DNA from: a virus
IMG/VR virus record: IMGVR_UViG_3300021420_000068
Span: 1 to 42,957 of that record
Length of the DNA stretch: 42,957 bases
Strand: one strand, 5' to 3'
The position numbers and the translations under genes are program-made. This document shows positions 1 through 42,957 of this stretch, piece after piece (position 1 is the stretch's first letter; the number at the start of each line of letters is the position of its first letter). The notes below the pieces were generated by a model. The model saw only the letters and a list, made by a program, of their open reading frames with translations. It was not told the origin of the DNA and ran no database searches.

Positions 1-449
1 GTCTTTTGGTGCAGCGTCTCACTGTAGCAGACGGAAAGATGCGGCATCGATATTTCGGTGCGCTCGACCTGCGGCCCGATCAGGATGGCATGTCCCTCCG
101 GCTCCCAATCGGTGTTGTGGTAGAGCAGCAATCGCTTGATCGTCGGGCCCGGGTTGGTGACGATCGACAGCACGGAAGGGTCGTAACATACCGCGAGGTC
201 AATCGGGGTCTTCGTATACGTCGGCACCCAGGTCACGCAATTGGCGCCCAGCGAATAGCCGATCACGACCAGATGGCCGGTGCCGTGAGCCCTCCACTCC
301 GAAATGTCGGTCGCAATCAGCGCCGGGTCGCTCCACGAATAGGTCGACACCACCGCCGCCGGGTATAGCCCCGCAATGCGCTGCGACAGCAGATACATCC
401 CGAACGACGTGAACACCCCGCCCTGGCCGTAGATCACACAGACTTTCAT
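1..449 (-). CDS. Alpha/beta-hydrolase (esterase-like), 5' part; continues at 42780-42957
   Basis: The reading frame starts with ATG at 449 and stays open to base 1. Joined through the terminal repeat to 42957-42780 it gives a protein of about 159 residues. It has a short hydrophobic first strand (VCVIYGQGG) and the nucleophile-elbow motif GYSLG with Ser66. Possible acid and base residues are Asp90 (CYDPS) and His137 (MPHLSV). This order is that of the serine alpha/beta-hydrolase triad. The family includes lipases, esterases and thioesterases; the substrate cannot be told. No signal peptide is seen. The start overlaps the stop of the upstream gene (ATGA), so the two are co-translated. It is the last gene of the small leftward block. 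Recognition of the fold is by motif only. Confidence 0.68.
   Translation of the reverse strand, partial: MKVCVIYGQGGVFTSFGMYLLSQRIAGLYPAAVVSTYSWSDPALIATDISEWRAHGTGHLVVIGYSLGANCVTWVPTYTKTPIDLAVCYDPSVLSIVTNPGPTIKRLLLYHNTDWEPEGHAILIGPQVERTEISMPHLSVCYSETLHQK
22..147. repeat. Direct terminal repeat, left copy
   Basis: These 126 bases are identical to 42832-42957. The 21 bases before them (1-21) match 42811-42831 with five differences. The repeat lies inside the hydrolase gene. The simplest reading is an assembly overlap of a circular or circularly permuted phage genome. A true packaged terminal repeat is less likely, because it would interrupt a gene. Confidence 0.95.
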
Positions 450-643
450 CAATACCTCAAGCCACGCCGCGTCCGCTCCCACCACAGAAATCTGTGCCAG
501 CCCCAGATGTACGGATTGGCGAACGAGTTGCGGACGATCGGCAGATGAGCGTCGCCCCAATCCATTTCCATCGCCAATTGCGGTGACATATTTTCCCGCA
601 GCAGATGCATGCATTCCTCCCACCAAAAGGCAAACGCGCCCAT
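449..643 (-). CDS. Small hypothetical protein, Trp-rich (64 aa)
   Basis: I do not recognise this protein. It is a 64-residue product with an unusually high Trp content (WWEE, WGWHRFLWWER) and an Arg-rich C-terminus. There is no clear membrane segment or signal peptide. ATG at 643 is chosen because it overlaps the stop of the upstream gene as ATGA; a TTG one codon earlier is possible. Its own stop overlaps the hydrolase start in the same way. It is therefore the middle gene of a tightly coupled three-gene leftward block (810 to the genome join). Confidence 0.6.
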   Translation of the reverse strand: MGAFAFWWEECMHLLRENMSPQLAMEMDWGDAHLPIVRNSFANPYIWGWHRFLWWERTRRGLRY

Positions 644-810
644 CAATCGCCCTCCGACACATCGTCGAAGCCGCGGTGCTCCGCCTGACGCTTGTGCAGC
701 GCCGCATAGGCCTCGTTCACCTGTTCCGGCAGAACGAGGTCATTGCGGAGCACCCAATCCAGCACCAGCAACAGCTCATCCAACCCGCTCATTCCACTCA
801 TAACCCGCAT
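643..810 (-). CDS. Small hypothetical protein (55 aa)
   Basis: The product is acidic and helical, with a Leu-rich first half and a charged C-terminus (EGD). No family is recognised. ATG at 810 is preferred because it is preceded by GGAGG at 6 nt. A second ATG three codons in is possible. It is the first gene of the leftward block that ends with the hydrolase; its stop overlaps the next start (ATGA). The frame extends upstream to 993, but that part is low-complexity and has no ribosome site, so I exclude it. Confidence 0.6.
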   Translation of the reverse strand: MRVMSGMSGLDELLLVLDWVLRNDLVLPEQVNEAYAALHKRQAEHRGFDDVSEGD

Positions 811-1016
811 CTCAAACCTCCAACTTGTGCCTGCAACACTAAGACGATTTGCAAAACCACCGGATAGAATTTTTTCCGGGGGTGTACGGGTTGCGGGGCG
901 CCTCGATTTCAAATCTCGCGACCCATCGAGGTTGGAAAACCGCGGGGCGCCAGGGGCGGGGCGGGGCGGGGCGAGGGTGCATAGCGTGTGCATAGGGGAA
1001 ACAGGCCGCTAAACCG

Positions 1017-1030
1017 TTGATATTGCTACT
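1017..1030. promoter_or_regulatory. Direct repeat flanking the HTH gene, left copy
   Basis: TTGATATTGCTACT differs in one base from TTGATGTTGCTACT at 1481-1494. The copies lie on the two sides of the HTH gene 1129-1371. This is the usual arrangement for operators read by a protein encoded between them. Function is inferred. Confidence 0.4.
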
Positions 1031-1080
1031 AGACCATGTGATTACTAATCGCACGCTCTCACCGACGCTAGATATAGTGC

Positions 1081-1113
1081 GTGAACAAACGGTGAATTAA
1101 CGGCGAATCAGGC
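1081..1113. repeat. Three imperfect 11-bp tandem repeats
   Basis: The three units are GTGAACAAACG, GTGAATTAACG and GCGAATCAGGC. The spacing of about one helical turn puts all copies on the same DNA face. This is typical of iterons or cooperative operator sites. The third unit is weak. It sits just past the stop of the HTH gene. Confidence 0.4.
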
Positions 1114-1128
1114 TTGAAAAGCCGCTCG

Positions 1129-1371
1129 CTACGGGTAGAAAACTCGCGTTCTTTCGCGTTGGCGGTCCAAACATGTAAAAGCTTGGTTCAATTTCAGACG
1201 GGCCTCGGCACCGAGACTGCCGGTCCGAATGATGTTGTAGACGTGCACTCGGGTGAGGCCGGAAGCTTCGGTGACGCTATTGAGCGTTGGGGCTCGCCTG
1301 GCGTATCGCTCGCCTTGCGGAGAGTATCGGAGCGCTTTCAGTCGGCGGACGATCTCAGCATCTGAGAGCAT
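1129..1371 (-). CDS. Helix-turn-helix DNA-binding protein, putative repressor (80 aa)
   Basis: The 80-residue protein is basic. Its central segment (about residues 30-55) reads as a helix-turn-helix: NSVTEASGLTRVHVYNII followed by a short turn and a further helix. The length suits a small Cro-type regulator; no dimerisation or protease domain is present. ATG at 1371 is chosen, with AAAGG about 9 nt upstream. A GTG at 1416 would add 15 residues. It is transcribed away from the early operon that begins at 1571, and near-identical 14-mers lie on both its sides. That context suggests autoregulation and control of the divergent early operon. DNA binding is likely by motif; the regulatory target is inferred. 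Confidence 0.65.
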   Translation of the reverse strand: MLSDAEIVRRLKALRYSPQGERYARRAPTLNSVTEASGLTRVHVYNIIRTGSLGAEARLKLNQAFTCLDRQRERTRVFYP

Positions 1372-1433
1372 CTTGACTGGCCTTTCTGAGGTTAAAGGAA
1401 GTGTGGGTGCGCGCACACGTGGCGGCGGGCGAG

Positions 1434-1463
1434 AAAATGCTCGTTTTTTCTAATGGTTGTCAA
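1434..1463 (-). promoter_or_regulatory. Possible leftward promoter of the HTH gene
   Basis: On the minus strand a perfect TTGACA (1458-1463) is followed after 17-18 bp by a poor -10 (GCATTT or CATTTT). It points to the HTH gene start at 1371 or 1416. The -35 is strong; the -10 is weak, so an activator may be needed or the site may be chance. Confidence 0.35.
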
Positions 1464-1480
1464 GTACCATTTTTATGTTA

Positions 1481-1503
1481 TTGATGTTGCTACTGATATA
1501 TCA
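1481..1503. promoter_or_regulatory. Direct repeat, right copy, joined to palindrome TGATATATCA
   Basis: TTGATGTTGCTACT (1481-1494) is the second copy of the 14-mer at 1017-1030. It runs directly into the perfect 10-bp palindrome TGATATATCA (1494-1503). It lies between the divergent start regions of the HTH gene and the early operon, where a repressor would act. Function is inferred. Confidence 0.45.
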
Positions 1504-1541
1504 GCGATTATGTCAGGAATGCCACAATTGATTTCTTGACT

Positions 1542-1570
1542 TTGACTTTCGACTTTGCCATTCGCAAATT
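1542..1570 (+). promoter_or_regulatory. Early promoter/operator element, copy 1 (weak match)
   Basis: TTGACT, 17 bp, then CAAATT. A dyad TTTGC-CATTC-GCAAA (1554-1568) overlaps the -10. It resembles the better elements at 2021 and 2446, also in the CGA-CTTTG part. GACTTT is repeated three times around it (1538, 1544, 1551). If this is the promoter, transcription would start near 1577, inside the first codons of the next gene. Confidence 0.4.
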
Positions 1571-1897
1571 ATGAGGACAGCCAAAGACCCTATGGCCCAG
1601 CGTGTGGCGCTGCGATTGCTCTCGCTAGGGATGGGTACGCCAGGGGAAATCGCCGCGTTTGCCGGTGTCTCCCGGCAGCTAATCGAGGGTTGGGCCAGAT
1701 GCGCAAATCTGGATTGGCGACGAATCAGGAAAGAGCGGATTGGCCGCTCATGGTCTAAGGAACTGCAACGTGGGTTTGCGGTACAGCGCAAGGTACAGCG
1801 GCGGAAGCGTCGAAATGGTTCCGAGGGAGGCGGGGGACTATCACCGCTCCAGGACCAAGAAACGCTGGCCTATCAGATGCCGGACCTGCCGACATAA
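1571..1897 (+). CDS. HTH DNA-binding protein, first gene of early operon (108 aa)
   Basis: A helix-turn-helix is visible at about residues 23-47 (TPGEIAAFAGVSRQLIEGWA), followed by a very basic segment (RKVQRRKRR). It is paralogous to the product of 3320-3562, which has TPAEAARLSGRSRQIARHWA in the same position and a basic tail. ATG at 1571 is given. An in-frame ATG at 1592 (MAQRV) is an alternative if transcription starts near 1577. The last 83 nt overlap the next gene in another frame, so its C-terminal Gly-rich tail may be a by-product of that overlap. Likely a DNA-binding regulator or replication accessory; target unknown. Confidence 0.6.
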   Translation: MRTAKDPMAQRVALRLLSLGMGTPGEIAAFAGVSRQLIEGWARCANLDWRRIRKERIGRSWSKELQRGFAVQRKVQRRKRRNGSEGGGGLSPLQDQETLAYQMPDLPT

Positions 1898-1988
1898 GGC
1901 GGCGGTCCATATGACCGAGGATGCGCTGCACGCCGCTCGCTTCCGGTGCAGCAAGTGCAATGGCCGCGATGTCGCCAAGCGGATTTAG
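1815..1988 (+). CDS. Small zinc-ribbon protein (57 aa)
   Basis: The product is short and basic, with two Cys pairs, CRTC (about residues 22-25) and CSKC (about 45-48). The roughly 20-residue spacing is that of a zinc ribbon. ATG at 1815 lies 83 nt inside the preceding HTH gene, in another frame; a longer version from 1740 is not supported. No enzyme motif is present. Such ribbons are common in small phage proteins that bind nucleic acid or a host protein. Role not known. Confidence 0.55.
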   Translation: MVPREAGDYHRSRTKKRWPIRCRTCRHKAAVHMTEDALHAARFRCSKCNGRDVAKRI

Positions 1989-2020
1989 CATCACATCATC
2001 GTGATAACGTACCTTATTGC

Positions 2021-2050
2021 TTGAACCTATCGCTTTGTCGTGCGACAAAT
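2021..2050 (+). promoter_or_regulatory. Early promoter/operator element, copy 2
   Basis: This 30-bp element matches 2446-2475 at 25 of 30 positions. It has TTGAAC (2021-2026), 17 bp, and GACAAA (2044-2049). A near-perfect dyad TTTGTCG-TG-CGACAAA (2034-2049) covers the -10. It ends 23 bp before the GTG start of the next gene. A bound dimeric regulator would block RNA polymerase. Confidence 0.6.
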
Positions 2051-2072
2051 AGAACGTCGAAAGGAAAACATC

Positions 2073-2264
2073 GTGGCAAAAACCTTCAAACTCGCAAATG
2101 GCAAGACCGCAACAATCATGATGGATTGGGGTAACGGCGTGGTGCAGTTCTCTTACACCAACTCGGAAGGCACCATCAAGGTTGTCCGTGGCAAGCTTGC
2201 CGATTGGCAGGATTTACACTCGGCTGGCCGAACCCGCTGCGGTAATGACATCAGCGGCATTTAG
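2073..2264 (+). CDS. Small hypothetical protein (63 aa)
   Basis: No family is recognised. The 63-residue product alternates short beta-like and charged segments (KTFKLANGKTATI, GVVQFSYTN, TIKVVRGKL) and looks like a compact beta-rich fold. It has no membrane segment. GTG at 2073 is chosen because AAGGA lies about 7-8 nt upstream; the frame itself opens at 2040 inside the promoter element and that part is not expected to be translated. It is the first gene behind promoter element 2021-2050. Confidence 0.55.
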   Translation: MAKTFKLANGKTATIMMDWGNGVVQFSYTNSEGTIKVVRGKLADWQDLHSAGRTRCGNDISGI

Positions 2265-2275
2265 GGAGAGCGCGG

Positions 2276-2449
2276 ATGAAAACGAAGTTTTACGACATTA
2301 AGGCCGACCATGACTTGCGCAAGTATTTCGTAGTCGAGCGCAACACTCAAAAAATCGTTGCCTCTTACTCGTATAAACCAAAGGAAAGCGACCGTGCTCA
2401 AGCGGCGGGTCGGGCACAAATTCACCGTTTGGAACTGAACCGCCGTTGA
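2276..2449 (+). CDS. Small hypothetical protein (57 aa)
   Basis: This is a clear short gene: AGGGAGAG lies 5-6 nt before ATG at 2276. The 57-residue basic protein begins MKTKFYDIKADHD and ends NRR. It has a beta-like first half with YFVVERN and a charged helical second half. No family is recognised. It sits 11 nt after the preceding gene, as part of the early operon, and its stop overlaps the next promoter element at 2446. Confidence 0.55.
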   Translation: MKTKFYDIKADHDLRKYFVVERNTQKIVASYSYKPKESDRAQAAGRAQIHRLELNRR

Positions 2450-2475
2450 ACCTGTCGCTTTGTCATATTACAAAT
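2446..2475 (+). promoter_or_regulatory. Early promoter/operator element, copy 3
   Basis: TTGAAC, 17 bp, then TACAAA (2469-2474). The dyad TTTGTCATATTACAAA (2459-2474) overlaps the -10. It is 25/30 identical to 2021-2050 and lies 28 bp before the next ATG. Conservation of the dyad arms with change in the centre suggests selection for protein binding. Confidence 0.6.
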
Positions 2476-2502
2476 GGACATCGCAACCACGGGAGAGACG
2501 CA

Positions 2503-2871
2503 ATGACCGACCGACACGCGAGTCGCATGGTGCGATTTTGTCAACGCCATGGCCCGCGACGGCGCTATTTCGGTAGCGTTGGCGCAAAGGGCAACCCTAT
2601 GACATTCGACCCGAATCAGATGGCCGAGCTCGCCGCACTCAAGCGCTACCGATACGAGCGGGATGGCGGCGGCGGGGCCAGCGTGGTGTACGAGACCTCT
2701 AAGGCGTACTGGGACAGCCGCGGCCTCAAGGAAATGTCCGAATGGAACCAATTGCGCATCGCCACACGCGAGCGGTTCCGCATGACCTGCCAGATACAGC
2801 GCGAACAATTCCGTCTCGCGTGCCTCACATCAAAGGAAGGGTTTTACCATGGCGACACGATTCCGTTCTAA
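2503..2871 (+). CDS. Hypothetical protein (122 aa)
   Basis: No family is recognised. The product is basic and mainly helical, with a Gly run near the middle (DGGGGAS) and a long charged helix behind it (RIATRERFRMTC onwards) that could form a coiled coil. ATG at 2503 is chosen for GGGAGAG about 5 nt upstream; a frame opening at 2446 lies inside the promoter element. ATG at 2599 (MTFDPNQM) is another option. The last 23 nt overlap the next gene. Confidence 0.5.
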   Translation: MTDRHASRMVRFCQRHGPRRRYFGSVGAKGNPMTFDPNQMAELAALKRYRYERDGGGGASVVYETSKAYWDSRGLKEMSEWNQLRIATRERFRMTCQIQREQFRLACLTSKEGFYHGDTIPF

Positions 2872-3127
2872 GAAATGGTGCCCAAGCAAAGACCCGAATT
2901 ACCGACAAACCGATGATTATTCGATGGGTTATGCGGTCGGCAAGGTGACAAGATGGAGATATGAACCTGGCGCCGACGGCAAGCCGCAAGCGGTGTTGCC
3001 CGGTGCTGAACGAAAGAGCGTCATGCCCACTCGCCGACTCGCGCGTGTGCCGCAGAAACCCTCCGACCATGGCCTATTCAGCGACGAGGCCGACCAGCTC
3101 GATTTGTTCGAAATGTTTCAGGATTAA
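2849..3127 (+). CDS. Hypothetical protein (92 aa)
   Basis: No family is recognised. The 92-residue product is basic at the N-terminus (TRFRSKKW) and acidic at the C-terminus (DEADQLDLFEMFQD). The DLFEMF ending could be a short linear docking motif, for example for the beta clamp or another host protein; this is a guess. The start at 2849 has AAAGGAAGG upstream, inside the end of the preceding gene. Confidence 0.5.
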   Translation: MATRFRSKKWCPSKDPNYRQTDDYSMGYAVGKVTRWRYEPGADGKPQAVLPGAERKSVMPTRRLARVPQKPSDHGLFSDEADQLDLFEMFQD

Positions 3128-3141
3128 CCGGGAGAATCAAC

Positions 3142-3342
3142 ATGATGATTGCACGCGAATACGCTTTGGAAGTTTTCCGCCGCGCCGTTATCGACGCTTT
3201 GGATCAGGCAAGCGAGAAATGCTTCGGGACGCCCGGCCTACATGGTTGGAAGGATCAGGATTTACCGGCGTTGTTCAAAACCCTAGACCGGCATGTGGAT
3301 AATTTGGCAGACCGTTTCGATGTCAAGCTTTCCGACATCTGA
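3142..3342 (+). CDS. Small hypothetical protein (66 aa)
   Basis: A helical, acidic 66-residue protein. It starts 14 nt after the previous stop, with GGGAG 7 nt before ATG. Its middle (CFGTPGLHGWKDQD) separates two helices. No family is recognised. It overlaps the next HTH gene by 23 nt, an arrangement that suggests translational coupling with that regulator. Confidence 0.5.
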   Translation: MMIAREYALEVFRRAVIDALDQASEKCFGTPGLHGWKDQDLPALFKTLDRHVDNLADRFDVKLSDI

Positions 3343-3562
3343 CCTAGACAAACTCGCGTGTACCTGGCTGCTCGAGCGCGGTCTCTGCACACCTGCCGAG
3401 GCTGCCCGCCTGTCAGGCCGATCGCGCCAGATTGCGCGACATTGGGCAGGTAAGGGTCCGGGCCATCACGCTCGAGAGGAATATCTCAAACGCCAATTCG
3501 CGCGGGTGAAGCGCAAGCTTGATTTGTCAAATGACGCAGACGCGCGTAAGGAGGGACCATGA
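3320..3562 (+). CDS. HTH DNA-binding protein, paralogue of the 1571-1897 product (80 aa)
   Basis: About residues 17-37 form a helix-turn-helix (TPAEAARLSGRSRQIARHWA), with a Lys/Arg-rich segment after it (YLKRQFARVKRKL). The same order of features is found in the product of 1571-1897, so the two probably arose by an old duplication. ATG at 3320 is chosen inside the preceding gene; an upstream ATG at 3293 would overlap it further. It is part of the early operon; the stop overlaps the next start as ATGA. A DNA-binding role is likely; target unknown. Confidence 0.6.
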   Translation: MSSFPTSDLDKLACTWLLERGLCTPAEAARLSGRSRQIARHWAGKGPGHHAREEYLKRQFARVKRKLDLSNDADARKEGP

Positions 3563-3801
3563 GCGAGATGCTGGAACGGGTGGCGCTGGCGTTGCTTGAG
3601 GCTGACATCGGGCCGGGAGGCTGGCCCGAAACCTGGGTCAATCGCGAGATTTGGTATCGACGCGCTCGTGCCGCCATTGCCGCGATGAGGGAACCGACGC
3701 TGGCGATGTTGCTGGCGACGGAAGATTGTCCCGGTATCGGCGATGAACGCGGCGGAGTCCGCGCCGAATGGGAAGCCATGATTGACGAGGCCCTGAAATG
3801 A
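3559..3801 (+). CDS. Conserved phage-type small protein (80 aa)
   Basis: The pattern is familiar from many small phage and prophage proteins of alphaproteobacteria: an N-terminal LERVALALLEA helix, a Trp/Arg helix with RARAAIAAMREPT, and a C-terminal EWEAMIDEAL. No function is established for the family to my knowledge. It starts with ATGA overlap on the preceding HTH gene and ends the same way against the next gene, so it is tightly coupled. It is a soluble helical protein with no catalytic motif. Confidence 0.6.
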   Translation: MSEMLERVALALLEADIGPGGWPETWVNREIWYRRARAAIAAMREPTLAMLLATEDCPGIGDERGGVRAEWEAMIDEALK

Positions 3802-3995
3802 GCCGAGCCCACCGAAGACACGGACGCATCAAGGTGGCGTTGCAACAATTGCTGGTGGCACGGGAAAGGGCCGGCGCGTATTACGGCCTGATCATCGACC
3901 CGGAAACCGATGCGATCGTCGCCGAGATACCGTTATGGAGCATGGCCGCCCGCGACGTGTTCGAACTTCAGATCGAATGGAGGTGCGACGAATGA
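3798..3995 (+). CDS. Small hypothetical protein (65 aa)
   Basis: The N-terminus is Arg/His-rich (SRAHRRHGRIK) and is followed by a helix and a beta-type core (YYGLIIDPETDAIVAEI). No family is recognised. Both ends overlap the neighbouring genes by ATGA. It is one of the run of tiny early genes, which in phages often encode host-takeover or anti-defence factors; for this gene that is only context. Confidence 0.5.
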   Translation: MSRAHRRHGRIKVALQQLLVARERAGAYYGLIIDPETDAIVAEIPLWSMAARDVFELQIEWRCDE

Positions 3996-4288
3996 CCGCC
4001 CACATGCACCATACGCCCTCGCGCGCGAAACAATGTTGCGGGAACTGCGATGCGTGGCAGAAAGGACACATGCCCCGTAAATCCAATACGGAGCCCGTGT
4101 GTGGGTTTTGCAGGGCGGCCGGTCCTCACCTCGTCCAACTCATGCAACCGGGCCACAGCGTCACCGCAAGCGGTCCTGTGATGGTTCCAGTGAGCATCCC
4201 CAATGTTTGGCCGCCGGTCACCGAAAATGAATGGTGCCGGCTTTGGAAATGGCAGGATGATACCGATGACGACCACCGACCAGAGTGA
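3992..4288 (+). CDS. Cys-rich small protein (98 aa)
   Basis: Two Cys groups are present, CCGNC (about residues 14-18) and CGFC (about 37-40), with Trp and aromatic residues near them. A zinc-binding ribbon is likely. The C-terminal part is Pro/Val-rich and ends acidic. It may be a nucleic-acid or protein-contact module; no family is recognised. ATG at 3992 overlaps the previous stop (ATGA). The frame is open further upstream to 3935, but that part lies over the preceding gene. Confidence 0.5.
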   Translation: MTAHMHHTPSRAKQCCGNCDAWQKGHMPRKSNTEPVCGFCRAAGPHLVQLMQPGHSVTASGPVMVPVSIPNVWPPVTENEWCRLWKWQDDTDDDHRPE

Positions 4289-4490
4289 ACGACCGATAAG
4301 CGGTCACCAGATACAGGCGATCCAGAAGCAGATGCTGGCCGAGTTCCAGAGGGCGCTCGACGACGTGGAGTTGAGGAAGATCGCCTTGCAGCACGCGTGC
4401 GCCGCGCGTGACGTGTCCGATCCGGTCAGCCTCGCGCGGGAAATGCACGCGTTCCTGTCGGAAGGGGCGGCTGCGGTGCTGGCGAAATAG
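4266..4490 (+). CDS. Small helical protein, last gene of the early operon (74 aa)
   Basis: The 74-residue product is a single long amphipathic helical stretch (QAIQKQMLAEFQRAL onward) with an Ala-rich end. No family is recognised. ATG at 4266 overlaps the previous gene by 23 nt; ATG at 4257 is possible. Its 3' end overlaps the 3' end of the convergent winged-helix gene by 65 bp, so the two operons meet head to head with no intergenic terminator. Confidence 0.5.
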   Translation: MTTTDQSERPISGHQIQAIQKQMLAEFQRALDDVELRKIALQHACAARDVSDPVSLAREMHAFLSEGAAAVLAK

Positions 4491-4803
4491 CTTGCAGCAC
4501 CCAGCGCGGGTTCCATTTCTGGTCCGACACGATTTCCAGGCCGAAGGAAGCCAGGGCGGCTTTCATGAGGGTGCGCTGCACGTTGAGCGCAGTGGGGCTG
4601 CACGAGGTGCGGTGAGAATAAACAATTTCGGCCAACTCGGCGCGCCTGAGCCCAGCCTGCCCCGCACGGTCTAGCGTTTCAAAAATCCGCAGCTGCATCA
4701 TGGTCAGCCTGGTCTCGACGCCAAGCGGTGGCACCGGCCTCCCGCAGCATGGGCAAACCTTCGGCTTGGTAGGATCAGGCCAATTGCCGTGCCGTTTGTT
4801 CAT
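4426..4803 (-). CDS. Zinc-knuckle plus winged-helix DNA-binding protein (125 aa)
   Basis: An N-terminal CPCCGRP motif (about residues 18-24) is followed by a winged-helix region (about 34-110: a helix MMQLRIFETLDRAG, then RRAELAEIVYSH, then a TALNVQRTLMKAAL recognition helix and a WVLQ strand). This arrangement is familiar in small alphaproteobacterial phage proteins. It probably binds DNA as a regulator or replication accessory. The Pro-rich tail overlaps the convergent gene at 4426-4490 and may be dispensable. ATG at 4803 overlaps the stop of the DUF1376 gene (ATGA). Confidence 0.6.
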   Translation of the reverse strand: MNKRHGNWPDPTKPKVCPCCGRPVPPLGVETRLTMMQLRIFETLDRAGQAGLRRAELAEIVYSHRTSCSPTALNVQRTLMKAALASFGLEIVSDQKWNPRWVLQAISPAPQPPLPTGTRAFPARG

Positions 4804-5306
4804 CGACCGTTTTTCCGCGCCATGACTTCGAGTAGCTCGCGCGATGCCTGCAGCCTGCCCTTTGCCGAGTCCTCGTGCGCAGCCACAGAAAGACCAGTAG
4901 TTATATTACTATTGTGATTGGCAGACGGTTGCCACTCTTTTGCTACCCCGTTTGCTGTAGCAATTGGTACAGCTTTTGCTCTGGCAATTGCTTTCGCGAA
5001 ACCGCCACGCGCGCCAGCGATAGACCGTTGAATTATCTTGTGTTCTGCTTTTTGGAGTTCGGCGTCAATCCGCTTATGGCGCCAATTATTTTGAAACTTT
5101 TTTGCAATTGTTTCGCGATTTTTTTCCCAACTATATTTAGAAAGTTTTGCGATTATTGCGAGTTCCCTGTCGTTGTCCGGCAACCCGCCATGCTGCCAGT
5201 AATGACCGATCAGCAGCATGTAAGCGCCATGCTGCAGGGTACTCAGCTCCTGAGTGTCTCTGTGATAGTCGCCCCAATACCAAGGCATCCAGGCTGGGCC
5301 GCTCAT
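4800..5306 (-). CDS. DUF1376-type phage replication-associated protein (168 aa)
   Basis: The N-terminal half matches the DUF1376 pattern: MPWYWGDYHRDT, then LQHGAYMLLIGHYWQHGGLP, then the short Asp-rich turn and WRHKRIDAEL. The family is found in phage replication modules, in the place of a lambda O or DnaT-like protein. The C-terminal half is low-complexity and Asn/Ala-rich. ATG at 5306 has AGGGAG 9 nt upstream; GTG at 5342 would add 12 residues. The middle of the gene is clearly more AT-rich than its neighbours. It could load the host helicase at the origin; this role is inferred. Confidence 0.7.
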   Translation of the reverse strand: MSGPAWMPWYWGDYHRDTQELSTLQHGAYMLLIGHYWQHGGLPDNDRELAIIAKLSKYSWEKNRETIAKKFQNNWRHKRIDAELQKAEHKIIQRSIAGARGGFAKAIARAKAVPIATANGVAKEWQPSANHNSNITTGLSVAAHEDSAKGRLQASRELLEVMARKNGR

Positions 5307-5365
5307 GCGAATCATCTCCCTGAAAACGCCGAGGATAGACACGCCAAACTTAATTTCGGGTTAAC

Positions 5366-5770
5366 CTACTTCCGCGCCTCGTTGTAGACCCGCATCGCGC
5401 ACCCCTTGGCGTTCTGGTAAATCTCTGAGCCGGTGAACCGGAACAGTTTGATCCCCGCGCGCCGGATCATGATGTCGCGGCGGCGGTCGCGCGCCACGTC
5501 CTCGGGCTTGGTGTGGAACTCGTTGCCGTCGCATTCGATGAACACCGGCGCCGACTTGTGCGGCACAGCCAGGGCCCAATCGATCCGGTAGCGGCGCCAC
5601 TTGAATTGCGGATAAAGAAACCATTCATCATCCATCAGCTCAAGCATGGCCAAACCAAACATCACCTCAATTGGCGACTCAGTAAATTTGGCCATCCGGG
5701 CGGCGGCCTCGACTTTCTCACGGAAAAAATGGCCCTCGCCAACGAAGGTATCTTCTTCCATCTCGATCAC
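5366..5770 (-). CDS. PD-(D/E)XK nuclease, DUF559/Vsr-like (134 aa)
   Basis: The order of motifs fits the single-domain PD-(D/E)XK fold: Glu35 in SPIE, Asp64 in RIDWAL, then FIECDGNEFH with Glu79 and Asp81, and a basic stretch ARDRRRD followed by LFRFTGSEIY. This resembles the Vsr and DUF559 nucleases. A nick or cut in DNA is the expected activity; the target is unknown. It lies in the leftward regulatory/replication operon. GTG at 5770 overlaps the preceding stop as GTGA; ATG at 5761 is an alternative. Confidence 0.75.
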   Translation of the reverse strand: MIEMEEDTFVGEGHFFREKVEAAARMAKFTESPIEVMFGLAMLELMDDEWFLYPQFKWRRYRIDWALAVPHKSAPVFIECDGNEFHTKPEDVARDRRRDIMIRRAGIKLFRFTGSEIYQNAKGCAMRVYNEARK

Positions 5771-6132
5771 GGGTTAGCCCTGCGGTTCGCGCGCTGTTCT
5801 TTCCTGGTGGCCCACCGAACATTGCCCGGTTCGTAGTTGCCGTCATTGTCCGGGTAGCGATCCAGAGAATGTTGCGGACTTGGCTTCCGCCCAACGTCGG
5901 CTAGAAAGTTCTTGTAGTCCGCAAGCCAACGCTCACAAATCCTGACACCCCGGCCGTAATAATGCTTGTAGGCCGGACGCACGGTAGGGTTGGGGCAACA
6001 TCGAGCTTTCATGTTGCGCCACGCCCGATATTCTGCCGTGTGGTCAGCATAGCTTTTCCCAGCATCACCATGCTTTTGGTGGGTTCTTTTAACGTATGGA
6101 TGTAGGTCTTTCTCAGTAGCGTAATTTGTCAT
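5767..6132 (-). CDS. HNH-type endonuclease-like protein (121 aa)
   Basis: The second half carries the pattern HSLDRYPDNDGNYEPGN followed by RWATRKEQ, typical of short phage HNH or AP2-linked endonucleases. The first half holds YRAWRNMKARC and YYGRGVRICERW, the usual N-terminal block of that group. Such genes are often mobile on their own (homing-type). It fills the gap between the GcrA-like and the PD-(D/E)XK genes without disturbing either, so a regular member of the operon is also possible. Activity not shown. Confidence 0.7.
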   Translation of the reverse strand: MTNYATEKDLHPYVKRTHQKHGDAGKSYADHTAEYRAWRNMKARCCPNPTVRPAYKHYYGRGVRICERWLADYKNFLADVGRKPSPQHSLDRYPDNDGNYEPGNVRWATRKEQRANRRANP

Positions 6133-6138
6133 CGATCT

Positions 6139-6579
6139 TCACGTGTTGAGTGAACGCAGCAGGTGGAAGCCGCAATAGGGCCGGTTTTCGTATCGCGCGT
6201 TTCCACAAAAGGTAAACGGCCCGTCGCCGTGCGCCCACCGGCAGCCGTCGTCGTCGCAAACCTGCAGCAGGGTCAAGTCCTTTGGCAACGGTTCTTCAAG
6301 TAAAATATCAGGTTTGCGCGGCACCGACTTTGGCTTCGGTTTGGCCCCCACCCTGCGCGTCGGCAGGTATTTGGGCTTTGACGAGTCCTTCGAAACCCGG
6401 TTCAACGGATTACTCAACCCCAGCCTCCTTGCCTTGCCGCAGACCCCGCATCGCGTGTAATCGGTGGTGAACTCGCGGTTCAGTATCTTCACCATCATCC
6501 CATAAGACAAACTGTGCGTCGCTACCAGCGCGGCCAGGCGCTCCTCATGCATTTTCGGCCAGCGGGTTTCTGATCCCAT
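6139..6579 (-). CDS. gcrA-like: GcrA-like cell-cycle regulator homologue (146 aa)
   Basis: GcrA binds sigma70 of RNA polymerase and stimulates promoters that carry CcrM-methylated GANTC sites in alphaproteobacteria. This protein has the same two-part plan. The N-terminal part has MHEERLAALVATHSLSYGMM and a ...CGKARRLGLS helix, the DNA-binding half. A basic Pro/Lys linker follows. The C-terminal part has CRWAHGDGPFTFCGNARYEN then RPYCGFH, matching the Cys/Trp/His sigma-contact half. ATG at 6579 is set 8 nt behind GGAGG; starts at 6582, 6585 or 6603 are possible. It follows the Cro-like gene by coupled overlap. Likely role: steering host polymerase to phage or cell-cycle promoters. Confidence 0.82.
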   Translation of the reverse strand: MGSETRWPKMHEERLAALVATHSLSYGMMVKILNREFTTDYTRCGVCGKARRLGLSNPLNRVSKDSSKPKYLPTRRVGAKPKPKSVPRKPDILLEEPLPKDLTLLQVCDDDGCRWAHGDGPFTFCGNARYENRPYCGFHLLRSLNT

Positions 6580-6581
6580 CA

Positions 6582-6827
6582 TCATCGCCTCCATGTCCGC
6601 CACGGGAGGGGCTGGCTATCGTTCAGGCCAAGGGGCGGCCATTTCAGAAACAGCGGGATATCCTCGATCGCCTCCATGAACTTCTCTTCGTCGAGCACGA
6701 ACCGGGCCAGCACCTCACCGCGCCCACGGGCTGTTTGTTGACGCGGTGAGGCCTGACCAACCGCCGGGAACCGGGAGGGAAGGCCGGCGGGAGCTGGCAT
6801 GAACGGGTTGGGAAGTTTTGATGTCAT
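6582..6827 (-). CDS. Small hypothetical protein (81 aa)
   Basis: The N-terminal half is Pro/Arg-rich and probably unstructured; the C-terminal half has an acidic helix (LDEEKFMEAIEDI) and ends Trp-rich. No family is recognised. ATG at 6827 overlaps the stop of the Cro-like gene (ATGA), and its own stop overlaps the start region of the GcrA-like gene. Its place between two regulators suggests a regulatory role, but nothing in the sequence shows one. Confidence 0.5.
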   Translation of the reverse strand: MTSKLPNPFMPAPAGLPSRFPAVGQASPRQQTARGRGEVLARFVLDEEKFMEAIEDIPLFLKWPPLGLNDSQPLPWRTWRR

Positions 6828-7033
6828 GGTTGAACATCCTGTTCCAGGTTGATGAAATCGTTGGCGGTTACCTGACCATCCGTCGCCTCGAAGATACGCC
6901 GGGCCAGGTCGCGCTTGGGCCAAGGCGCCTTTTCCTCGCAAAGCTGGGTGATCCGGCTCGGGCTGACTCCGATCCTAGCGGCGAACTCAACCTTCTTGAT
7001 CCGGTTGAAATGGATATAGTCGCGAAGTTTCAT
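6824..7033 (-). CDS. Cro/YdaS-type helix-turn-helix regulator (69 aa)
   Basis: A compact HTH of the Cro/XRE class is clear: KKVEFAARIGVSPSRITQLC at about residues 13-32, with a following PWPKRDLARRIFEATDGQV that is usual for YdaS/Cro-like phage repressors. It has no C-terminal cleavage domain, so it is Cro-like and not CI/LexA-like. It starts 85 bp from the divergent recombination operon, with an inverted repeat between them (7070-7096). It is the first gene of the leftward operon. Likely it represses one or both divergent promoters. Confidence 0.8.
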   Translation of the reverse strand: MKLRDYIHFNRIKKVEFAARIGVSPSRITQLCEEKAPWPKRDLARRIFEATDGQVTANDFINLEQDVQP

Positions 7034-7069
7034 TTTTTGAATCTATCAGCAAAAAAAATAAGCGCAAGT

Positions 7070-7096
7070 CGAATTTTTCTCTTGTAAAGAAATTCG
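7070..7096. promoter_or_regulatory. Inverted repeat between divergent operons, candidate operator
   Basis: CGAATTT (7070-7076) and AAATTCG (7090-7096) are perfect inverted 7-mers with centres two helical turns apart (20 bp). They lie in the 84-bp gap between the Cro-like gene and the recombination operon. TTTACA on the minus strand and TTGTAA on the plus strand overlap the spacer as possible -35 boxes. A GAATC (GANTC) site is at 7039-7043. Operator function is inferred. Confidence 0.45.
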
Positions 7097-7117
7097 CGCG
7101 CGCTTAAGGTAACGACC

Positions 7118-7231
7118 ATGAGACACGATTACGAAGTCGATACCGTGCTGCTTGCCTTCTGGGCCGTCATCCTGCTGTCGGCGCTGATCTGGTTCGGGGC
7201 ATGGGTCGCAGTATGGGGGATATTCGAATGA
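7118..7231 (+). CDS. Small membrane protein (37 aa)
   Basis: This gene codes for MRHDYEVDTV followed by a single membrane segment of about 22 residues (LLAFWAVILLSALIWFGAW) and a short tail. AAGG lies 8 nt before ATG at 7118. Its stop overlaps the next start (ATGA). It is the first gene of the rightward recombination operon. A one-span early phage protein may act on the host envelope, for example in exclusion; nothing more specific can be said. Confidence 0.55.
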   Translation: MRHDYEVDTVLLAFWAVILLSALIWFGAWVAVWGIFE

Positions 7232-7413
7232 ACCAACAGCAAGCGCTGGCGCTGGCCAAGGTGATCGGCTGCTTGGAGGGCATCGTCGAGGCTGGGCTGT
7301 TCTCCTCCAGCGACGCCGAATTGGAGGTCCGAATCATCATCGCGGAGGCCCTGGCGGCATTTGATCTGCCGGGCAGGCACGAGCTGAACAACATGCCGAG
7401 GTTGCCACAATGA
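7228..7413 (+). CDS. Small hypothetical protein (61 aa)
   Basis: An acidic helical protein: a Gln/Ala/Leu N-terminal helix, then CLEGIVEAGLFSSSD, then a second helix (LEVRIIIAEALAAF). No family is recognised. ATG at 7228 overlaps the stop of the membrane-protein gene, and its stop overlaps the exonuclease start, so it is co-translated with the exonuclease. Confidence 0.55.
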   Translation: MNQQQALALAKVIGCLEGIVEAGLFSSSDAELEVRIIIAEALAAFDLPGRHELNNMPRLPQ

Positions 7414-8306
7414 GAATTGAAAAACCGGGAATCTATCGCGGCGTTTCGCCGGCCGACTATTTTCAAGACCCGTGCCCCGAACCGTCGCTAACGCAGTCGA
7501 TCGCCAAGGTATTGCTGGAGCGCTCGCCCATGCACGCGTGGACGGAGCACCCGCGGCTAAATCCTCATTGGGAAGAGGACAATGACAAGAAATTCGATCT
7601 AGGCAACGTCGCGCACGCGCTGATGCTGGGTCGTGGCAAGGACTTCGAAATCCTGCCGTTCTTGGACTACCGCACCAAGGCGGCGCAGGAGGCACGGGTG
7701 GCAGCGCATGACGCCGGCAAGGTTGCTATTCTGCAGCATCAGTTTGAGCAGGCTTCCGACATGGTTGCATCTGCTGTCGATCAACTCGCAAGCCACGAAG
7801 ATAGCGACGCCTTCGACAACGGTTGCCCCGAGGTGATGATCGCATGGCAGGAAGGTGGCATCTGGTGCCGCTCGCTGGTCGACTTCTTGACTGACGATCT
7901 GAGAAACATTACCGACTATAAGACCAAAGGGGTATCGGTCGCGCCGCATGTGATCGGAATGCACGCCGCAAACGATGGTTGGCACATCCAAGCAAACTTT
8001 ATTTACCGTGGCCTCAATAGCCTTGATCCTGGCGGCATGGGCAAGCGTCGCTTCCGCTTTATCGCACAGGAAACCGAGCCTCCCTATGCACTGACCGTCA
8101 TGCACATTGACGATCACTGGATGCTGATGGGCCACAAGCAGGTGGACATAGCGACCGCGACCTGGCGCCGCTGCATAAAAAACGATTTGTGGCCCGGCTA
8201 CCCCGCCAAGGGCATCGTGCCGGAATTCCCCGGCTATAAGGAAAAGTTATGGCTCGATCGCGAACTCAGCGGCGAGTTTGACCCAACGGTGCAGATGGCG
8301 GGCTGA
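7410..8306 (+). CDS. RecE/DUF3799-type PD-(D/E)XK exodeoxyribonuclease (298 aa)
   Basis: The N-terminus GIYRGVSPADY, PSLTQSIAKVLLERSPMHAW and HPRLNP, then FDLGNVAHALMLG, is the signature of exodeoxyribonuclease VIII-like (DUF3799) phage nucleases. Catalytic candidates are His69, Glu141, Asp158 in SLVDFL and Asp169-x-Lys171 in TDYKTK. Such enzymes chew one strand of a duplex from a DNA end to leave ssDNA for annealing. The next gene is a RecA-fold ATPase of the annealing type, so the two form a recombination module for end repair or replication. It begins with ATGA overlap on the preceding small gene. Confidence 0.88.
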   Translation: MRIEKPGIYRGVSPADYFQDPCPEPSLTQSIAKVLLERSPMHAWTEHPRLNPHWEEDNDKKFDLGNVAHALMLGRGKDFEILPFLDYRTKAAQEARVAAHDAGKVAILQHQFEQASDMVASAVDQLASHEDSDAFDNGCPEVMIAWQEGGIWCRSLVDFLTDDLRNITDYKTKGVSVAPHVIGMHAANDGWHIQANFIYRGLNSLDPGGMGKRRFRFIAQETEPPYALTVMHIDDHWMLMGHKQVDIATATWRRCIKNDLWPGYPAKGIVPEFPGYKEKLWLDRELSGEFDPTVQMAG

Positions 8307-8307
8307 T

Positions 8308-9195
8308 ATGACCTACACTTTCCGGACTGCGCGCCGCAGCGAGGCCAAGCCGCTGATCGGGCTGTACGCCGAATCAGGTTGCGGGAAAACTTGGTCCGCG
8401 TTGCTACTCGCCCGCGGCTTTGCCGGCCCGCAAGGCAAGATCGGCATGATAGAAACGGAAGGAGGCCGCGGTGAGGCTTATGTCGGACGTGATCCTGTCG
8501 GTGATTATCTTGTTTGTCCTATTAGGGGAAGTTTTGCGCCAGCGGCATATGGCGATGCAATCACCGCGGCGGAAGAAGCGGCGCTGGACGTGCTGATCAT
8601 CGACTCAGCGAGTCATGAGTGGGAAGGCGCTGGCGGCGTGCTGTCGATGGCGGCGGAGAATCAGGCCAACGGAGTCAAAGGCGTCTTGGTATGGCAAAAA
8701 CCAAAGATAGAGCACCAAAGACATTTTATGTTGCGGCTTATGCAAACCCCTATCCCGCTGGTCATCGTGTGTATGAGGGCCAAATATCCTATGGTGCAAG
8801 TACCTGGGAAGTCGGAATGGTCCCGGTCGACGCAACTGGAGCCGAAGCAGGCCGACGATATTTTATTCGAGATGATGATCCACGGCTGGATTGATCAGGC
8901 TCATAACCTGCACGTCACCAAATACACGCTGCCGGAGCTGGCGAGCGTGATGGAGGACGGCAAGCCGATCACGCTGGAAACCGGGCAGAGGCTGGCGGCA
9001 TGGGCACGCGGCGAGGAGGGGACTAGAAAGATCGATGACTTCATAGAGTGGGATACCAAACTGCAGACTGCAGCCCACAACGGCATCGACGCTCTGGCTG
9101 CCGAATGGAAACTTGTGCCGCGGCATCTGCAGACCGCGCTGAAATCCAATCTAGACACCATCCACAAGCCGGCTGCGGCAAAGGTGGCAGCATAA
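8308..9195 (+). CDS. Sak4-like RecA-fold ATPase, AAA_24 type (295 aa)
   Basis: A Walker A is present at about residues 21-28 (AESGCGKT) and a Walker B at about 94-99 (DVLIID), followed by an SASHEWEG segment. The first part (KPLIGLYAESGCGKTWSALLLARG) is typical of phage AAA_24 ATPases, of which Sak4 is the best-known. Sak4-type proteins stimulate single-strand annealing. The partner nuclease lies immediately upstream (one base between the genes). ATG at 8308 is chosen over one at 8278 inside the nuclease gene. No SSB gene is seen beside it, although Sak4 proteins often work with one. Confidence 0.82.
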   Translation: MTYTFRTARRSEAKPLIGLYAESGCGKTWSALLLARGFAGPQGKIGMIETEGGRGEAYVGRDPVGDYLVCPIRGSFAPAAYGDAITAAEEAALDVLIIDSASHEWEGAGGVLSMAAENQANGVKGVLVWQKPKIEHQRHFMLRLMQTPIPLVIVCMRAKYPMVQVPGKSEWSRSTQLEPKQADDILFEMMIHGWIDQAHNLHVTKYTLPELASVMEDGKPITLETGQRLAAWARGEEGTRKIDDFIEWDTKLQTAAHNGIDALAAEWKLVPRHLQTALKSNLDTIHKPAAAKVAA

Positions 9196-9211
9196 CTACA
9201 GGGAGTTTGTC

Positions 9212-9487
9212 ATGCTCTATGATCCAAGACGGGACGTGCAATCCGATCCGCTGCTGGTCACGACCCTGATCGCCTGGCTGGAAACGCAGCCACCGGATGA
9301 ACTGTATTGTTTCAGCGACAAGACGGATTGCCTAATTGCGCAATACGGCGCCGCGCATGGTAGGCGTGGCTGGGATAATCTCACCTGTGTCGATCTGACC
9401 TGGTTGGGTTTTTATAACATCGCCGTCGGCGAGCCCTGGACGTTCGGTGGTGCGCTGGAACGCGCCCGTGCGGAGGTTAGTCGGTGA
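9212..9487 (+). CDS. Hypothetical protein (91 aa)
   Basis: No family is recognised. The 91-residue product has an N-terminal helix (LLVTTLIAWLETQPP), a Cys/Asp-rich turn (YCFSDKTDC), and an aromatic part (WLGFYNIAVGEPWTFGG). It looks like a small alpha/beta protein. GGGAG lies 7 nt before ATG at 9212. Its stop overlaps the next start. It may be an accessory of the recombination module. Confidence 0.5.
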   Translation: MLYDPRRDVQSDPLLVTTLIAWLETQPPDELYCFSDKTDCLIAQYGAAHGRRGWDNLTCVDLTWLGFYNIAVGEPWTFGGALERARAEVSR

Positions 9488-10020
9488 TGTCATCCCCTGA
9501 AACAGAACATGAAGCGATCCGGCGTCTCCGAGCCTCGGTGACGGGCGACGATCCAACATTGGAATTTGGCGATCATAGCCCCTTTGACGACATTCGGGTT
9601 TTACTGGCTGAGTATGATCGTCTCTGTTCTGCCCAAAAACACGCGCCGGTCGCGTGGCTATACGAATCTTGGAACGGCGAGGACGATTGGAGCAAGCACA
9701 TTACCTTTGAAAAACCAGAGGGCGAGAAGTGGCAGCGCAATATCGTCGCGCTGTATCCCGGTCCTGTTGCATCGACGAACAGTCCAACCGTGTACGAGAT
9801 GGTCAGAGAGGCCTATGCGAACGGGTTTGAGGACGGGAAGTTAGCGCATAAAACGCCGCCAGCTATTCTTTCATCGACTGATCGGCCCGAGATCATTCCG
9901 CCATCGGCCGACATTCCGACCCGCGAGCAGATACGGGATGCACTGGAAAAGCAATACGGCAAGCCTGTTCCTCATACTGACAGCGCTGTGGCGCGCCCAA
10001 ACAGGACCGAAGGTAAGTGA
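9487..10020 (+). CDS. Hypothetical protein (177 aa)
   Basis: The central part (PVAWLYESW, then VALYPGP) is of a kind often seen in phage hypothetical proteins. The C-terminal third is Pro-rich and basic. No catalytic motif is seen. ATG at 9487 (TGATG overlap) is given; GTG at 9484 adds one residue. The reading frame continues after its TGA for 35 sense codons with a Cys pair (see 10021-10128). Confidence 0.5.
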   Translation: MSSPETEHEAIRRLRASVTGDDPTLEFGDHSPFDDIRVLLAEYDRLCSAQKHAPVAWLYESWNGEDDWSKHITFEKPEGEKWQRNIVALYPGPVASTNSPTVYEMVREAYANGFEDGKLAHKTPPAILSSTDRPEIIPPSADIPTREQIRDALEKQYGKPVPHTDSAVARPNRTEGK

Positions 10021-10128
10021 CTGCCTATTACAACGAGAATCGACCTTGACGGGAAATGGCGCTGCCAAAAGTGCGGCAACCCGGTTGATATGGCATCCGT
10101 TGCCCGATCTGGTGCGAAGGAAAGATGA
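10021..10128 (+). other. In-frame 35-codon extension after TGA with a Cys-x2-Cys-Gly motif
   Basis: The frame of the preceding gene stays open after its TGA stop. It encodes a short peptide with GKWRCQKCGNPVD, a credible zinc-knuckle, and ends with TGA at 10126. No ATG, GTG or TTG start lies ahead of the motif; only CTG, ATT or ATC could serve. GAAGG is placed about 6 nt before CTG. It may be a stop-readthrough tail, a non-canonical small gene or a remnant. Confidence 0.3.
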
Positions 10129-10134
10129 TATTCC

Positions 10135-10332
10135 ATGCCAAAAACCTTTCACGGCTGGTGCGTGATGATCGCGTTCCTCGGCGCGTTCTTCCTGCCATAC
10201 CTGTTCGTGATCCTGACGGTTCATGGTTGCACCCCGTATGAAAAAACCGCCGATGAGACCAACTGGCACCGCTGCATGAGGCAGGCCACGGACCCGATCG
10301 GACGCGACGACAAGTGCCGGGATTTGCAGTAG
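10135..10332 (+). CDS. Small membrane protein, Cys-containing (65 aa)
   Basis: One membrane segment (about residues 8-30: CVMIAFLGAFFLPYLFVIL) is followed by a polar domain with three Cys and several His/Asp residues (HGCTP, HRCMRQ, DDKCRD). The segment could act as a signal anchor with the Cys domain outside the membrane. It is the last gene of the rightward operon and ends 8 nt from the stop of the convergent gene at 10341. No family is recognised. Confidence 0.5.
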   Translation: MPKTFHGWCVMIAFLGAFFLPYLFVILTVHGCTPYEKTADETNWHRCMRQATDPIGRDDKCRDLQ

Positions 10333-10340
10333 CCGCGCCG

Positions 10341-11075
10341 CTAGTGAGGCGGCAAATGAGAGATATAGGTCATCACGGCGACCAGAAACGCCGCCGCAGC
10401 AATTGCGACGCCGGCTACTCCCAATAACATCGCCCGGCTATCGGATGAATCGACTCGACCCTCGCCGCGGGCGGATGTCATGCCGGCGGTGCGGTTTTCC
10501 ATCGCGGTCATGCGGTCCTTCAGGTCGCCTAGGCCACCGGCGAGGTTAGCGGTCTTGGTGTCGATGATGTTGATCATGGCATCGATCTGCTTGGTGAACC
10601 CCGCCTCGATTTTTGCCGTGGCTTCCTTGGCGGCCGCGAACGCCGCGTCCACCGCCAGCTTGGTGTCACCGGCGCGCTGGTCGGTACGGGTGTCGCGCTC
10701 CGAGAATTGTGCCGCAACACCTAGAAAGCGTTCGGTGGTGACGGCAGCCAGTTCCTCCACCTTGGACAGCATCAGCGCGTGCAGGTGCTCGATCTGCTCC
10801 CTCACCTTGTCGTCGCGCACGTCGACCGCCTTGTGAACTCCCTTCAGGTCTTCATCGGTGCCATCGAGGCGGGTTTCGAGCAGTTCGCGCAGCGCCGTGA
10901 TCTGGCGGTCGACGGTGGTCGGCACCCGCGTCAGGTCGGCCTGAAACAGGTCTTGCGCCTTTTCCTGCGCGTCGAGCCGGGCGACAATCACCTGGACTGC
11001 GGCGTCAATGGCCTTGTCGATCGCCGCTTGGGTGATCTGGGATGGGTTCGGCAGCGGGTTGGTATCGGCTGCCAT
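10341..11075 (-). CDS. Coiled-coil protein with C-terminal membrane anchor (244 aa)
   Basis: The body (about residues 15-215) is a long charged helix with heptad character (VIVARLDAQEKAQD, LKGVHKAVDVRDD, KVEELAAVTTERF). The last 30 residues hold one membrane segment (LLGVAGVAIAAAAFLVAVMTYI) and a short HLPPH tail. It is therefore tail-anchored. ATG at 11075 with AGGG upstream is chosen. It is the last gene of the late region, right after the lysis genes. It may be a spanin-like or envelope-linked lysis factor; no spanin family is recognised. Confidence 0.6.
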   Translation of the reverse strand: MAADTNPLPNPSQITQAAIDKAIDAAVQVIVARLDAQEKAQDLFQADLTRVPTTVDRQITALRELLETRLDGTDEDLKGVHKAVDVRDDKVREQIEHLHALMLSKVEELAAVTTERFLGVAAQFSERDTRTDQRAGDTKLAVDAAFAAAKEATAKIEAGFTKQIDAMINIIDTKTANLAGGLGDLKDRMTAMENRTAGMTSARGEGRVDSSDSRAMLLGVAGVAIAAAAFLVAVMTYISHLPPH

Positions 11076-11079
11076 TGCC

Positions 11080-11445
11080 CTAGCGGTGGCGCCGCCCTTG
11101 CACGAAATGCCCGTTGATCGGGACACCGTTGACGGAGGGCCATGCCGCGCCGCGCAGCCTGCCGGACGCCGCGGGCACTACCGCCGCGCAGATTGAGGCC
11201 GCCACCTGGTTGATGATGGTAACAACCGACGCCGAGCCCGGAATGAAGGTGGCGACAATGGCCGCCACGGTCGCCTCGGTCGGCTGGAAACCACAGATTT
11301 TTACGGCCAGCGCCTGGATGTTGGCGATCTCGGTGGCGATCGGCTGGCCGGTGATCGGGTCGGTCCCCGGAGCCGTGCCTGTGGTAGCGCAGCCGCCGAG
11401 CAGCAGGCTGCCGGCAACTGCCACACTTGCGAGAAATCTCCTCAT
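11080..11445 (-). CDS. Lipoprotein (121 aa)
   Basis: The N-terminus MRRFLASVAVAGSLLLGGC has a basic start, a hydrophobic core and a clear lipobox (LLGGC, Cys19). The mature part is small, with two further Cys and an Ala/Val-rich helix (EATVAAIVATFI). It would be lipid-anchored to the outer or inner membrane. It sits in the lysis region, so an outer-membrane spanin role is possible; its C-terminus does not show a classic spanin coiled coil. ATG at 11445 overlaps the preceding stop (ATGA). Confidence 0.65.
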   Translation of the reverse strand: MRRFLASVAVAGSLLLGGCATTGTAPGTDPITGQPIATEIANIQALAVKICGFQPTEATVAAIVATFIPGSASVVTIINQVAASICAAVVPAASGRLRGAAWPSVNGVPINGHFVQGRRHR

Positions 11446-11642
11446 GGGTTTTTCCTCTTTGGTTTGGCGGCTGGTTTCATCGGGCCGGGTCCGGGCGCGT
11501 TGAGTGCCGCGGTCAGAACTTCGGCGACCACGGTTCTCACCTCGTCGTCGCTGATCATGTGGCCCCACACCGAGGCGTCGGCGACGGCACGCGCGGCGTC
11601 GAACCCTGCGGATAGCTGGGCGAAGGTCGGTTCTACCATCAT
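11442..11642 (-). CDS. Small hypothetical protein (66 aa)
   Basis: A short helical protein with an acidic N-terminal part and a Lys/Pro tail (KPAAKPKRKNP). GGGAG is placed 7 nt before the first of two ATG codons (11642, 11639). No family is recognised. It lies between the cysteine peptidase and the lipoprotein and is overlapped by the latter (ATGA), so it belongs to the lysis-region operon. Confidence 0.5.
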   Translation of the reverse strand: MMVEPTFAQLSAGFDAARAVADASVWGHMISDDEVRTVVAEVLTAALNAPGPGPMKPAAKPKRKNP

Positions 11643-11643
11643 G

Positions 11644-12402
11644 TCATGCTCCCATATTAGCGGCGTAGGCACGCAGCGCGGTTGCATCGAATCCTTCCGG
11701 TGAAAGACCTTTTGCATCGAGAATGTCAAGGGAAAGGTAGGCCCTGGCCTCATCGCTGTAGCGCTCATAGAAGGCTTGCGTCATCTCCTGGGCGGTGCCC
11801 CAGGTGATCACCACGACGTTGCCGGTGACGATGCGGCCCACCGCCGGAATGAAGTGACCGCCCTCGATTTTGGTACCTTCTTCGACCGTCCACGGCACCC
11901 CGAGGTCGTTCTGCGCCATTGCGCTCTTGGGTAGTTCGATGCCGATGCCGCAGCCGCCGAACAGGTAGGTAGCAAGAACCATCTGGTCCCAATCTCCGAT
12001 TGCCAGCGAGACGTGGCAATCGATCTTGTGGCGAGAGGTGATGTTGACAGCATCGCGTATCCCGGTCGTGCGCCAGTATTCGGCGCCGGCCTGCATGTCG
12101 GTGCCCTGGTCGGTGGCGTCGGTGTAGGCAAAGCCGGTCACCGCGGCATAGTCGGAGAGCACATCGGCGGTGGTGATTCGGACCCGCGGCCGGCCGCCCA
12201 TCAGCGACCAGGCATATTCCAGATGTGCCGCTCCGGCCCAGACACAATCACCCCACTGGTCGTTGCCGAGCATGTGCCATTCGTCGACTAAACCCTGGTG
12301 CCCGAAGGTTGCTGGCGGCACCGGCAGGTTCGGCGCATAAAAGAAATCCCTGAAAGCCAGGGTGGTGGAGGCGCGGGCCGGTTTTTTGCCGAGCTTTTTC
12401 AC
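11644..12402 (-). CDS. Papain-like cysteine peptidase homologue (252 aa)
   Basis: A Cys-His pair in papain order is visible: Cys53 in QWGDCVWAGAAH (active-site helix pattern) and His183 in GGHFIPAVG, followed by VVVITWGT where papains have Asn-Ser-Trp-Gly. The Asn seems to be replaced by Thr200. No signal peptide is seen. It is encoded between holin and small lysis-region genes. It may cut peptide cross-links of the wall, or may process virion proteins. GTG at 12402 overlaps the holin stop (GTGA). The fold is assigned by motif and is fairly likely; the substrate is inferred. Confidence 0.6.
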   Translation of the reverse strand: MKKLGKKPARASTTLAFRDFFYAPNLPVPPATFGHQGLVDEWHMLGNDQWGDCVWAGAAHLEYAWSLMGGRPRVRITTADVLSDYAAVTGFAYTDATDQGTDMQAGAEYWRTTGIRDAVNITSRHKIDCHVSLAIGDWDQMVLATYLFGGCGIGIELPKSAMAQNDLGVPWTVEEGTKIEGGHFIPAVGRIVTGNVVVITWGTAQEMTQAFYERYSDEARAYLSLDILDAKGLSPEGFDATALRAYAANMGA

Positions 12403-12749
12403 TTGGTTTTTCCTGCCCCGGTTCGCAACACCCTGATCTGTTCCTCCGCCGAGCCATCGACCACGGTGGTGTTGCCCGGCATCTTCATCGCCAGATCATG
12501 TCCGGCCGGCGTGTTGTTGACGATGATCGCCTGTACTGGCGATTCCGGGTTCTTGGCCAGCGTATCGACCACAGCCACCGCGTTGGTGTCGGTGTGGGTG
12601 AACATGCCCCAGATCAGCGGGATCGCCGAAGCCACTACCCCGCCCCACATCTCCAGGTTCGATGAGCTGGCATATCCGTGAGCGATGATGAAAGGCCCGA
12701 AAGTAGCGATCAGCCAGCGGACGAAAGCCTTGGACTGTTCGGCGTTCAT
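12399..12749 (-). CDS. Putative holin (116 aa)
   Basis: The N-terminal half resembles the holins found next to GH108 endolysins in alphaproteobacterial phages: NAEQSKAFVRWLIATFGPFI, a polar turn, and a second hydrophobic segment (WGGVVASAIPLIWGMF). The C-terminal half is soluble. ATG at 12749 has AAGGG about 9 nt upstream; ATG at 12767, six codons earlier, overlaps the endolysin stop and would give a dual start, a known way of timing lysis. It lies directly behind the endolysin gene. Confidence 0.7.
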   Translation of the reverse strand: MNAEQSKAFVRWLIATFGPFIIAHGYASSSNLEMWGGVVASAIPLIWGMFTHTDTNAVAVVDTLAKNPESPVQAIIVNNTPAGHDLAMKMPGNTTVVDGSAEEQIRVLRTGAGKTK

Positions 12750-12763
12750 GACGATCATCCCTT

Positions 12764-13276
12764 TCATGTGACCATAGAAAGCGCGTTATTTTGCACAAAT
12801 GCAACCCGATTTAGCCATCCGCGCAGGAACCGGGGCTGTCCGAGGCTGCGGTAGAAGGTGCTGGCCGCCGCCGAATAGCGCTGAATCACGGTGGTCGGGT
12901 CCAAGGTGGCGATGGCCTGGCGGGTAATCGGACCGATCCGCCCATCGGCATTGACACCCAGCGCCTGCTGCAGCAGCACCGTCGCCCGGTACGGTCCGGC
13001 CAGCACGCAATTGTTGAAATACATATAATCGAGCCCCGCCGGCATCATGTCGCCATAGGGTAACCAGTACTCATTGTGGTAGATGGCCTCTATATCGGCC
13101 TGCGGCGCGGTCCAGACATCGATCTTTGGCAGCCCCTGCTCTGCACGCCAAGCGTCATATTCGCGCTGGGTGATGCCTCTGGAGGTCCGCCCGCCGTGGT
13201 CTAAAGGGTCATCGTCGTTGCCGCCCTCCGATTCCAGCACCAGGGCGAGGCTTTTGGCGAAATTGGCAGCGACCAT
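12764..13276 (-). CDS. Endolysin, glycosyl hydrolase family 108 (170 aa)
   Basis: The N-terminal ALVLESEGGN motif gives the catalytic Glu17 of the GH108 (ZliS/TtsA-type) lysozymes. DHGGRTSRGIT follows as in the family. The C-terminal part (about residues 100-165) is the peptidoglycan-binding 3 type domain with LLQQALGV and DGRIGPITRQA. It would cleave the glycan of murein. There is no signal peptide, so it depends on the adjacent holin. Length is normal for the family. Confidence 0.88.
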   Translation of the reverse strand: MVAANFAKSLALVLESEGGNDDDPLDHGGRTSRGITQREYDAWRAEQGLPKIDVWTAPQADIEAIYHNEYWLPYGDMMPAGLDYMYFNNCVLAGPYRATVLLQQALGVNADGRIGPITRQAIATLDPTTVIQRYSAAASTFYRSLGQPRFLRGWLNRVAFVQNNALSMVT

Positions 13277-13279
13277 GAC

Positions 13280-14992
13280 CTACCCCGGAATCAGCAGCGA
13301 TGGCTTTACCGTAAACGTCGTGTCGGGCGAGGTACAGATCGCCGCACCCGTGGCCTGCCACTTGTAGGTCCATGTCCCCGAGACGCTGGGGATCAGTTGC
13401 TGGTGGAAGTGGCCCAGCGAATCACGGGTGATGGTACCGGGGAAGTTGAACGAGGAGGTAACACCGTTCGGATTGAGCATGAACAGCGTGATCACGGTCG
13501 GGTCGATATAGACCCCGGCCAGCGAGTCGATAAATTCGCCGTTGATCTGGATGTCGGTGTCGATTTCATAGATGCCCATGTAACCCGCTCCGCTCCAGCC
13601 CTGGCCTGATGGACTGTCCGATCCAACCGCCGCGAACAGGCCTGTGTCGAGGGCATTGGCGGAAAATACCGGGATATCGACACAGAACGCAAGCGACGGC
13701 ACGCCGGTGATCGGCAGGATCGCGGTGGACAGGAACCCGCGCTGCGGGGTCTGACGCCACCACACCGCCCGTTCGTCGATATTCCATGCCCACCACGGGT
13801 TGATCCGCATCGGCGGCGGCAGCGGCGGCGGGAACGGCAGGTTAAGCAGGCCCTGCGGCGGCTGCCGCCAGATCGCCGATTCGTCGGTGTTGTAGTTCCA
13901 GCTCCAGAAGTTGGAGTTCGGCCGCAAGCCCAATAGCGGCACTATGGTCGAACTCTTCGGCGACGACTTCAGCCACATCTGCGGGTCGTCGAGATTGGCG
14001 TAGTTCCAGAACGGCGCAATGAACGGCTTGGCCTGCATCTGCGACGCCAGCAGGGCGCCGCGCTGGTACAGCGGCTGCCAGGTAACGGCGGCCTCGTTAT
14101 AGGCCATGTACGGCCAGAGCTTCGGGATGACGGGGATCGGCTGTGCGGTCCGAATCACCAGGTCGCGGTTGGCCCACGGGAACCAGTGCGAGGCATCGTT
14201 ATAGTCGTAAACGCCATTCCATTTCTTCTGCGGCGGCTGGCCGCCTACCGTCACGATTGCCGCGATGTCGCTGCGCAGCGCCTGCCACTGCCAGACCGAC
14301 CAGTCGTCGACGCTCTGTGGCTTCCACTGCAGCGCAGCAAACGGGGAGGCCTGCGGGGCAGAGAAAATCGTGGTCGGCGTCTTGCGCGGCGGAATCACCA
14401 GATCGACCGCATCGTCGGCATGGCTGACCACGATGCCACTAGTCTTGTACGGCACCAGTTGCAGCGCTGGCGAGGTGGCCGGCGCGGCCCACTGCCAGTT
14501 CGATGTCTCGTTGAAATCATATTTGGCCTGCCGCGCCAGCGTCGGCGGCGTGAACGTCACCGAAACACTTGGGTGTGGCAGCACCCAGTTGTACCAGTCG
14601 GCCAGGTCATTCGGCCGCGGCACGTAGAACGGCGAATAAAACAGCACCGGCACGTTGGGCGTTACCAGAGCCGTGAAGGAATTCAGGGTTTCGGGCGCCG
14701 GGGACCAGTGTGACGACTCGTTATAGTCATAGCGCCACTGCTGGAAGAACGGTTTTCCGCCCTCTGTCAGTAGCTGGATCGGTGCCGAGTTGAGAGTTTC
14801 AGCCGTTACCTGCCAGGCCCCCGTTTCCTGATAGTCATAGTGCCACTGCTTGGTCGGCACCTGACCCGCGGCGCCGAACATCTTCTGTGCAGTAAGAAAC
14901 TGGATAACCGGAGCCTTGATCGGTCCCTTCGACCATAGCTGGTCCTCCGCCGGCCGCGGGATGTAGAACGGAGGCTGGACGACGACAGTCAC
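13280..14992 (-). CDS. Aromatic-repeat structural/fibre protein with C-terminal Ig-like domain (570 aa)
   Basis: Residues about 8-412 are made of roughly twelve degenerate units with a 35-36 residue period. Each carries an aromatic-acidic core such as WHYDYQETGAW, WRYDYNESSHW, KYDFNETSNW, VYDYNDASHW or WSWNYNTDESAIW, followed by a hydrophobic, Pro-containing linker. Residues about 470-570 form an Ig-like beta domain (DSLGHFHQQLIPS, GTWTYKWQATG, DTTFTV) of a type seen in other phage proteins. I know no named family for the repeats. It is encoded just before the endolysin among virion-surface genes, so a fibre or host-contact role is likely. GTG at 14992 overlaps the preceding stop. Confidence 0.7.
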   Translation of the reverse strand: MTVVVQPPFYIPRPAEDQLWSKGPIKAPVIQFLTAQKMFGAAGQVPTKQWHYDYQETGAWQVTAETLNSAPIQLLTEGGKPFFQQWRYDYNESSHWSPAPETLNSFTALVTPNVPVLFYSPFYVPRPNDLADWYNWVLPHPSVSVTFTPPTLARQAKYDFNETSNWQWAAPATSPALQLVPYKTSGIVVSHADDAVDLVIPPRKTPTTIFSAPQASPFAALQWKPQSVDDWSVWQWQALRSDIAAIVTVGGQPPQKKWNGVYDYNDASHWFPWANRDLVIRTAQPIPVIPKLWPYMAYNEAAVTWQPLYQRGALLASQMQAKPFIAPFWNYANLDDPQMWLKSSPKSSTIVPLLGLRPNSNFWSWNYNTDESAIWRQPPQGLLNLPFPPPLPPPMRINPWWAWNIDERAVWWRQTPQRGFLSTAILPITGVPSLAFCVDIPVFSANALDTGLFAAVGSDSPSGQGWSGAGYMGIYEIDTDIQINGEFIDSLAGVYIDPTVITLFMLNPNGVTSSFNFPGTITRDSLGHFHQQLIPSVSGTWTYKWQATGAAICTSPDTTFTVKPSLLIPG

Positions 14993-15804
14993 ATCAGCAC
15001 CATCGGCTGATAACCCGGCAGCGTGAACGACGGGGCGGCGGGAGTTTTCAGCATCGCCGCGAGATCAGTCTTCTGTGGATACCAGAATGACCACGGATCG
15101 TTCGACCATTGCAATAGTTGCGGAGTTGATAACAGGGCCGTGGTCCAGCAAACCGCGGCAATGCTCGCACCGCTCACAAGATTGGAACGCACGCCAGTGC
15201 CAATGCTGGCGATCCCCGCAGAGGGGGCCATGATGATCGCGCTGGGGGAACTGACTGGGAAGGTTATGACCTGTCCCGTGTCGAGACGTTTCAGGACAAA
15301 CCGAGGCATCGAGGAAACAATGTCATTTATCAAAGTAACGGCAAGGAAGTAGGGGACGCCTATGGTAACCGAGACGCCAGTCGGGAAATCGACCGCCGAG
15401 TTGGTGTTCACCTCTATGCCAAGCGAGTTGAGCGTCAGTCGAATGGTGTTGGTGCCGCGCTGTGAGTCCGTAGTGAAAAGTACTCCCGCAGAATTGGAAG
15501 TATTGGCGACGAATATGCAGCCGATGGTCAGCGTCGTGTCTGTTGCCGTCGAGACAGGAACAGTTACCGCATCGGTCGTGCCGGAGAATTTTACGGCGGG
15601 GCCGAGCGCGGAATTGATCAGAGCGGTTGGCGACGCAGTGACGGTTCCGGCAGAACCGTTCATCAGGCTGATGAAATCGCCATTAAGCGCAACGCCCGAA
15701 TACCGGATAAATCCCTGCGCGGCTGGATGCGCCCAATTGATCCCCGGCGCTGTCGCCGGAAAGACCAGCGGGTTCTTCGAACGAAAGGGCAGGATCAGGC
15801 CCAT
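14989..15804 (-). CDS. LamG/concanavalin-like structural protein (271 aa)
   Basis: The central part (about residues 40-220) reads as a beta-sandwich of the LamG/concanavalin A-like type: alternating Thr/Val strands, ALGPAVKFSGTTDAV, LTIGCIFVAN, TIRLTLNSLGIEV, VLKRLDTGQ. Such domains are common in phage tail and decoration proteins that bind sugars. The C-terminal WSNDPWSFWYP is a distinctive ending. It neighbours the aromatic-repeat protein, whose start overlaps its stop. Sugar binding is inferred from fold type only. Confidence 0.55.
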   Translation of the reverse strand: MGLILPFRSKNPLVFPATAPGINWAHPAAQGFIRYSGVALNGDFISLMNGSAGTVTASPTALINSALGPAVKFSGTTDAVTVPVSTATDTTLTIGCIFVANTSNSAGVLFTTDSQRGTNTIRLTLNSLGIEVNTNSAVDFPTGVSVTIGVPYFLAVTLINDIVSSMPRFVLKRLDTGQVITFPVSSPSAIIMAPSAGIASIGTGVRSNLVSGASIAAVCWTTALLSTPQLLQWSNDPWSFWYPQKTDLAAMLKTPAAPSFTLPGYQPMVLM

Positions 15805-15807
15805 GGC

Positions 15808-16305
15808 CTAGTTGTTCAGGTTGATATTGTAGGTGCGGTATTTCACCGTCTGGGTGCCCGAGGTCAATGTGAAGCCGCTGTTGTTCTGACAGGCAAGCCG
15901 GAACGAGCCCGGCGGAATCTGAATCCCTGTCACCGCCCCAACCAGGGTTGTCTGGGAGGCTGCAGCAATCAATCCGATGGAGGGCAAAATATTCTGGGTA
16001 TTGGCCGGCGTTGCGGCCTTTTGCGTGCCGTTGGTAAACTGCCCATCACCATAAGTAGTACCGTCCTGGTTCAAGGGCATGAGCCAGAAGGCAATATTGG
16101 CGCCCGCGACGATGGTGCTGGAAGCAATGACAAGGCTGATGGATACGTCCATGAACATGTCTTGCGCGGTCTGGTTGGTGATATCCGCAACCGACGAAAC
16201 CACCGTCGAGCCGGTTGGCATCGAGGCCAGATCAGCCGAATTGATGGCCGTGGTCCATGTGTAACCAACGCCATTGCCTGCCGTCCATGCGGTACGACTG
16301 GCCAT
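15808..16305 (-). CDS. Beta-rich structural protein (165 aa)
   Basis: The product is Thr/Ser/Ala-rich with alternating beta strands and no signal peptide; it contains IVAGANIAFWLMPLNQDGTT and ends with TYNINLNN. The SxxFW and QDGTTYGDG patterns look like a jelly-roll virion protein. No family is recognised with confidence. It is in the surface-protein cluster of the late region. Start ATG 16305. Confidence 0.5.
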   Translation of the reverse strand: MASRTAWTAGNGVGYTWTTAINSADLASMPTGSTVVSSVADITNQTAQDMFMDVSISLVIASSTIVAGANIAFWLMPLNQDGTTYGDGQFTNGTQKAATPANTQNILPSIGLIAAASQTTLVGAVTGIQIPPGSFRLACQNNSGFTLTSGTQTVKYRTYNINLNN

Positions 16306-16311
16306 CGTGTG

Positions 16312-16689
16312 TTATCCACCCGTTACAGCGTTAAGGATGGCTCTAGCTCCGGCTTGGGTCGTTACGGCCGAACCGCCGACATAGTTCACGATGCCGTCCA
16401 TGATGGTCTTGGCCTGGGCAATCTGGGTCGAGGACACTGCGCGCTGCAGCGATGGATAGGTCACCAGATTGATCGGGTGGGCCACGTTGGGCGTGCCGTC
16501 CGCGGTGCCCGGCGAACCGTCCGCATTCAGCGCCGTGGTGGCCATGGCGGCGACAATGGTGGCCACAGCGTCGTCGCTCCATGCCGCATCGAGGATAACC
16601 ATCTGCTGGTAGATGCCGAGCAATTGCTGCGAAAGCGACATCAACTGGTTGGCAACCTGGATGGCCTGAGATTGCGGTGTAGCTGACAT
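16312..16689 (-). CDS. Hypothetical late protein (125 aa)
   Basis: The N-terminal half is helical and Gln/Leu-rich (QAIQVANQLMSLSQQLLGIY), and the rest is Ala/Thr-rich with a helical C-terminus. No family is recognised. ATG at 16689 lies 6 nt behind GAGGG; ATG at 16695 overlaps the upstream stop and is possible. It may be a minor virion component, from its position only. Confidence 0.5.
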   Translation of the reverse strand: MSATPQSQAIQVANQLMSLSQQLLGIYQQMVILDAAWSDDAVATIVAAMATTALNADGSPGTADGTPNVAHPINLVTYPSLQRAVSSTQIAQAKTIMDGIVNYVGGSAVTTQAGARAILNAVTGG

Positions 16690-16691
16690 TT

Positions 16692-17051
16692 TCATCCCCT
16701 CAACTTCTGTAGCGCCAGGTTGGCAGGCCCGGAATTCGACGTGCCGATGTTGGTGGCCTGCGGGTTATAGGTCTGGACCGCGATATCGAAACAGGAATCG
16801 CACAGCATCGGGTCCGCTTCCGAATCGGGGATATGCAGGATGTTGCGGAGTTGGAACCGTTCGGCGAACGTCCGCAGTTTCGGCTCGTATTTCTGCAGGC
16901 AGTGCCGGCACACGGGTTTTCGTTCGGCGAGCGCAGTCAGGATCATCCGGGCGTGCAGCGAGGCGCCGAGTTCGGCCTCCTTGCTGTCCAATACCTTCTG
17001 GGCCTCGCGAGCCAGTTGCCACGCCTGATACCACGATTTCAGACTCATCAT
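16692..17051 (-). CDS. Zinc-binding hypothetical protein (119 aa)
   Basis: Two Cys pairs, CRHC (about residue 48) and CDSC (about 84), are spaced as a treble-clef or zinc-ribbon site. The N-terminus is a charged helix. The C-terminus is Asn/Ser-rich. No family is recognised. It lies between structural genes and both ends overlap its neighbours, so it is co-translated with the virion proteins. Confidence 0.5.
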   Translation of the reverse strand: MMSLKSWYQAWQLAREAQKVLDSKEAELGASLHARMILTALAERKPVCRHCLQKYEPKLRTFAERFQLRNILHIPDSEADPMLCDSCFDIAVQTYNPQATNIGTSNSGPANLALQKLRG

Positions 17052-17566
17052 TCAGGCTCGTAAATCGTGTGGCAGCCAATCGCACCGGGGGTGCCGCCGG
17101 TATAGGCCGAGAGCGACAGTTCGCCGAACGAGGCAGTATTGCCCAGGATCAGCGGGCATTCCTCGACGCGGTTGGCGCGCCAGAAGTAGACGCCACCGAA
17201 CGCATTCAGACTCATGTTCATCAGCTTCAAGGTCGCTGAGCGCTGCGGTGGCGTGGTCCAGGTGTTGTTGAGGACGACCGGAGCTGCGAGTGCGGCGGTG
17301 GCCGGGTCGAGCGCTGCGTCGGTGCCGATATTGGCCGGGAACGTGCCGGGCGTGGCGCCGACCGCGGAGTCTCTTGCCAGCAGCATGAATGTCGGCGAGG
17401 ACGACGAGGCGGCCTGTCCCGAGATCGAGGTTTCCCACATCCTCACGACCTGGGTGGCGGAACCGCCTTGGATCGCATAGGGGTAGGTGGCGTTGGCCAG
17501 GGTAGTGGCGGCGTCGGCGGTGGCGGTTGGAGTAATGGTGACATATTGCACGATGCGTCTTGCCAT
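17048..17566 (-). CDS. Beta-rich structural protein (172 aa)
   Basis: The product is Ala/Thr-rich with clear alternating strands (VQYVTITPTATADAA, PVVLNNTWTTPP, SATLKLMNMSLNAFGGVYFW). No signal peptide. It resembles small phage decoration or tail-surface proteins in composition. GAAAGG lies upstream of ATG 17566. Its first 124 nt are overlapped by the zinc-finger gene above, in another frame. Confidence 0.5.
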   Translation of the reverse strand: MARRIVQYVTITPTATADAATTLANATYPYAIQGGSATQVVRMWETSISGQAASSSSPTFMLLARDSAVGATPGTFPANIGTDAALDPATAALAAPVVLNNTWTTPPQRSATLKLMNMSLNAFGGVYFWRANRVEECPLILGNTASFGELSLSAYTGGTPGAIGCHTIYEPE

Positions 17567-17898
17567 AGCGGTAGTCCTTTCGCTGCGCTGTTGAGAAAGC
17601 TGTCTAAAATCCTCTTAAACGGCACGCACGGATGACCGAGCCGCATCAACAGTGAGCATCGATCACAAATATCATGGTCGCAGGAACGGCAATACCCCCG
17701 GCTGCGATCACGCTTCGGGTTGAGGATGATTGTATACTGACAATGGGAGCACTGCATAGTGGGCGATTTCAGCACCGTGCCGCCCGGAACAACCAGTTTT
17801 GACCCCACCGAGGCCGCCTGTTCGGCCGAGATGCCGGGCGAATTGGAATGGTCAACCTCGACATAGCCCTCCAGATCACGCTTGCGAACGGTGCTCAC
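17443..17898 (-). CDS. Zinc-finger protein with long out-of-frame tail over the next gene (151 aa)
   Basis: Residues about 45-95 contain CSHC, CRSC, CDRC and a further Cys, a two-site zinc module. The last 41 residues are Pro-rich and lie over the first 124 nt of the next gene in another frame. That tail (PPPPTPPLPWP) has the composition of a shadow frame, so the natural end may be near the Leu-rich stretch before it, with a lost stop codon. No family is recognised. The overlap is far longer than the usual 1-8 nt here. Confidence 0.5.
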   Translation of the reverse strand: MSTVRKRDLEGYVEVDHSNSPGISAEQAASVGSKLVVPGGTVLKSPTMQCSHCQYTIILNPKRDRSRGYCRSCDHDICDRCSLLMRLGHPCVPFKRILDSFLNSAAKGLPLWQDASCNMSPLLQPPPPTPPLPWPTPPTPMRSKAVPPPRS

Positions 17899-18638
17899 AT
17901 CATTACCAGTCGGGCAGAGACGATCGGGGCGGCGCCAGTGGCGGCGGGCTTAATAGCCATCACAAGCGCAGCGGCACTAGCACCCGTCCCGTTGGTCCAG
18001 GTTCCGGCGATCGTACCTGCCGCGGCTTGGGTCCGCCATTCGGATTGAAGCCGGTTTGTGCCCGCCCCGGTATCGTTGAAAGGCCCCGTGAACCCGGTCC
18101 CGGCAGTTGATAGTATGGCGTCCTCGTTTTCGCAGGTGCAGGACCAGATCAAATCGCCATTGCCGGTTGTGGTGATGTTGCCCGAGGTCAGGGCATTCGC
18201 ACCAGTGCCGGGAACCAGAACCTGACCAGTGTGCGAGGCGGTTGTGCCATCTGACGGTGTTGAACTAGCAAAACACCCCGAGAATTCGTCGGCTATCATG
18301 CAGACGTTGCCGCCGTTGGGACTAAGCGCGGCTGTGATGACGGTAGGGCCGCCGGCGGGAATATTGCCGAGGATAAAGGTCGCAGTGACGGCGAAGCTGC
18401 CCGAACCTTCCTTGACGTTATCGGTATACGTGCCGGGCGATGCGCCTGACGTGGCGGTGAAGGAATAGGAATTGCCCTTGTTGTCGGTGATCGAGGTGAT
18501 CGTGGTGTTGTTGTCACCGAAGTGAACAGCCCCGATGACAGTATTGCCAGGCGTGACACCCGCACCAAAGGTTGTCGTCGCCGTGGTTTGTGACCCGCCT
18601 GCAAAGTTGGTAGCGCCCTGGACGCGAGTGAATGCCAT
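17895..18638 (-). CDS. Beta-sandwich structural protein (247 aa)
   Basis: It begins MAFTRVQGATNFAGG and continues with long Thr/Ser/Gly strands (NTVIGAVHFGDNNTTITSIT, TVITAALSPNGGNVCMIADE). This is the style of phage or bacterial surface domains of the DUF-type jelly-roll group. AGGAT lies upstream of ATG 18638. It has no signal peptide. Likely a virion or host-contact protein; no specific family. Confidence 0.5.
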   Translation of the reverse strand: MAFTRVQGATNFAGGSQTTATTTFGAGVTPGNTVIGAVHFGDNNTTITSITDNKGNSYSFTATSGASPGTYTDNVKEGSGSFAVTATFILGNIPAGGPTVITAALSPNGGNVCMIADEFSGCFASSTPSDGTTASHTGQVLVPGTGANALTSGNITTTGNGDLIWSCTCENEDAILSTAGTGFTGPFNDTGAGTNRLQSEWRTQAAAGTIAGTWTNGTGASAAALVMAIKPAATGAAPIVSARLVMM

Positions 18639-18646
18639 CGTTGATC

Positions 18647-20116
18647 CTATGTCGCCGGTGGACCGGAGTTAGTGCCGTCAACCATGTTGGTGTTGCCGGT
18701 GTTGACGAGTGTCGGTGTGAAAGGACCGGCGGTGATACTGTCGTTGGCAATCGACCCCCATTTGCCCGCGCCGGTCTGCGATGCACCAGTGGGGTCGTAG
18801 TAATTGTAAAGTAGGTTAATGGTGTTTTTGGTATATCCGCCGCTGGTCCGGACGACTGCGGTGTTGGTCTGCCCCGATGTGCCCGGCCAAAGGTTGGTGT
18901 TGTAACCAATGGTCAGGGTACCGATGAACGAAATATTCGTTGAGGCATCCATGATGCTAAATGGCTGGGCCTGGGCCGTGGCCGTTGGATCGAACGATCC
19001 CGTGAAATTGAACTCGCAATCTACCGTATCCCAGCCGATGGTCGTGGAGTCCTGCCCCCATGCCTGAATGTTGTCGCCGTGATTGCCGTGGATCAGTGCT
19101 CCCCAACCGGACGTGCCGAAGAAGTTATACTTGACCGTCAGTGATGCCCCGGTGGTGTCCTCGGGGCTGAGTTGCGTATGGACGGCCCATGAATTTGTAT
19201 AATAATTGTACTTTATGACGTGCGCGCCTTTGACCGTGTAGACGCATGTACCAAGGCCGCCGTCGATGGGAAAGATGCCGAACACGAAGAGGTCGCCGTT
19301 GCCGACGTTGGCGCCGAGATTGCTCGACAGGACTATCGATGTCGGGTTGACCGTCAGAACCGTGATTCCGGTAGCGCCGCCCGTTGCAGATGGAGTCGTG
19401 ATATCCCATGCCGTATGCGAAGTGGTGATACCGGCAGTGCTGGCAAAGTGAAGCGTTGCGGTGCCGCTGCTGCTACTGTTGTTGGTGGTGAAAGGTTTAT
19501 TGTTGCCGTCGATATAGTTGTTGATGACGGTCAGATTTGCCGGTTTGTTGGACGTGTTATCCCAAAGAAACGGCCGGGTGTTCGAACCCATCACGAATTT
19601 GCAGTTGCTTATGGTCGTGCCGCTGATGCCTGAATTCCAGTGGATCGACCAGCTATTTTCCAGACTGAAATCGTAGCCGTCTACCGTGACGTTGTTGTCA
19701 CCAATGGTTAGTTCCTGACCACTCACCGTGGTGCCCGGCCCAAAGGTAACTCCACTTACAATTGTAGCCGGGTCTTTCAGGCTGGCATCGGTTGGATACT
19801 TTGAACGGTCGATTCCGACATAGTAATCAACGCCCGGTACCCACCACGGCGGCTGGTAGTAGTTTGGATCGGCAAGACCGTAGTTCGGCGGTCCCGAACC
19901 ATAGACACGTTTATCAGCGTGCGCGGCAGCGTGGTAGGTGTTCAATAAAGTAGGATTTTGCGCGGTGCCAACAGGAGCCCCGGCGCTGCCATCGACCGCC
20001 GCGTAGGGGTCGCTGCCAGTAGTGCTAGGCAGGGTAGACGTGATCACTCCGCCGATCGTCGCCATGGCCTCGGCTCCGGTTGAGTCAGTGGCAGACGTTG
20101 TGACTGAAATCGCCAT
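18647..20116 (-). CDS. Right-handed beta-helix tail spike-like protein (489 aa)
   Basis: The middle (about residues 110-440) has the repeating Asn-rich rungs of a parallel beta-helix: LTIGDNNVTVDGYDF, TISNCKFVM, LTVINNYIDGNNKP, HVIKYNYYTNSW, LTVKYNFFG. Such folds are found in tail spikes and pectate-lyase-like depolymerases. The N-terminal 100 residues are Thr/Ala-rich and would attach it. No catalytic residues can be assigned by eye. It follows the small Ig-like gene with its stop next to this ATG. Polysaccharide recognition is inferred. Confidence 0.68.
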   Translation of the reverse strand: MAISVTTSATDSTGAEAMATIGGVITSTLPSTTGSDPYAAVDGSAGAPVGTAQNPTLLNTYHAAAHADKRVYGSGPPNYGLADPNYYQPPWWVPGVDYYVGIDRSKYPTDASLKDPATIVSGVTFGPGTTVSGQELTIGDNNVTVDGYDFSLENSWSIHWNSGISGTTISNCKFVMGSNTRPFLWDNTSNKPANLTVINNYIDGNNKPFTTNNSSSSGTATLHFASTAGITTSHTAWDITTPSATGGATGITVLTVNPTSIVLSSNLGANVGNGDLFVFGIFPIDGGLGTCVYTVKGAHVIKYNYYTNSWAVHTQLSPEDTTGASLTVKYNFFGTSGWGALIHGNHGDNIQAWGQDSTTIGWDTVDCEFNFTGSFDPTATAQAQPFSIMDASTNISFIGTLTIGYNTNLWPGTSGQTNTAVVRTSGGYTKNTINLLYNYYDPTGASQTGAGKWGSIANDSITAGPFTPTLVNTGNTNMVDGTNSGPPAT

Positions 20117-20374
20117 CTAGTACACAAAGGTCCACTGTCCTGGTGTGCCGGTCGGCGTGAAGGTGAGGCCGGGACTGATCGGGGTTGAGTACGTGAATGG
20201 TGCGATTCCGCCGGTTGGTGTCACCGTCAGCGTTCGGGTCGTACCTACCGGAGCAGACAGCGGCACCACGACTACGCCAAGCGTGAAACTGTCGATCATG
20301 GCAACAATGGTGAAGGCGCCGACGACGCCCGCGGTATCCTTGACGGTGCCACTGATGGTGGTGGATGTGGACAT
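20117..20374 (-). CDS. Small Ig-like/beta protein (85 aa)
   Basis: The product is Thr/Val/Gly-rich and reads as one Ig-like domain: TISGTVKDTAGVV, FTLGVVVVPLSAPVG, TLTVTPTGGIAPFTYS, LTFTPTGTPGQW. AAAGGAAAG lies directly upstream of ATG 20374. It may be a surface decoration domain encoded as a separate gene next to the spike. No signal peptide. Confidence 0.5.
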   Translation of the reverse strand: MSTSTTISGTVKDTAGVVGAFTIVAMIDSFTLGVVVVPLSAPVGTTRTLTVTPTGGIAPFTYSTPISPGLTFTPTGTPGQWTFVY

Positions 20375-20384
20375 GATCTTTCCT

Positions 20385-21422
20385 TTACTGCAGCCGGTGT
20401 GCCGAAATCGTCGAGTCCTTGGAATTGCCGGTGGTGTTGAAGATGATCTTGCCAGTGGTCGCGGTGATGTCCCGGCAACTGATTTTGATGTTGGCAGCAG
20501 GCGAAGATAAAAATCCACTCAGGGCGATCGGCTCGATGTTGCTCGCCCCGGGGGTGTTGACCGCGGCTGACGCGATAACCGTGGTGCCATCCCACAACTT
20601 GCAATAGATCAGCGCGCCGCCGGCCGTGTCCAGAACGCTGACCGTGCCGGATGCCCACCACGTTCCGGTGGTGCCCTGGGCGACACTAGGCCCATCGAAA
20701 TAGTTGGCGCTCACGTTCATGAGGACATCGGCACCGAGCGAGTTAGTCACGGGTGTCGACTTCGCCGAGATCACGCCTGCCGCGGCCTGAATCGTGACGT
20801 TATCCACCTCGACGCAGCCCAACTGCGAACTGCTGCCCTGCTGGCACTTGATGTCGTTGACGGTGTTGGTCAGGCCGCTCGCCGAGTTGAGCGTGAAGGC
20901 GCCGGTGTTGCCGGCAATCGAGGTGACGCCGGCGGCGGAGGCCAGTGTCGACACCTGCACGTTTTTCAACTGACCGGACGCCGCCTGATCCTGGATCAGA
21001 ACCAGATCGGTGCCGGCGGGCAACGCCTTGTTGGTCAGCGCGCTAAGTGTGGAATATTGTGGCGCTGCGGCCGAGCCGGTGAAGTTGCCGAGCAGCGAGA
21101 ACGCCGCACCGTTGGCCATCTTGGCGAGCGTCACCGCGCCGGGATTGATCGTCAGCACGCCGGATGAACTGAGCGTGGCATCGCCCGACAGTGTGAACCA
21201 GATCGGCGGCGTGCCGATGCCCTGCCCGATCAGGATTTGACCGCTCGAACCGCCGGCGGCGGGGAAGCCGCCATCCTTGATGATCGTGGTCGAACTGAAT
21301 TGTGCGACATCACCCGGCGTGATTGGTCCGATTACGGTCACGGTGGATTGCGCCCATACCGGGTTACCTCCCAGGAGAACGAGGGCAAAAATCGCGTTAC
21401 GTATAATATTCGAGCAGGACAA
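20385..21422 (-). CDS. Fibre-like protein with N-terminal signal peptide (345 aa)
   Basis: The first 25 residues (NAIFALVLLGGNPVWAQS) form a textbook Sec signal peptide with a WAQ cut site. The remaining protein is repetitive, with Gly/Ser/Ala-rich fibre-like segments (LSGDATLSSSGVLTI, MANGAAFSLLGNFTG, ANIKISCRDITATTG). LSGDATLSSSGxLT is familiar from phage tail fibres. The combination is unusual because virion proteins normally lack export signals. A TTG start at 21422 is the only common start ahead of the signal. Confidence 0.55.
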   Translation of the reverse strand: MSCSNIIRNAIFALVLLGGNPVWAQSTVTVIGPITPGDVAQFSSTTIIKDGGFPAAGGSSGQILIGQGIGTPPIWFTLSGDATLSSSGVLTINPGAVTLAKMANGAAFSLLGNFTGSAAAPQYSTLSALTNKALPAGTDLVLIQDQAASGQLKNVQVSTLASAAGVTSIAGNTGAFTLNSASGLTNTVNDIKCQQGSSSQLGCVEVDNVTIQAAAGVISAKSTPVTNSLGADVLMNVSANYFDGPSVAQGTTGTWWASGTVSVLDTAGGALIYCKLWDGTTVIASAAVNTPGASNIEPIALSGFLSSPAANIKISCRDITATTGKIIFNTTGNSKDSTISAHRLQ

Positions 21423-21705
21423 TGACGTTGCTCCCTGCGCTCGACGCGATGGCGTTCATGCCGTTGGTCCAGGCCGGCGTGTTGGGCGGGCCGAACATCA
21501 CACCCTGTAGCGGCTGGATCGCCACCGAACCGGCGCCGTTGACCGCCGCGTTGATTCCGATCGGCGACACCCACAGCGTGATCGAGGCCGATGGGTTGAA
21601 GACGTAGATGCCGGCGCGCTGGTTGTTGACGGCGGCGACCTGAATGCTGACGTTCGAGACCGTCGGCGCGGACAGGGCGTTAGGCGATGGGTAGGTGCTG
21701 GCCAT
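21397..21705 (-). CDS. Small beta protein of the LEYY/LEYF-ending group (102 aa)
   Basis: A beta-rich 102-residue protein. The end NVIVLLEYYT is much like NVTFLEYF at the end of the 31510-31917 product, and both share the layout NP-x-A-x-I-T-V near the middle. I take them as members of the same small virion-type family. There is no signal peptide in this copy. ATG at 21705 overlaps the preceding stop (TGATG-like). Role likely decoration or spike accessory. Confidence 0.5.
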   Translation of the reverse strand: MASTYPSPNALSAPTVSNVSIQVAAVNNQRAGIYVFNPSASITLWVSPIGINAAVNGAGSVAIQPLQGVMFGPPNTPAWTNGMNAIASSAGSNVIVLLEYYT

Positions 21706-22208
21706 CAGAACTGATACCCGGATGAATTGACGTTAACCGCGGTGGCGGTGGCATCCGCCGTCGTGGTGATGGTGATGGCGGTGTTGATCGCGCTCGATGG
21801 AAGGCAGGGCGTGAAGGTCGGCGACACGCTGCCCGGTGCGGTCAGTTGGAAGGTCTCCGAGCCGCCGGCAAGGCCCGCAACCGTGATCGGGCCGACGGCG
21901 CCGGTGCCGGAGGCCGACACAGTGAAGCTGCACAGCCAAGTTCGCTGCGTCGCCGAAGCGGCCAGCGTCGCGACCACCGCGCCGGTGGTGCCGGAGGCGT
22001 TGCCGACGATCTGGGTCGATCCGGTTGGCGCGCCGGTGCCGCCCGAGGTGCAGGTATTGCCGTTAAGGTCGACAACACAGGCGTTGAAACCGCCGGCGGT
22101 GTAGGGATTGGTCAAGGCCGAGCCGCAGGCCGAGACCGTGAAGCATTCGGATGCCGCGTTGGCAGGGAGGGTACCGAGCAGCAGAGCCCCTATGACATAC
22201 CTTATCAT
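21705..22208 (-). CDS. Exported beta-rich protein with signal peptide (167 aa)
   Basis: ATG at 22208 has GAGGAGG 4 nt upstream, a very strong ribosome site. The N-terminus MIRYVIGALLLGTLPANAAS is a clear signal peptide (ANA-A cut). The mature part has Cys residues in CFTVSACG and CVVDLNGNTC that may form disulphides, then a Thr/Gly-rich beta region (ITVAGLAGGSETFQL). Export of a protein made in the late region could serve surface exclusion or modify the host envelope. No family is recognised. Confidence 0.6.
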   Translation of the reverse strand: MIRYVIGALLLGTLPANAASECFTVSACGSALTNPYTAGGFNACVVDLNGNTCTSGGTGAPTGSTQIVGNASGTTGAVVATLAASATQRTWLCSFTVSASGTGAVGPITVAGLAGGSETFQLTAPGSVSPTFTPCLPSSAINTAITITTTADATATAVNVNSSGYQF

Positions 22209-22237
22209 GATACCTCCTCTAGGAACGGGACCAGGAA

Positions 22238-22501
22238 TCATCCCCTCCGAAAATACAGCAGCGTCTGCGGGATCACGAATACCACACTAAAGGCGATTGC
22301 GGCATAGAGACGGTCCCGCGATGGGTCATAGATGGTCCAGAGCCAGATTGCCGAGCCGGTGAGCACTGCGATCAGCAGGAGCACGCGAGTAGCGCAGATT
22401 TCGGCCACGGCACGGGCCATTTCGATGTATGTCGGCGTGACATCCTCGTCTTTTTGCGGGCCGGGCTGCGTTGCGGTGAACAATGGGGTTGGATCGGTCA
22501 T
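22238..22501 (-). CDS. Two-span membrane protein, possible second holin (87 aa)
   Basis: Two membrane segments are visible at about residues 40-57 (VLLLIAVLTGSAIWLW) and 65-83 (LYAAIAFSVVFVIPQTLLY), separated by a short polar loop (DPSRDR). Length and topology fit a small holin, but the main holin candidate is at 12399. AGGA is located 7 nt upstream of ATG. It may be an antiholin or a membrane factor for ejection. Confidence 0.5.
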   Translation of the reverse strand: MTDPTPLFTATQPGPQKDEDVTPTYIEMARAVAEICATRVLLLIAVLTGSAIWLWTIYDPSRDRLYAAIAFSVVFVIPQTLLYFRRG

Positions 22502-22502
22502 T

Positions 22503-22841
22503 TTAAATCCTGATGTATGCTAATCCAGCGATGGTTTTTATTGTTGGAATGCAATTCTCAGCCTCCATCACCACCAGATTGACAGTACCCTCCTTGACAA
22601 AGGCATCGGGAAAAATCTTGGTGCGATCTACCTCCAAATATCTTCGATCCTTGCCTAAACGGCGAGGGCCGCAGATGTTGTCGCCGCATCTTTCCTCATA
22701 GGGATAGTCTTGGGCGAACAACGTCCAAGTCCCGAAGCCCATGAAGCCAATCGGGACTTCCTTTCCACCAATGATTGAAAGCATATTTTCCCGAGTAGGC
22801 TTCTGACCTTCCGTCAGAACTCCATCACCAAAGTCGCTCAT
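22503..22841 (-). CDS. Miniature capsid-like protein, paralogue of the major capsid protein (112 aa)
   Basis: This short protein contains FMGFGTWTLFAQD (residues 33-45), which matches IMGFGTWTLLAQD at 215-227 of the capsid protein (33502-34512). Next, ERCGD/ERYN and a KEGTVNLV/PEGTLYLV block follow at almost the same spacing. Its N-terminus MSDFGDGV also resembles MPQFGSGV of the capsid. Together it looks like a capsid protein with about 185 residues removed from the middle. DNA codon usage at the shared motif differs and the area is less GC-rich, so the divergence is old or the gene came from another phage. ATG 22841 overlaps the preceding stop. Role unknown. Confidence 0.65.
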   Translation of the reverse strand: MSDFGDGVLTEGQKPTRENMLSIIGGKEVPIGFMGFGTWTLFAQDYPYEERCGDNICGPRRLGKDRRYLEVDRTKIFPDAFVKEGTVNLVVMEAENCIPTIKTIAGLAYIRI

Positions 22842-23020
22842 TTGTCAAAAAATCCTGTTTTGTCGTCGCCCCCGTTGATCTTGTAGCGGATAGCTAGAAG
22901 TTTGACGCCGTGGCCGATCGCCGAGAGCTTGTCCTGCTTGTTTTTCGACCGCAGCAGCTTGCGCACGGCATCTTCCATGGTTTTCAGGAAGTCATCGTCC
23001 TTGCCGTTCATCTCGGTCAT
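22838..23020 (-). CDS. Small basic helical protein (60 aa)
   Basis: The 60-residue product is charged and helical (EDAVRKLLRSKNKQDKLS) with a short C-terminal GGDDKTGFF. No membrane segment. ATG at 23020 overlaps the stop of the large ejection-type protein gene (ATGA), and its stop overlaps the capsid-like start. The upstream frame to 23500 belongs to a shadow of the large gene. No family is recognised; possible virion or morphogenesis accessory. Confidence 0.5.
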   Translation of the reverse strand: MTEMNGKDDDFLKTMEDAVRKLLRSKNKQDKLSAIGHGVKLLAIRYKINGGDDKTGFFDK

Positions 23021-24672
23021 GGGCCGCCGCCCTCTGCGAGTGGCGATGTCAGGGCGGAGCGCAATGCCGGCGCCGGAAGCGCGGCCGGAAGATTGGGCGC
23101 GACCTGATTTCCGAAATACATCTGAGCTAGTGGTGACATGATGGCGCGGCCGGCCAGAGTTGGCATCGCGGCCCCTGCAGCGGCGCCCACTCCTGCCCCT
23201 GTGCCTCCGCTCGCCGCACCACCTAATGCAGCGCCAGCACTGGACGTGATGAAACGCGCCAACTCGCGCTGTCCGGTGCCGGAGTTTGGCAGAGGCGTTA
23301 GCAGAATGTTGCCGGCTCGCGTTAGTTCGGCAAAATCCCCCTGCCCGCGGGAATACTCGCGCTGACCGCGCTGCGTGGAGGCGATCACCGAACGCAATTT
23401 CACTGGCGTAATGGTGCCCTCGGCTGCGGCTTCTCCAGCACCAGCGGCGGCCCGCGAAATCGGGATCAGGTTGCGATACTGTCGCCGTGCCTGCTGCCAA
23501 GCCTGCAAATCCTGCGGGTTGGTGATCGACCGAGCCATCATATCGTCCATCGCCTCGACATAACTGCCGAGCACTTGGCTATATTCCGGGTCGTTGCCGG
23601 CACCGCGCTGCAGCCGGGTCAGTCTCGAACGGAATCTCTGGTACTGATCGCCGGTCAGGACAGGTGATTGCGTCAGGCGGTTGAAAAAATCCCGTATCGT
23701 GTCATCCACCACCCCGCGTCGACTGCCTTGCTGGACCGTGGCGTGGTATTCGTCGCGTGCGGTTATGAGGTCGTTTAGAAATTGAGTGTCCTGCCGTCCG
23801 TTGTTGCGAGCGGCAATTGCGTCCATCTCGCCGCCGATCCTGTTAAACGCGCCATCGATCACGTCCGGTGTGGCGCGGTCGGCCACAATTCCGGCGCGCG
23901 TCAGCACCGCCGCTGTAAACTGCCGATTGACGGTTTCCATAGCCTCGGTGGCGCGTCCTCCGGCACCTGGTGCGTCGCCTAGATGGCTTTCGGCATACTG
24001 CAACGACTTGCTTCCGGTGCGCTGGCCGGCGGTAGCGGCGGTGATACCCTCGTTTGCCAAGGTCTGGGCCGCGGCGATGCGTTCCGCGGTAGCCGGAATT
24101 GGCGTGACGGCGCGGGCGGCGGCTGCGGGTGCCTTGCCTCCAACGATCGAGCCTGCGATGCGGGCCGGAGTTTCGAACTTGCTGCCTGCAGTTAGTTGTC
24201 CCGCCGCCTCGCCGCCGAGTGCAGATGCCGTCCCGGTAACTACTTTAGCTGGCAAACTGCCAGGACCGATATAACTTGCTGGATTTCCTAGCACTTCACC
24301 GACCGCAGCGCCAAATTTGCCCGCGGTGCCTTCCGGTTTGTGCATTTCTCCAGTGACGTTTTTCTCAATGATGCCGGTCGATTCGGTGGTACCAGGGATT
24401 TGCGACGGGTCTTGCCCCATCTCGATCGCCGCCGCCTTGCCGCCAGAACTCGCCGCAGACATGAATCCCTCTACCGCACCGCGCGGGATCGACTTGAAGA
24501 AATCGCCGATCCCGGAGGACTGCGCCGCGGCGGGTGGCGGTTCGGGCGTCGCGGCGGCTCCTGAAATCAGGTTTCGTTTCTTGGCTTCGTCATACAGCGC
24601 CTTCTTGTCCCCCGTCAGCAATCCGCGACGGTCGGCTTCGGCCAGTAATGCGGCGCGGTTTTCATCCATCAC
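23017..24672 (-). CDS. Large ejection/internal virion-type protein (551 aa)
   Basis: The protein is long and Ala/Gly-rich. It has an N-terminal short repeat-like motif (LLAEADRRGLLTGDKKALYDEA...) of the kind seen in peptidase or phage internal proteins. A central Gly/Ala region with weak hydrophobic stretches is followed by charged helices (DDTIRDFFNRLTQ, QYQRFRSRLTRLQRG) and a C-terminal Gly/Ala-rich hydrophobic part (AGAALGGAASGGTGAGVGAA). This architecture is that of podovirus ejection proteins that leave the head and cross the envelope. No enzymatic domain is recognised. ATG at 24669 is equally possible. Confidence 0.6.
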   Translation of the reverse strand: MMDENRAALLAEADRRGLLTGDKKALYDEAKKRNLISGAAATPEPPPAAAQSSGIGDFFKSIPRGAVEGFMSAASSGGKAAAIEMGQDPSQIPGTTESTGIIEKNVTGEMHKPEGTAGKFGAAVGEVLGNPASYIGPGSLPAKVVTGTASALGGEAAGQLTAGSKFETPARIAGSIVGGKAPAAAARAVTPIPATAERIAAAQTLANEGITAATAGQRTGSKSLQYAESHLGDAPGAGGRATEAMETVNRQFTAAVLTRAGIVADRATPDVIDGAFNRIGGEMDAIAARNNGRQDTQFLNDLITARDEYHATVQQGSRRGVVDDTIRDFFNRLTQSPVLTGDQYQRFRSRLTRLQRGAGNDPEYSQVLGSYVEAMDDMMARSITNPQDLQAWQQARRQYRNLIPISRAAAGAGEAAAEGTITPVKLRSVIASTQRGQREYSRGQGDFAELTRAGNILLTPLPNSGTGQRELARFITSSAGAALGGAASGGTGAGVGAAAGAAMPTLAGRAIMSPLAQMYFGNQVAPNLPAALPAPALRSALTSPLAEGGGP

Positions 24673-26183
24673 AGATTCTCAAGCGCTTTCTTGATCTCGT
24701 CATCCGACTTGCTGCCCCAGCTTCCCGAAGCTCCGCCGGTTTGTGGCGCCGATTCCCCTTTTGGCGTCGCCCAGCCACGTCTAGCATAGATGCTGGCGCG
24801 AGCTTTATCGGGGGCTGCCTCGGCAATAGCTGTTTCCGTCTCAAATCCCTTCAAAGAACCCATGACTGCCGACAACGGCATATTCGGATTGAGCGATTCG
24901 CGGGCGTGATCCTTGTCGGAAACCGTACCCTTGCCAGTGCCACCAGACAAAAGTCGCGCATAGAGATTGACCAGTGAGTTCATCTGTTGCACGTAGTTTG
25001 CAAAACCCTCGTCGCCGGCCTGCACCTTCCATTTATTCTCTACCGAGTCCCACCATGCCGTGCCCCTGCCGGCATTCTGTTGAGCCAAGGCCCGCACGTT
25101 CGGGATAGTATCGTGTACCTCTTCAACGACGGTCGCTATGTTGCCGGCCCGCCCGGCTATTGCCGTTTCTTCCCTTATGCGGCCCGCGCGTATGGCCTCC
25201 TGTTCCTCGATCTCGTCTTCGAAAGGCTTGCGGCCCAATTTCTCGGTCAGGTTCTGGATGATAGAATTCCGCGGCGACATCCGAACGCCGCTGACGCCGG
25301 CGCCGCCCTTGCCCTTCTCGTTGTAGGCCCCGAGGTCGCCCTGCTCCTTTATGTGCTTGAACGTCATCTGCTGTGCCGTCGTCCACGGCTGCCCGGTAGA
25401 CGGGTCGACGCCGTTGGGATCGATCTGACCGCTGGCGATCCGTTCGTAGGTCAGCCGCTTGATCGCCTTTTCATTCTCCAGGGTTTTGTTGAGTTGTTCG
25501 GTAGACAATTCCAGCTTGCCGGTGTTCTGGACGCCCTTCTCGTAAATCTGCGCCACCATCGTGAAATTTTTGGCGGTCGCCGCCTGATACATGATGTCGT
25601 CGTGATACTTGACGGCAGTGAGCGCGATTGCAGACATCTGTTCATCGATGTTGTGCTGGTTGTTTTCCAGAGCCAGTTGGTACTGCTCCAACACGGTGCG
25701 GTTGTTGAGGATGGTCTGCTTGGTCTTCTCCTGCCACTCTTTCGTGGCCGCCTCGTACTGCACTAGGTTGCCGCTCTGCCAGCCGTTGACCGCGGCACCG
25801 AACGCGCCGAGCGCGGCGCCACCGGGCTGCCGGGTGAAGCGGCTGGAGATCGCGCCGAGCACCGCCATGGCGGAAGCAAATTCCAGCGAGTTCTTCTGGA
25901 AGTCCTTGGCGTCGGGCGGCGAGCCCTCGATCTTCTGCAGGTTCGGTGTCTGCGGGCGCTGCGCCTCAGCCTGCCGCAGTTTGCCATACGGTCCAGCCAG
26001 TTCCTGACGCTCTTTCGCCTGATCGGCTTGCGCCTGCTTCTGCACATCTTCGAGGCCGGGCGTGCCGAGCGGCGAGGGTTTCGGTGTGCCGCGGCGCCAG
26101 TCATCGTATGGGTTCTGACCCTCCGGCTGATCCGGCATTCGGTACGTTCCTGGGTATAGTGCTGCCTGATCGTCTGCCATCAC
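24669..26183 (-). CDS. Ejection/internal virion-type protein (504 aa)
   Basis: The N-terminal 90 residues are Pro/Gln-rich and disordered. A short hydrophobic helix follows (LEFASAMAVLGAISSRF). The body is an amphipathic helical region with many Gln, Asn and Glu (QKTKQTILNNRTVLEQYQLAL, EQLNKTLENEKAI). No enzyme motif. Its position between two similar proteins fits a set of three ejection proteins, as in short-tailed phages. GTG 26183 or ATG 26180 is the start. Confidence 0.55.
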   Translation of the reverse strand: MMADDQAALYPGTYRMPDQPEGQNPYDDWRRGTPKPSPLGTPGLEDVQKQAQADQAKERQELAGPYGKLRQAEAQRPQTPNLQKIEGSPPDAKDFQKNSLEFASAMAVLGAISSRFTRQPGGAALGAFGAAVNGWQSGNLVQYEAATKEWQEKTKQTILNNRTVLEQYQLALENNQHNIDEQMSAIALTAVKYHDDIMYQAATAKNFTMVAQIYEKGVQNTGKLELSTEQLNKTLENEKAIKRLTYERIASGQIDPNGVDPSTGQPWTTAQQMTFKHIKEQGDLGAYNEKGKGGAGVSGVRMSPRNSIIQNLTEKLGRKPFEDEIEEQEAIRAGRIREETAIAGRAGNIATVVEEVHDTIPNVRALAQQNAGRGTAWWDSVENKWKVQAGDEGFANYVQQMNSLVNLYARLLSGGTGKGTVSDKDHARESLNPNMPLSAVMGSLKGFETETAIAEAAPDKARASIYARRGWATPKGESAPQTGGASGSWGSKSDDEIKKALENL

Positions 26184-26908
26184 GCCACCAGTGCCAGTGA
26201 TTCGAGGACGGTTGCGGGGTCTTCACCGGCGAGACCAAGCGAGGACAGGGCCGAACTTGAACTTGCGGCCGATGAGCCACCGCCCGCCAAGGCCGACATG
26301 CCGAACATCTTGCCGATCGCCCCGAATGCGCTGGTCAGGTTGCTGGAATAGGCGGTGTCGAGTTGCACCTGGGCATTGCCGGCCTGGATCAGGGCCTGAT
26401 CGGCCGCACTGATCTCCGCGCCGCCAGTCTGCATCAGGGAATTGCCGCTGCTGATCTGACCGAGACCTAGCGCGATCGTCGACTGGATCATCTGCTGCGC
26501 CATCGCATTCACCTGCGCGTCGTTATTGGCGGTTTGCGTGATCGCAGCGGTGTCGGCGTCGGGATTACGTCCCATGTTGTAGAACATCTGCCGCGACTGG
26601 TTAGTGAGACCCGAACTGTACTGGCCGAGTTGCGCCGTCTGCGGCGCGGTCAACTGCCCAGCCGCAGCGTTAGCCAGCGTTTGCTCTCCGGCATTCACAA
26701 AGCCCTGGCCCTGCGAGATGTTGCCGGCCCCGACCGATTGCTCCCATGGCGCGATTGCGGTCGCCTGCCCGAACTGCGCCGGCAGCTTGCCCGGTCCCTG
26801 CGCCAGCATGGCGCCGACACCGAGCGCACCGGCGCCGAGCGCTCCAGCCGAGAGCGGCGACAGGCCGCCAAGTTCGGTCATTCCGCCAGTCGGGTCGCCT
26901 ATGGCCAT
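26180..26908 (-). CDS. Ejection/internal virion-type protein (242 aa)
   Basis: The N-terminus is Gly/Ala/Leu-rich and hydrophobic (GALGAGALGVGAMLAQG). The rest is Gln/Ala/Asn-rich helix with a Ser/Ala/Gly C-terminus. This is typical of the smallest ejection protein in short-tailed phages, which often carries glycine-zipper-like hydrophobic segments. AGGAG lies 6 nt before ATG 26908. Its stop overlaps the next gene. Confidence 0.55.
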   Translation of the reverse strand: MAIGDPTGGMTELGGLSPLSAGALGAGALGVGAMLAQGPGKLPAQFGQATAIAPWEQSVGAGNISQGQGFVNAGEQTLANAAAGQLTAPQTAQLGQYSSGLTNQSRQMFYNMGRNPDADTAAITQTANNDAQVNAMAQQMIQSTIALGLGQISSGNSLMQTGGAEISAADQALIQAGNAQVQLDTAYSSNLTSAFGAIGKMFGMSALAGGGSSAASSSSALSSLGLAGEDPATVLESLALVA

Positions 26909-26917
26909 GTCGAACTC

Positions 26918-27307
26918 CTAAAGTTGCGGTCTCCCGAACGGAGATGAAATGCCGGCAGCGGGCGCCGCCCCTTGCGGATCAACGGGGACACCGGGCATTT
27001 GCGGCGTGGCGCCCGCCCCGGGCGACAGTACACCACCGCCCATCGGGCCGGGCGAACCAATTCCGGGCAATGGTGCGGCTGGCGCCGGGAATGGCTGACC
27101 TGCAGGATCATATGGGTAGGTCTGATTACCCTGTACCGGACTTTGCCACCGCCCTGCCGCGCCAATATCTTGCTGGTTCTGCGTGATAGTAGCACCACCT
27201 TCGCCCTGCGCTGCAATACTGCTGCCAAATGGTCCGGCGGTTTGCGGCGCGGCAGGATCGGGCATCTCGGGGATGCCAAAATTCTGCATGAAGTTCGAAC
27301 CAAACAT
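26918..27307 (-). CDS. Pro/Gly-rich virion-region protein (129 aa)
   Basis: This is a low-complexity protein with PxxP-rich stretches (QPFPAPAAPLPGIGSP). It begins MFGSNFMQNFGIPEM and has no folded domain by eye. TAGGA lies upstream of ATG 27307. It is situated directly before the ejection proteins and may be a linker or scaffold. No family. Confidence 0.5.
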   Translation of the reverse strand: MFGSNFMQNFGIPEMPDPAAPQTAGPFGSSIAAQGEGGATITQNQQDIGAAGRWQSPVQGNQTYPYDPAGQPFPAPAAPLPGIGSPGPMGGGVLSPGAGATPQMPGVPVDPQGAAPAAGISSPFGRPQL

Positions 27308-27315
27308 TTGGCTTC

Positions 27316-27666
27316 CTATATGATGCCTAGAGCCTGCCTGATGACGGCGTGTACCGTCGCATGATAGCCCGTCCAGTTATAGAAGTCATTTTCGTCGTCG
27401 AGGTTGACCTGTGAGAGGTCAATCGAGGTGATGCCGAGCGCGGCGTGGATCAGGTTGTGTTGCGCCGCGTGCGACTGCACCATCGACGGGTTGGCGGTTC
27501 CAGCGGTCAGGAACGACAGCAAATCCGGGTCCGGCAGCACGATCGGCGGCACTTGCTGCGACAGCACCTGGACAAACTGCAGATGTTCGCGGCCGTGGCC
27601 CATGTCCCAGGCGCCATAGCCGGGCAAATCCTTGAACGTCACCTGATCCGGCTGGAACTGCGGCAT
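27316..27666 (-). CDS. Hypothetical late protein (116 aa)
   Basis: A folded-looking acidic protein with His and aromatic residues (GAWDMGHGREHLQFVQVL, QSHAAQHNLIHAALG, WTGYHATVHAVIRQALG). The regular His-x3-His helices suggest a compact helical or metal-binding protein, but no known motif is satisfied. ATG overlaps the stop of the large tail protein (TAATG). Possibly a tail-completion or adaptor protein by position. Confidence 0.5.
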   Translation of the reverse strand: MPQFQPDQVTFKDLPGYGAWDMGHGREHLQFVQVLSQQVPPIVLPDPDLLSFLTAGTANPSMVQSHAAQHNLIHAALGITSIDLSQVNLDDENDFYNWTGYHATVHAVIRQALGII

Positions 27667-29855
27667 TACTTGTTGCCCACGTTTGTTTCTTGATACTCGA
27701 TCGTCAGGTTAGTCATCGTGAAGTTGGCGAGCGTCCCGGTCACCGTCGCGCCGAGATAGCGACCGCTGCCGTCCTCCGTCGCCGTCAGGGCCTGGAAGCC
27801 GGTCGGCACCGCCGTCTTGTACAGATTGGTGCCCTCGTTGGTATCCATCGACAGGCTGATCTGGACGTTCGCCACCGCGGTAGCCGCAAATCCGCCGCGC
27901 AGCGTCTTCTTGCGCTGCACTGCATTGCCGTGATGGGTCAGCGCGGTCTGCAGCTTGAATGCCACCGGCTGTGCCGCGTTGGCGAGGATTTGCGTGATGT
28001 CCTGCCCGGATGAGGCAAAGGTCAGCGTGCGGCCAGAGGCCAGCGTCGAGGCGGTGGCGACCGCCGTCAGTCCCGTGCCCTGGTTGATGACGAACCATTT
28101 CTTGCCGGTGAAGGCCAACAGGATCGAGCGCTCGTTAGCCAGCGGGTCTTTGTAGCGCACCAGCCAGGCGATGTGATGGATGTTGTTGATGTCGGCGATG
28201 CAGGCCTGCGGCTCCTGCGTGAAGTCGATCAGCTTGAAGATGCCGTCGAGATCGTCGGATATCTTCTGCACGCTAGAGCCGAACACCGCATAGACGCCGT
28301 TGGTGTTGGCAAAGAAGAACACCCGGTTGAACGAGCCGCAGCTATTGGTGTAGATCGTGCCCTGGTCTGATGAGAGCGTCAGGATGGTGAACAGCGTGAT
28401 ATGGCCGGTGGCGTCGAGCGAGATGTTGCCGATCTGCTTGATCGACTGGTCGCCCATGATGAACAGGTAGTTGTTGTAGTTGCGCAGCGCCGTGATGGAA
28501 TGCGTCAAATCCGCGTCGGTGATGATCAGGCTGCCGCTAGCGTTGGTGGCGGAAAAATCGTCGAAGCCTGCCGTTCCGGTATACTGCAGCAACCTGAGCA
28601 GCCCGCCGGGGATCGGGCCATTGAGCCACACTCTGCCGCCAAACACCGCGATCGTGGTGCCCTTTGGCACGAACGGCCAGACATGGGCGTTGGCGGCCGC
28701 TCCCGTACCGCCACCACCGGAAAAGCCTACGGTCAGCACGTCGCTCGCCAGATAGCCGGCGCCGTCGTTGGTCAAGGTGACCGAGGTAACGCCAGAGCCG
28801 CCGACCACCGCTGCCGCTGTCGCTCCTACACCCGCGCCGCCGCCTGTAAACGAGACATTGGGCGCACTGGTATAGCCCGAGCCGCCAGATGTCACCGTGA
28901 TCGACAGCACACGCCCGTTGCCGACGGTGCAGGTGGCGACAGGCGGGAAGCCGCCGGTGCCGAACGAACCACCGGAAAACACCACGGCGGGCGCGCTGGT
29001 GTAGCCTGACCCGGCCGTCACGATCGAGATGCCGGTCACCACGAAGAACCCGAAGCCATTGACGGAAAACGTGGCTTGCGCCGTGGCACCAGAGCCGCCG
29101 CCGCCAGAGAATGAAGTCACCACCGGCGTCGGCAGATTGATGTCGCGGTAAGCGCCCGGGTTGGTGACGGTGACGGTGTTGACGCCGCGCGGGTCGATGT
29201 TAGCGGTTGCCGCCGCGCCGATGCCACCACCACCGGCGAACACAACGCCCGGTGCCGGACCATATCCCGAGCCGCCATTGATGACGTTGACGGCGACCAC
29301 GGCCGGCGTGCCGATGGTGGCAACTGCAGTAGCGCCGGTGCCGGAGCCGCCGGTGATGGTAACGGTCGGCGGCGAGGTGTAGTTGGCGCCCGGCGCGGTC
29401 AGGTTGATCACCGGCGACACCCCGCCCTGCTGTACGAATGCGGTGCCGTCCCAGGTCGAATAGCCGGCGGTCGGGTCGTTGATCAGGATACGCTGCGAAT
29501 TCCACACCGTCATGTCGGGATTGGAGAAGGTGCCGGGCGAGGCGAACCGCGCCGAGATGCCGGTCGCGATATTGGTGGCCCAGCCGGCGCCGTTGGTGGT
29601 GAACGAGATGATGTAATCGATGGGACCGATATTGGCGTAGTATTGCAGATTGATGGTGTCGGCGATGTTGGAGATCGCCGTATTCGGTCCCGGCACCGTC
29701 ACTAGGTTATTGGGCGCGATCGGCTGCAGGTTCTCCAGCCATGCCAGTTCCTTCTCGTTCAGCGCCTGGCGCACGCTCTGGGTGTTCATCTTCTCGAACT
29801 GCTCGAAAACGATGAACTTGCTTTCAGCGCGCTGCATCTCTCCGGGATGCGGCAT
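27666..29855 (-). CDS. Tail nozzle/hub-like protein with six GSGY repeats (729 aa)
   Basis: Residues about 1-145 and 400-729 form a beta-rich framework (TAISNIADTINLQYY, YNNYLFIMGDQSIKQIG, GSFNRVFFFANTNGVYAVFG, ERSILLAFTGKKWFVIN) that resembles the propeller-like nozzle proteins of short-tailed phages (P22 gp10 or T7 gp12 analogues). Residues about 149-392 are an insertion of six copies of a motif like GGSGYTSAPxVxFxGGGGxGATA. The same motif is found in two other proteins of this phage. GAGG lies 6 nt before ATG. Nozzle assignment is inferred from size, order and fold style. Confidence 0.62.
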   Translation of the reverse strand: MPHPGEMQRAESKFIVFEQFEKMNTQSVRQALNEKELAWLENLQPIAPNNLVTVPGPNTAISNIADTINLQYYANIGPIDYIISFTTNGAGWATNIATGISARFASPGTFSNPDMTVWNSQRILINDPTAGYSTWDGTAFVQQGGVSPVINLTAPGANYTSPPTVTITGGSGTGATAVATIGTPAVVAVNVINGGSGYGPAPGVVFAGGGGIGAAATANIDPRGVNTVTVTNPGAYRDINLPTPVVTSFSGGGGSGATAQATFSVNGFGFFVVTGISIVTAGSGYTSAPAVVFSGGSFGTGGFPPVATCTVGNGRVLSITVTSGGSGYTSAPNVSFTGGGAGVGATAAAVVGGSGVTSVTLTNDGAGYLASDVLTVGFSGGGGTGAAANAHVWPFVPKGTTIAVFGGRVWLNGPIPGGLLRLLQYTGTAGFDDFSATNASGSLIITDADLTHSITALRNYNNYLFIMGDQSIKQIGNISLDATGHITLFTILTLSSDQGTIYTNSCGSFNRVFFFANTNGVYAVFGSSVQKISDDLDGIFKLIDFTQEPQACIADINNIHHIAWLVRYKDPLANERSILLAFTGKKWFVINQGTGLTAVATASTLASGRTLTFASSGQDITQILANAAQPVAFKLQTALTHHGNAVQRKKTLRGGFAATAVANVQISLSMDTNEGTNLYKTAVPTGFQALTATEDGSGRYLGATVTGTLANFTMTNLTIEYQETNVGNK

Positions 29856-29858
29856 GGC

Positions 29859-30833
29859 TCACCTCGACACGCGGCGCTGGTAGTTTTTATTATAGATGTT
29901 CGGGATGCGAACTCCGCCGGTGCCGATGATGATCCGCGGCACCCGGTTCTCGTATTTCTTCAGCATGTAGTCGGACTGCTGGAAGTTCTGCAGCTTGAGC
30001 AGGCACAGATGCGCGGCGTAATACTGCACGGCGTCGGCATACTGCGGCGCGATCTGGGTCTCGGCGTCGCCCGGATTGAGCAGCGGGATCGGCAGGCAGA
30101 TCACGTCCCATTCGGTGACATAGGACTGATCGGGCGGCGGCTGGATTTGCACATAGCCCATCTGCTGGTTGATGGTCCACACCATGCCGCGCTGGGTGAA
30201 AAATTGCTGGCTGCGCATGTAGGCCTGGAACAGCATCGAGCCGCGCCACAACAGGGTATAGCGCTGGTCGCCCCACAGATAGGAAATCTGGATCACGTTC
30301 ATGACGTTGTTGAACAGGGTGGCAATCGCGGTTGCCCCTGTGCCACCGCCGGTGTCTGCGATGGTCACCGTTGGCGGCTGCGTTGCCGAGGGCGAGGTCG
30401 ATGGCAGTGCCGGCTTGTAGCCGGTGCCCCACACCAGCATGTTGATGCCGGTGACGACGCCGCCTGTGATGACGGGGATGCCGGTTGCCTGCACCGAACC
30501 GGACGGGCCAGGGCCGAAGGTGACCGTGGTGGAGGGTGAATAGCCGCTGCCGCCAGTGACGATGTTGGCGCCGACCACCACACCATTGAGACCGTTGGCG
30601 CCCACTAAAGGATATAGTTCCTGGTTCGGGATTACCGAGACCGGGTTATAGGCGCTGTTGTTCGGCGCGTTGTTTGGCGCCGACAGGTAGGTCTGGCGCA
30701 CGCACTGGAAATCCTCGCCCACCACGGTGCGGGCGTTGTTGATGGCGGCGGTCAGCTCAGACTGGGTAAAATCAGCGTTGGTCTGGTCGTGGACCAGAAA
30801 CTGCACTTGCGTGATGTAATCGGATAGCAGCAT
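29859..30833 (-). CDS. Head-tail adaptor-like protein with inserted GSGY repeats (324 aa)
   Basis: The N-terminus (QVQFLVHDQTNADFTQSELT and AINNAR) and C-terminus (APQYADAVQYYAAHLCLLKL) are typical of podovirus head-tail adaptors, which are helical proteins that sit below the portal. Residues about 85-175 hold two GSGY-type repeats (VTGGSGYSPSTTVTFG and a second with GTGYKP). The order adaptor then nozzle matches short-tailed phages. Start ATG at 30833. Confidence 0.65.
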   Translation of the reverse strand: MLLSDYITQVQFLVHDQTNADFTQSELTAAINNARTVVGEDFQCVRQTYLSAPNNAPNNSAYNPVSVIPNQELYPLVGANGLNGVVVGANIVTGGSGYSPSTTVTFGPGPSGSVQATGIPVITGGVVTGINMLVWGTGYKPALPSTSPSATQPPTVTIADTGGGTGATAIATLFNNVMNVIQISYLWGDQRYTLLWRGSMLFQAYMRSQQFFTQRGMVWTINQQMGYVQIQPPPDQSYVTEWDVICLPIPLLNPGDAETQIAPQYADAVQYYAAHLCLLKLQNFQQSDYMLKKYENRVPRIIIGTGGVRIPNIYNKNYQRRVSR

Positions 30834-30836
30834 TCA

Positions 30837-31262
30837 TCACGCCGCCCCTCGTCGTGTGGGTCGCTGCGGCAGCGCCGGCAGTTCGCCGTCCTTTAAAGGT
30901 TCGGTCGGGACTTCTGCATCGGCCGGGATCGGCGCGTTGAGATCGGGGGTGTCCTCGACCATGCGGTAGGTCACCTGCGCGATGTCGAACTGGTCGAACA
31001 GCCGCTCCGCCTCGGTCTTACCCTTGGTCCTCACCAGATGCGCCGGCGTGTTCCAGCCCTGACGTTTAGCGGTGTATTTGAACATCTCTTCCCTGCTGGC
31101 ACCGTCGCGGTAGCCGAACAGGTGGCCGGCCATGTCCGGCTCCATGTTGGTCGACTCCTTGGACACGATGGTCACCGGAACGCCGTCGAACATGTCGGTG
31201 AAGTCGGTGTCTCCCTTGTTGGTGACCCGAACGTAATGGATGCGATACTTCTCGTCGTTCAT
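30837..31262 (-). CDS. Hypothetical structural-region protein (141 aa)
   Basis: The protein has an N-terminal beta region (YRIHYVRVTNKGDTDFTDMFDG) and a helical middle (EEMFKYTAKRQGW, EAERLFDQFD), and ends Pro/Arg-rich. No family is recognised. It lies between capsid accessory genes and the adaptor. It may be a head-completion or assembly factor. Its ATG overlaps the preceding stop. Confidence 0.5.
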   Translation of the reverse strand: MNDEKYRIHYVRVTNKGDTDFTDMFDGVPVTIVSKESTNMEPDMAGHLFGYRDGASREEMFKYTAKRQGWNTPAHLVRTKGKTEAERLFDQFDIAQVTYRMVEDTPDLNAPIPADAEVPTEPLKDGELPALPQRPTRRGAA

Positions 31263-31510
31263 TTCTCAAATCCCCGGCCGAATTTCGGATTGCGAATCTC
31301 GATCCGGCTTCGGCGCTGGCGGTCCTGCTCCGGCACCGCCTTGCGGGCGAAGGTGGATCGCACCATCGGCATCGGCAGATGCTTGGCGCCGATGTCTGCA
31401 TCGATATGCGATGACACGATCGCCGGATTGAGGCGGTCAACAAAGGCGCCGCCGCGGATGCGCTGGTTGACGCTGTAGAGTTCGCCCTTGGAGCCGTACT
31501 TTTCAGCCAT
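31259..31510 (-). CDS. Small basic structural-region protein (83 aa)
   Basis: A basic protein with an Arg-rich C-terminal half (ARKAVPEQDRQRRSRIEIR). No known domain. Overlaps of ATGA type on both sides place it in the same translational chain as the signal-peptide protein and the 141-aa protein. Function unknown. Confidence 0.45.
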   Translation of the reverse strand: MAEKYGSKGELYSVNQRIRGGAFVDRLNPAIVSSHIDADIGAKHLPMPMVRSTFARKAVPEQDRQRRSRIEIRNPKFGRGFEK

Positions 31511-31917
31511 CAGAAATATTCCAGAAAGGTGACGTTGGTCGGGCCAGCGCCGTTAGCGATGACGTTGATGGCGGCACCGACGCCGCCGCCGGAGGCGAGG
31601 CCGGGCGTGCCGATGGTGTAGCAGGATGTCACCAGGTTGCCGGTCGGCAGCACGACGCCGGTGGTCAACGACACCGGGGTGACGCTGCCGGTGGTGAAGG
31701 TGACGATCAGGGTGGCACTGCCGTTGCAGATCGTCAGCGCCTTGCGGGTCGGGTTGGCCGGCAGCGCCGCCAACGAGGCAGAGGCCGTGACGCTGACCGT
31801 GGTAGTGACTGGCGACAGCACGGTGCTCTGGGCATGGGCTGCGCGGTATCCGAGGCCAGCGAGCCCGCCAGCCAGCAGCGACAGCATCACCCAGGTGGAG
31901 AACGAAACATACTTCAT
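31510..31917 (-). CDS. Small beta protein with signal peptide, LEYF-ending group (135 aa)
   Basis: Residues 1-30 are a signal peptide (FSTWVMLSLLAGGLAGLGYRA, cut after AHA). The mature part is Thr/Val-rich, with CNGSATLIVTF, and ends NVTFLEYF. This ending and layout recall the 21397-21705 product. One member of the pair has an export signal and the other does not. It lies among head genes. Perhaps a decoration protein placed from the periplasm side, or an exclusion protein; not known. Confidence 0.55.
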   Translation of the reverse strand: MKYVSFSTWVMLSLLAGGLAGLGYRAAHAQSTVLSPVTTTVSVTASASLAALPANPTRKALTICNGSATLIVTFTTGSVTPVSLTTGVVLPTGNLVTSCYTIGTPGLASGGGVGAAINVIANGAGPTNVTFLEYF

Positions 31918-32156
31918 GACGTCACCGGATGCGGGGTGCCGAACAGGCCGGGCTTGGCCGCGGCGGACTCTGCCACCGGATCGGGAATCGGCTCCGGTTC
32001 GACCGGAATGCCGAACTTCATCGGCTGCCAGATGTTGGCGCCGTCCAGTTCATAGAGATGGCTTTCGGTCGCCATCAGCACCCGGCCGGTCGGCAGCAGT
32101 GTCACCGATACGACTTTGGTTTCCGGCTTCATGGTGTAGGTCGGCTTGGTGGGCAT
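31914..32156 (-). CDS. Small hypothetical protein (80 aa)
   Basis: The N-terminal half has a beta hairpin-like pattern (KVVSVTLLPTGRVLMATESHLYELDG) that resembles one blade of a propeller or a small decoration domain. The C-terminal half is Pro-rich. TTAGGAG lies 7 nt before ATG 32156. Located between the HNH-like gene and the signal-peptide protein. No family. Confidence 0.5.
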   Translation of the reverse strand: MPTKPTYTMKPETKVVSVTLLPTGRVLMATESHLYELDGANIWQPMKFGIPVEPEPIPDPVAESAAAKPGLFGTPHPVTS

Positions 32157-32158
32157 GG

Positions 32159-32581
32159 TCAGGCTCCTAACATCGCAGTCGATTGACGGCGGAAACCGTT
32201 ACGGTTTCCGAGCATACCGGCGGACAGCTTAGCCTTATGTTCATCAGTCAGCTTGCGGCCAAGCCATGGGTGTTTCTGGCCTCTGACATTTTCTCCAACC
32301 GTCATGATCGAAACATTCCCGACAGCGTAGGCACCGCAATCGCCATTCCGCGCCATACAGTATTGGTGTTTCAACCGGCCCCGCTCATGGAGATGGCCGG
32401 ACTCTTCCCACAGTTTCAACCACTCTTCAAACGTCAGCAGAAACTCAATGCCACGCCTTTTGGCTCGCGCCTTTTGCCAATGCCAGCTTTGCTTCAAGTA
32501 GATCATTCTATGATCTTCAGACGATCTGATCCTCGCCATGTATTTGGCTTGGTACTCGGCGTGGTATGATCTCTCTTTCAT
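32159..32581 (-). CDS. Free-standing homing-type endonuclease with NUMOD3-like tail (140 aa)
   Basis: A basic N-terminal half (HWQKARAKRRGIEFLLTFEEW) with HERGRLKHQYCMARNGDCGAY, then a NUMOD3-like DNA-contact motif (GRKLTDEHKAKLSAGM, GNRNGF). This is a usual plan for phage homing endonucleases that sit between structural genes. The gene is AT-richer than both neighbours and separates two virion genes, a sign of an independent insertion. ATG 32581 is chosen; TTG 32593 is possible. Catalytic residues cannot be fixed by eye. Confidence 0.7.
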   Translation of the reverse strand: MKERSYHAEYQAKYMARIRSSEDHRMIYLKQSWHWQKARAKRRGIEFLLTFEEWLKLWEESGHLHERGRLKHQYCMARNGDCGAYAVGNVSIMTVGENVRGQKHPWLGRKLTDEHKAKLSAGMLGNRNGFRRQSTAMLGA

Positions 32582-32597
32582 CAGTCTTTTCAACTAG

Positions 32598-33491
32598 TTA
32601 TTGAACACGCGGCTGGAATGCAGCGGTGGCGTTGGCAGCGGCGGTGACCGCCGACATGGTGACGGTGGCGGCGCCGACACCGGTGATGGTCCCGGTCGGG
32701 GTGCCGGTATAGCCCGAGCCGTTGTTGACGATGACGACGCCGGTGACGGTGGCCGAGCCGGTCAGGGCGGTCGGGGTCAACTGCACGCCGACGGCGCTGG
32801 TATTCTGGTTGCCCGGAACGGCGTTGGTCGGGAACACCAGGCCCGGCGGCGGATAGGCCGCGGCGGCGAAGGTGCCACCACCCGACGGCCCGCCGGTGTA
32901 GTAGGCCGGCTGCGGGATCACGTACCAGTTCGGCGACACCGGATAGCCGGCGCCGACATTGACCATGGTGACCGAGGCGATGGTGCCGGTGGCCGAAAGC
33001 GCAGCAACGGCCGTGGCCTGGATGCCGCCGGTCGGTGGCGGGTCGCAGCACAGTAGCGGCGGCACCAGGAAGCCACTTCCTGCCTGGGTAATGGTTGGAG
33101 CGGCAACCGAGCCGCCGACGATGACGTAGCCGGTAGCCTGCACGCCGCCCGTGGTGTTGGAGGCGATGATCGACAGCACGCCGGACCCGGCGGTGCCGAT
33201 GCCGTTGGTACCGGTGGTGCCGGCCGCGAACGATGCGACCTGGACGATGCCGGTGGTGTTCAAGAGGCGGATGTTGGTGCCGTCCGACGAGATGAAGTCG
33301 CTCGCGCTGGCGATGGTCTGCCAGGCGGTGGAGATCGGGTTCCACCATTGCAACGCCATGTTGGCCGGCACGTTGCACAGCCATTCGCCCGAGGGCAGAT
33401 ACCAGGTACCGCCGGTGCCGAGCGTGATCTGCACCATGCCTTCCGAGGGCTGGGCGGTCGGATAAGGAAAATTGCCGCGGACTTGTGCCAT
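32598..33491 (-). CDS. Structural protein with GSGY-type repeats (297 aa)
   Basis: The first 100 residues form a beta domain (TLGTGGTWYLPSGEW, NMALQWWNP). Afterwards come three repeats with AGSGF, GAGYPVSP and GSGYTGTP cores and Ala/Thr strands, like those in the 27666 and 29859 products. It is placed right behind the capsid gene, where decoration or head-fibre genes often lie. No signal peptide. Confidence 0.55.
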   Translation of the reverse strand: MAQVRGNFPYPTAQPSEGMVQITLGTGGTWYLPSGEWLCNVPANMALQWWNPISTAWQTIASASDFISSDGTNIRLLNTTGIVQVASFAAGTTGTNGIGTAGSGVLSIIASNTTGGVQATGYVIVGGSVAAPTITQAGSGFLVPPLLCCDPPPTGGIQATAVAALSATGTIASVTMVNVGAGYPVSPNWYVIPQPAYYTGGPSGGGTFAAAAYPPPGLVFPTNAVPGNQNTSAVGVQLTPTALTGSATVTGVVIVNNGSGYTGTPTGTITGVGAATVTMSAVTAAANATAAFQPRVQ

Positions 33492-33501
33492 GTGTGCGCC
33501 T

Positions 33502-34512
33502 TTAGATGTTCAGGAACGCGAGACCGTCGAACTTGCCGTGCGCCTTGCACTTCACGTCGACCAGTTCGAGAAGCGACAGGATGGCGCCGATATACCCCAA
33601 CTGGTTGTTCGGCAGCGTCGACTCGAAGCCGGTGAAGGAGAACGCGGCGCGCTCATGCAGGAACAGACTGAGGTAGTTGTTGTTGACGAGGTACAGCGTC
33701 CCCTCCGGGCAATACGGGTCGGCGTAGAACGGCACGCCGGCGACATCCAGTGCACGGAACAGCGACTGCACCTTGGTGTCGGCGCCGAACGCGCTGGACG
33801 GTGTGATGTTGTAGCGTTCCTGGCTGGTGAAATCCTGCGCCAGCAGGGTCCAGGTGCCGAAACCCATGATGCCCAAGGTCGGCATCTCGCCCGTGGTCTT
33901 AGAGACCTGGGCGATATACTGCAGCATCAGGTTGCGGGTCGGGGTGGTGGTGCCGGTGCCGTGGACGTAGGTGGATTTCCAGAAGGCGTTCGTCGTGCGA
34001 GAGACGCCGCCATACGTCGCTGAGAACGTACCGTCGTCAATGGCCGCGGGCAGGCCAACCAATTGTTGCTGGTTAGATACATTGTTAAAGAGAGCGGTTG
34101 CAAAGGTATCAATGGTGACGTTGGTACTATCATTCATCCTCGCTTCGATCAGGGGGACGACCGAGTAATCCAGTTGCACCAGGCCTTCCATCCCGAGGAA
34201 CGGGATCGTGGTGACGAAGGCCTTCAAATTGAACTCGGCGTTCTGGATGCCGGGCTGCACGCCGGGCTGCTGGAACGAACCGGAGTAGTCGACCCACTGG
34301 CCCGACACCATCGGCGCGCCCTGCAAGGGAGCCGTGATCGGCGACAGACCGCCGGTCGCCACCTGCGCCGAGGACAACAGCGCAGCGATCAGCGGCGCGG
34401 ATTTCCACAGTTGGACGTAGACCCTGGGCATGTAGGCGCGCCGTACAACCGAGGATAGTTCTGATGCTATGGCACCACTTGCGGGGATCACGCCACTGCC
34501 GAATTGGGGCAT
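33502..34512 (-). CDS. Major capsid protein (336 aa)
   Basis: The position (portal, scaffold-like protein, then this gene), the length (336 aa) and the mixed alpha/beta make-up all fit an HK97-fold major capsid protein. The N-arm (residues 1-50) is helical and the core has MGFGTWTLLAQD and the LYLVNNNYLSLFLHE strand. AAAGGA is upstream of ATG 34512. A short paralogue is found at 22503-22841. The capsid assignment is contextual; the fold was not tested. Confidence 0.8.
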   Translation of the reverse strand: MPQFGSGVIPASGAIASELSSVVRRAYMPRVYVQLWKSAPLIAALLSSAQVATGGLSPITAPLQGAPMVSGQWVDYSGSFQQPGVQPGIQNAEFNLKAFVTTIPFLGMEGLVQLDYSVVPLIEARMNDSTNVTIDTFATALFNNVSNQQQLVGLPAAIDDGTFSATYGGVSRTTNAFWKSTYVHGTGTTTPTRNLMLQYIAQVSKTTGEMPTLGIMGFGTWTLLAQDFTSQERYNITPSSAFGADTKVQSLFRALDVAGVPFYADPYCPEGTLYLVNNNYLSLFLHERAAFSFTGFESTLPNNQLGYIGAILSLLELVDVKCKAHGKFDGLAFLNI

Positions 34513-34532
34513 TTCTCAATCCTTTCAACGCG

Positions 34533-35066
34533 TTAGCGTTTCTTCCGCATGAATTCGCCGATCACCTGATGCGCAGTATCGCGCGCCGCCTTGGTCGGAT
34601 CGGGTCCGAACTTGGCGAATTCAGGCATTTCCCAGGTGGCGCCGTGCTGCGGCGGCTCATTGTCCAGATTTGGCTCGTGAGGCGGCAGCGTCGCGGCGTA
34701 CAGCGTGGCGCCGTCCTCGTAGTCGCTGATGCCCTTCTTCTGCATCAACGCCTCGATCTTTGTGACATCATCCTCGGAGTATTTCCGTCCCGACGAATCG
34801 CCATTGAGAAGCCGGGTGCGCTTGGCGTTCATCTGCGCCAGCATTTCGTCCTGCTGGCGTTTGACCGCCGCCTCTTCCTGCTCGCGCTTGAAGGCTTCGA
34901 ACCTGTCCTCGACGTCGACATCGGCGAACGCGGCGGCGTGTTTACTGTCCGGCGCGATTTCCCGAATCGCCTTGGCAATGGTTTTGCGGGTCTTCTTGTC
35001 GTGCGCCAGCTTCAGGAACAATTCCCTGAGTTCGTCGGTGGGCGGCGCCTGGTGGGTGTCGGTCAC
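34533..35066 (-). CDS. Scaffolding-like protein (177 aa)
   Basis: A very charged, helical, soluble protein (DRFEAFKREQEEAAVKRQQDEM) with a C-terminal basic end (GEFMRKKR). It comes just before the capsid gene, as scaffolds usually do. Basic C-termini of scaffolds bind the coat. There is no protease motif. GTG 35066 directly follows the preceding TAG stop. Role inferred by position and composition. Confidence 0.65.
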   Translation of the reverse strand: MTDTHQAPPTDELRELFLKLAHDKKTRKTIAKAIREIAPDSKHAAAFADVDVEDRFEAFKREQEEAAVKRQQDEMLAQMNAKRTRLLNGDSSGRKYSEDDVTKIEALMQKKGISDYEDGATLYAATLPPHEPNLDNEPPQHGATWEMPEFAKFGPDPTKAARDTAHQVIGEFMRKKR

Positions 35067-35279
35067 CTAAATTGGCTTTCCACGTTGGGCCGAGGGTCCA
35101 CCGCGCTCCAGCGTCGGCGAGCCGGTCTTGTAGCGCTCACCGGACGGCGAGGTCAGCTTTTCCGATGAGGTGAAGCCGCCGAGGGCGGTGTATTCGGGCG
35201 GGTTGCGGAAGATGCCGTCTTCCATGCGGCGGGTGCGCAAGTTGCCGGTCTTCACCTTCGGCCTGAGATATTCTGTCAC
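35067..35279 (-). CDS. Small hypothetical protein (70 aa)
   Basis: A basic, Gly/Pro/Ser-rich 70-residue protein, with no clear secondary-structure core (RPKVKTGNLRTRRM, then SGERYKTGSPTLERGG). GTG at 35279 overlaps the stop of the preceding Pro-rich gene (GTGA). Possibly a structural accessory of the packaging/assembly region. Confidence 0.45.
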   Translation of the reverse strand: MTEYLRPKVKTGNLRTRRMEDGIFRNPPEYTALGGFTSSEKLTSPSGERYKTGSPTLERGGPSAQRGKPI

Positions 35280-35707
35280 GCTGCTTCTCCCTCTGCGCCA
35301 CCGCCCATGCCGGGCGGCGGGGTGTTGTTGGAAACAATGCCCGGCGGCGGGGCTGCACTGAGCGGTCCCTTTTTGTTGGCCATCGCCATCTGGGCAAGGC
35401 CCGCCGGGACCATGTTGTCGCCTTCTGCCTTGCCGAATACCTTGTTGAGTTCGCGCATTGCTTCGAGCAGCGCGTTGGTTTCTTTCGATCCGAACGGGAA
35501 CGCCATGCTGGCCTTGAGCAGCATCGGCATCGCGCTTTTAACTGACTGGATGCCTGCGGCCTTGTTGCCGGCACCGCCACCGGGCGAGAGCACCGGCGAG
35601 CCGCCCGGCCCTCCTGGGCCGCCGACTGGAGACCCCGGCATCGACGGACCACCGGGAGGTGCCGGTGGTGGTGCCATTGGTGCTCCAGGTGCGCCAGGTG
35701 CTTCCAT
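35276..35707 (-). CDS. Pro/Gly-rich portal-region protein (143 aa)
   Basis: The N-terminal 50 residues are almost only Pro, Gly and Ala (GAPGAPMAPPPAPPGG). A folded helical middle follows (LLKASMAFPFGSKETNALLEAMRELN), then another Pro-rich tail. No clear ribosome site lies before ATG 35707; internal ATGs are possible. It is the first gene after the terminator at 35757-35789, so its expression may be reduced or controlled by readthrough. Confidence 0.55.
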   Translation of the reverse strand: MEAPGAPGAPMAPPPAPPGGPSMPGSPVGGPGGPGGSPVLSPGGGAGNKAAGIQSVKSAMPMLLKASMAFPFGSKETNALLEAMRELNKVFGKAEGDNMVPAGLAQMAMANKKGPLSAAPPPGIVSNNTPPPGMGGGAEGEAA

Positions 35708-35756
35708 GGCGCAATTGATACGCCGCTTTAACTGTTGCCGTCAATGGCAAGCAAAC

Positions 35757-35789
35757 AAACACCCCGCGGTGTGAGGGCGCGGGGTGTTT
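35757..35789 (-). terminator. Rho-independent terminator, perfect 12-bp stem
   Basis: AAACACCCCGCG (35757-35768) and CGCGGGGTGTTT (35778-35789) pair perfectly around a 9-nt loop. Leftward, the stem is followed by GTTTGCTTG; rightward by a single further T. It lies after the mini-gene 35824-35874 and before the 35276-35707 gene, so it would lower transcription into the scaffold and capsid genes unless readthrough or a separate promoter is used. Confidence 0.8.
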
Positions 35790-35823
35790 TCACACGAGTA
35801 CTGGCGATCCCTTGGTTAGGGGT

Positions 35824-35874
35824 TTACTTCCGGCGGTGCTTACGTCCACCGCGGCGATGTCTTCGCTTGGCCAT
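35824..35874 (-). CDS. Arg/Lys-rich 16-residue mini-protein
   Basis: The frame ATG to TAA encodes MAKRRHRRGGRKHRRK. Eleven of 16 residues are Arg or Lys and two are His. The ribosome site is near-ideal, AAAGGAG 6 nt before ATG, in contrast with the poor site of the gene behind it. A perfect terminator follows the stop by 34 bp. It is located between the portal-side genes and the scaffold-capsid block. The composition suits binding of DNA or RNA, such as neutralising packaged DNA or acting at the portal. It could also be a leader peptide that controls the terminator. No family is known to me. Confidence 0.55.
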   Translation of the reverse strand: MAKRRHRRGGRKHRRK

Positions 35875-35911
35875 GGTATGCTCCTTTCCTTGGTTGGAAG
35901 GGCGGTCGTAA

Positions 35912-36118
35912 TCAGGTGGGGAGGCCTGAAACGCCCGTTTCTACGCGAGGTGATGCTAACACCAGACCGACGCCGAGGCAACGGCTGCATTTATGCCAGA
36001 GGTCAATTGGCGAACTGCTGTTGCCCACAAAGGTCGGTTGCGGCAGTTCCTCGCCTAATATCCCGCGCGAGGTGTGACCGCATCCGTAGCAGACCGGACA
36101 AATCCTCGAATTATACAT
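35912..36118 (-). CDS. Small DnaJ-type zinc-finger protein (68 aa)
   Basis: Two CxxCxGxG-like motifs are seen: CPVCYGCGH (residues 7-15) and CSRCLGVG (about 43-50). These are the zinc-binding repeats of DnaJ-type proteins; here they make up the whole protein. GGGAGCGC is upstream of ATG 36118. The start overlaps the portal stop by 8 nt. It might be a chaperone-like or nucleic-acid binding accessory of capsid assembly; inferred. Confidence 0.6.
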   Translation of the reverse strand: MYNSRICPVCYGCGHTSRGILGEELPQPTFVGNSSSPIDLWHKCSRCLGVGLVLASPRVETGVSGLPT

Positions 36119-37874
36119 GCGCTCCCTTTCCGTTTCCCTTCGCTGGTTTCACCCCGTCCGGCGGAATGCCCATCTTCATCTTCATCATGTCGGCCTGCGC
36201 CTTCTTCTTGGCGCGCGCGCGTAAGCTATGGATAAGGTTATCTCTATCAGGCGGATTGAGCAGACGCAGCAATCCTTCCGCATCGATCGCCTGGGCCTTG
36301 AACAGGAAGGCGGCGAGTTCCTTCGAATCGTCGGCATAGAGCGGCGAGTGCGAATGCCCGGCGATTCGAAGGGAATACTCCTCGCTCATGTTGGCGTAGT
36401 AGAACGGATCGCCCGACTTGCCGTCCTCCTTGGGATCGGGATCGATCGGGTTGTCGTCGTTGCGCATGTGCAGCTTGAAAGTCAGGTCGCCGAGCCGCAC
36501 CAGCGGGCCTTCCAGTTTCAGCGCGGTCTTCTTGATCCGTCCGGCGCCGGTGGTGGCGAGCTGCTTGGCGTGTTCCTTGGAGCGCACGCCCGCGGTGCCC
36601 TTGCCCTGCACCACCTCCGTTAATCCACTGGCTTCCATGAACAATTGCCCGATCTGCATGTAGTCGGCGAAGATGTCGGGTGGCATCTCCGGGTACAGTT
36701 CCTTGATCGCAGCCTGCGGCAATTGGTCCATCACCCAACTGTCAGCGCCGCCGAACGCGTCCATCTTCTCGTCGCTTAAGCCCATGAAGCCACTTCCTAC
36801 CCGCGGCGGGTAGGCCTGTTTCTCCAGGATGTCATGTATCTGGTCGAGCCGTTCGTTCGACCATTGCTGCAGCGGGATCAGGCTTTCGATGTGCGCCTTG
36901 CCCCAGAAATACTCGTAGATCGAGTAGGGCCGCACCAGCGTATAGGGGTGTTCCCGCGGGAGGAACGGGTTGCACTTGGTATTATAAAATTGTTCCTGCT
37001 GCTTGCGCAGTCCCTTGAACTTGCCGGCGTTCTTCAGCGCCTCGACGGTCTTCTTGGAGTCGCTTATCACGATGCCCGGCGTCACCACCCAGAACACCCG
37101 GTAGTCCTCGCATTCGTCGTCCCAGATCGTGACCTCGGCAAATTCCACCAGCGGGCGATCGACCTTGGCGTGATACGAGGCGCGCGCCGTGTAGGTCGGG
37201 TTGACCGATCCGCTCATCGGACCGCCGATGTTTTCGCCGCCGGTCGACGAGATGATCATCCGTGTGATCAGTTCGGGGAACGGTGATTCGTACGGCGTGT
37301 TGACCACCGACAGTTTGTCGATCCGATCGGCGAGCCCGGCGCGGGTCAACCGCTGGCAGGCGTTGTCGTAGTCGATATGGTAGCAGTGACAGAACGCCTG
37401 CTGGCTTTCCAGTTCGGTGATTTCCTCGGCGAACACTCCGAATTGCCACGGCATGATCAGCTTGCAGGTCGGGTCGTCGTTGACATCGCTCCAGCCGCTT
37501 TTGAGGATCACGCTGTCAAATTCCAGCGCCCCGATCAGCGCGTCGCCGAAGAAGTCGAACATGCCGGCGTCGCGGAAGTCGTTGTTGAAACTGTCCTGCG
37601 CGCTCATGTACTGCTTGACCACGTCGTCCTTGGAGTTGAGCGGCGCACTCAAGGAGAAGGTGGCGTGGTCCGGCGAGTAGAGGAACGAGGCCACCAGGTC
37701 GAGATGGCTTTCGATCCGGTTGTAGATCACTTGATCCGGGTCTTCGCCGCCATACAGAAAGAACTGGCGGCGGCGGTCGTACAAATCCTTGCGGTCCTTC
37801 TTGGAGTCCATGCAGGTGTCGACTACCCATTGCACGAACTCATCGCGGCGTTCCTGGTCGTGCGGGATGATCAT
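36111..37874 (-). CDS. Portal protein (587 aa)
   Basis: The size, the position after the terminase and before the capsid genes, and the sequence character all fit a podovirus-type portal. The N-terminus is helical and acidic (RRDEFVQWVVDTCMDSKKDR), followed by LYDRRRQFFLYGGEDPDQVI, a wing-like mixed region (GWSDVNDDPTCKLIMPWQFG) and a long helical C-terminal part ending in a Lys-rich tail (RARAKKKAQADMMKMK). Frame extensions to 38189 are not used because ATG 37874 has TAAGG 8-9 nt upstream. The terminase would dock on it. Confidence 0.78.
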   Translation of the reverse strand: MIIPHDQERRDEFVQWVVDTCMDSKKDRKDLYDRRRQFFLYGGEDPDQVIYNRIESHLDLVASFLYSPDHATFSLSAPLNSKDDVVKQYMSAQDSFNNDFRDAGMFDFFGDALIGALEFDSVILKSGWSDVNDDPTCKLIMPWQFGVFAEEITELESQQAFCHCYHIDYDNACQRLTRAGLADRIDKLSVVNTPYESPFPELITRMIISSTGGENIGGPMSGSVNPTYTARASYHAKVDRPLVEFAEVTIWDDECEDYRVFWVVTPGIVISDSKKTVEALKNAGKFKGLRKQQEQFYNTKCNPFLPREHPYTLVRPYSIYEYFWGKAHIESLIPLQQWSNERLDQIHDILEKQAYPPRVGSGFMGLSDEKMDAFGGADSWVMDQLPQAAIKELYPEMPPDIFADYMQIGQLFMEASGLTEVVQGKGTAGVRSKEHAKQLATTGAGRIKKTALKLEGPLVRLGDLTFKLHMRNDDNPIDPDPKEDGKSGDPFYYANMSEEYSLRIAGHSHSPLYADDSKELAAFLFKAQAIDAEGLLRLLNPPDRDNLIHSLRARAKKKAQADMMKMKMGIPPDGVKPAKGNGKGAHV

Positions 37875-38022
37875 TCCAGATACCTTACCCAGGAGGGCGC
37901 CCGAAAATATCCATCGAGCGGCACCCACTGCATATGGAATTTTGGCCGCAAGACCACCACCACACCCCCCCAGCGTCGATGAGCCAGGAGGAACGCAAAT
38001 CCTCGAATTGGAAGTCGGCTGA

Positions 38023-38478
38023 TCACGGCTTGTGCCTCGCCTCGATCGCGGTGTTGGATCGCATCTCGGGATAGGCGGAATTCCGCTGCAGTGCGGTGCC
38101 GGGTGCCGCCTTGACCTTGAAGTCGACCTTGTTCGCCGTCGGCACGCACTGTGCGCCTTGCGATGGGTCGATCGCGGCCATGAAGCCATTACCGAAATTG
38201 TGGACGTTGGCGGGCGAGGGCGGCGGTGCGGCAGGGATATTGACCTTCTTGGCGCCGCGGCCTCGTTCCGCCGAATTCAGATCGGGGAGTTTGAAGATGT
38301 CGGCCAACGCACGCAATTCCGCGTCGGCCCCCTTGGCGCCGTTGCCGATGTGTCCACCGGCAGGGCGCCAGGAGGTCCGAACGCACCGGCAGGTGGGGCA
38401 GGCGGGGTTCGGTTCATACGAGTCGAACCAGGCCTCGCAGCGCTGGTTCTGGCAAATCCAGGAACGGAGGATGGACAT
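38023..38478 (-). CDS. FmdB-like zinc-ribbon protein (151 aa)
   Basis: The N-terminus SILRSWICQNQRCEAWFDSY with a second CPTCRC resembles the FmdB-type zinc ribbon. The rest has a helical part (AELRALADIFKLPDL) and a disordered Pro-rich middle. Similar proteins are seen beside terminase/portal genes in alphaproteobacterial phages, in my recollection. ATG 38478 has AGG 9 nt upstream. Role unknown, possibly packaging-related. The 148-bp stretch between it and the portal holds a poly-C run and no gene. Confidence 0.6.
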   Translation of the reverse strand: MSILRSWICQNQRCEAWFDSYEPNPACPTCRCVRTSWRPAGGHIGNGAKGADAELRALADIFKLPDLNSAERGRGAKKVNIPAAPPPSPANVHNFGNGFMAAIDPSQGAQCVPTANKVDFKVKAAPGTALQRNSAYPEMRSNTAIEARHKP

Positions 38479-38517
38479 GGGCGCAAACCTATGTCCACCG
38501 CCCGCGCAAGGCAATGC

Positions 38518-38895
38518 TTACTTCGCTTTCTTGGTCGAGGCCGAGACCGGCGGGGTCGACGGCGGCGTAGCGTTGGGATCGGTCACCGGCGGCACTGCGA
38601 TCACCGGCGGCGTCACGGTCGGTGGCACCACGGGCGGCGGGGGCGGCGGGGGCGGCGGCACCGTGGTGGCGGCCGGGATCGAGGCGGTCAGCGCGGCGGC
38701 GTCGGAAGCCATCTTGGAGGTGATGGTGCCGATGTTGGACACGCTCTGGGCCACGGCGGCGGTGATCGCCGGGTCGGCCTGGTTGGCGAGCGCGGTGGTG
38801 ATCGCGGTCAGTTCGGTGGTGACCGCGGCGTCGAGCGCGGCAAAGCCGGTAGTTAGTGCGGTGACGGCGTTGTTGAGATCGTCTGAGAGGGCCAT
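38518..38895 (-). CDS. Coiled-coil protein with polyproline tail (125 aa)
   Basis: Residues 1-70 form an Ala/Thr-rich helix with regular hydrophobic spacing (LNNAVTALTTGFAALDAAVTT). A run of nine or more Pro follows (about residue 78), then a Thr/Pro-rich tail and a Lys end. AGGAGC lies 5 nt before ATG 38895. The frame is open to 39024, which would add 43 residues without a good ribosome site. Possibly a trimeric fibre or spacer. Confidence 0.55.
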   Translation of the reverse strand: MALSDDLNNAVTALTTGFAALDAAVTTELTAITTALANQADPAITAAVAQSVSNIGTITSKMASDAAALTASIPAATTVPPPPPPPPPVVPPTVTPPVIAVPPVTDPNATPPSTPPVSASTKKAK

Positions 38896-39103
38896 GAGTT
38901 GCTCCTGATTAACGAGAATAATGCCCATCATAAAGCGTAGTTCGAGCGACCAGTGAGGGGCACCATCCCACGGGTTTCTGTTACCGTATGAGTTCAAGTC
39001 TCCGTATATCTTCGTTTCATCCATTGTCTAGCATCCCCTGCAGATCGAGGGCGGCGGCGGCGGATAAGGCGGCAGTTCTTCTATAGACGATCCGTGTGGC
39101 GTC

Positions 39104-39352
39104 TCAGTGAAAGATGCCGCCGTGTCCCAGGCTGCCTCCGGCGCCGAGCAGGCAAGACAACAGATCGAAGATGATCTTGATGCAGATGATGGCGATGATC
39201 GCCCAGATTACGATGCGGATGATCGCGACCACGATGCCGGGCAGGAATTGCATGATGTAAGGCAGCAGCAACTGGATCAGCGACCAGAGCGCGATGATGA
39301 TCACGATCAGGATACAGACGTTTTCCCAGAAACCGAGTGAGAAACAACCCAT
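39104..39352 (-). CDS. Very hydrophobic small membrane protein (82 aa)
   Basis: Nearly the whole protein is hydrophobic: two or three membrane segments between about residues 10 and 70 (VCILIVIIIALWSLIQLLL, IVVAIIRIVIWAIIAIICI), with a Gly-rich end. GAGG lies about 8 nt before ATG 39352; ATG at 39358 is possible. It could be a holin-type or envelope protein. It lies between packaging genes, away from the lysis genes. The 208-bp gap on its right-hand (downstream) side holds no clear gene. Confidence 0.55.
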   Translation of the reverse strand: MGCFSLGFWENVCILIVIIIALWSLIQLLLPYIMQFLPGIVVAIIRIVIWAIIAIICIKIIFDLLSCLLGAGGSLGHGGIFH

Positions 39353-39404
39353 GCGCATCACCTCACATGGGTATGAATACACCAAAGCTGGGAAAGTTCC
39401 AGTG

Positions 39405-39590
39405 CTATTCTTGCCCGGAACAGGCACGCTGTAGCGATGCAAGGGCCTCCCTGACTGAAACTCTGTCTTTGCAGGCTTGCCCAATTCCATGCGGCGGCTC
39501 GCTGGTTTCCTTCCATGCGGCGGCGTTAACGTAGCCCTCGGCTCGCTCCAAGGCTCTCTTGATTTTGATCAGTTCATCCAAGGTCATCAT
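39405..39590 (-). CDS. Small helical protein behind the large terminase (61 aa)
   Basis: The product is helical and charged (DELIKIKRALERAEGYVNAAAW, VSVREALASLQRAC). ATG 39590 overlaps the terminase stop (ATGA), so it is co-translated with it. A longer open frame to 40169 is only the shadow of the terminase. No family is recognised. A small terminase role is unlikely because it lies downstream and lacks a DNA-binding motif. Confidence 0.55.
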   Translation of the reverse strand: MMTLDELIKIKRALERAEGYVNAAAWKETSEPPHGIGQACKDRVSVREALASLQRACSGQE

Positions 39591-41437
39591 GACTGCGCCA
39601 GAGAGATGTTGGCGCGCTTCAGATAGCCCATCACGACGCGATCGAGCGGCGGGGTGCCGCCCTTCTTCTCGATGTCGAGCGATTTCTCCAGGGTCAGGCC
39701 GAGCGCCTTGACCTTGGGCTGCACCCAGGTGTTCCAGGCCTGATAGGCCAGCGCCGCTGCCATTACCCGGTCGTCCTTGCGGCCCGACGCGGCACCGACG
39801 ACGCCGCCCTCGTTGGTGATCTGGCGCATCTCTTCCAATAGCGGGATCGAGCGCGGGATCATGCGGCCCAACTCGATGCCGTTCTTCATCTGGTTCATCG
39901 CCCTTGTCTTGAGGTCGTGGGTGGTCTTCCACTGGTACAACAGTTCGCCGCCGCCGGGGTTGTCCATGCGCTTGTAGAAGTAGTGCCGCATGTTGGAGAG
40001 GATGTTGCGAATATGGTAGTTCTCGTCGTGCGGCCTGATCTCGGAAGCAAAGCGCCGCACCTTTTCCAGTTCGTCGAACACCGCCTGGCCCGGCCCGTTC
40101 ATTTCCAGGATCGGCATCAGGAAGGTGACGCCATAGTACCCAGCCAGATGTGCAAGTACCCAAGCGCATTGGTAAGTCGACGGAGTGGTGGAGCAGTATT
40201 CGGCAACCTGAACGAGACAGTCAGCGTAGCAACGCCAGATCGAGATAACGCTTCGATCAGCTTCGTCGCTTGATCCATAGGCAGGATCACATCCAAGCAC
40301 ATAGTATCCAAATCGAGACGCGTCGTCGTAGATTCGCAGTTCTGCTCTGACATCGCGCACCTGCCTGATATCGGTTTCCTCGAACTTCATGCCGAGCTTG
40401 TATCGGAAGGTCTGGAACATTTCCTTCTTGGCCTTGCGCATACATTCGGTCATGGCCTCGACGGTGAAGAACTTCGATCCGGTGGCGACAAAGGCGTCGC
40501 CTTCGGTCCATGGGTATTCCTGGTCCATCATGCTCTGGTCGGAGTCTTTTTCCGCGGCGAGGTGCCAGCGGTACCAGGCAATCTGCTGTAGAGAGATATC
40601 GAAGGAATAGCTTTCGCGTACCTCCCTGACCCGGCGCTTTTCCAAGGGAGAAAGCACGGACTTGATGCCGTCCGGCATGTAGCTTTCAAAGAATGGATGG
40701 TTGACGGGGATCGCGTTGCGCTCGTCGCGCCACCAGCCGACGAAGATGGTTTTCTTGGTCGGGTCGTCTCGCGCGCCTTCCCACATGTCCCAGAAATGAT
40801 TAAACCCGTTGGCCGTCGTCTCATAGATTTGCAGACGATGCGGATAGAGCGAGGACGTTTGCGACCGAAACTCTGCCAGGTCGTCACCGTTGCCGTAAAA
40901 CGCGCACTCAGTAGCGTGTACAAAGTTTGCGGCACCGCCACGACCCAGCCCGCCCTTACGAACCTCGGACGTGCCCGCAATAAGATACCGGAATTTCGAC
41001 GCGTTCTTGAGGATGAGAAGGTTGCGATTGTGACGAACATAGTTGATGCGGTATTTTGCCGGAGTTTCTGCAAAAAAAACCTCGACCGTTGATCGAAAGT
41101 CATCCCTGGCCTCCTCCTTGTGGGTGATGAAGCAGCCGAGCAGGCCCTTGTATTGGAACGCCCAAAACATATCCAAGGCCAGGAAGAAGGTAGAACTTCC
41201 CAACTGCCGAGCCTTGAGAATCACGAAGGTTGTTATCCCGCGGGCAAGACCTTCTTCGATCTCCTTCAGGATATAGCGCTGCGACCCCAACATTTTGAAT
41301 GGGACCAAGCCAAAGTCCTTGCTCTGTACCTTGAGGTGGCTAAGGAAATGCAGAAACCTCTCCGTTGGGAACGGCGCGACGCCCTGGTACTCGACGGTGA
41401 AGGCGTCGTGGCCCTCGGTGATGTTGATGTCAGTCAT
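39587..41437 (-). CDS. terL: Terminase large subunit (616 aa)
   Basis: The ATPase half has a Walker A-like VILKARQLGSST (residues 72-83) and a Walker B/catalytic part NFVHATECAFY with Glu177. The nuclease half has LGCDPAYGSSDEADRS (Asp384), LEMNGPG (Glu445) and a Lys-Asp-Asp pair at 554-556 in SGRKDDRVMAAALAY, the RNase H-like metal site of large terminases. It pumps DNA through the portal and cuts it. Length 616 is within the normal range. It overlaps the preceding small gene by 8 nt. No small subunit could be named. Confidence 0.93.
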   Translation of the reverse strand: MTDINITEGHDAFTVEYQGVAPFPTERFLHFLSHLKVQSKDFGLVPFKMLGSQRYILKEIEEGLARGITTFVILKARQLGSSTFFLALDMFWAFQYKGLLGCFITHKEEARDDFRSTVEVFFAETPAKYRINYVRHNRNLLILKNASKFRYLIAGTSEVRKGGLGRGGAANFVHATECAFYGNGDDLAEFRSQTSSLYPHRLQIYETTANGFNHFWDMWEGARDDPTKKTIFVGWWRDERNAIPVNHPFFESYMPDGIKSVLSPLEKRRVREVRESYSFDISLQQIAWYRWHLAAEKDSDQSMMDQEYPWTEGDAFVATGSKFFTVEAMTECMRKAKKEMFQTFRYKLGMKFEETDIRQVRDVRAELRIYDDASRFGYYVLGCDPAYGSSDEADRSVISIWRCYADCLVQVAEYCSTTPSTYQCAWVLAHLAGYYGVTFLMPILEMNGPGQAVFDELEKVRRFASEIRPHDENYHIRNILSNMRHYFYKRMDNPGGGELLYQWKTTHDLKTRAMNQMKNGIELGRMIPRSIPLLEEMRQITNEGGVVGAASGRKDDRVMAAALAYQAWNTWVQPKVKALGLTLEKSLDIEKKGGTPPLDRVVMGYLKRANISLAQS

Positions 41438-41618
41438 CTAACCCATAGCCGTACAGGAACAGGCGCTGGTTGAAGCAGGGGATGCCCATTTCATCAATCG
41501 TGCGGGTGGCCAGATTATACGCGCGTTCGCGCAGATTATCCCAGCCTTCACGGTCTGCCTTCCGATAAATCCGCGCCAATGTCCGCAACTCGTAACGCAA
41601 TTCCGGTGTGTAGTTCAT
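41430..41618 (-). CDS. Small hypothetical protein before the terminase (62 aa)
   Basis: The protein is helical (ELRYELRTLARIYRKADREGW) with a C-terminal YGYGLDD. It is too short for a typical small terminase and carries no clear HTH, but lies where one is expected. Both ends overlap their neighbours. Function unknown; a reduced small terminase is a possibility. Confidence 0.5.
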   Translation of the reverse strand: MNYTPELRYELRTLARIYRKADREGWDNLRERAYNLATRTIDEMGIPCFNQRLFLYGYGLDD

Positions 41619-41905
41619 ACGCCGCCTCCGAGATAAATGCAGATCATCGTGCTCGTCATGACGTTGTTGTTGATGCAGACATGGCAGCCGCCGTCAGTGG
41701 ACGGCAGCGCTCGCCACTTCTCGATCGAGTAGTTTTTCCATTTCCACGACATGCCATCGCTCCTGACCTCCTCGCATGGCACCGGGTGGCAGTCCTTGTC
41801 GCCGCAGCAGGCCTTGGTGTAGTCCTCATGGGAGAGCGCATAGCGCGTGCCGAGATAGCCCCACATCAAGGTGAAGCCGAGCAGGAAGGCGAGCCAGCGC
41901 CTCAC
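41615..41905 (-). CDS. Exported Cys-rich protein (96 aa)
   Basis: The N-terminus MRRWLAFLLGFTLMWGYLG is a signal peptide or anchor. The rest has CCGDKDCHPVPCEEV and a later CHVC, with aromatic residues around them, a pattern of small exported Cys-rich proteins I associate with Hyphomicrobiales. Disulphides or metal binding are likely. GTG 41905 overlaps the preceding stop (GTGA). It lies between the serine recombinase and terminase, perhaps as an envelope or exclusion factor. Confidence 0.6.
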   Translation of the reverse strand: MRRWLAFLLGFTLMWGYLGTRYALSHEDYTKACCGDKDCHPVPCEEVRSDGMSWKWKNYSIEKWRALPSTDGGCHVCINNNVMTSTMICIYLGGGV

Positions 41906-42108
41906 GGTTTTTTCTCCAGCGCCCCTAGCCACTTCTCCTGTGCGACGACCAGCCGATCGATCGCGATCGCCACGTCGCGCCACTTCTCCAAATATTTCCA
42001 TTCGTACAGCCACCACACCGCGCGCTGCCGCCTCGTTGGCCAGCCGAGAATGTTAATGTGGCGGTAGTAGATTTGCCGCACGATCCAGTGCTCCAGTTTA
42101 GAGGTCAT
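41902..42108 (-). CDS. Small hypothetical protein (68 aa)
   Basis: The product is basic and Trp/Tyr-rich at first (KLEHWIVRQIYYRHINILGWP) and then helical (WRDVAIAIDRLVVAQEKW). It has no membrane segment. ATG 42108 overlaps the recombinase stop (ATGA). No family is recognised. It forms one operon with the recombinase and the exported Cys-rich protein. Confidence 0.5.
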   Translation of the reverse strand: MTSKLEHWIVRQIYYRHINILGWPTRRQRAVWWLYEWKYLEKWRDVAIAIDRLVVAQEKWLGALEKKP

Positions 42109-42578
42109 ATCCGTGCCTCCAGTATCCGCTTCATCGGCCCCCGTTTCTTGCCCTTCTTCCAGCCGCCGACCCGCCCGCGTGCCTTGGCTGCAGCCAGCCC
42201 CGCCCTGGTCCGTTCCACGATGATGTCGCGCTCGAACTCGCCCATGCACGCCAGCACGTTGAACATCAATTTCCCGGTCGGCGCCGTGGTGTCGATCGGC
42301 TGGGTCAGGCATTTGAGGTGGGCGCCTTTGGACCGGACGGTTTCGGCGATTTCGCCAAGCTGCACCGTGGAACGCGCCAGCCGATCAAGTTTCCAGAATA
42401 AGAGCACGTCACCATGGCCAAGATAGGCAAGCGCTTTCGCCAGTTCGGGTCGGTCGCGATCTGCGCCTGAAGCCTTGTCGGTAAAAGCCTTGTCATAGCC
42501 TTCCTCCATCAGTGCGTCGATCTGCAGCCGCGGGTCTTGGTCGATGGTGGAGACGCGGGCATAGGCGACGACGGTCAA
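42105..42578 (-). CDS. Serine recombinase/resolvase without C-terminal HTH (157 aa)
   Basis: The catalytic domain is complete: YARVS with Ser10 and Arg8, then LLFWKLDRLARS with Arg66 and Arg69, then the E-helix (FNVLACMGEFERDIIVERT). It would exchange DNA by serine attack. Usual resolvases continue with about 45 residues of HTH; this one ends after WKKGKKRGPMKRIL and has none, so its target choice may depend on a partner or be lost. TTG 42578 is used as start (TTGA overlap). It may act in dimer resolution or DNA inversion; no inverted sites were found. Confidence 0.85.
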   Translation of the reverse strand: MTVVAYARVSTIDQDPRLQIDALMEEGYDKAFTDKASGADRDRPELAKALAYLGHGDVLLFWKLDRLARSTVQLGEIAETVRSKGAHLKCLTQPIDTTAPTGKLMFNVLACMGEFERDIIVERTRAGLAAAKARGRVGGWKKGKKRGPMKRILEARI

Positions 42579-42700
42579 AACGGCCTCCGCCTGGGAGCCT
42601 TGATGCCGCCGACACGCCGCACCGCCTGCAGCATGAACACGCCGGCAAAGATGCCCAGGGACGCAAACGCCAGCAACATCAACAGCATGGTTGTGATCAT
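42575..42700 (-). CDS. Single-span membrane protein (41 aa)
   Basis: The protein starts MITTMLLMLLAFASLGIFAG and has one membrane segment followed by a basic tail (VRRVGGIKAPRRRPF). AGGAGG lies 10 nt before ATG 42700. The frame is open to 42760 but lacks a better site. It overlaps the recombinase start. It is the first gene after the candidate promoter at 42731-42760. Confidence 0.55.
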   Translation of the reverse strand: MITTMLLMLLAFASLGIFAGVFMLQAVRRVGGIKAPRRRPF

Positions 42701-42730
42701 GGCCCGAATCCCTCCTATAACGTACCTAAT

Positions 42731-42760
42731 ACGATAGGCACGCCTTGAAGGAGGCGTCAA
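42731..42760 (-). promoter_or_regulatory. Candidate leftward promoter for the late operon
   Basis: On the minus strand TTGACG (42755-42760), 18 bp, then TATCGT (42731-42736). The next gene starts 31 bp downstream. A GAATC site, the GANTC form recognised by CcrM, lies at 42706-42710 between promoter and gene. It would drive the recombinase-terminase end of the late region. Matches are good but not perfect. Confidence 0.5.
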
Positions 42761-42779
42761 GCAGGGGTGTGGATATCTT

Positions 42780-42957
42780 TCAGTGGAATAACCGGTCGAT
42801 CGCGGCCAGCGTCTTCAAGTGCAGCATCTCGCTGTAGCAGACGGAAAGATGCGGCATCGATATTTCGGTGCGCTCGACCTGCGGCCCGATCAGGATGGCA
42901 TGTCCCTCCGGCTCCCAATCGGTGTTGTGGTAGAGCAGCAATCGCTTGATCGTCGGG
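42780..42957 (-). CDS. Alpha/beta-hydrolase, 3' part (joined to 1-449)
   Basis: The final 59 residues of the hydrolase are encoded here, ending ...HLKTLAAIDRLFH and TGA at 42780-42782. This part carries the candidate catalytic His (MPHLSV) and the last helix. The version at bases 1-21 differs in two residues before the frame meets the edge of the sequence, which may reflect strain variation. See the 1-449 entry for the family. Confidence 0.65.
   Translation of the reverse strand, partial: PTIKRLLLYHNTDWEPEGHAILIGPQVERTEISMPHLSVCYSEMLHLKTLAAIDRLFH
42832..42957. repeat. Direct terminal repeat, right copy
   Basis: These bases are identical to 22-147; the flanking 42811-42831 differs from 1-21 at five of 21 positions. 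The copy shows that the sequence is circular or circularly permuted. The 126-bp length is near a common assembly word size (127), so it need not be a biological repeat. Confidence 0.95.

Follow-up and report, generated by a model that had tools for sequence, protein, structure and literature searches.

Tryptophan-rich repeats and an Ig-like C-terminal region in a candidate surface protein of an uncultured phage

We analysed a 42,957-base IMG/VR virus record (the window, meaning the whole stretch) and found that one gene encodes a 570-amino-acid protein with a Trp-rich repeat array at the N-terminus (residues 1–432) and an Ig-like region at the C-terminus (residues 433–570). The array consists of real coding repeats, above chance both by self-comparison and by a cross-validated hidden Markov model (HMM). 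With confidence just short of evenly balanced, we read the product as a virion surface or adhesion protein composed of a variable, multivalent repeat arm and an Ig-like anchor; its presence in the virion, the end that anchors it and its binding to the host surface are points that we infer. The repeat sequence and the gene cassette that accompanies it appear undescribed within the databases and literature searched; phage surface proteins that are modular and carry repeats are in themselves already known.

The repeat gene and its units

The gene (13280..14992, − strand) starts with GTG and has no internal stops. Its start overlaps by 4 bases the stop of the open reading frame (ORF) directly upstream (14989..15804, − strand; 271 amino acids), for which no relative was found among the fetched loci, and a 3-base gap separates its end from an endolysin ORF (12764..13276, − strand) with GH108 and PG_binding_3 domains (Pfam E values of 9.5e-19 and 4.8e-10). 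Residues 1–420 contain 6.7% Trp and 12.9% Pro. When these residues were compared with themselves, 88 windows of 15 residues scored at least 30, compared with 3.6 ± 3.7 (s.d.; maximum, 14) in 100 shuffles, and the strongest lags were 36, 70 and 106. An independent HMM, seeded from the units of two related loci alone (L014 and L015), gave the window protein 35.6 bits, a score that none of 500 shuffles reached (their best, 8.1), and its relative in locus L002 18.5 bits (best of 500 shuffles, 8.4); six window units passed an i-E of 0.01, compared with at most one in any shuffle. An HMM iterated over the family, which is circular in that the model includes the scored proteins (the window protein among them), delineated 12 units in the window (10 with i-E <1e-3 and 2 degenerate) and 19, 10 and 11 matches in L002, L014 and L015, respectively. 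A simple acid-to-Trp anchor recurred at steps of 33–40 residues, with one unit missing. An earlier note on this DNA had described about twelve repeats of 35 residues and had proposed a self dot-plot as a check; count and step both hold, and the self-comparison is periodic. The unit consensus is roughly YdYDDpsvWq.tP.rsnliPiLT.qg.P.

Numbered from the N-terminus and all on the − strand, the units begin with a partial unit 1 (14885..14944, residues 17–36; i-E 5.3e-4 in the iterated model, no match in the L014/L015-only model). Units 2 (14744..14845, residues 50–83) and 3 (14657..14737, residues 86–112) reached 2.8e-15 and 7.3e-12 in the iterated model, and 1.2e-4 and 2.5e-6 in the L014/L015-only model. 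The degenerate units 4 (14576..14611, residues 128–139; iterated i-E 5.9) and 6 (14339..14371, residues 208–218; iterated i-E 6.1) are not significant and were positioned from the spacing; between them lies unit 5 (14447..14521, residues 158–182; 5.5e-7 iterated, 2.4e-5 L014/L015-only). With values given in the same order, these are followed by units 7 (14231..14308, residues 229–254; 3.5e-10, 2.9e-9), 8 (14132..14209, residues 262–287; 3.3e-8, 3.9e-5), 9 (14018..14116, residues 293–325; 1.9e-6, 0.012), 10 (13931..14008, residues 329–354; 1.2e-7, 0.24), 11 (13835..13900, residues 365–386; 8e-7, 0.0021) and 12 (13697..13792, residues 401–432; 5.1e-10, 0.032).

As the earlier note had supposed, no named repeat family was found in Pfam, PHROGs, NCBIfam or PDB sequences. 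The window protein matched 0 families at E ≤1 in Pfam and NCBIfam, where the L002 and L014 proteins gave no family and the L015 protein gave DUF6882 alone (13.7 bits; cutoff, 23.9). A profile search of the repeats against the PDB returned three weak matches (best E 0.26; a tail fibre at 0.44 and a tailspike at 1.3), none of which we take as evidence. No match for the window, L002, L014 or L020 proteins was found by tblastn in 50,697 phage records, in which the L004 and L009 proteins had weak, chance-level matches only, and a plasmid search gave no match for the L020 or L015 proteins. The repeat words YDWPNP, YDYPNP, DWPNPRG, YDWPNPR and YDDPSVW were not found in the literature searched, in which FFGAGG occurred only in two unrelated papers; the titles and abstract openings examined contained no description of the window repeat.

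The C-terminal region, related loci and the upstream cassette

The conserved C-terminal region (13283..13696, − strand; residues 433–570) is common to L002, L006, L009, L003 and L004. AlphaFold gave a pLDDT of 76–90 in ten-residue blocks over residues 481–560, with strands predicted at residues 479–562. Foldseek and VIA-align placed Ig-like or beta-sandwich folds at the top of the structural matches: the best VIA-align rows (Z 9.8, rmsd 2.6–2.7, 85–93 residues) were CBM56 and ChiW chains (beta-sandwich), and the next were many antibody domain (Ig) chains (Z 8.6–8.9). As modelled, the region is an Ig-type beta-sandwich, in agreement with the Ig-like domain previously suggested for this end of the protein; such folds are common and do not indicate function. 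It resembles the Ig-like domains of phage tail and neck proteins in occupying one end of a (here presumed) virion protein but, unlike them, passed no Pfam Ig family cutoff. The best BFVD matches were uncharacterised phage proteins, together with one Foldseek match (A0A6J5RSF0, E 3.9e-4) that is named BppU N-terminal domain-containing; the BppU family was absent from the Pfam matches of nine domain sequences at E ≤10. The N-terminal BppU domain is described as anchoring side fibres or receptor-binding proteins in siphophage baseplates (PMC7291167). Carriers of the BppU type (TP901-1 and others) are likewise modular and have a beta-sandwich domain of the anchor type, with which the window protein, its virion status presumed, can be compared; however, its domain is C-terminal whereas that of BppU is N-terminal, its arm is a Trp-repeat array and no BppU match was listed in Pfam. 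A related domain is found at the N-terminus of head–tail adaptor-like proteins in L011 (5944–6858) and L012 (2439–3344), and a head–tail adaptor PHROG was matched by 3/9 domain sequences, a count that does not indicate which three.

The same Ig-like end follows three types of upstream repeat: the window type, a DWPNP type (L006 and L009) and a DAAVPLE type (L003 and L004). The window-type repeat occurs in four distinct proteins (window, L002, L014 and L015, the last being the same as L016). A scan for YDDPSVW-type words gave 23 stretches, with significant arrays only in L048 and L051, both pieces of the L014 contig. The DWPNP repeats, which are Trp/Pro-rich and mostly 30–41 residues long, occur at the same kind of locus in ten proteins (L006, L009, L020–L024 and L027–L029). 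A scan for the word YDWPNP gave nine stretches, with repeat ORFs in L022, L023, L024, L027, L028, L029 and L030 (the L009 contig) and no motif-bearing ORF in L025 or L026; L020 and L021 were found by protein search. The DAAVPLE proteins (L003 4600–6579 and L004 1075–2739) have many repeats of 17–18 residues, as judged by eye, and no family match above cutoff. A Leptolyngbya match (L005) was discarded because no ORF encodes it. In L009, a second, stand-alone copy of the C-terminal domain (3669–4061) lies directly after the repeat gene.

Window and DWPNP repeats are linked by locus and, in two cases, by the C-terminal domain, not by repeat homology. Alignment of the two repeat profiles with hhalign gave a probability of 0.6%, equalled or exceeded by 1/10 column shuffles. 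The score of one DWPNP HMM (d1) was reached by 2 of 500 shuffles for L014, 12 for L015, 192 for the window and 452 for L002, and with another (d3) no window-type protein stood out. We regard as doubtful the broader proposal that the two types are branches of one undescribed Trp/Pro fold in uncultured soil phages, in which an exchangeable, length-variable, glycan-binding arm and a dedicated cassette (Zn-ribbon and 172-amino-acid proteins) would form a new adhesion module.

This cassette lies upstream of the repeat gene on the same strand. In the window, it comprises the 172-amino-acid protein (17048..17566, − strand), usually encoded just upstream of the repeat gene, and a Zn-ribbon-like ORF (17443..17898, − strand; 151 amino acids from this start) with sub-cutoff IBR/FYVE Pfam matches only; neither protein had a match in the phage collection. 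DWPNP-type loci share this cassette with the window. Among the fetched repeat-bearing loci, the Zn-ribbon-like ORF was present in 11/14 and the 172-amino-acid ORF in 12/14, and the cassette directly precedes the repeat gene in L006, L021, L023 and L028, compared with an interval of about 2 kb in the window. Whole-record searches for the 172-amino-acid gene covered 16 records (14 repeat-bearing and 2 DAAVPLE) and detected it in 13, namely 13/14 repeat-bearing records (all but the fragment L024) and 0/2 DAAVPLE records. Six DWPNP contigs (L022, L023, L024, L027, L028 and L029) had been found by DNA motif alone, so the presence of the gene in five of these six is not an ascertainment effect. Through this linkage, the module can be sought in further phages. 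A Cys-rich ORF of 119 amino acids (16692..17051, − strand) occurs only beside the DDPSVW repeat type (window, L002, L014 and L015), and a 247-amino-acid ORF upstream of the cassette (17895..18638, − strand) is related to L014 3737–4447. L023 has a tandem duplicate of the 172-amino-acid gene (967–1476 and 1492–2001).

Divergence and candidate roles of the repeats

The repeat gene is under constraint, yet changes faster than its 172-amino-acid cassette partner: pN/pS was 0.44 (window–L002) and 0.37 (L014–L015) for the former, and 0.15 and 0.08 for the latter. The faster change can also reflect relaxed constraint; the endolysin value (0.33, window–L002) is not far lower. Between the window and L002, identity was 59% in the repeats versus 86% (118/138) in the C-terminal region. 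Aligned Trp residues were identical at 27/28 positions (window–L002) and 20/21 (L014–L015), 47/49 together, whereas all aligned residues were identical at 250/427 and 285/396. Stretches of 136, 68, 36 and 30 residues in the L002 alignment are absent from the window protein, and 33 residues of L015 are absent from L014. These differences are close to whole repeats, which shows gain and loss of repeats by whole units.

A reading in which the repeats contact the host surface fits such fast, whole-repeat evolution. About twelve Trp/Tyr/Asp/Pro repeats of 35 residues at the N-terminus would form a variable, multivalent arm in contact with the host surface, plausibly binding sugar polymers through its conserved aromatic residues (we infer sugar binding from the Trp/Tyr/Asp-rich cores only), and the Ig-like end would, by analogy with BppU, be the anchor. 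The L014 and L015 proteins have no Ig-like domain; the domain therefore cannot be a required anchor, and the anchor may be elsewhere. The natural series of about 10 to 19 repeats makes multivalent binding testable. Alternatively, the array may be a passive shaft, its repeats intertwining, for example as a trimer, into a beta-rich rod; this rod would only set the reach, and binding would fall to another protein. Length changes by whole repeats and the tail or fibre partners in relatives agree with this, but searches found no known shaft family and repeats that diverge faster than their neighbours would be odd in a passive rod; we consider a shaft unlikely.

Structure prediction gave no repeat fold. 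For the full-length monomer (8 rows), AlphaFold returned a mean pLDDT of 33.8, with residues 1–430 at approximately 20–33, and a three-repeat L015 fragment (14 rows, monomer) had a pLDDT of 40 and a pTM of 0.15, with no fold. These failures exclude no fold, because the alignments were shallow and the runs monomer-only; monomer prediction would also fail on an intertwined oligomer, as a shaft would be.

The array was modelled as coil. This, like the near-invariant Trp within variable, Pro-rich spacers, agrees with an extended, mostly unfolded strap or ruler-like chain whose Trp motifs would each dock on one subunit of another virion protein. Tape measure proteins provide a precedent: their tandem repeats are variable in number and marked by conserved Trp, and regularly spaced W/F residues, with a period of 11 residues (or 11-11-18), are docking anchors (PMC3271669). 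The window array departs from that description, with a period of about 35 in place of 11 (lags of 36, 70 and 106 dominate; lags under 20 were unscored), Pro-rich repeats, a C-terminal Ig-like domain, a tail-fibre setting and a podovirus-like genome (by its ejection protein profile). Repeat counts also vary (window, 12, of which 10 are clear; L002, 19; L014 and L015, 10–11), which leaves no fixed ruler length. We consider such a strap unlikely; were it correct, the protein would represent an unusual case, a Trp-marked assembly chain that is not a tape measure protein.

Genes and domains of the tail type accompany the repeats in relatives. In the L021 protein, DWPNP repeats are fused to a domain whose counterpart in L027 (31% identity over 166 amino acids, E 1.5e-6) stands alone as the neighbouring gene for a 215-amino-acid protein, which matched minor tail profiles (phrog_2106, E 4e-9). 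The C-terminal part of the L021 protein matched a profile named 'tail protein and host specificity', with an E value of 3.8e-5. The L022 protein contains Pfam Gly_rich_2 above cutoff. In L015, a tail-fibre-like gene, third after the repeat gene, matched a tail fibre assembly profile (8444–9955, E 8e-13), and in L009 the second gene after the repeat gene carries the S74 chaperone (Peptidase_S74). Most tail-type fusions are of the DWPNP type, whose link to the window rests on locus and partner domain. The earlier proposal of a solenoid or propeller fibre among fibre-type genes gains support for its setting from the neighbours and fusions of relatives; on its solenoid or propeller shape, the AlphaFold runs with shallow alignments speak neither for nor against.

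Tail or fibre partners also weigh against a role as a cell-wall or lysis helper, in which the repeats would attach to the wall of the host and cooperate with the neighbouring endolysin. The GH108 endolysin adjoins the repeat gene in both the window and L002, and the L029 protein has a PASTA-like stretch at its end (19.7 bits; cutoff, 23.2); however, of the fetched loci, L002 alone showed a relative of this endolysin gene, in contrast to the widely shared upstream cassette, and we judge this role very improbable. Such stretches, below the curated cutoff, lie near the end of the DWPNP proteins of both L028 (8701–9816) and L029 (250–1083). We favour the adhesion reading because the conserved Ig-like end, the fast, whole-unit-variable Trp array, the exchange of array types and the tail-type partners fit it. 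If true, it would add a repeat type to phage surface proteins and explain a set of genes that are blank in current annotation libraries.

The phage and its other genes

PHROG profiles in the window include terminase, head–tail adaptor, major head and DNA ejection proteins, and the phage-collection matches of the second ORF are annotated as portal protein. In the phage collection, the closest terminase matches belong to environmental records, at 40%. Together, the profiles and the distant terminases indicate a podovirus-like phage that has no close cultured relatives. Given the kind of IMG sample, the repeat-bearing contigs presumably derive from soil. A GcrA-type cell cycle regulator (6139–6603, − strand; PF07750, 45.9 bits; cutoff, 26.9) was found in 2 of the 16 records searched, the window and L002. 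GcrA is mainly alphaproteobacterial, and the regulator hints at an alphaproteobacterial host; in a control search, GcrA matches occurred in Caulobacter and also in Sulfolobus.

A 729-amino-acid ORF (27666–29855, − strand) matched, across residues ~130–400, many PHROGs of the virion structural, baseplate and head-closure kinds, and matched no Pfam family. On the strand opposite the structural genes, adjoining ORFs with PDDEXK-like DUF3799 and AAA_24 domains (7410–9195, + strand) are likely to be a recombination pair. A tRNA-Gly gene (ccc; 72–157, + strand) lies close to the record's left end.

Follow-up and report, generated by a model that had tools for sequence, protein, structure and literature searches.

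A small late-operon gene of a phage encodes a putative stand-alone A-domain of its HK97-fold capsid protein

The mini-MCP locus and its variable slot

The window is a stretch of 42,957 nucleotides of viral DNA (IMG/VR record IMGVR_UViG_3300021420_000068, positions 1 to 42,957). It contains a full-length major capsid protein (MCP) gene and, elsewhere in the late operon, a small gene related to it, here called mini-MCP. The features of the window that are discussed below are:

22238..22501, minus strand: TM87, 87 aa, downstream of mini-MCP, with hydrophobic stretches
22496..22860, minus strand: inserted stretch with look-alike ends, delimited by direct reading
22503..22841, minus strand: mini-MCP gene, 112 aa, putative stand-alone A-domain of an HK97-fold MCP
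22838..23020, minus strand: g60, 60 aa, upstream of mini-MCP and conserved in relatives; its stop overlaps the mini-MCP start as ATGA
33502..34512, minus strand: full-length MCP, 336 aa, homologue of mini-MCP
34533..35066, minus strand: scaffold-like gene, 177 aa, just upstream of MCP

The mini-MCP gene (339 bp) starts with an ATG at 22841 and has its coding part at 22506-22841 and its stop at 22503-22505. An earlier note on this DNA placed it late, behind the ejection proteins and coupled to them by ATGA; the late-operon position holds and the ATGA is present, but the coupling partner is g60, which lies between mini-MCP and the ejection-type gene 23017-24672. The label of the scaffold-like gene is a provisional one, suggested by its position and its helical, charged sequence. 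Two genes downstream of MCP, the gene at 32159-32593 (minus strand) has low GC3, a NUMOD3 motif and a match to phrog_16521, and is likely endonuclease-like and a relative of mobile nucleases.

The junction between g60 and TM87 varies among related contigs. In L086, which has no insertion, an ATGA links the two genes, and most near relatives have no more than about 50 bp between them; the gap is 340 bp in the window, 479 bp in L085, 167 bp in L094 and about 100-230 bp in more distant relatives, with a longer TM87 N-terminus accounting for part of it in L108. The ends of the inserted stretch read CAGGATTT...AAATGAGCGA at the mini-MCP start and CAGGATTT..AAAATGACCGA at the TM87 start, and follow the pattern CAGGATTT...ATGA(G/C)CGA, so that both neighbouring genes keep their start signals. 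The slot is empty in most close relatives, and in L094 it holds a 56-aa ORF that falls in no known family. L085 (contig of L003) is the closest relative, with an MCP that is 99% identical and no mini-MCP; its slot holds an HNH_3 endonuclease (Pfam 1.3e-13, phrog_1872 2.8e-32). Because this phage and most close relatives do without the gene, the comparison indicates that mini-MCP is sporadic, dispensable cargo and not a needed shell part, and it resembles a mobile accessory gene.

Homology to the major capsid protein and domain content

The window MCP is a phrog_9953 'major head protein' (E=5.5e-28), and its profile matches a solved HK97-fold MCP, 7f38 of cyanophage A-1(L) (E=7.7e-6). The reading of mini-MCP as a miniature paralogue of this protein, put forward in the earlier note with a protein alignment as its check, is borne out by BLASTP, in which mini-MCP residues 15-90 correspond to MCP 191-276 (39% identity, 88 columns, E=2e-13); mini-MCP is thus homologous in sequence to the HK97-fold MCP family. 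A six-frame search across the whole record gave the MCP (E=7.9e-9) as the sole match other than mini-MCP itself, and the only matches in annotated phages are two MCPs, from the Manatee Spring records MW202825 and MW202753. The motif GFGTWTLxAQ, followed by a codon scan of IMG/VR, lies always inside an MCP, either full-length or cut by a contig end, in at least 80 loci among the matches listed; the shorter MGxGTWTxF has chance occurrences in unrelated proteins. Coincidence of motifs is ruled out by the alignment together with the family-specific scan for the long motif.

Three elements are conserved in the alignment of mini-MCP with the MCPs: PT(R/K)...M...I, the MGFGTWT..AQD block, and the EGT-LV strand. 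The spacing from MGFG to EGT, described previously as nearly equal, is close but not the same, with 50 residues in mini-MCP and 54 in MCP. The likeness between the N-termini MSDFGDGV and MPQFGSGV, also remarked upon before, is weak taken alone and only suggestive, with 33 of 6426 background ORF starts scoring no lower (mini-MCP's own start included). The C-terminal likeness, GLAYIRI and GLAFLNI, is the stronger of the two and appears strong in a position-weighted test, where just 12 of 6609 background C-termini score no lower; the high-scoring C-termini printed are those of MCPs and of the second mini-MCP described below.

Rather than the single gap of roughly 185 middle residues proposed earlier, the alignment has two deletions. 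Mini-MCP retains MCP 191-276 and the extreme C-terminus, and is without about MCP 9-190 and 277-325; its C-terminus, GL(A)(F/Y)(L/I).I, aligns after a jump of about 48 MCP residues. The lattice-building parts (N-arm, E-loop, spine helix and P-domain) are absent from the alignment, and mini-MCP does not qualify as an MCP in its own right. The A-domain (axial domain) of solved HK97-fold MCPs is made up of a long segment after the first P-domain segment and a terminal piece after the second (GP4 gp2, PMC9698820; P74-26, PMC6775164). From this order of parts and from predicted secondary structure, the pieces left in mini-MCP are assigned to the A-domain, and the sequence supports the view that the two deletions strip the N-arm, the E-loop and both P-domain segments.

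The predicted structure of mini-MCP is compact (pLDDT 79, pTM 0.72), and a self-contained fold is predicted with fair confidence; the model of the window MCP has a pLDDT of 43. About half of the 50 best PDB matches of mini-MCP are HK97-fold capsid proteins, none of them individually significant (no E<0.001), and a viral structure library likewise gave no single significant match. Compared with the HK97-fold MCP of the group (phrog_9953 type, as in MW202825 and MW202753, and more distantly Mx8 and Mx9), mini-MCP has a homologous A-domain block and C-terminal strand but only one third of the length. Sequence comparison thereby supports an origin of mini-MCP in an HK97-fold MCP of this group through loss of the N-arm, E-loop, spine helix and P-domain strands.

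A second mini-MCP, selection and partial gene copies

A search for the pair in related phages, as the earlier note had proposed, located a second mini-MCP alongside the MCP in contig L025 (IMGVR_UViG_3300045120_000375), where the MCP match continued beyond the MCP stop:

L025:6628-6933: second mini-MCP, 101 aa, directly behind the L025 MCP (stop at 6622)

The two mini-MCPs have the same two deletions and count exactly 28 residues from the EGT/DGI glycine to the stop, and match each other at 31% identity (BLASTP, E=6e-13). Six derived residues are common to both against every MCP compared (permutation p=0.009), and the two group at 85/86 in a tree of the common columns, in which long branches make the grouping uncertain. 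Their operon positions differ. Between MCP and the gene that follows it lie 324 bp in L025 only, and 10-78 bp in all other related IMG/VR contigs with both genes. Together these data support a rare family of single-gene insertions at late-operon gene junctions, with two members found, one contig each. Three genes upstream of its MCP, L025 carries an HNH_3 endonuclease gene (L025:4391-4843, Pfam 1.5e-11); like the HNH gene in the L085 slot, it is of the phrog_1872 type.

Patterns made from either copy or both gave no further members, and 50, then 40 whole records (partly the same records) contained no second mini-MCP copy elsewhere. The gene was also absent from the annotated phages, from a prokaryote genome collection searched with one pattern, and from 300 Acidobacteriaceae genomes, and mini-MCP matches no family in Pfam or PHROGs. 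That the gene is common in the phage group is ruled out by its absence from the other whole records searched.

The base composition of the two copies is nearly the same, with GC at codon positions 1, 2 and 3 of 0.51, 0.41 and 0.54 in the window and 0.51, 0.41 and 0.55 in L025. GC3 is thus 0.54-0.55 for the mini-MCPs versus 0.82 and 0.90 for the corresponding MCPs, and the window value is the second lowest among the window genes examined. Over 90 codons, the copies are identical at 0.50, 0.51 and 0.34 of first, second and third positions, with 29 identical residues (32%). A neutral simulation from a common mini-MCP ancestor (4000 runs, nucleotide identity matched at 0.45) gave a mean amino-acid identity of 0.18 and a maximum of 0.32, with both frames open in 0.1% of runs. 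Because the frames stay open at a divergence where neutral drift rarely permits it, mini-MCP appears to be an old, sporadic gene under selection as a small protein, and the earlier view of an old origin rather than a fresh duplication holds up. Given a common mini-MCP ancestor, the pair has neither a broken frame nor a loss of excess amino-acid conservation, either of which would mark a pseudogene. The common ancestor is a premise that rests on the shared deletion borders and derived residues, and the argument for selection weakens if both copies were cut separately from diverged MCPs.

As a control, secondary partial ORFs were sought for eleven late genes in the loci fetched, which are a biased sample. 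The terminase, portal and most other late genes gave none in these loci. Partial copies of MCP comprise the second mini-MCP, two N-arm-like pieces (L042 and L052) and one apparently split MCP (L214), and the scaffold-like gene has N-terminal pieces in four contigs. These pieces, together with a more weakly matching N-arm-like ORF in L099, are:

L042:4350-4550 (4335-4547 in the control): MCP N-arm-like ORF (about MCP 17-52), away from MCP, E=7e-8
L052:5438-5716 (5429-5713 in the control): MCP N-arm-like ORF (about MCP 17-52), away from MCP, E=1e-6
L099:12966-13307: MCP N-arm-like ORF (about MCP 17-52), away from MCP, E=0.04
L073:8994-9245: scaffold-like N-terminal repeat (about residues 11-60), upstream of the full gene
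L075:8329-8640: scaffold-like N-terminal repeat (about residues 11-60), upstream of the full gene
L077:5970-6203: scaffold-like N-terminal repeat (about residues 11-60), upstream of the full gene
L046:9007-9390: scaffold-like N-terminal repeat (about residues 11-60), upstream of the full gene

Partial copies as general noise are ruled out, since only MCP and the scaffold-like gene gave secondary partial ORFs; their concentration in two shell-assembly genes is a pattern in a biased sample and not proof. The 149 secondary matches of the 324-aa gene represent a repeat module common to other virion proteins. A GSGY-type repeat module is common to the genes at 27666-29855, 29859-30833 and 32598-33491 (minus strand), and recurs in the matching genes of relatives. 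In L214:298-1264, MCP is encoded in two overlapping frames with a break near residue 84-89, apparently a frameshift, a sequencing error or a split gene. An HNH gene adjoins the scaffold-like pieces in L073 and L075; a further HNH gene separates the scaffold-like gene from MCP in L075 and L077.

Possible roles and comparison with known systems

The leading explanation, to which we give a probability of about 0.42, is that mini-MCP is a selected stand-alone A-domain, inserted as cargo, that interferes with capsid assembly, mainly that of competitors. It is ranked first because the A-domain makes central capsomer contacts (PMC9698820) and because accessory proteins that target assembly are known, small proteins interfering with a competitor's virion assembly being exemplified by Rcm (PMC12409344), TcaP (PMC10945586) and Tab (PMC10884400). 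The gene would have arrived in the slot occupied in the closest relative by an HNH endonuclease, and its product would be made late by coupled translation and fold independently. The A-domain surface, which lines penton and hexon centres in HK97-type capsids, would let it contact MCP subunits and, as it could not extend the lattice, it may cap or poison capsomers. The main target would be a co-infecting phage with a sensitive MCP; alternatively, mini-MCP might tune assembly of its own phage. A capsomer poison should harm its own phage too, unless its own MCP resists, and this counts against interference. A wider formulation, in which a mobile stand-alone axial domain is passed among phages and either competes at the capsomer centres of co-infectors or blinds capsid-sensing immunity, is conceivable at somewhat below even odds.

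Three other explanations were weighed. One of them, a decoy, had been raised in the earlier note, as had inhibition or tuning of assembly, and these are the leading ideas. Hosts do sense MCPs, as CapRel-SJ46 (PMC9712102) and staphylococcal Thoeris (PMC11312562) illustrate, and for this reason a sensor decoy ranks second: a free A-domain would titrate an MCP-recognising host defence without activating the sensor, thus serving as counter-defence. The sporadic, compositionally foreign gene resembles accessory counter-defence genes in this respect, but no MCP-sensing defence is known in the host, and the late operon is a late place for a shield, though the MCP trigger is itself late; we regard a decoy as unlikely. 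The low GC3, the HNH gene that the closest relative has in this slot, and the partial MCP and scaffold-like copies elsewhere in the group would suit a non-functional remnant, that is, a foreign MCP piece left by illegitimate recombination or homing-nuclease repair and open by chance. The earlier suggestion of a remnant from another phage accordingly agrees with the foreign base composition and the sporadic slot; its implication of decay does not agree with a second copy, an open frame and identity weighted to the amino-acid over the third-position level. Both deletion borders and the derived residues are common to two copies at 32% identity, a distance at which the simulated drift seldom left both frames open or gave comparable amino-acid identity, and the start, stop and coupling signals are intact, making a remnant improbable.

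Incorporation into the shell in small numbers, also raised earlier, would make mini-MCP a minor structural component of its own particle or a helper in its assembly, such as a plug or adaptor at the capsomer centre or a special vertex. Its gene lies within the virion-protein operon and its homology is to the domain lining capsomer centres, but the lattice-forming parts are missing, the two copies occupy different operon positions, and other long related records as well as the closest relative are without it. A needed structural role is the least likely of these explanations, since phages with almost the same capsid protein do without mini-MCP, and we consider it very doubtful.

Mini-MCP is akin to MCP paralogues and to capsid-targeting accessory proteins. 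Vertex paralogues of the T4 gp24 type are conserved, complete HK97-fold subunits with places in the lattice. Like them, mini-MCP accompanies the main MCP gene as a second, diverged relative (the gp24-type paralogues are reviewed in PMC9958956), but is one domain and sporadic, and at 112 aa with no P-domain it does not have the full HK97 fold found at pentamer positions. The satellite remodellers CpmB, Rcm, Sid and TcaP are small accessory proteins acting on a competitor's MCP, as is proposed by analogy for mini-MCP, but they are satellite-encoded scaffold mimics or external scaffolds, whereas mini-MCP is MCP-derived and sits in a full phage late operon. The tail assembly blocker Tab (PMC10884400) is a precedent for a phage gene that halts a competitor's virion assembly, although Tab is expressed by a prophage and acts against the tail tape-measure protein. 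Homing endonuclease genes of the free-standing kind (PMC10448857) are likewise sporadic single-gene insertions near essential genes, but mini-MCP matches no nuclease domain in either Pfam or PHROGs.

Each MCP paralogue or capsid remodeller compared here is a full subunit, a scaffold mimic or an external scaffold, and no stand-alone A-domain of an HK97-fold MCP was found in the part of the open literature covered, which is not proof of absence. If mini-MCP is indeed a selected free-standing A-domain, the HK97 fold would be divisible at a domain border into a working protein, and mini-MCP would be a small natural tool for probing what holds capsomers together, a capsid-built candidate for virus-virus competition or immune evasion, and a phage counterpart of capsid-derived restriction factors. 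The scan of prokaryote contigs returned a sole MCP relative, on the 42.6 kb Acidobacteriaceae MAG contig L243 (JANXPR010000126.1); this contig, which could itself be phage, may give a weak hint to the host.
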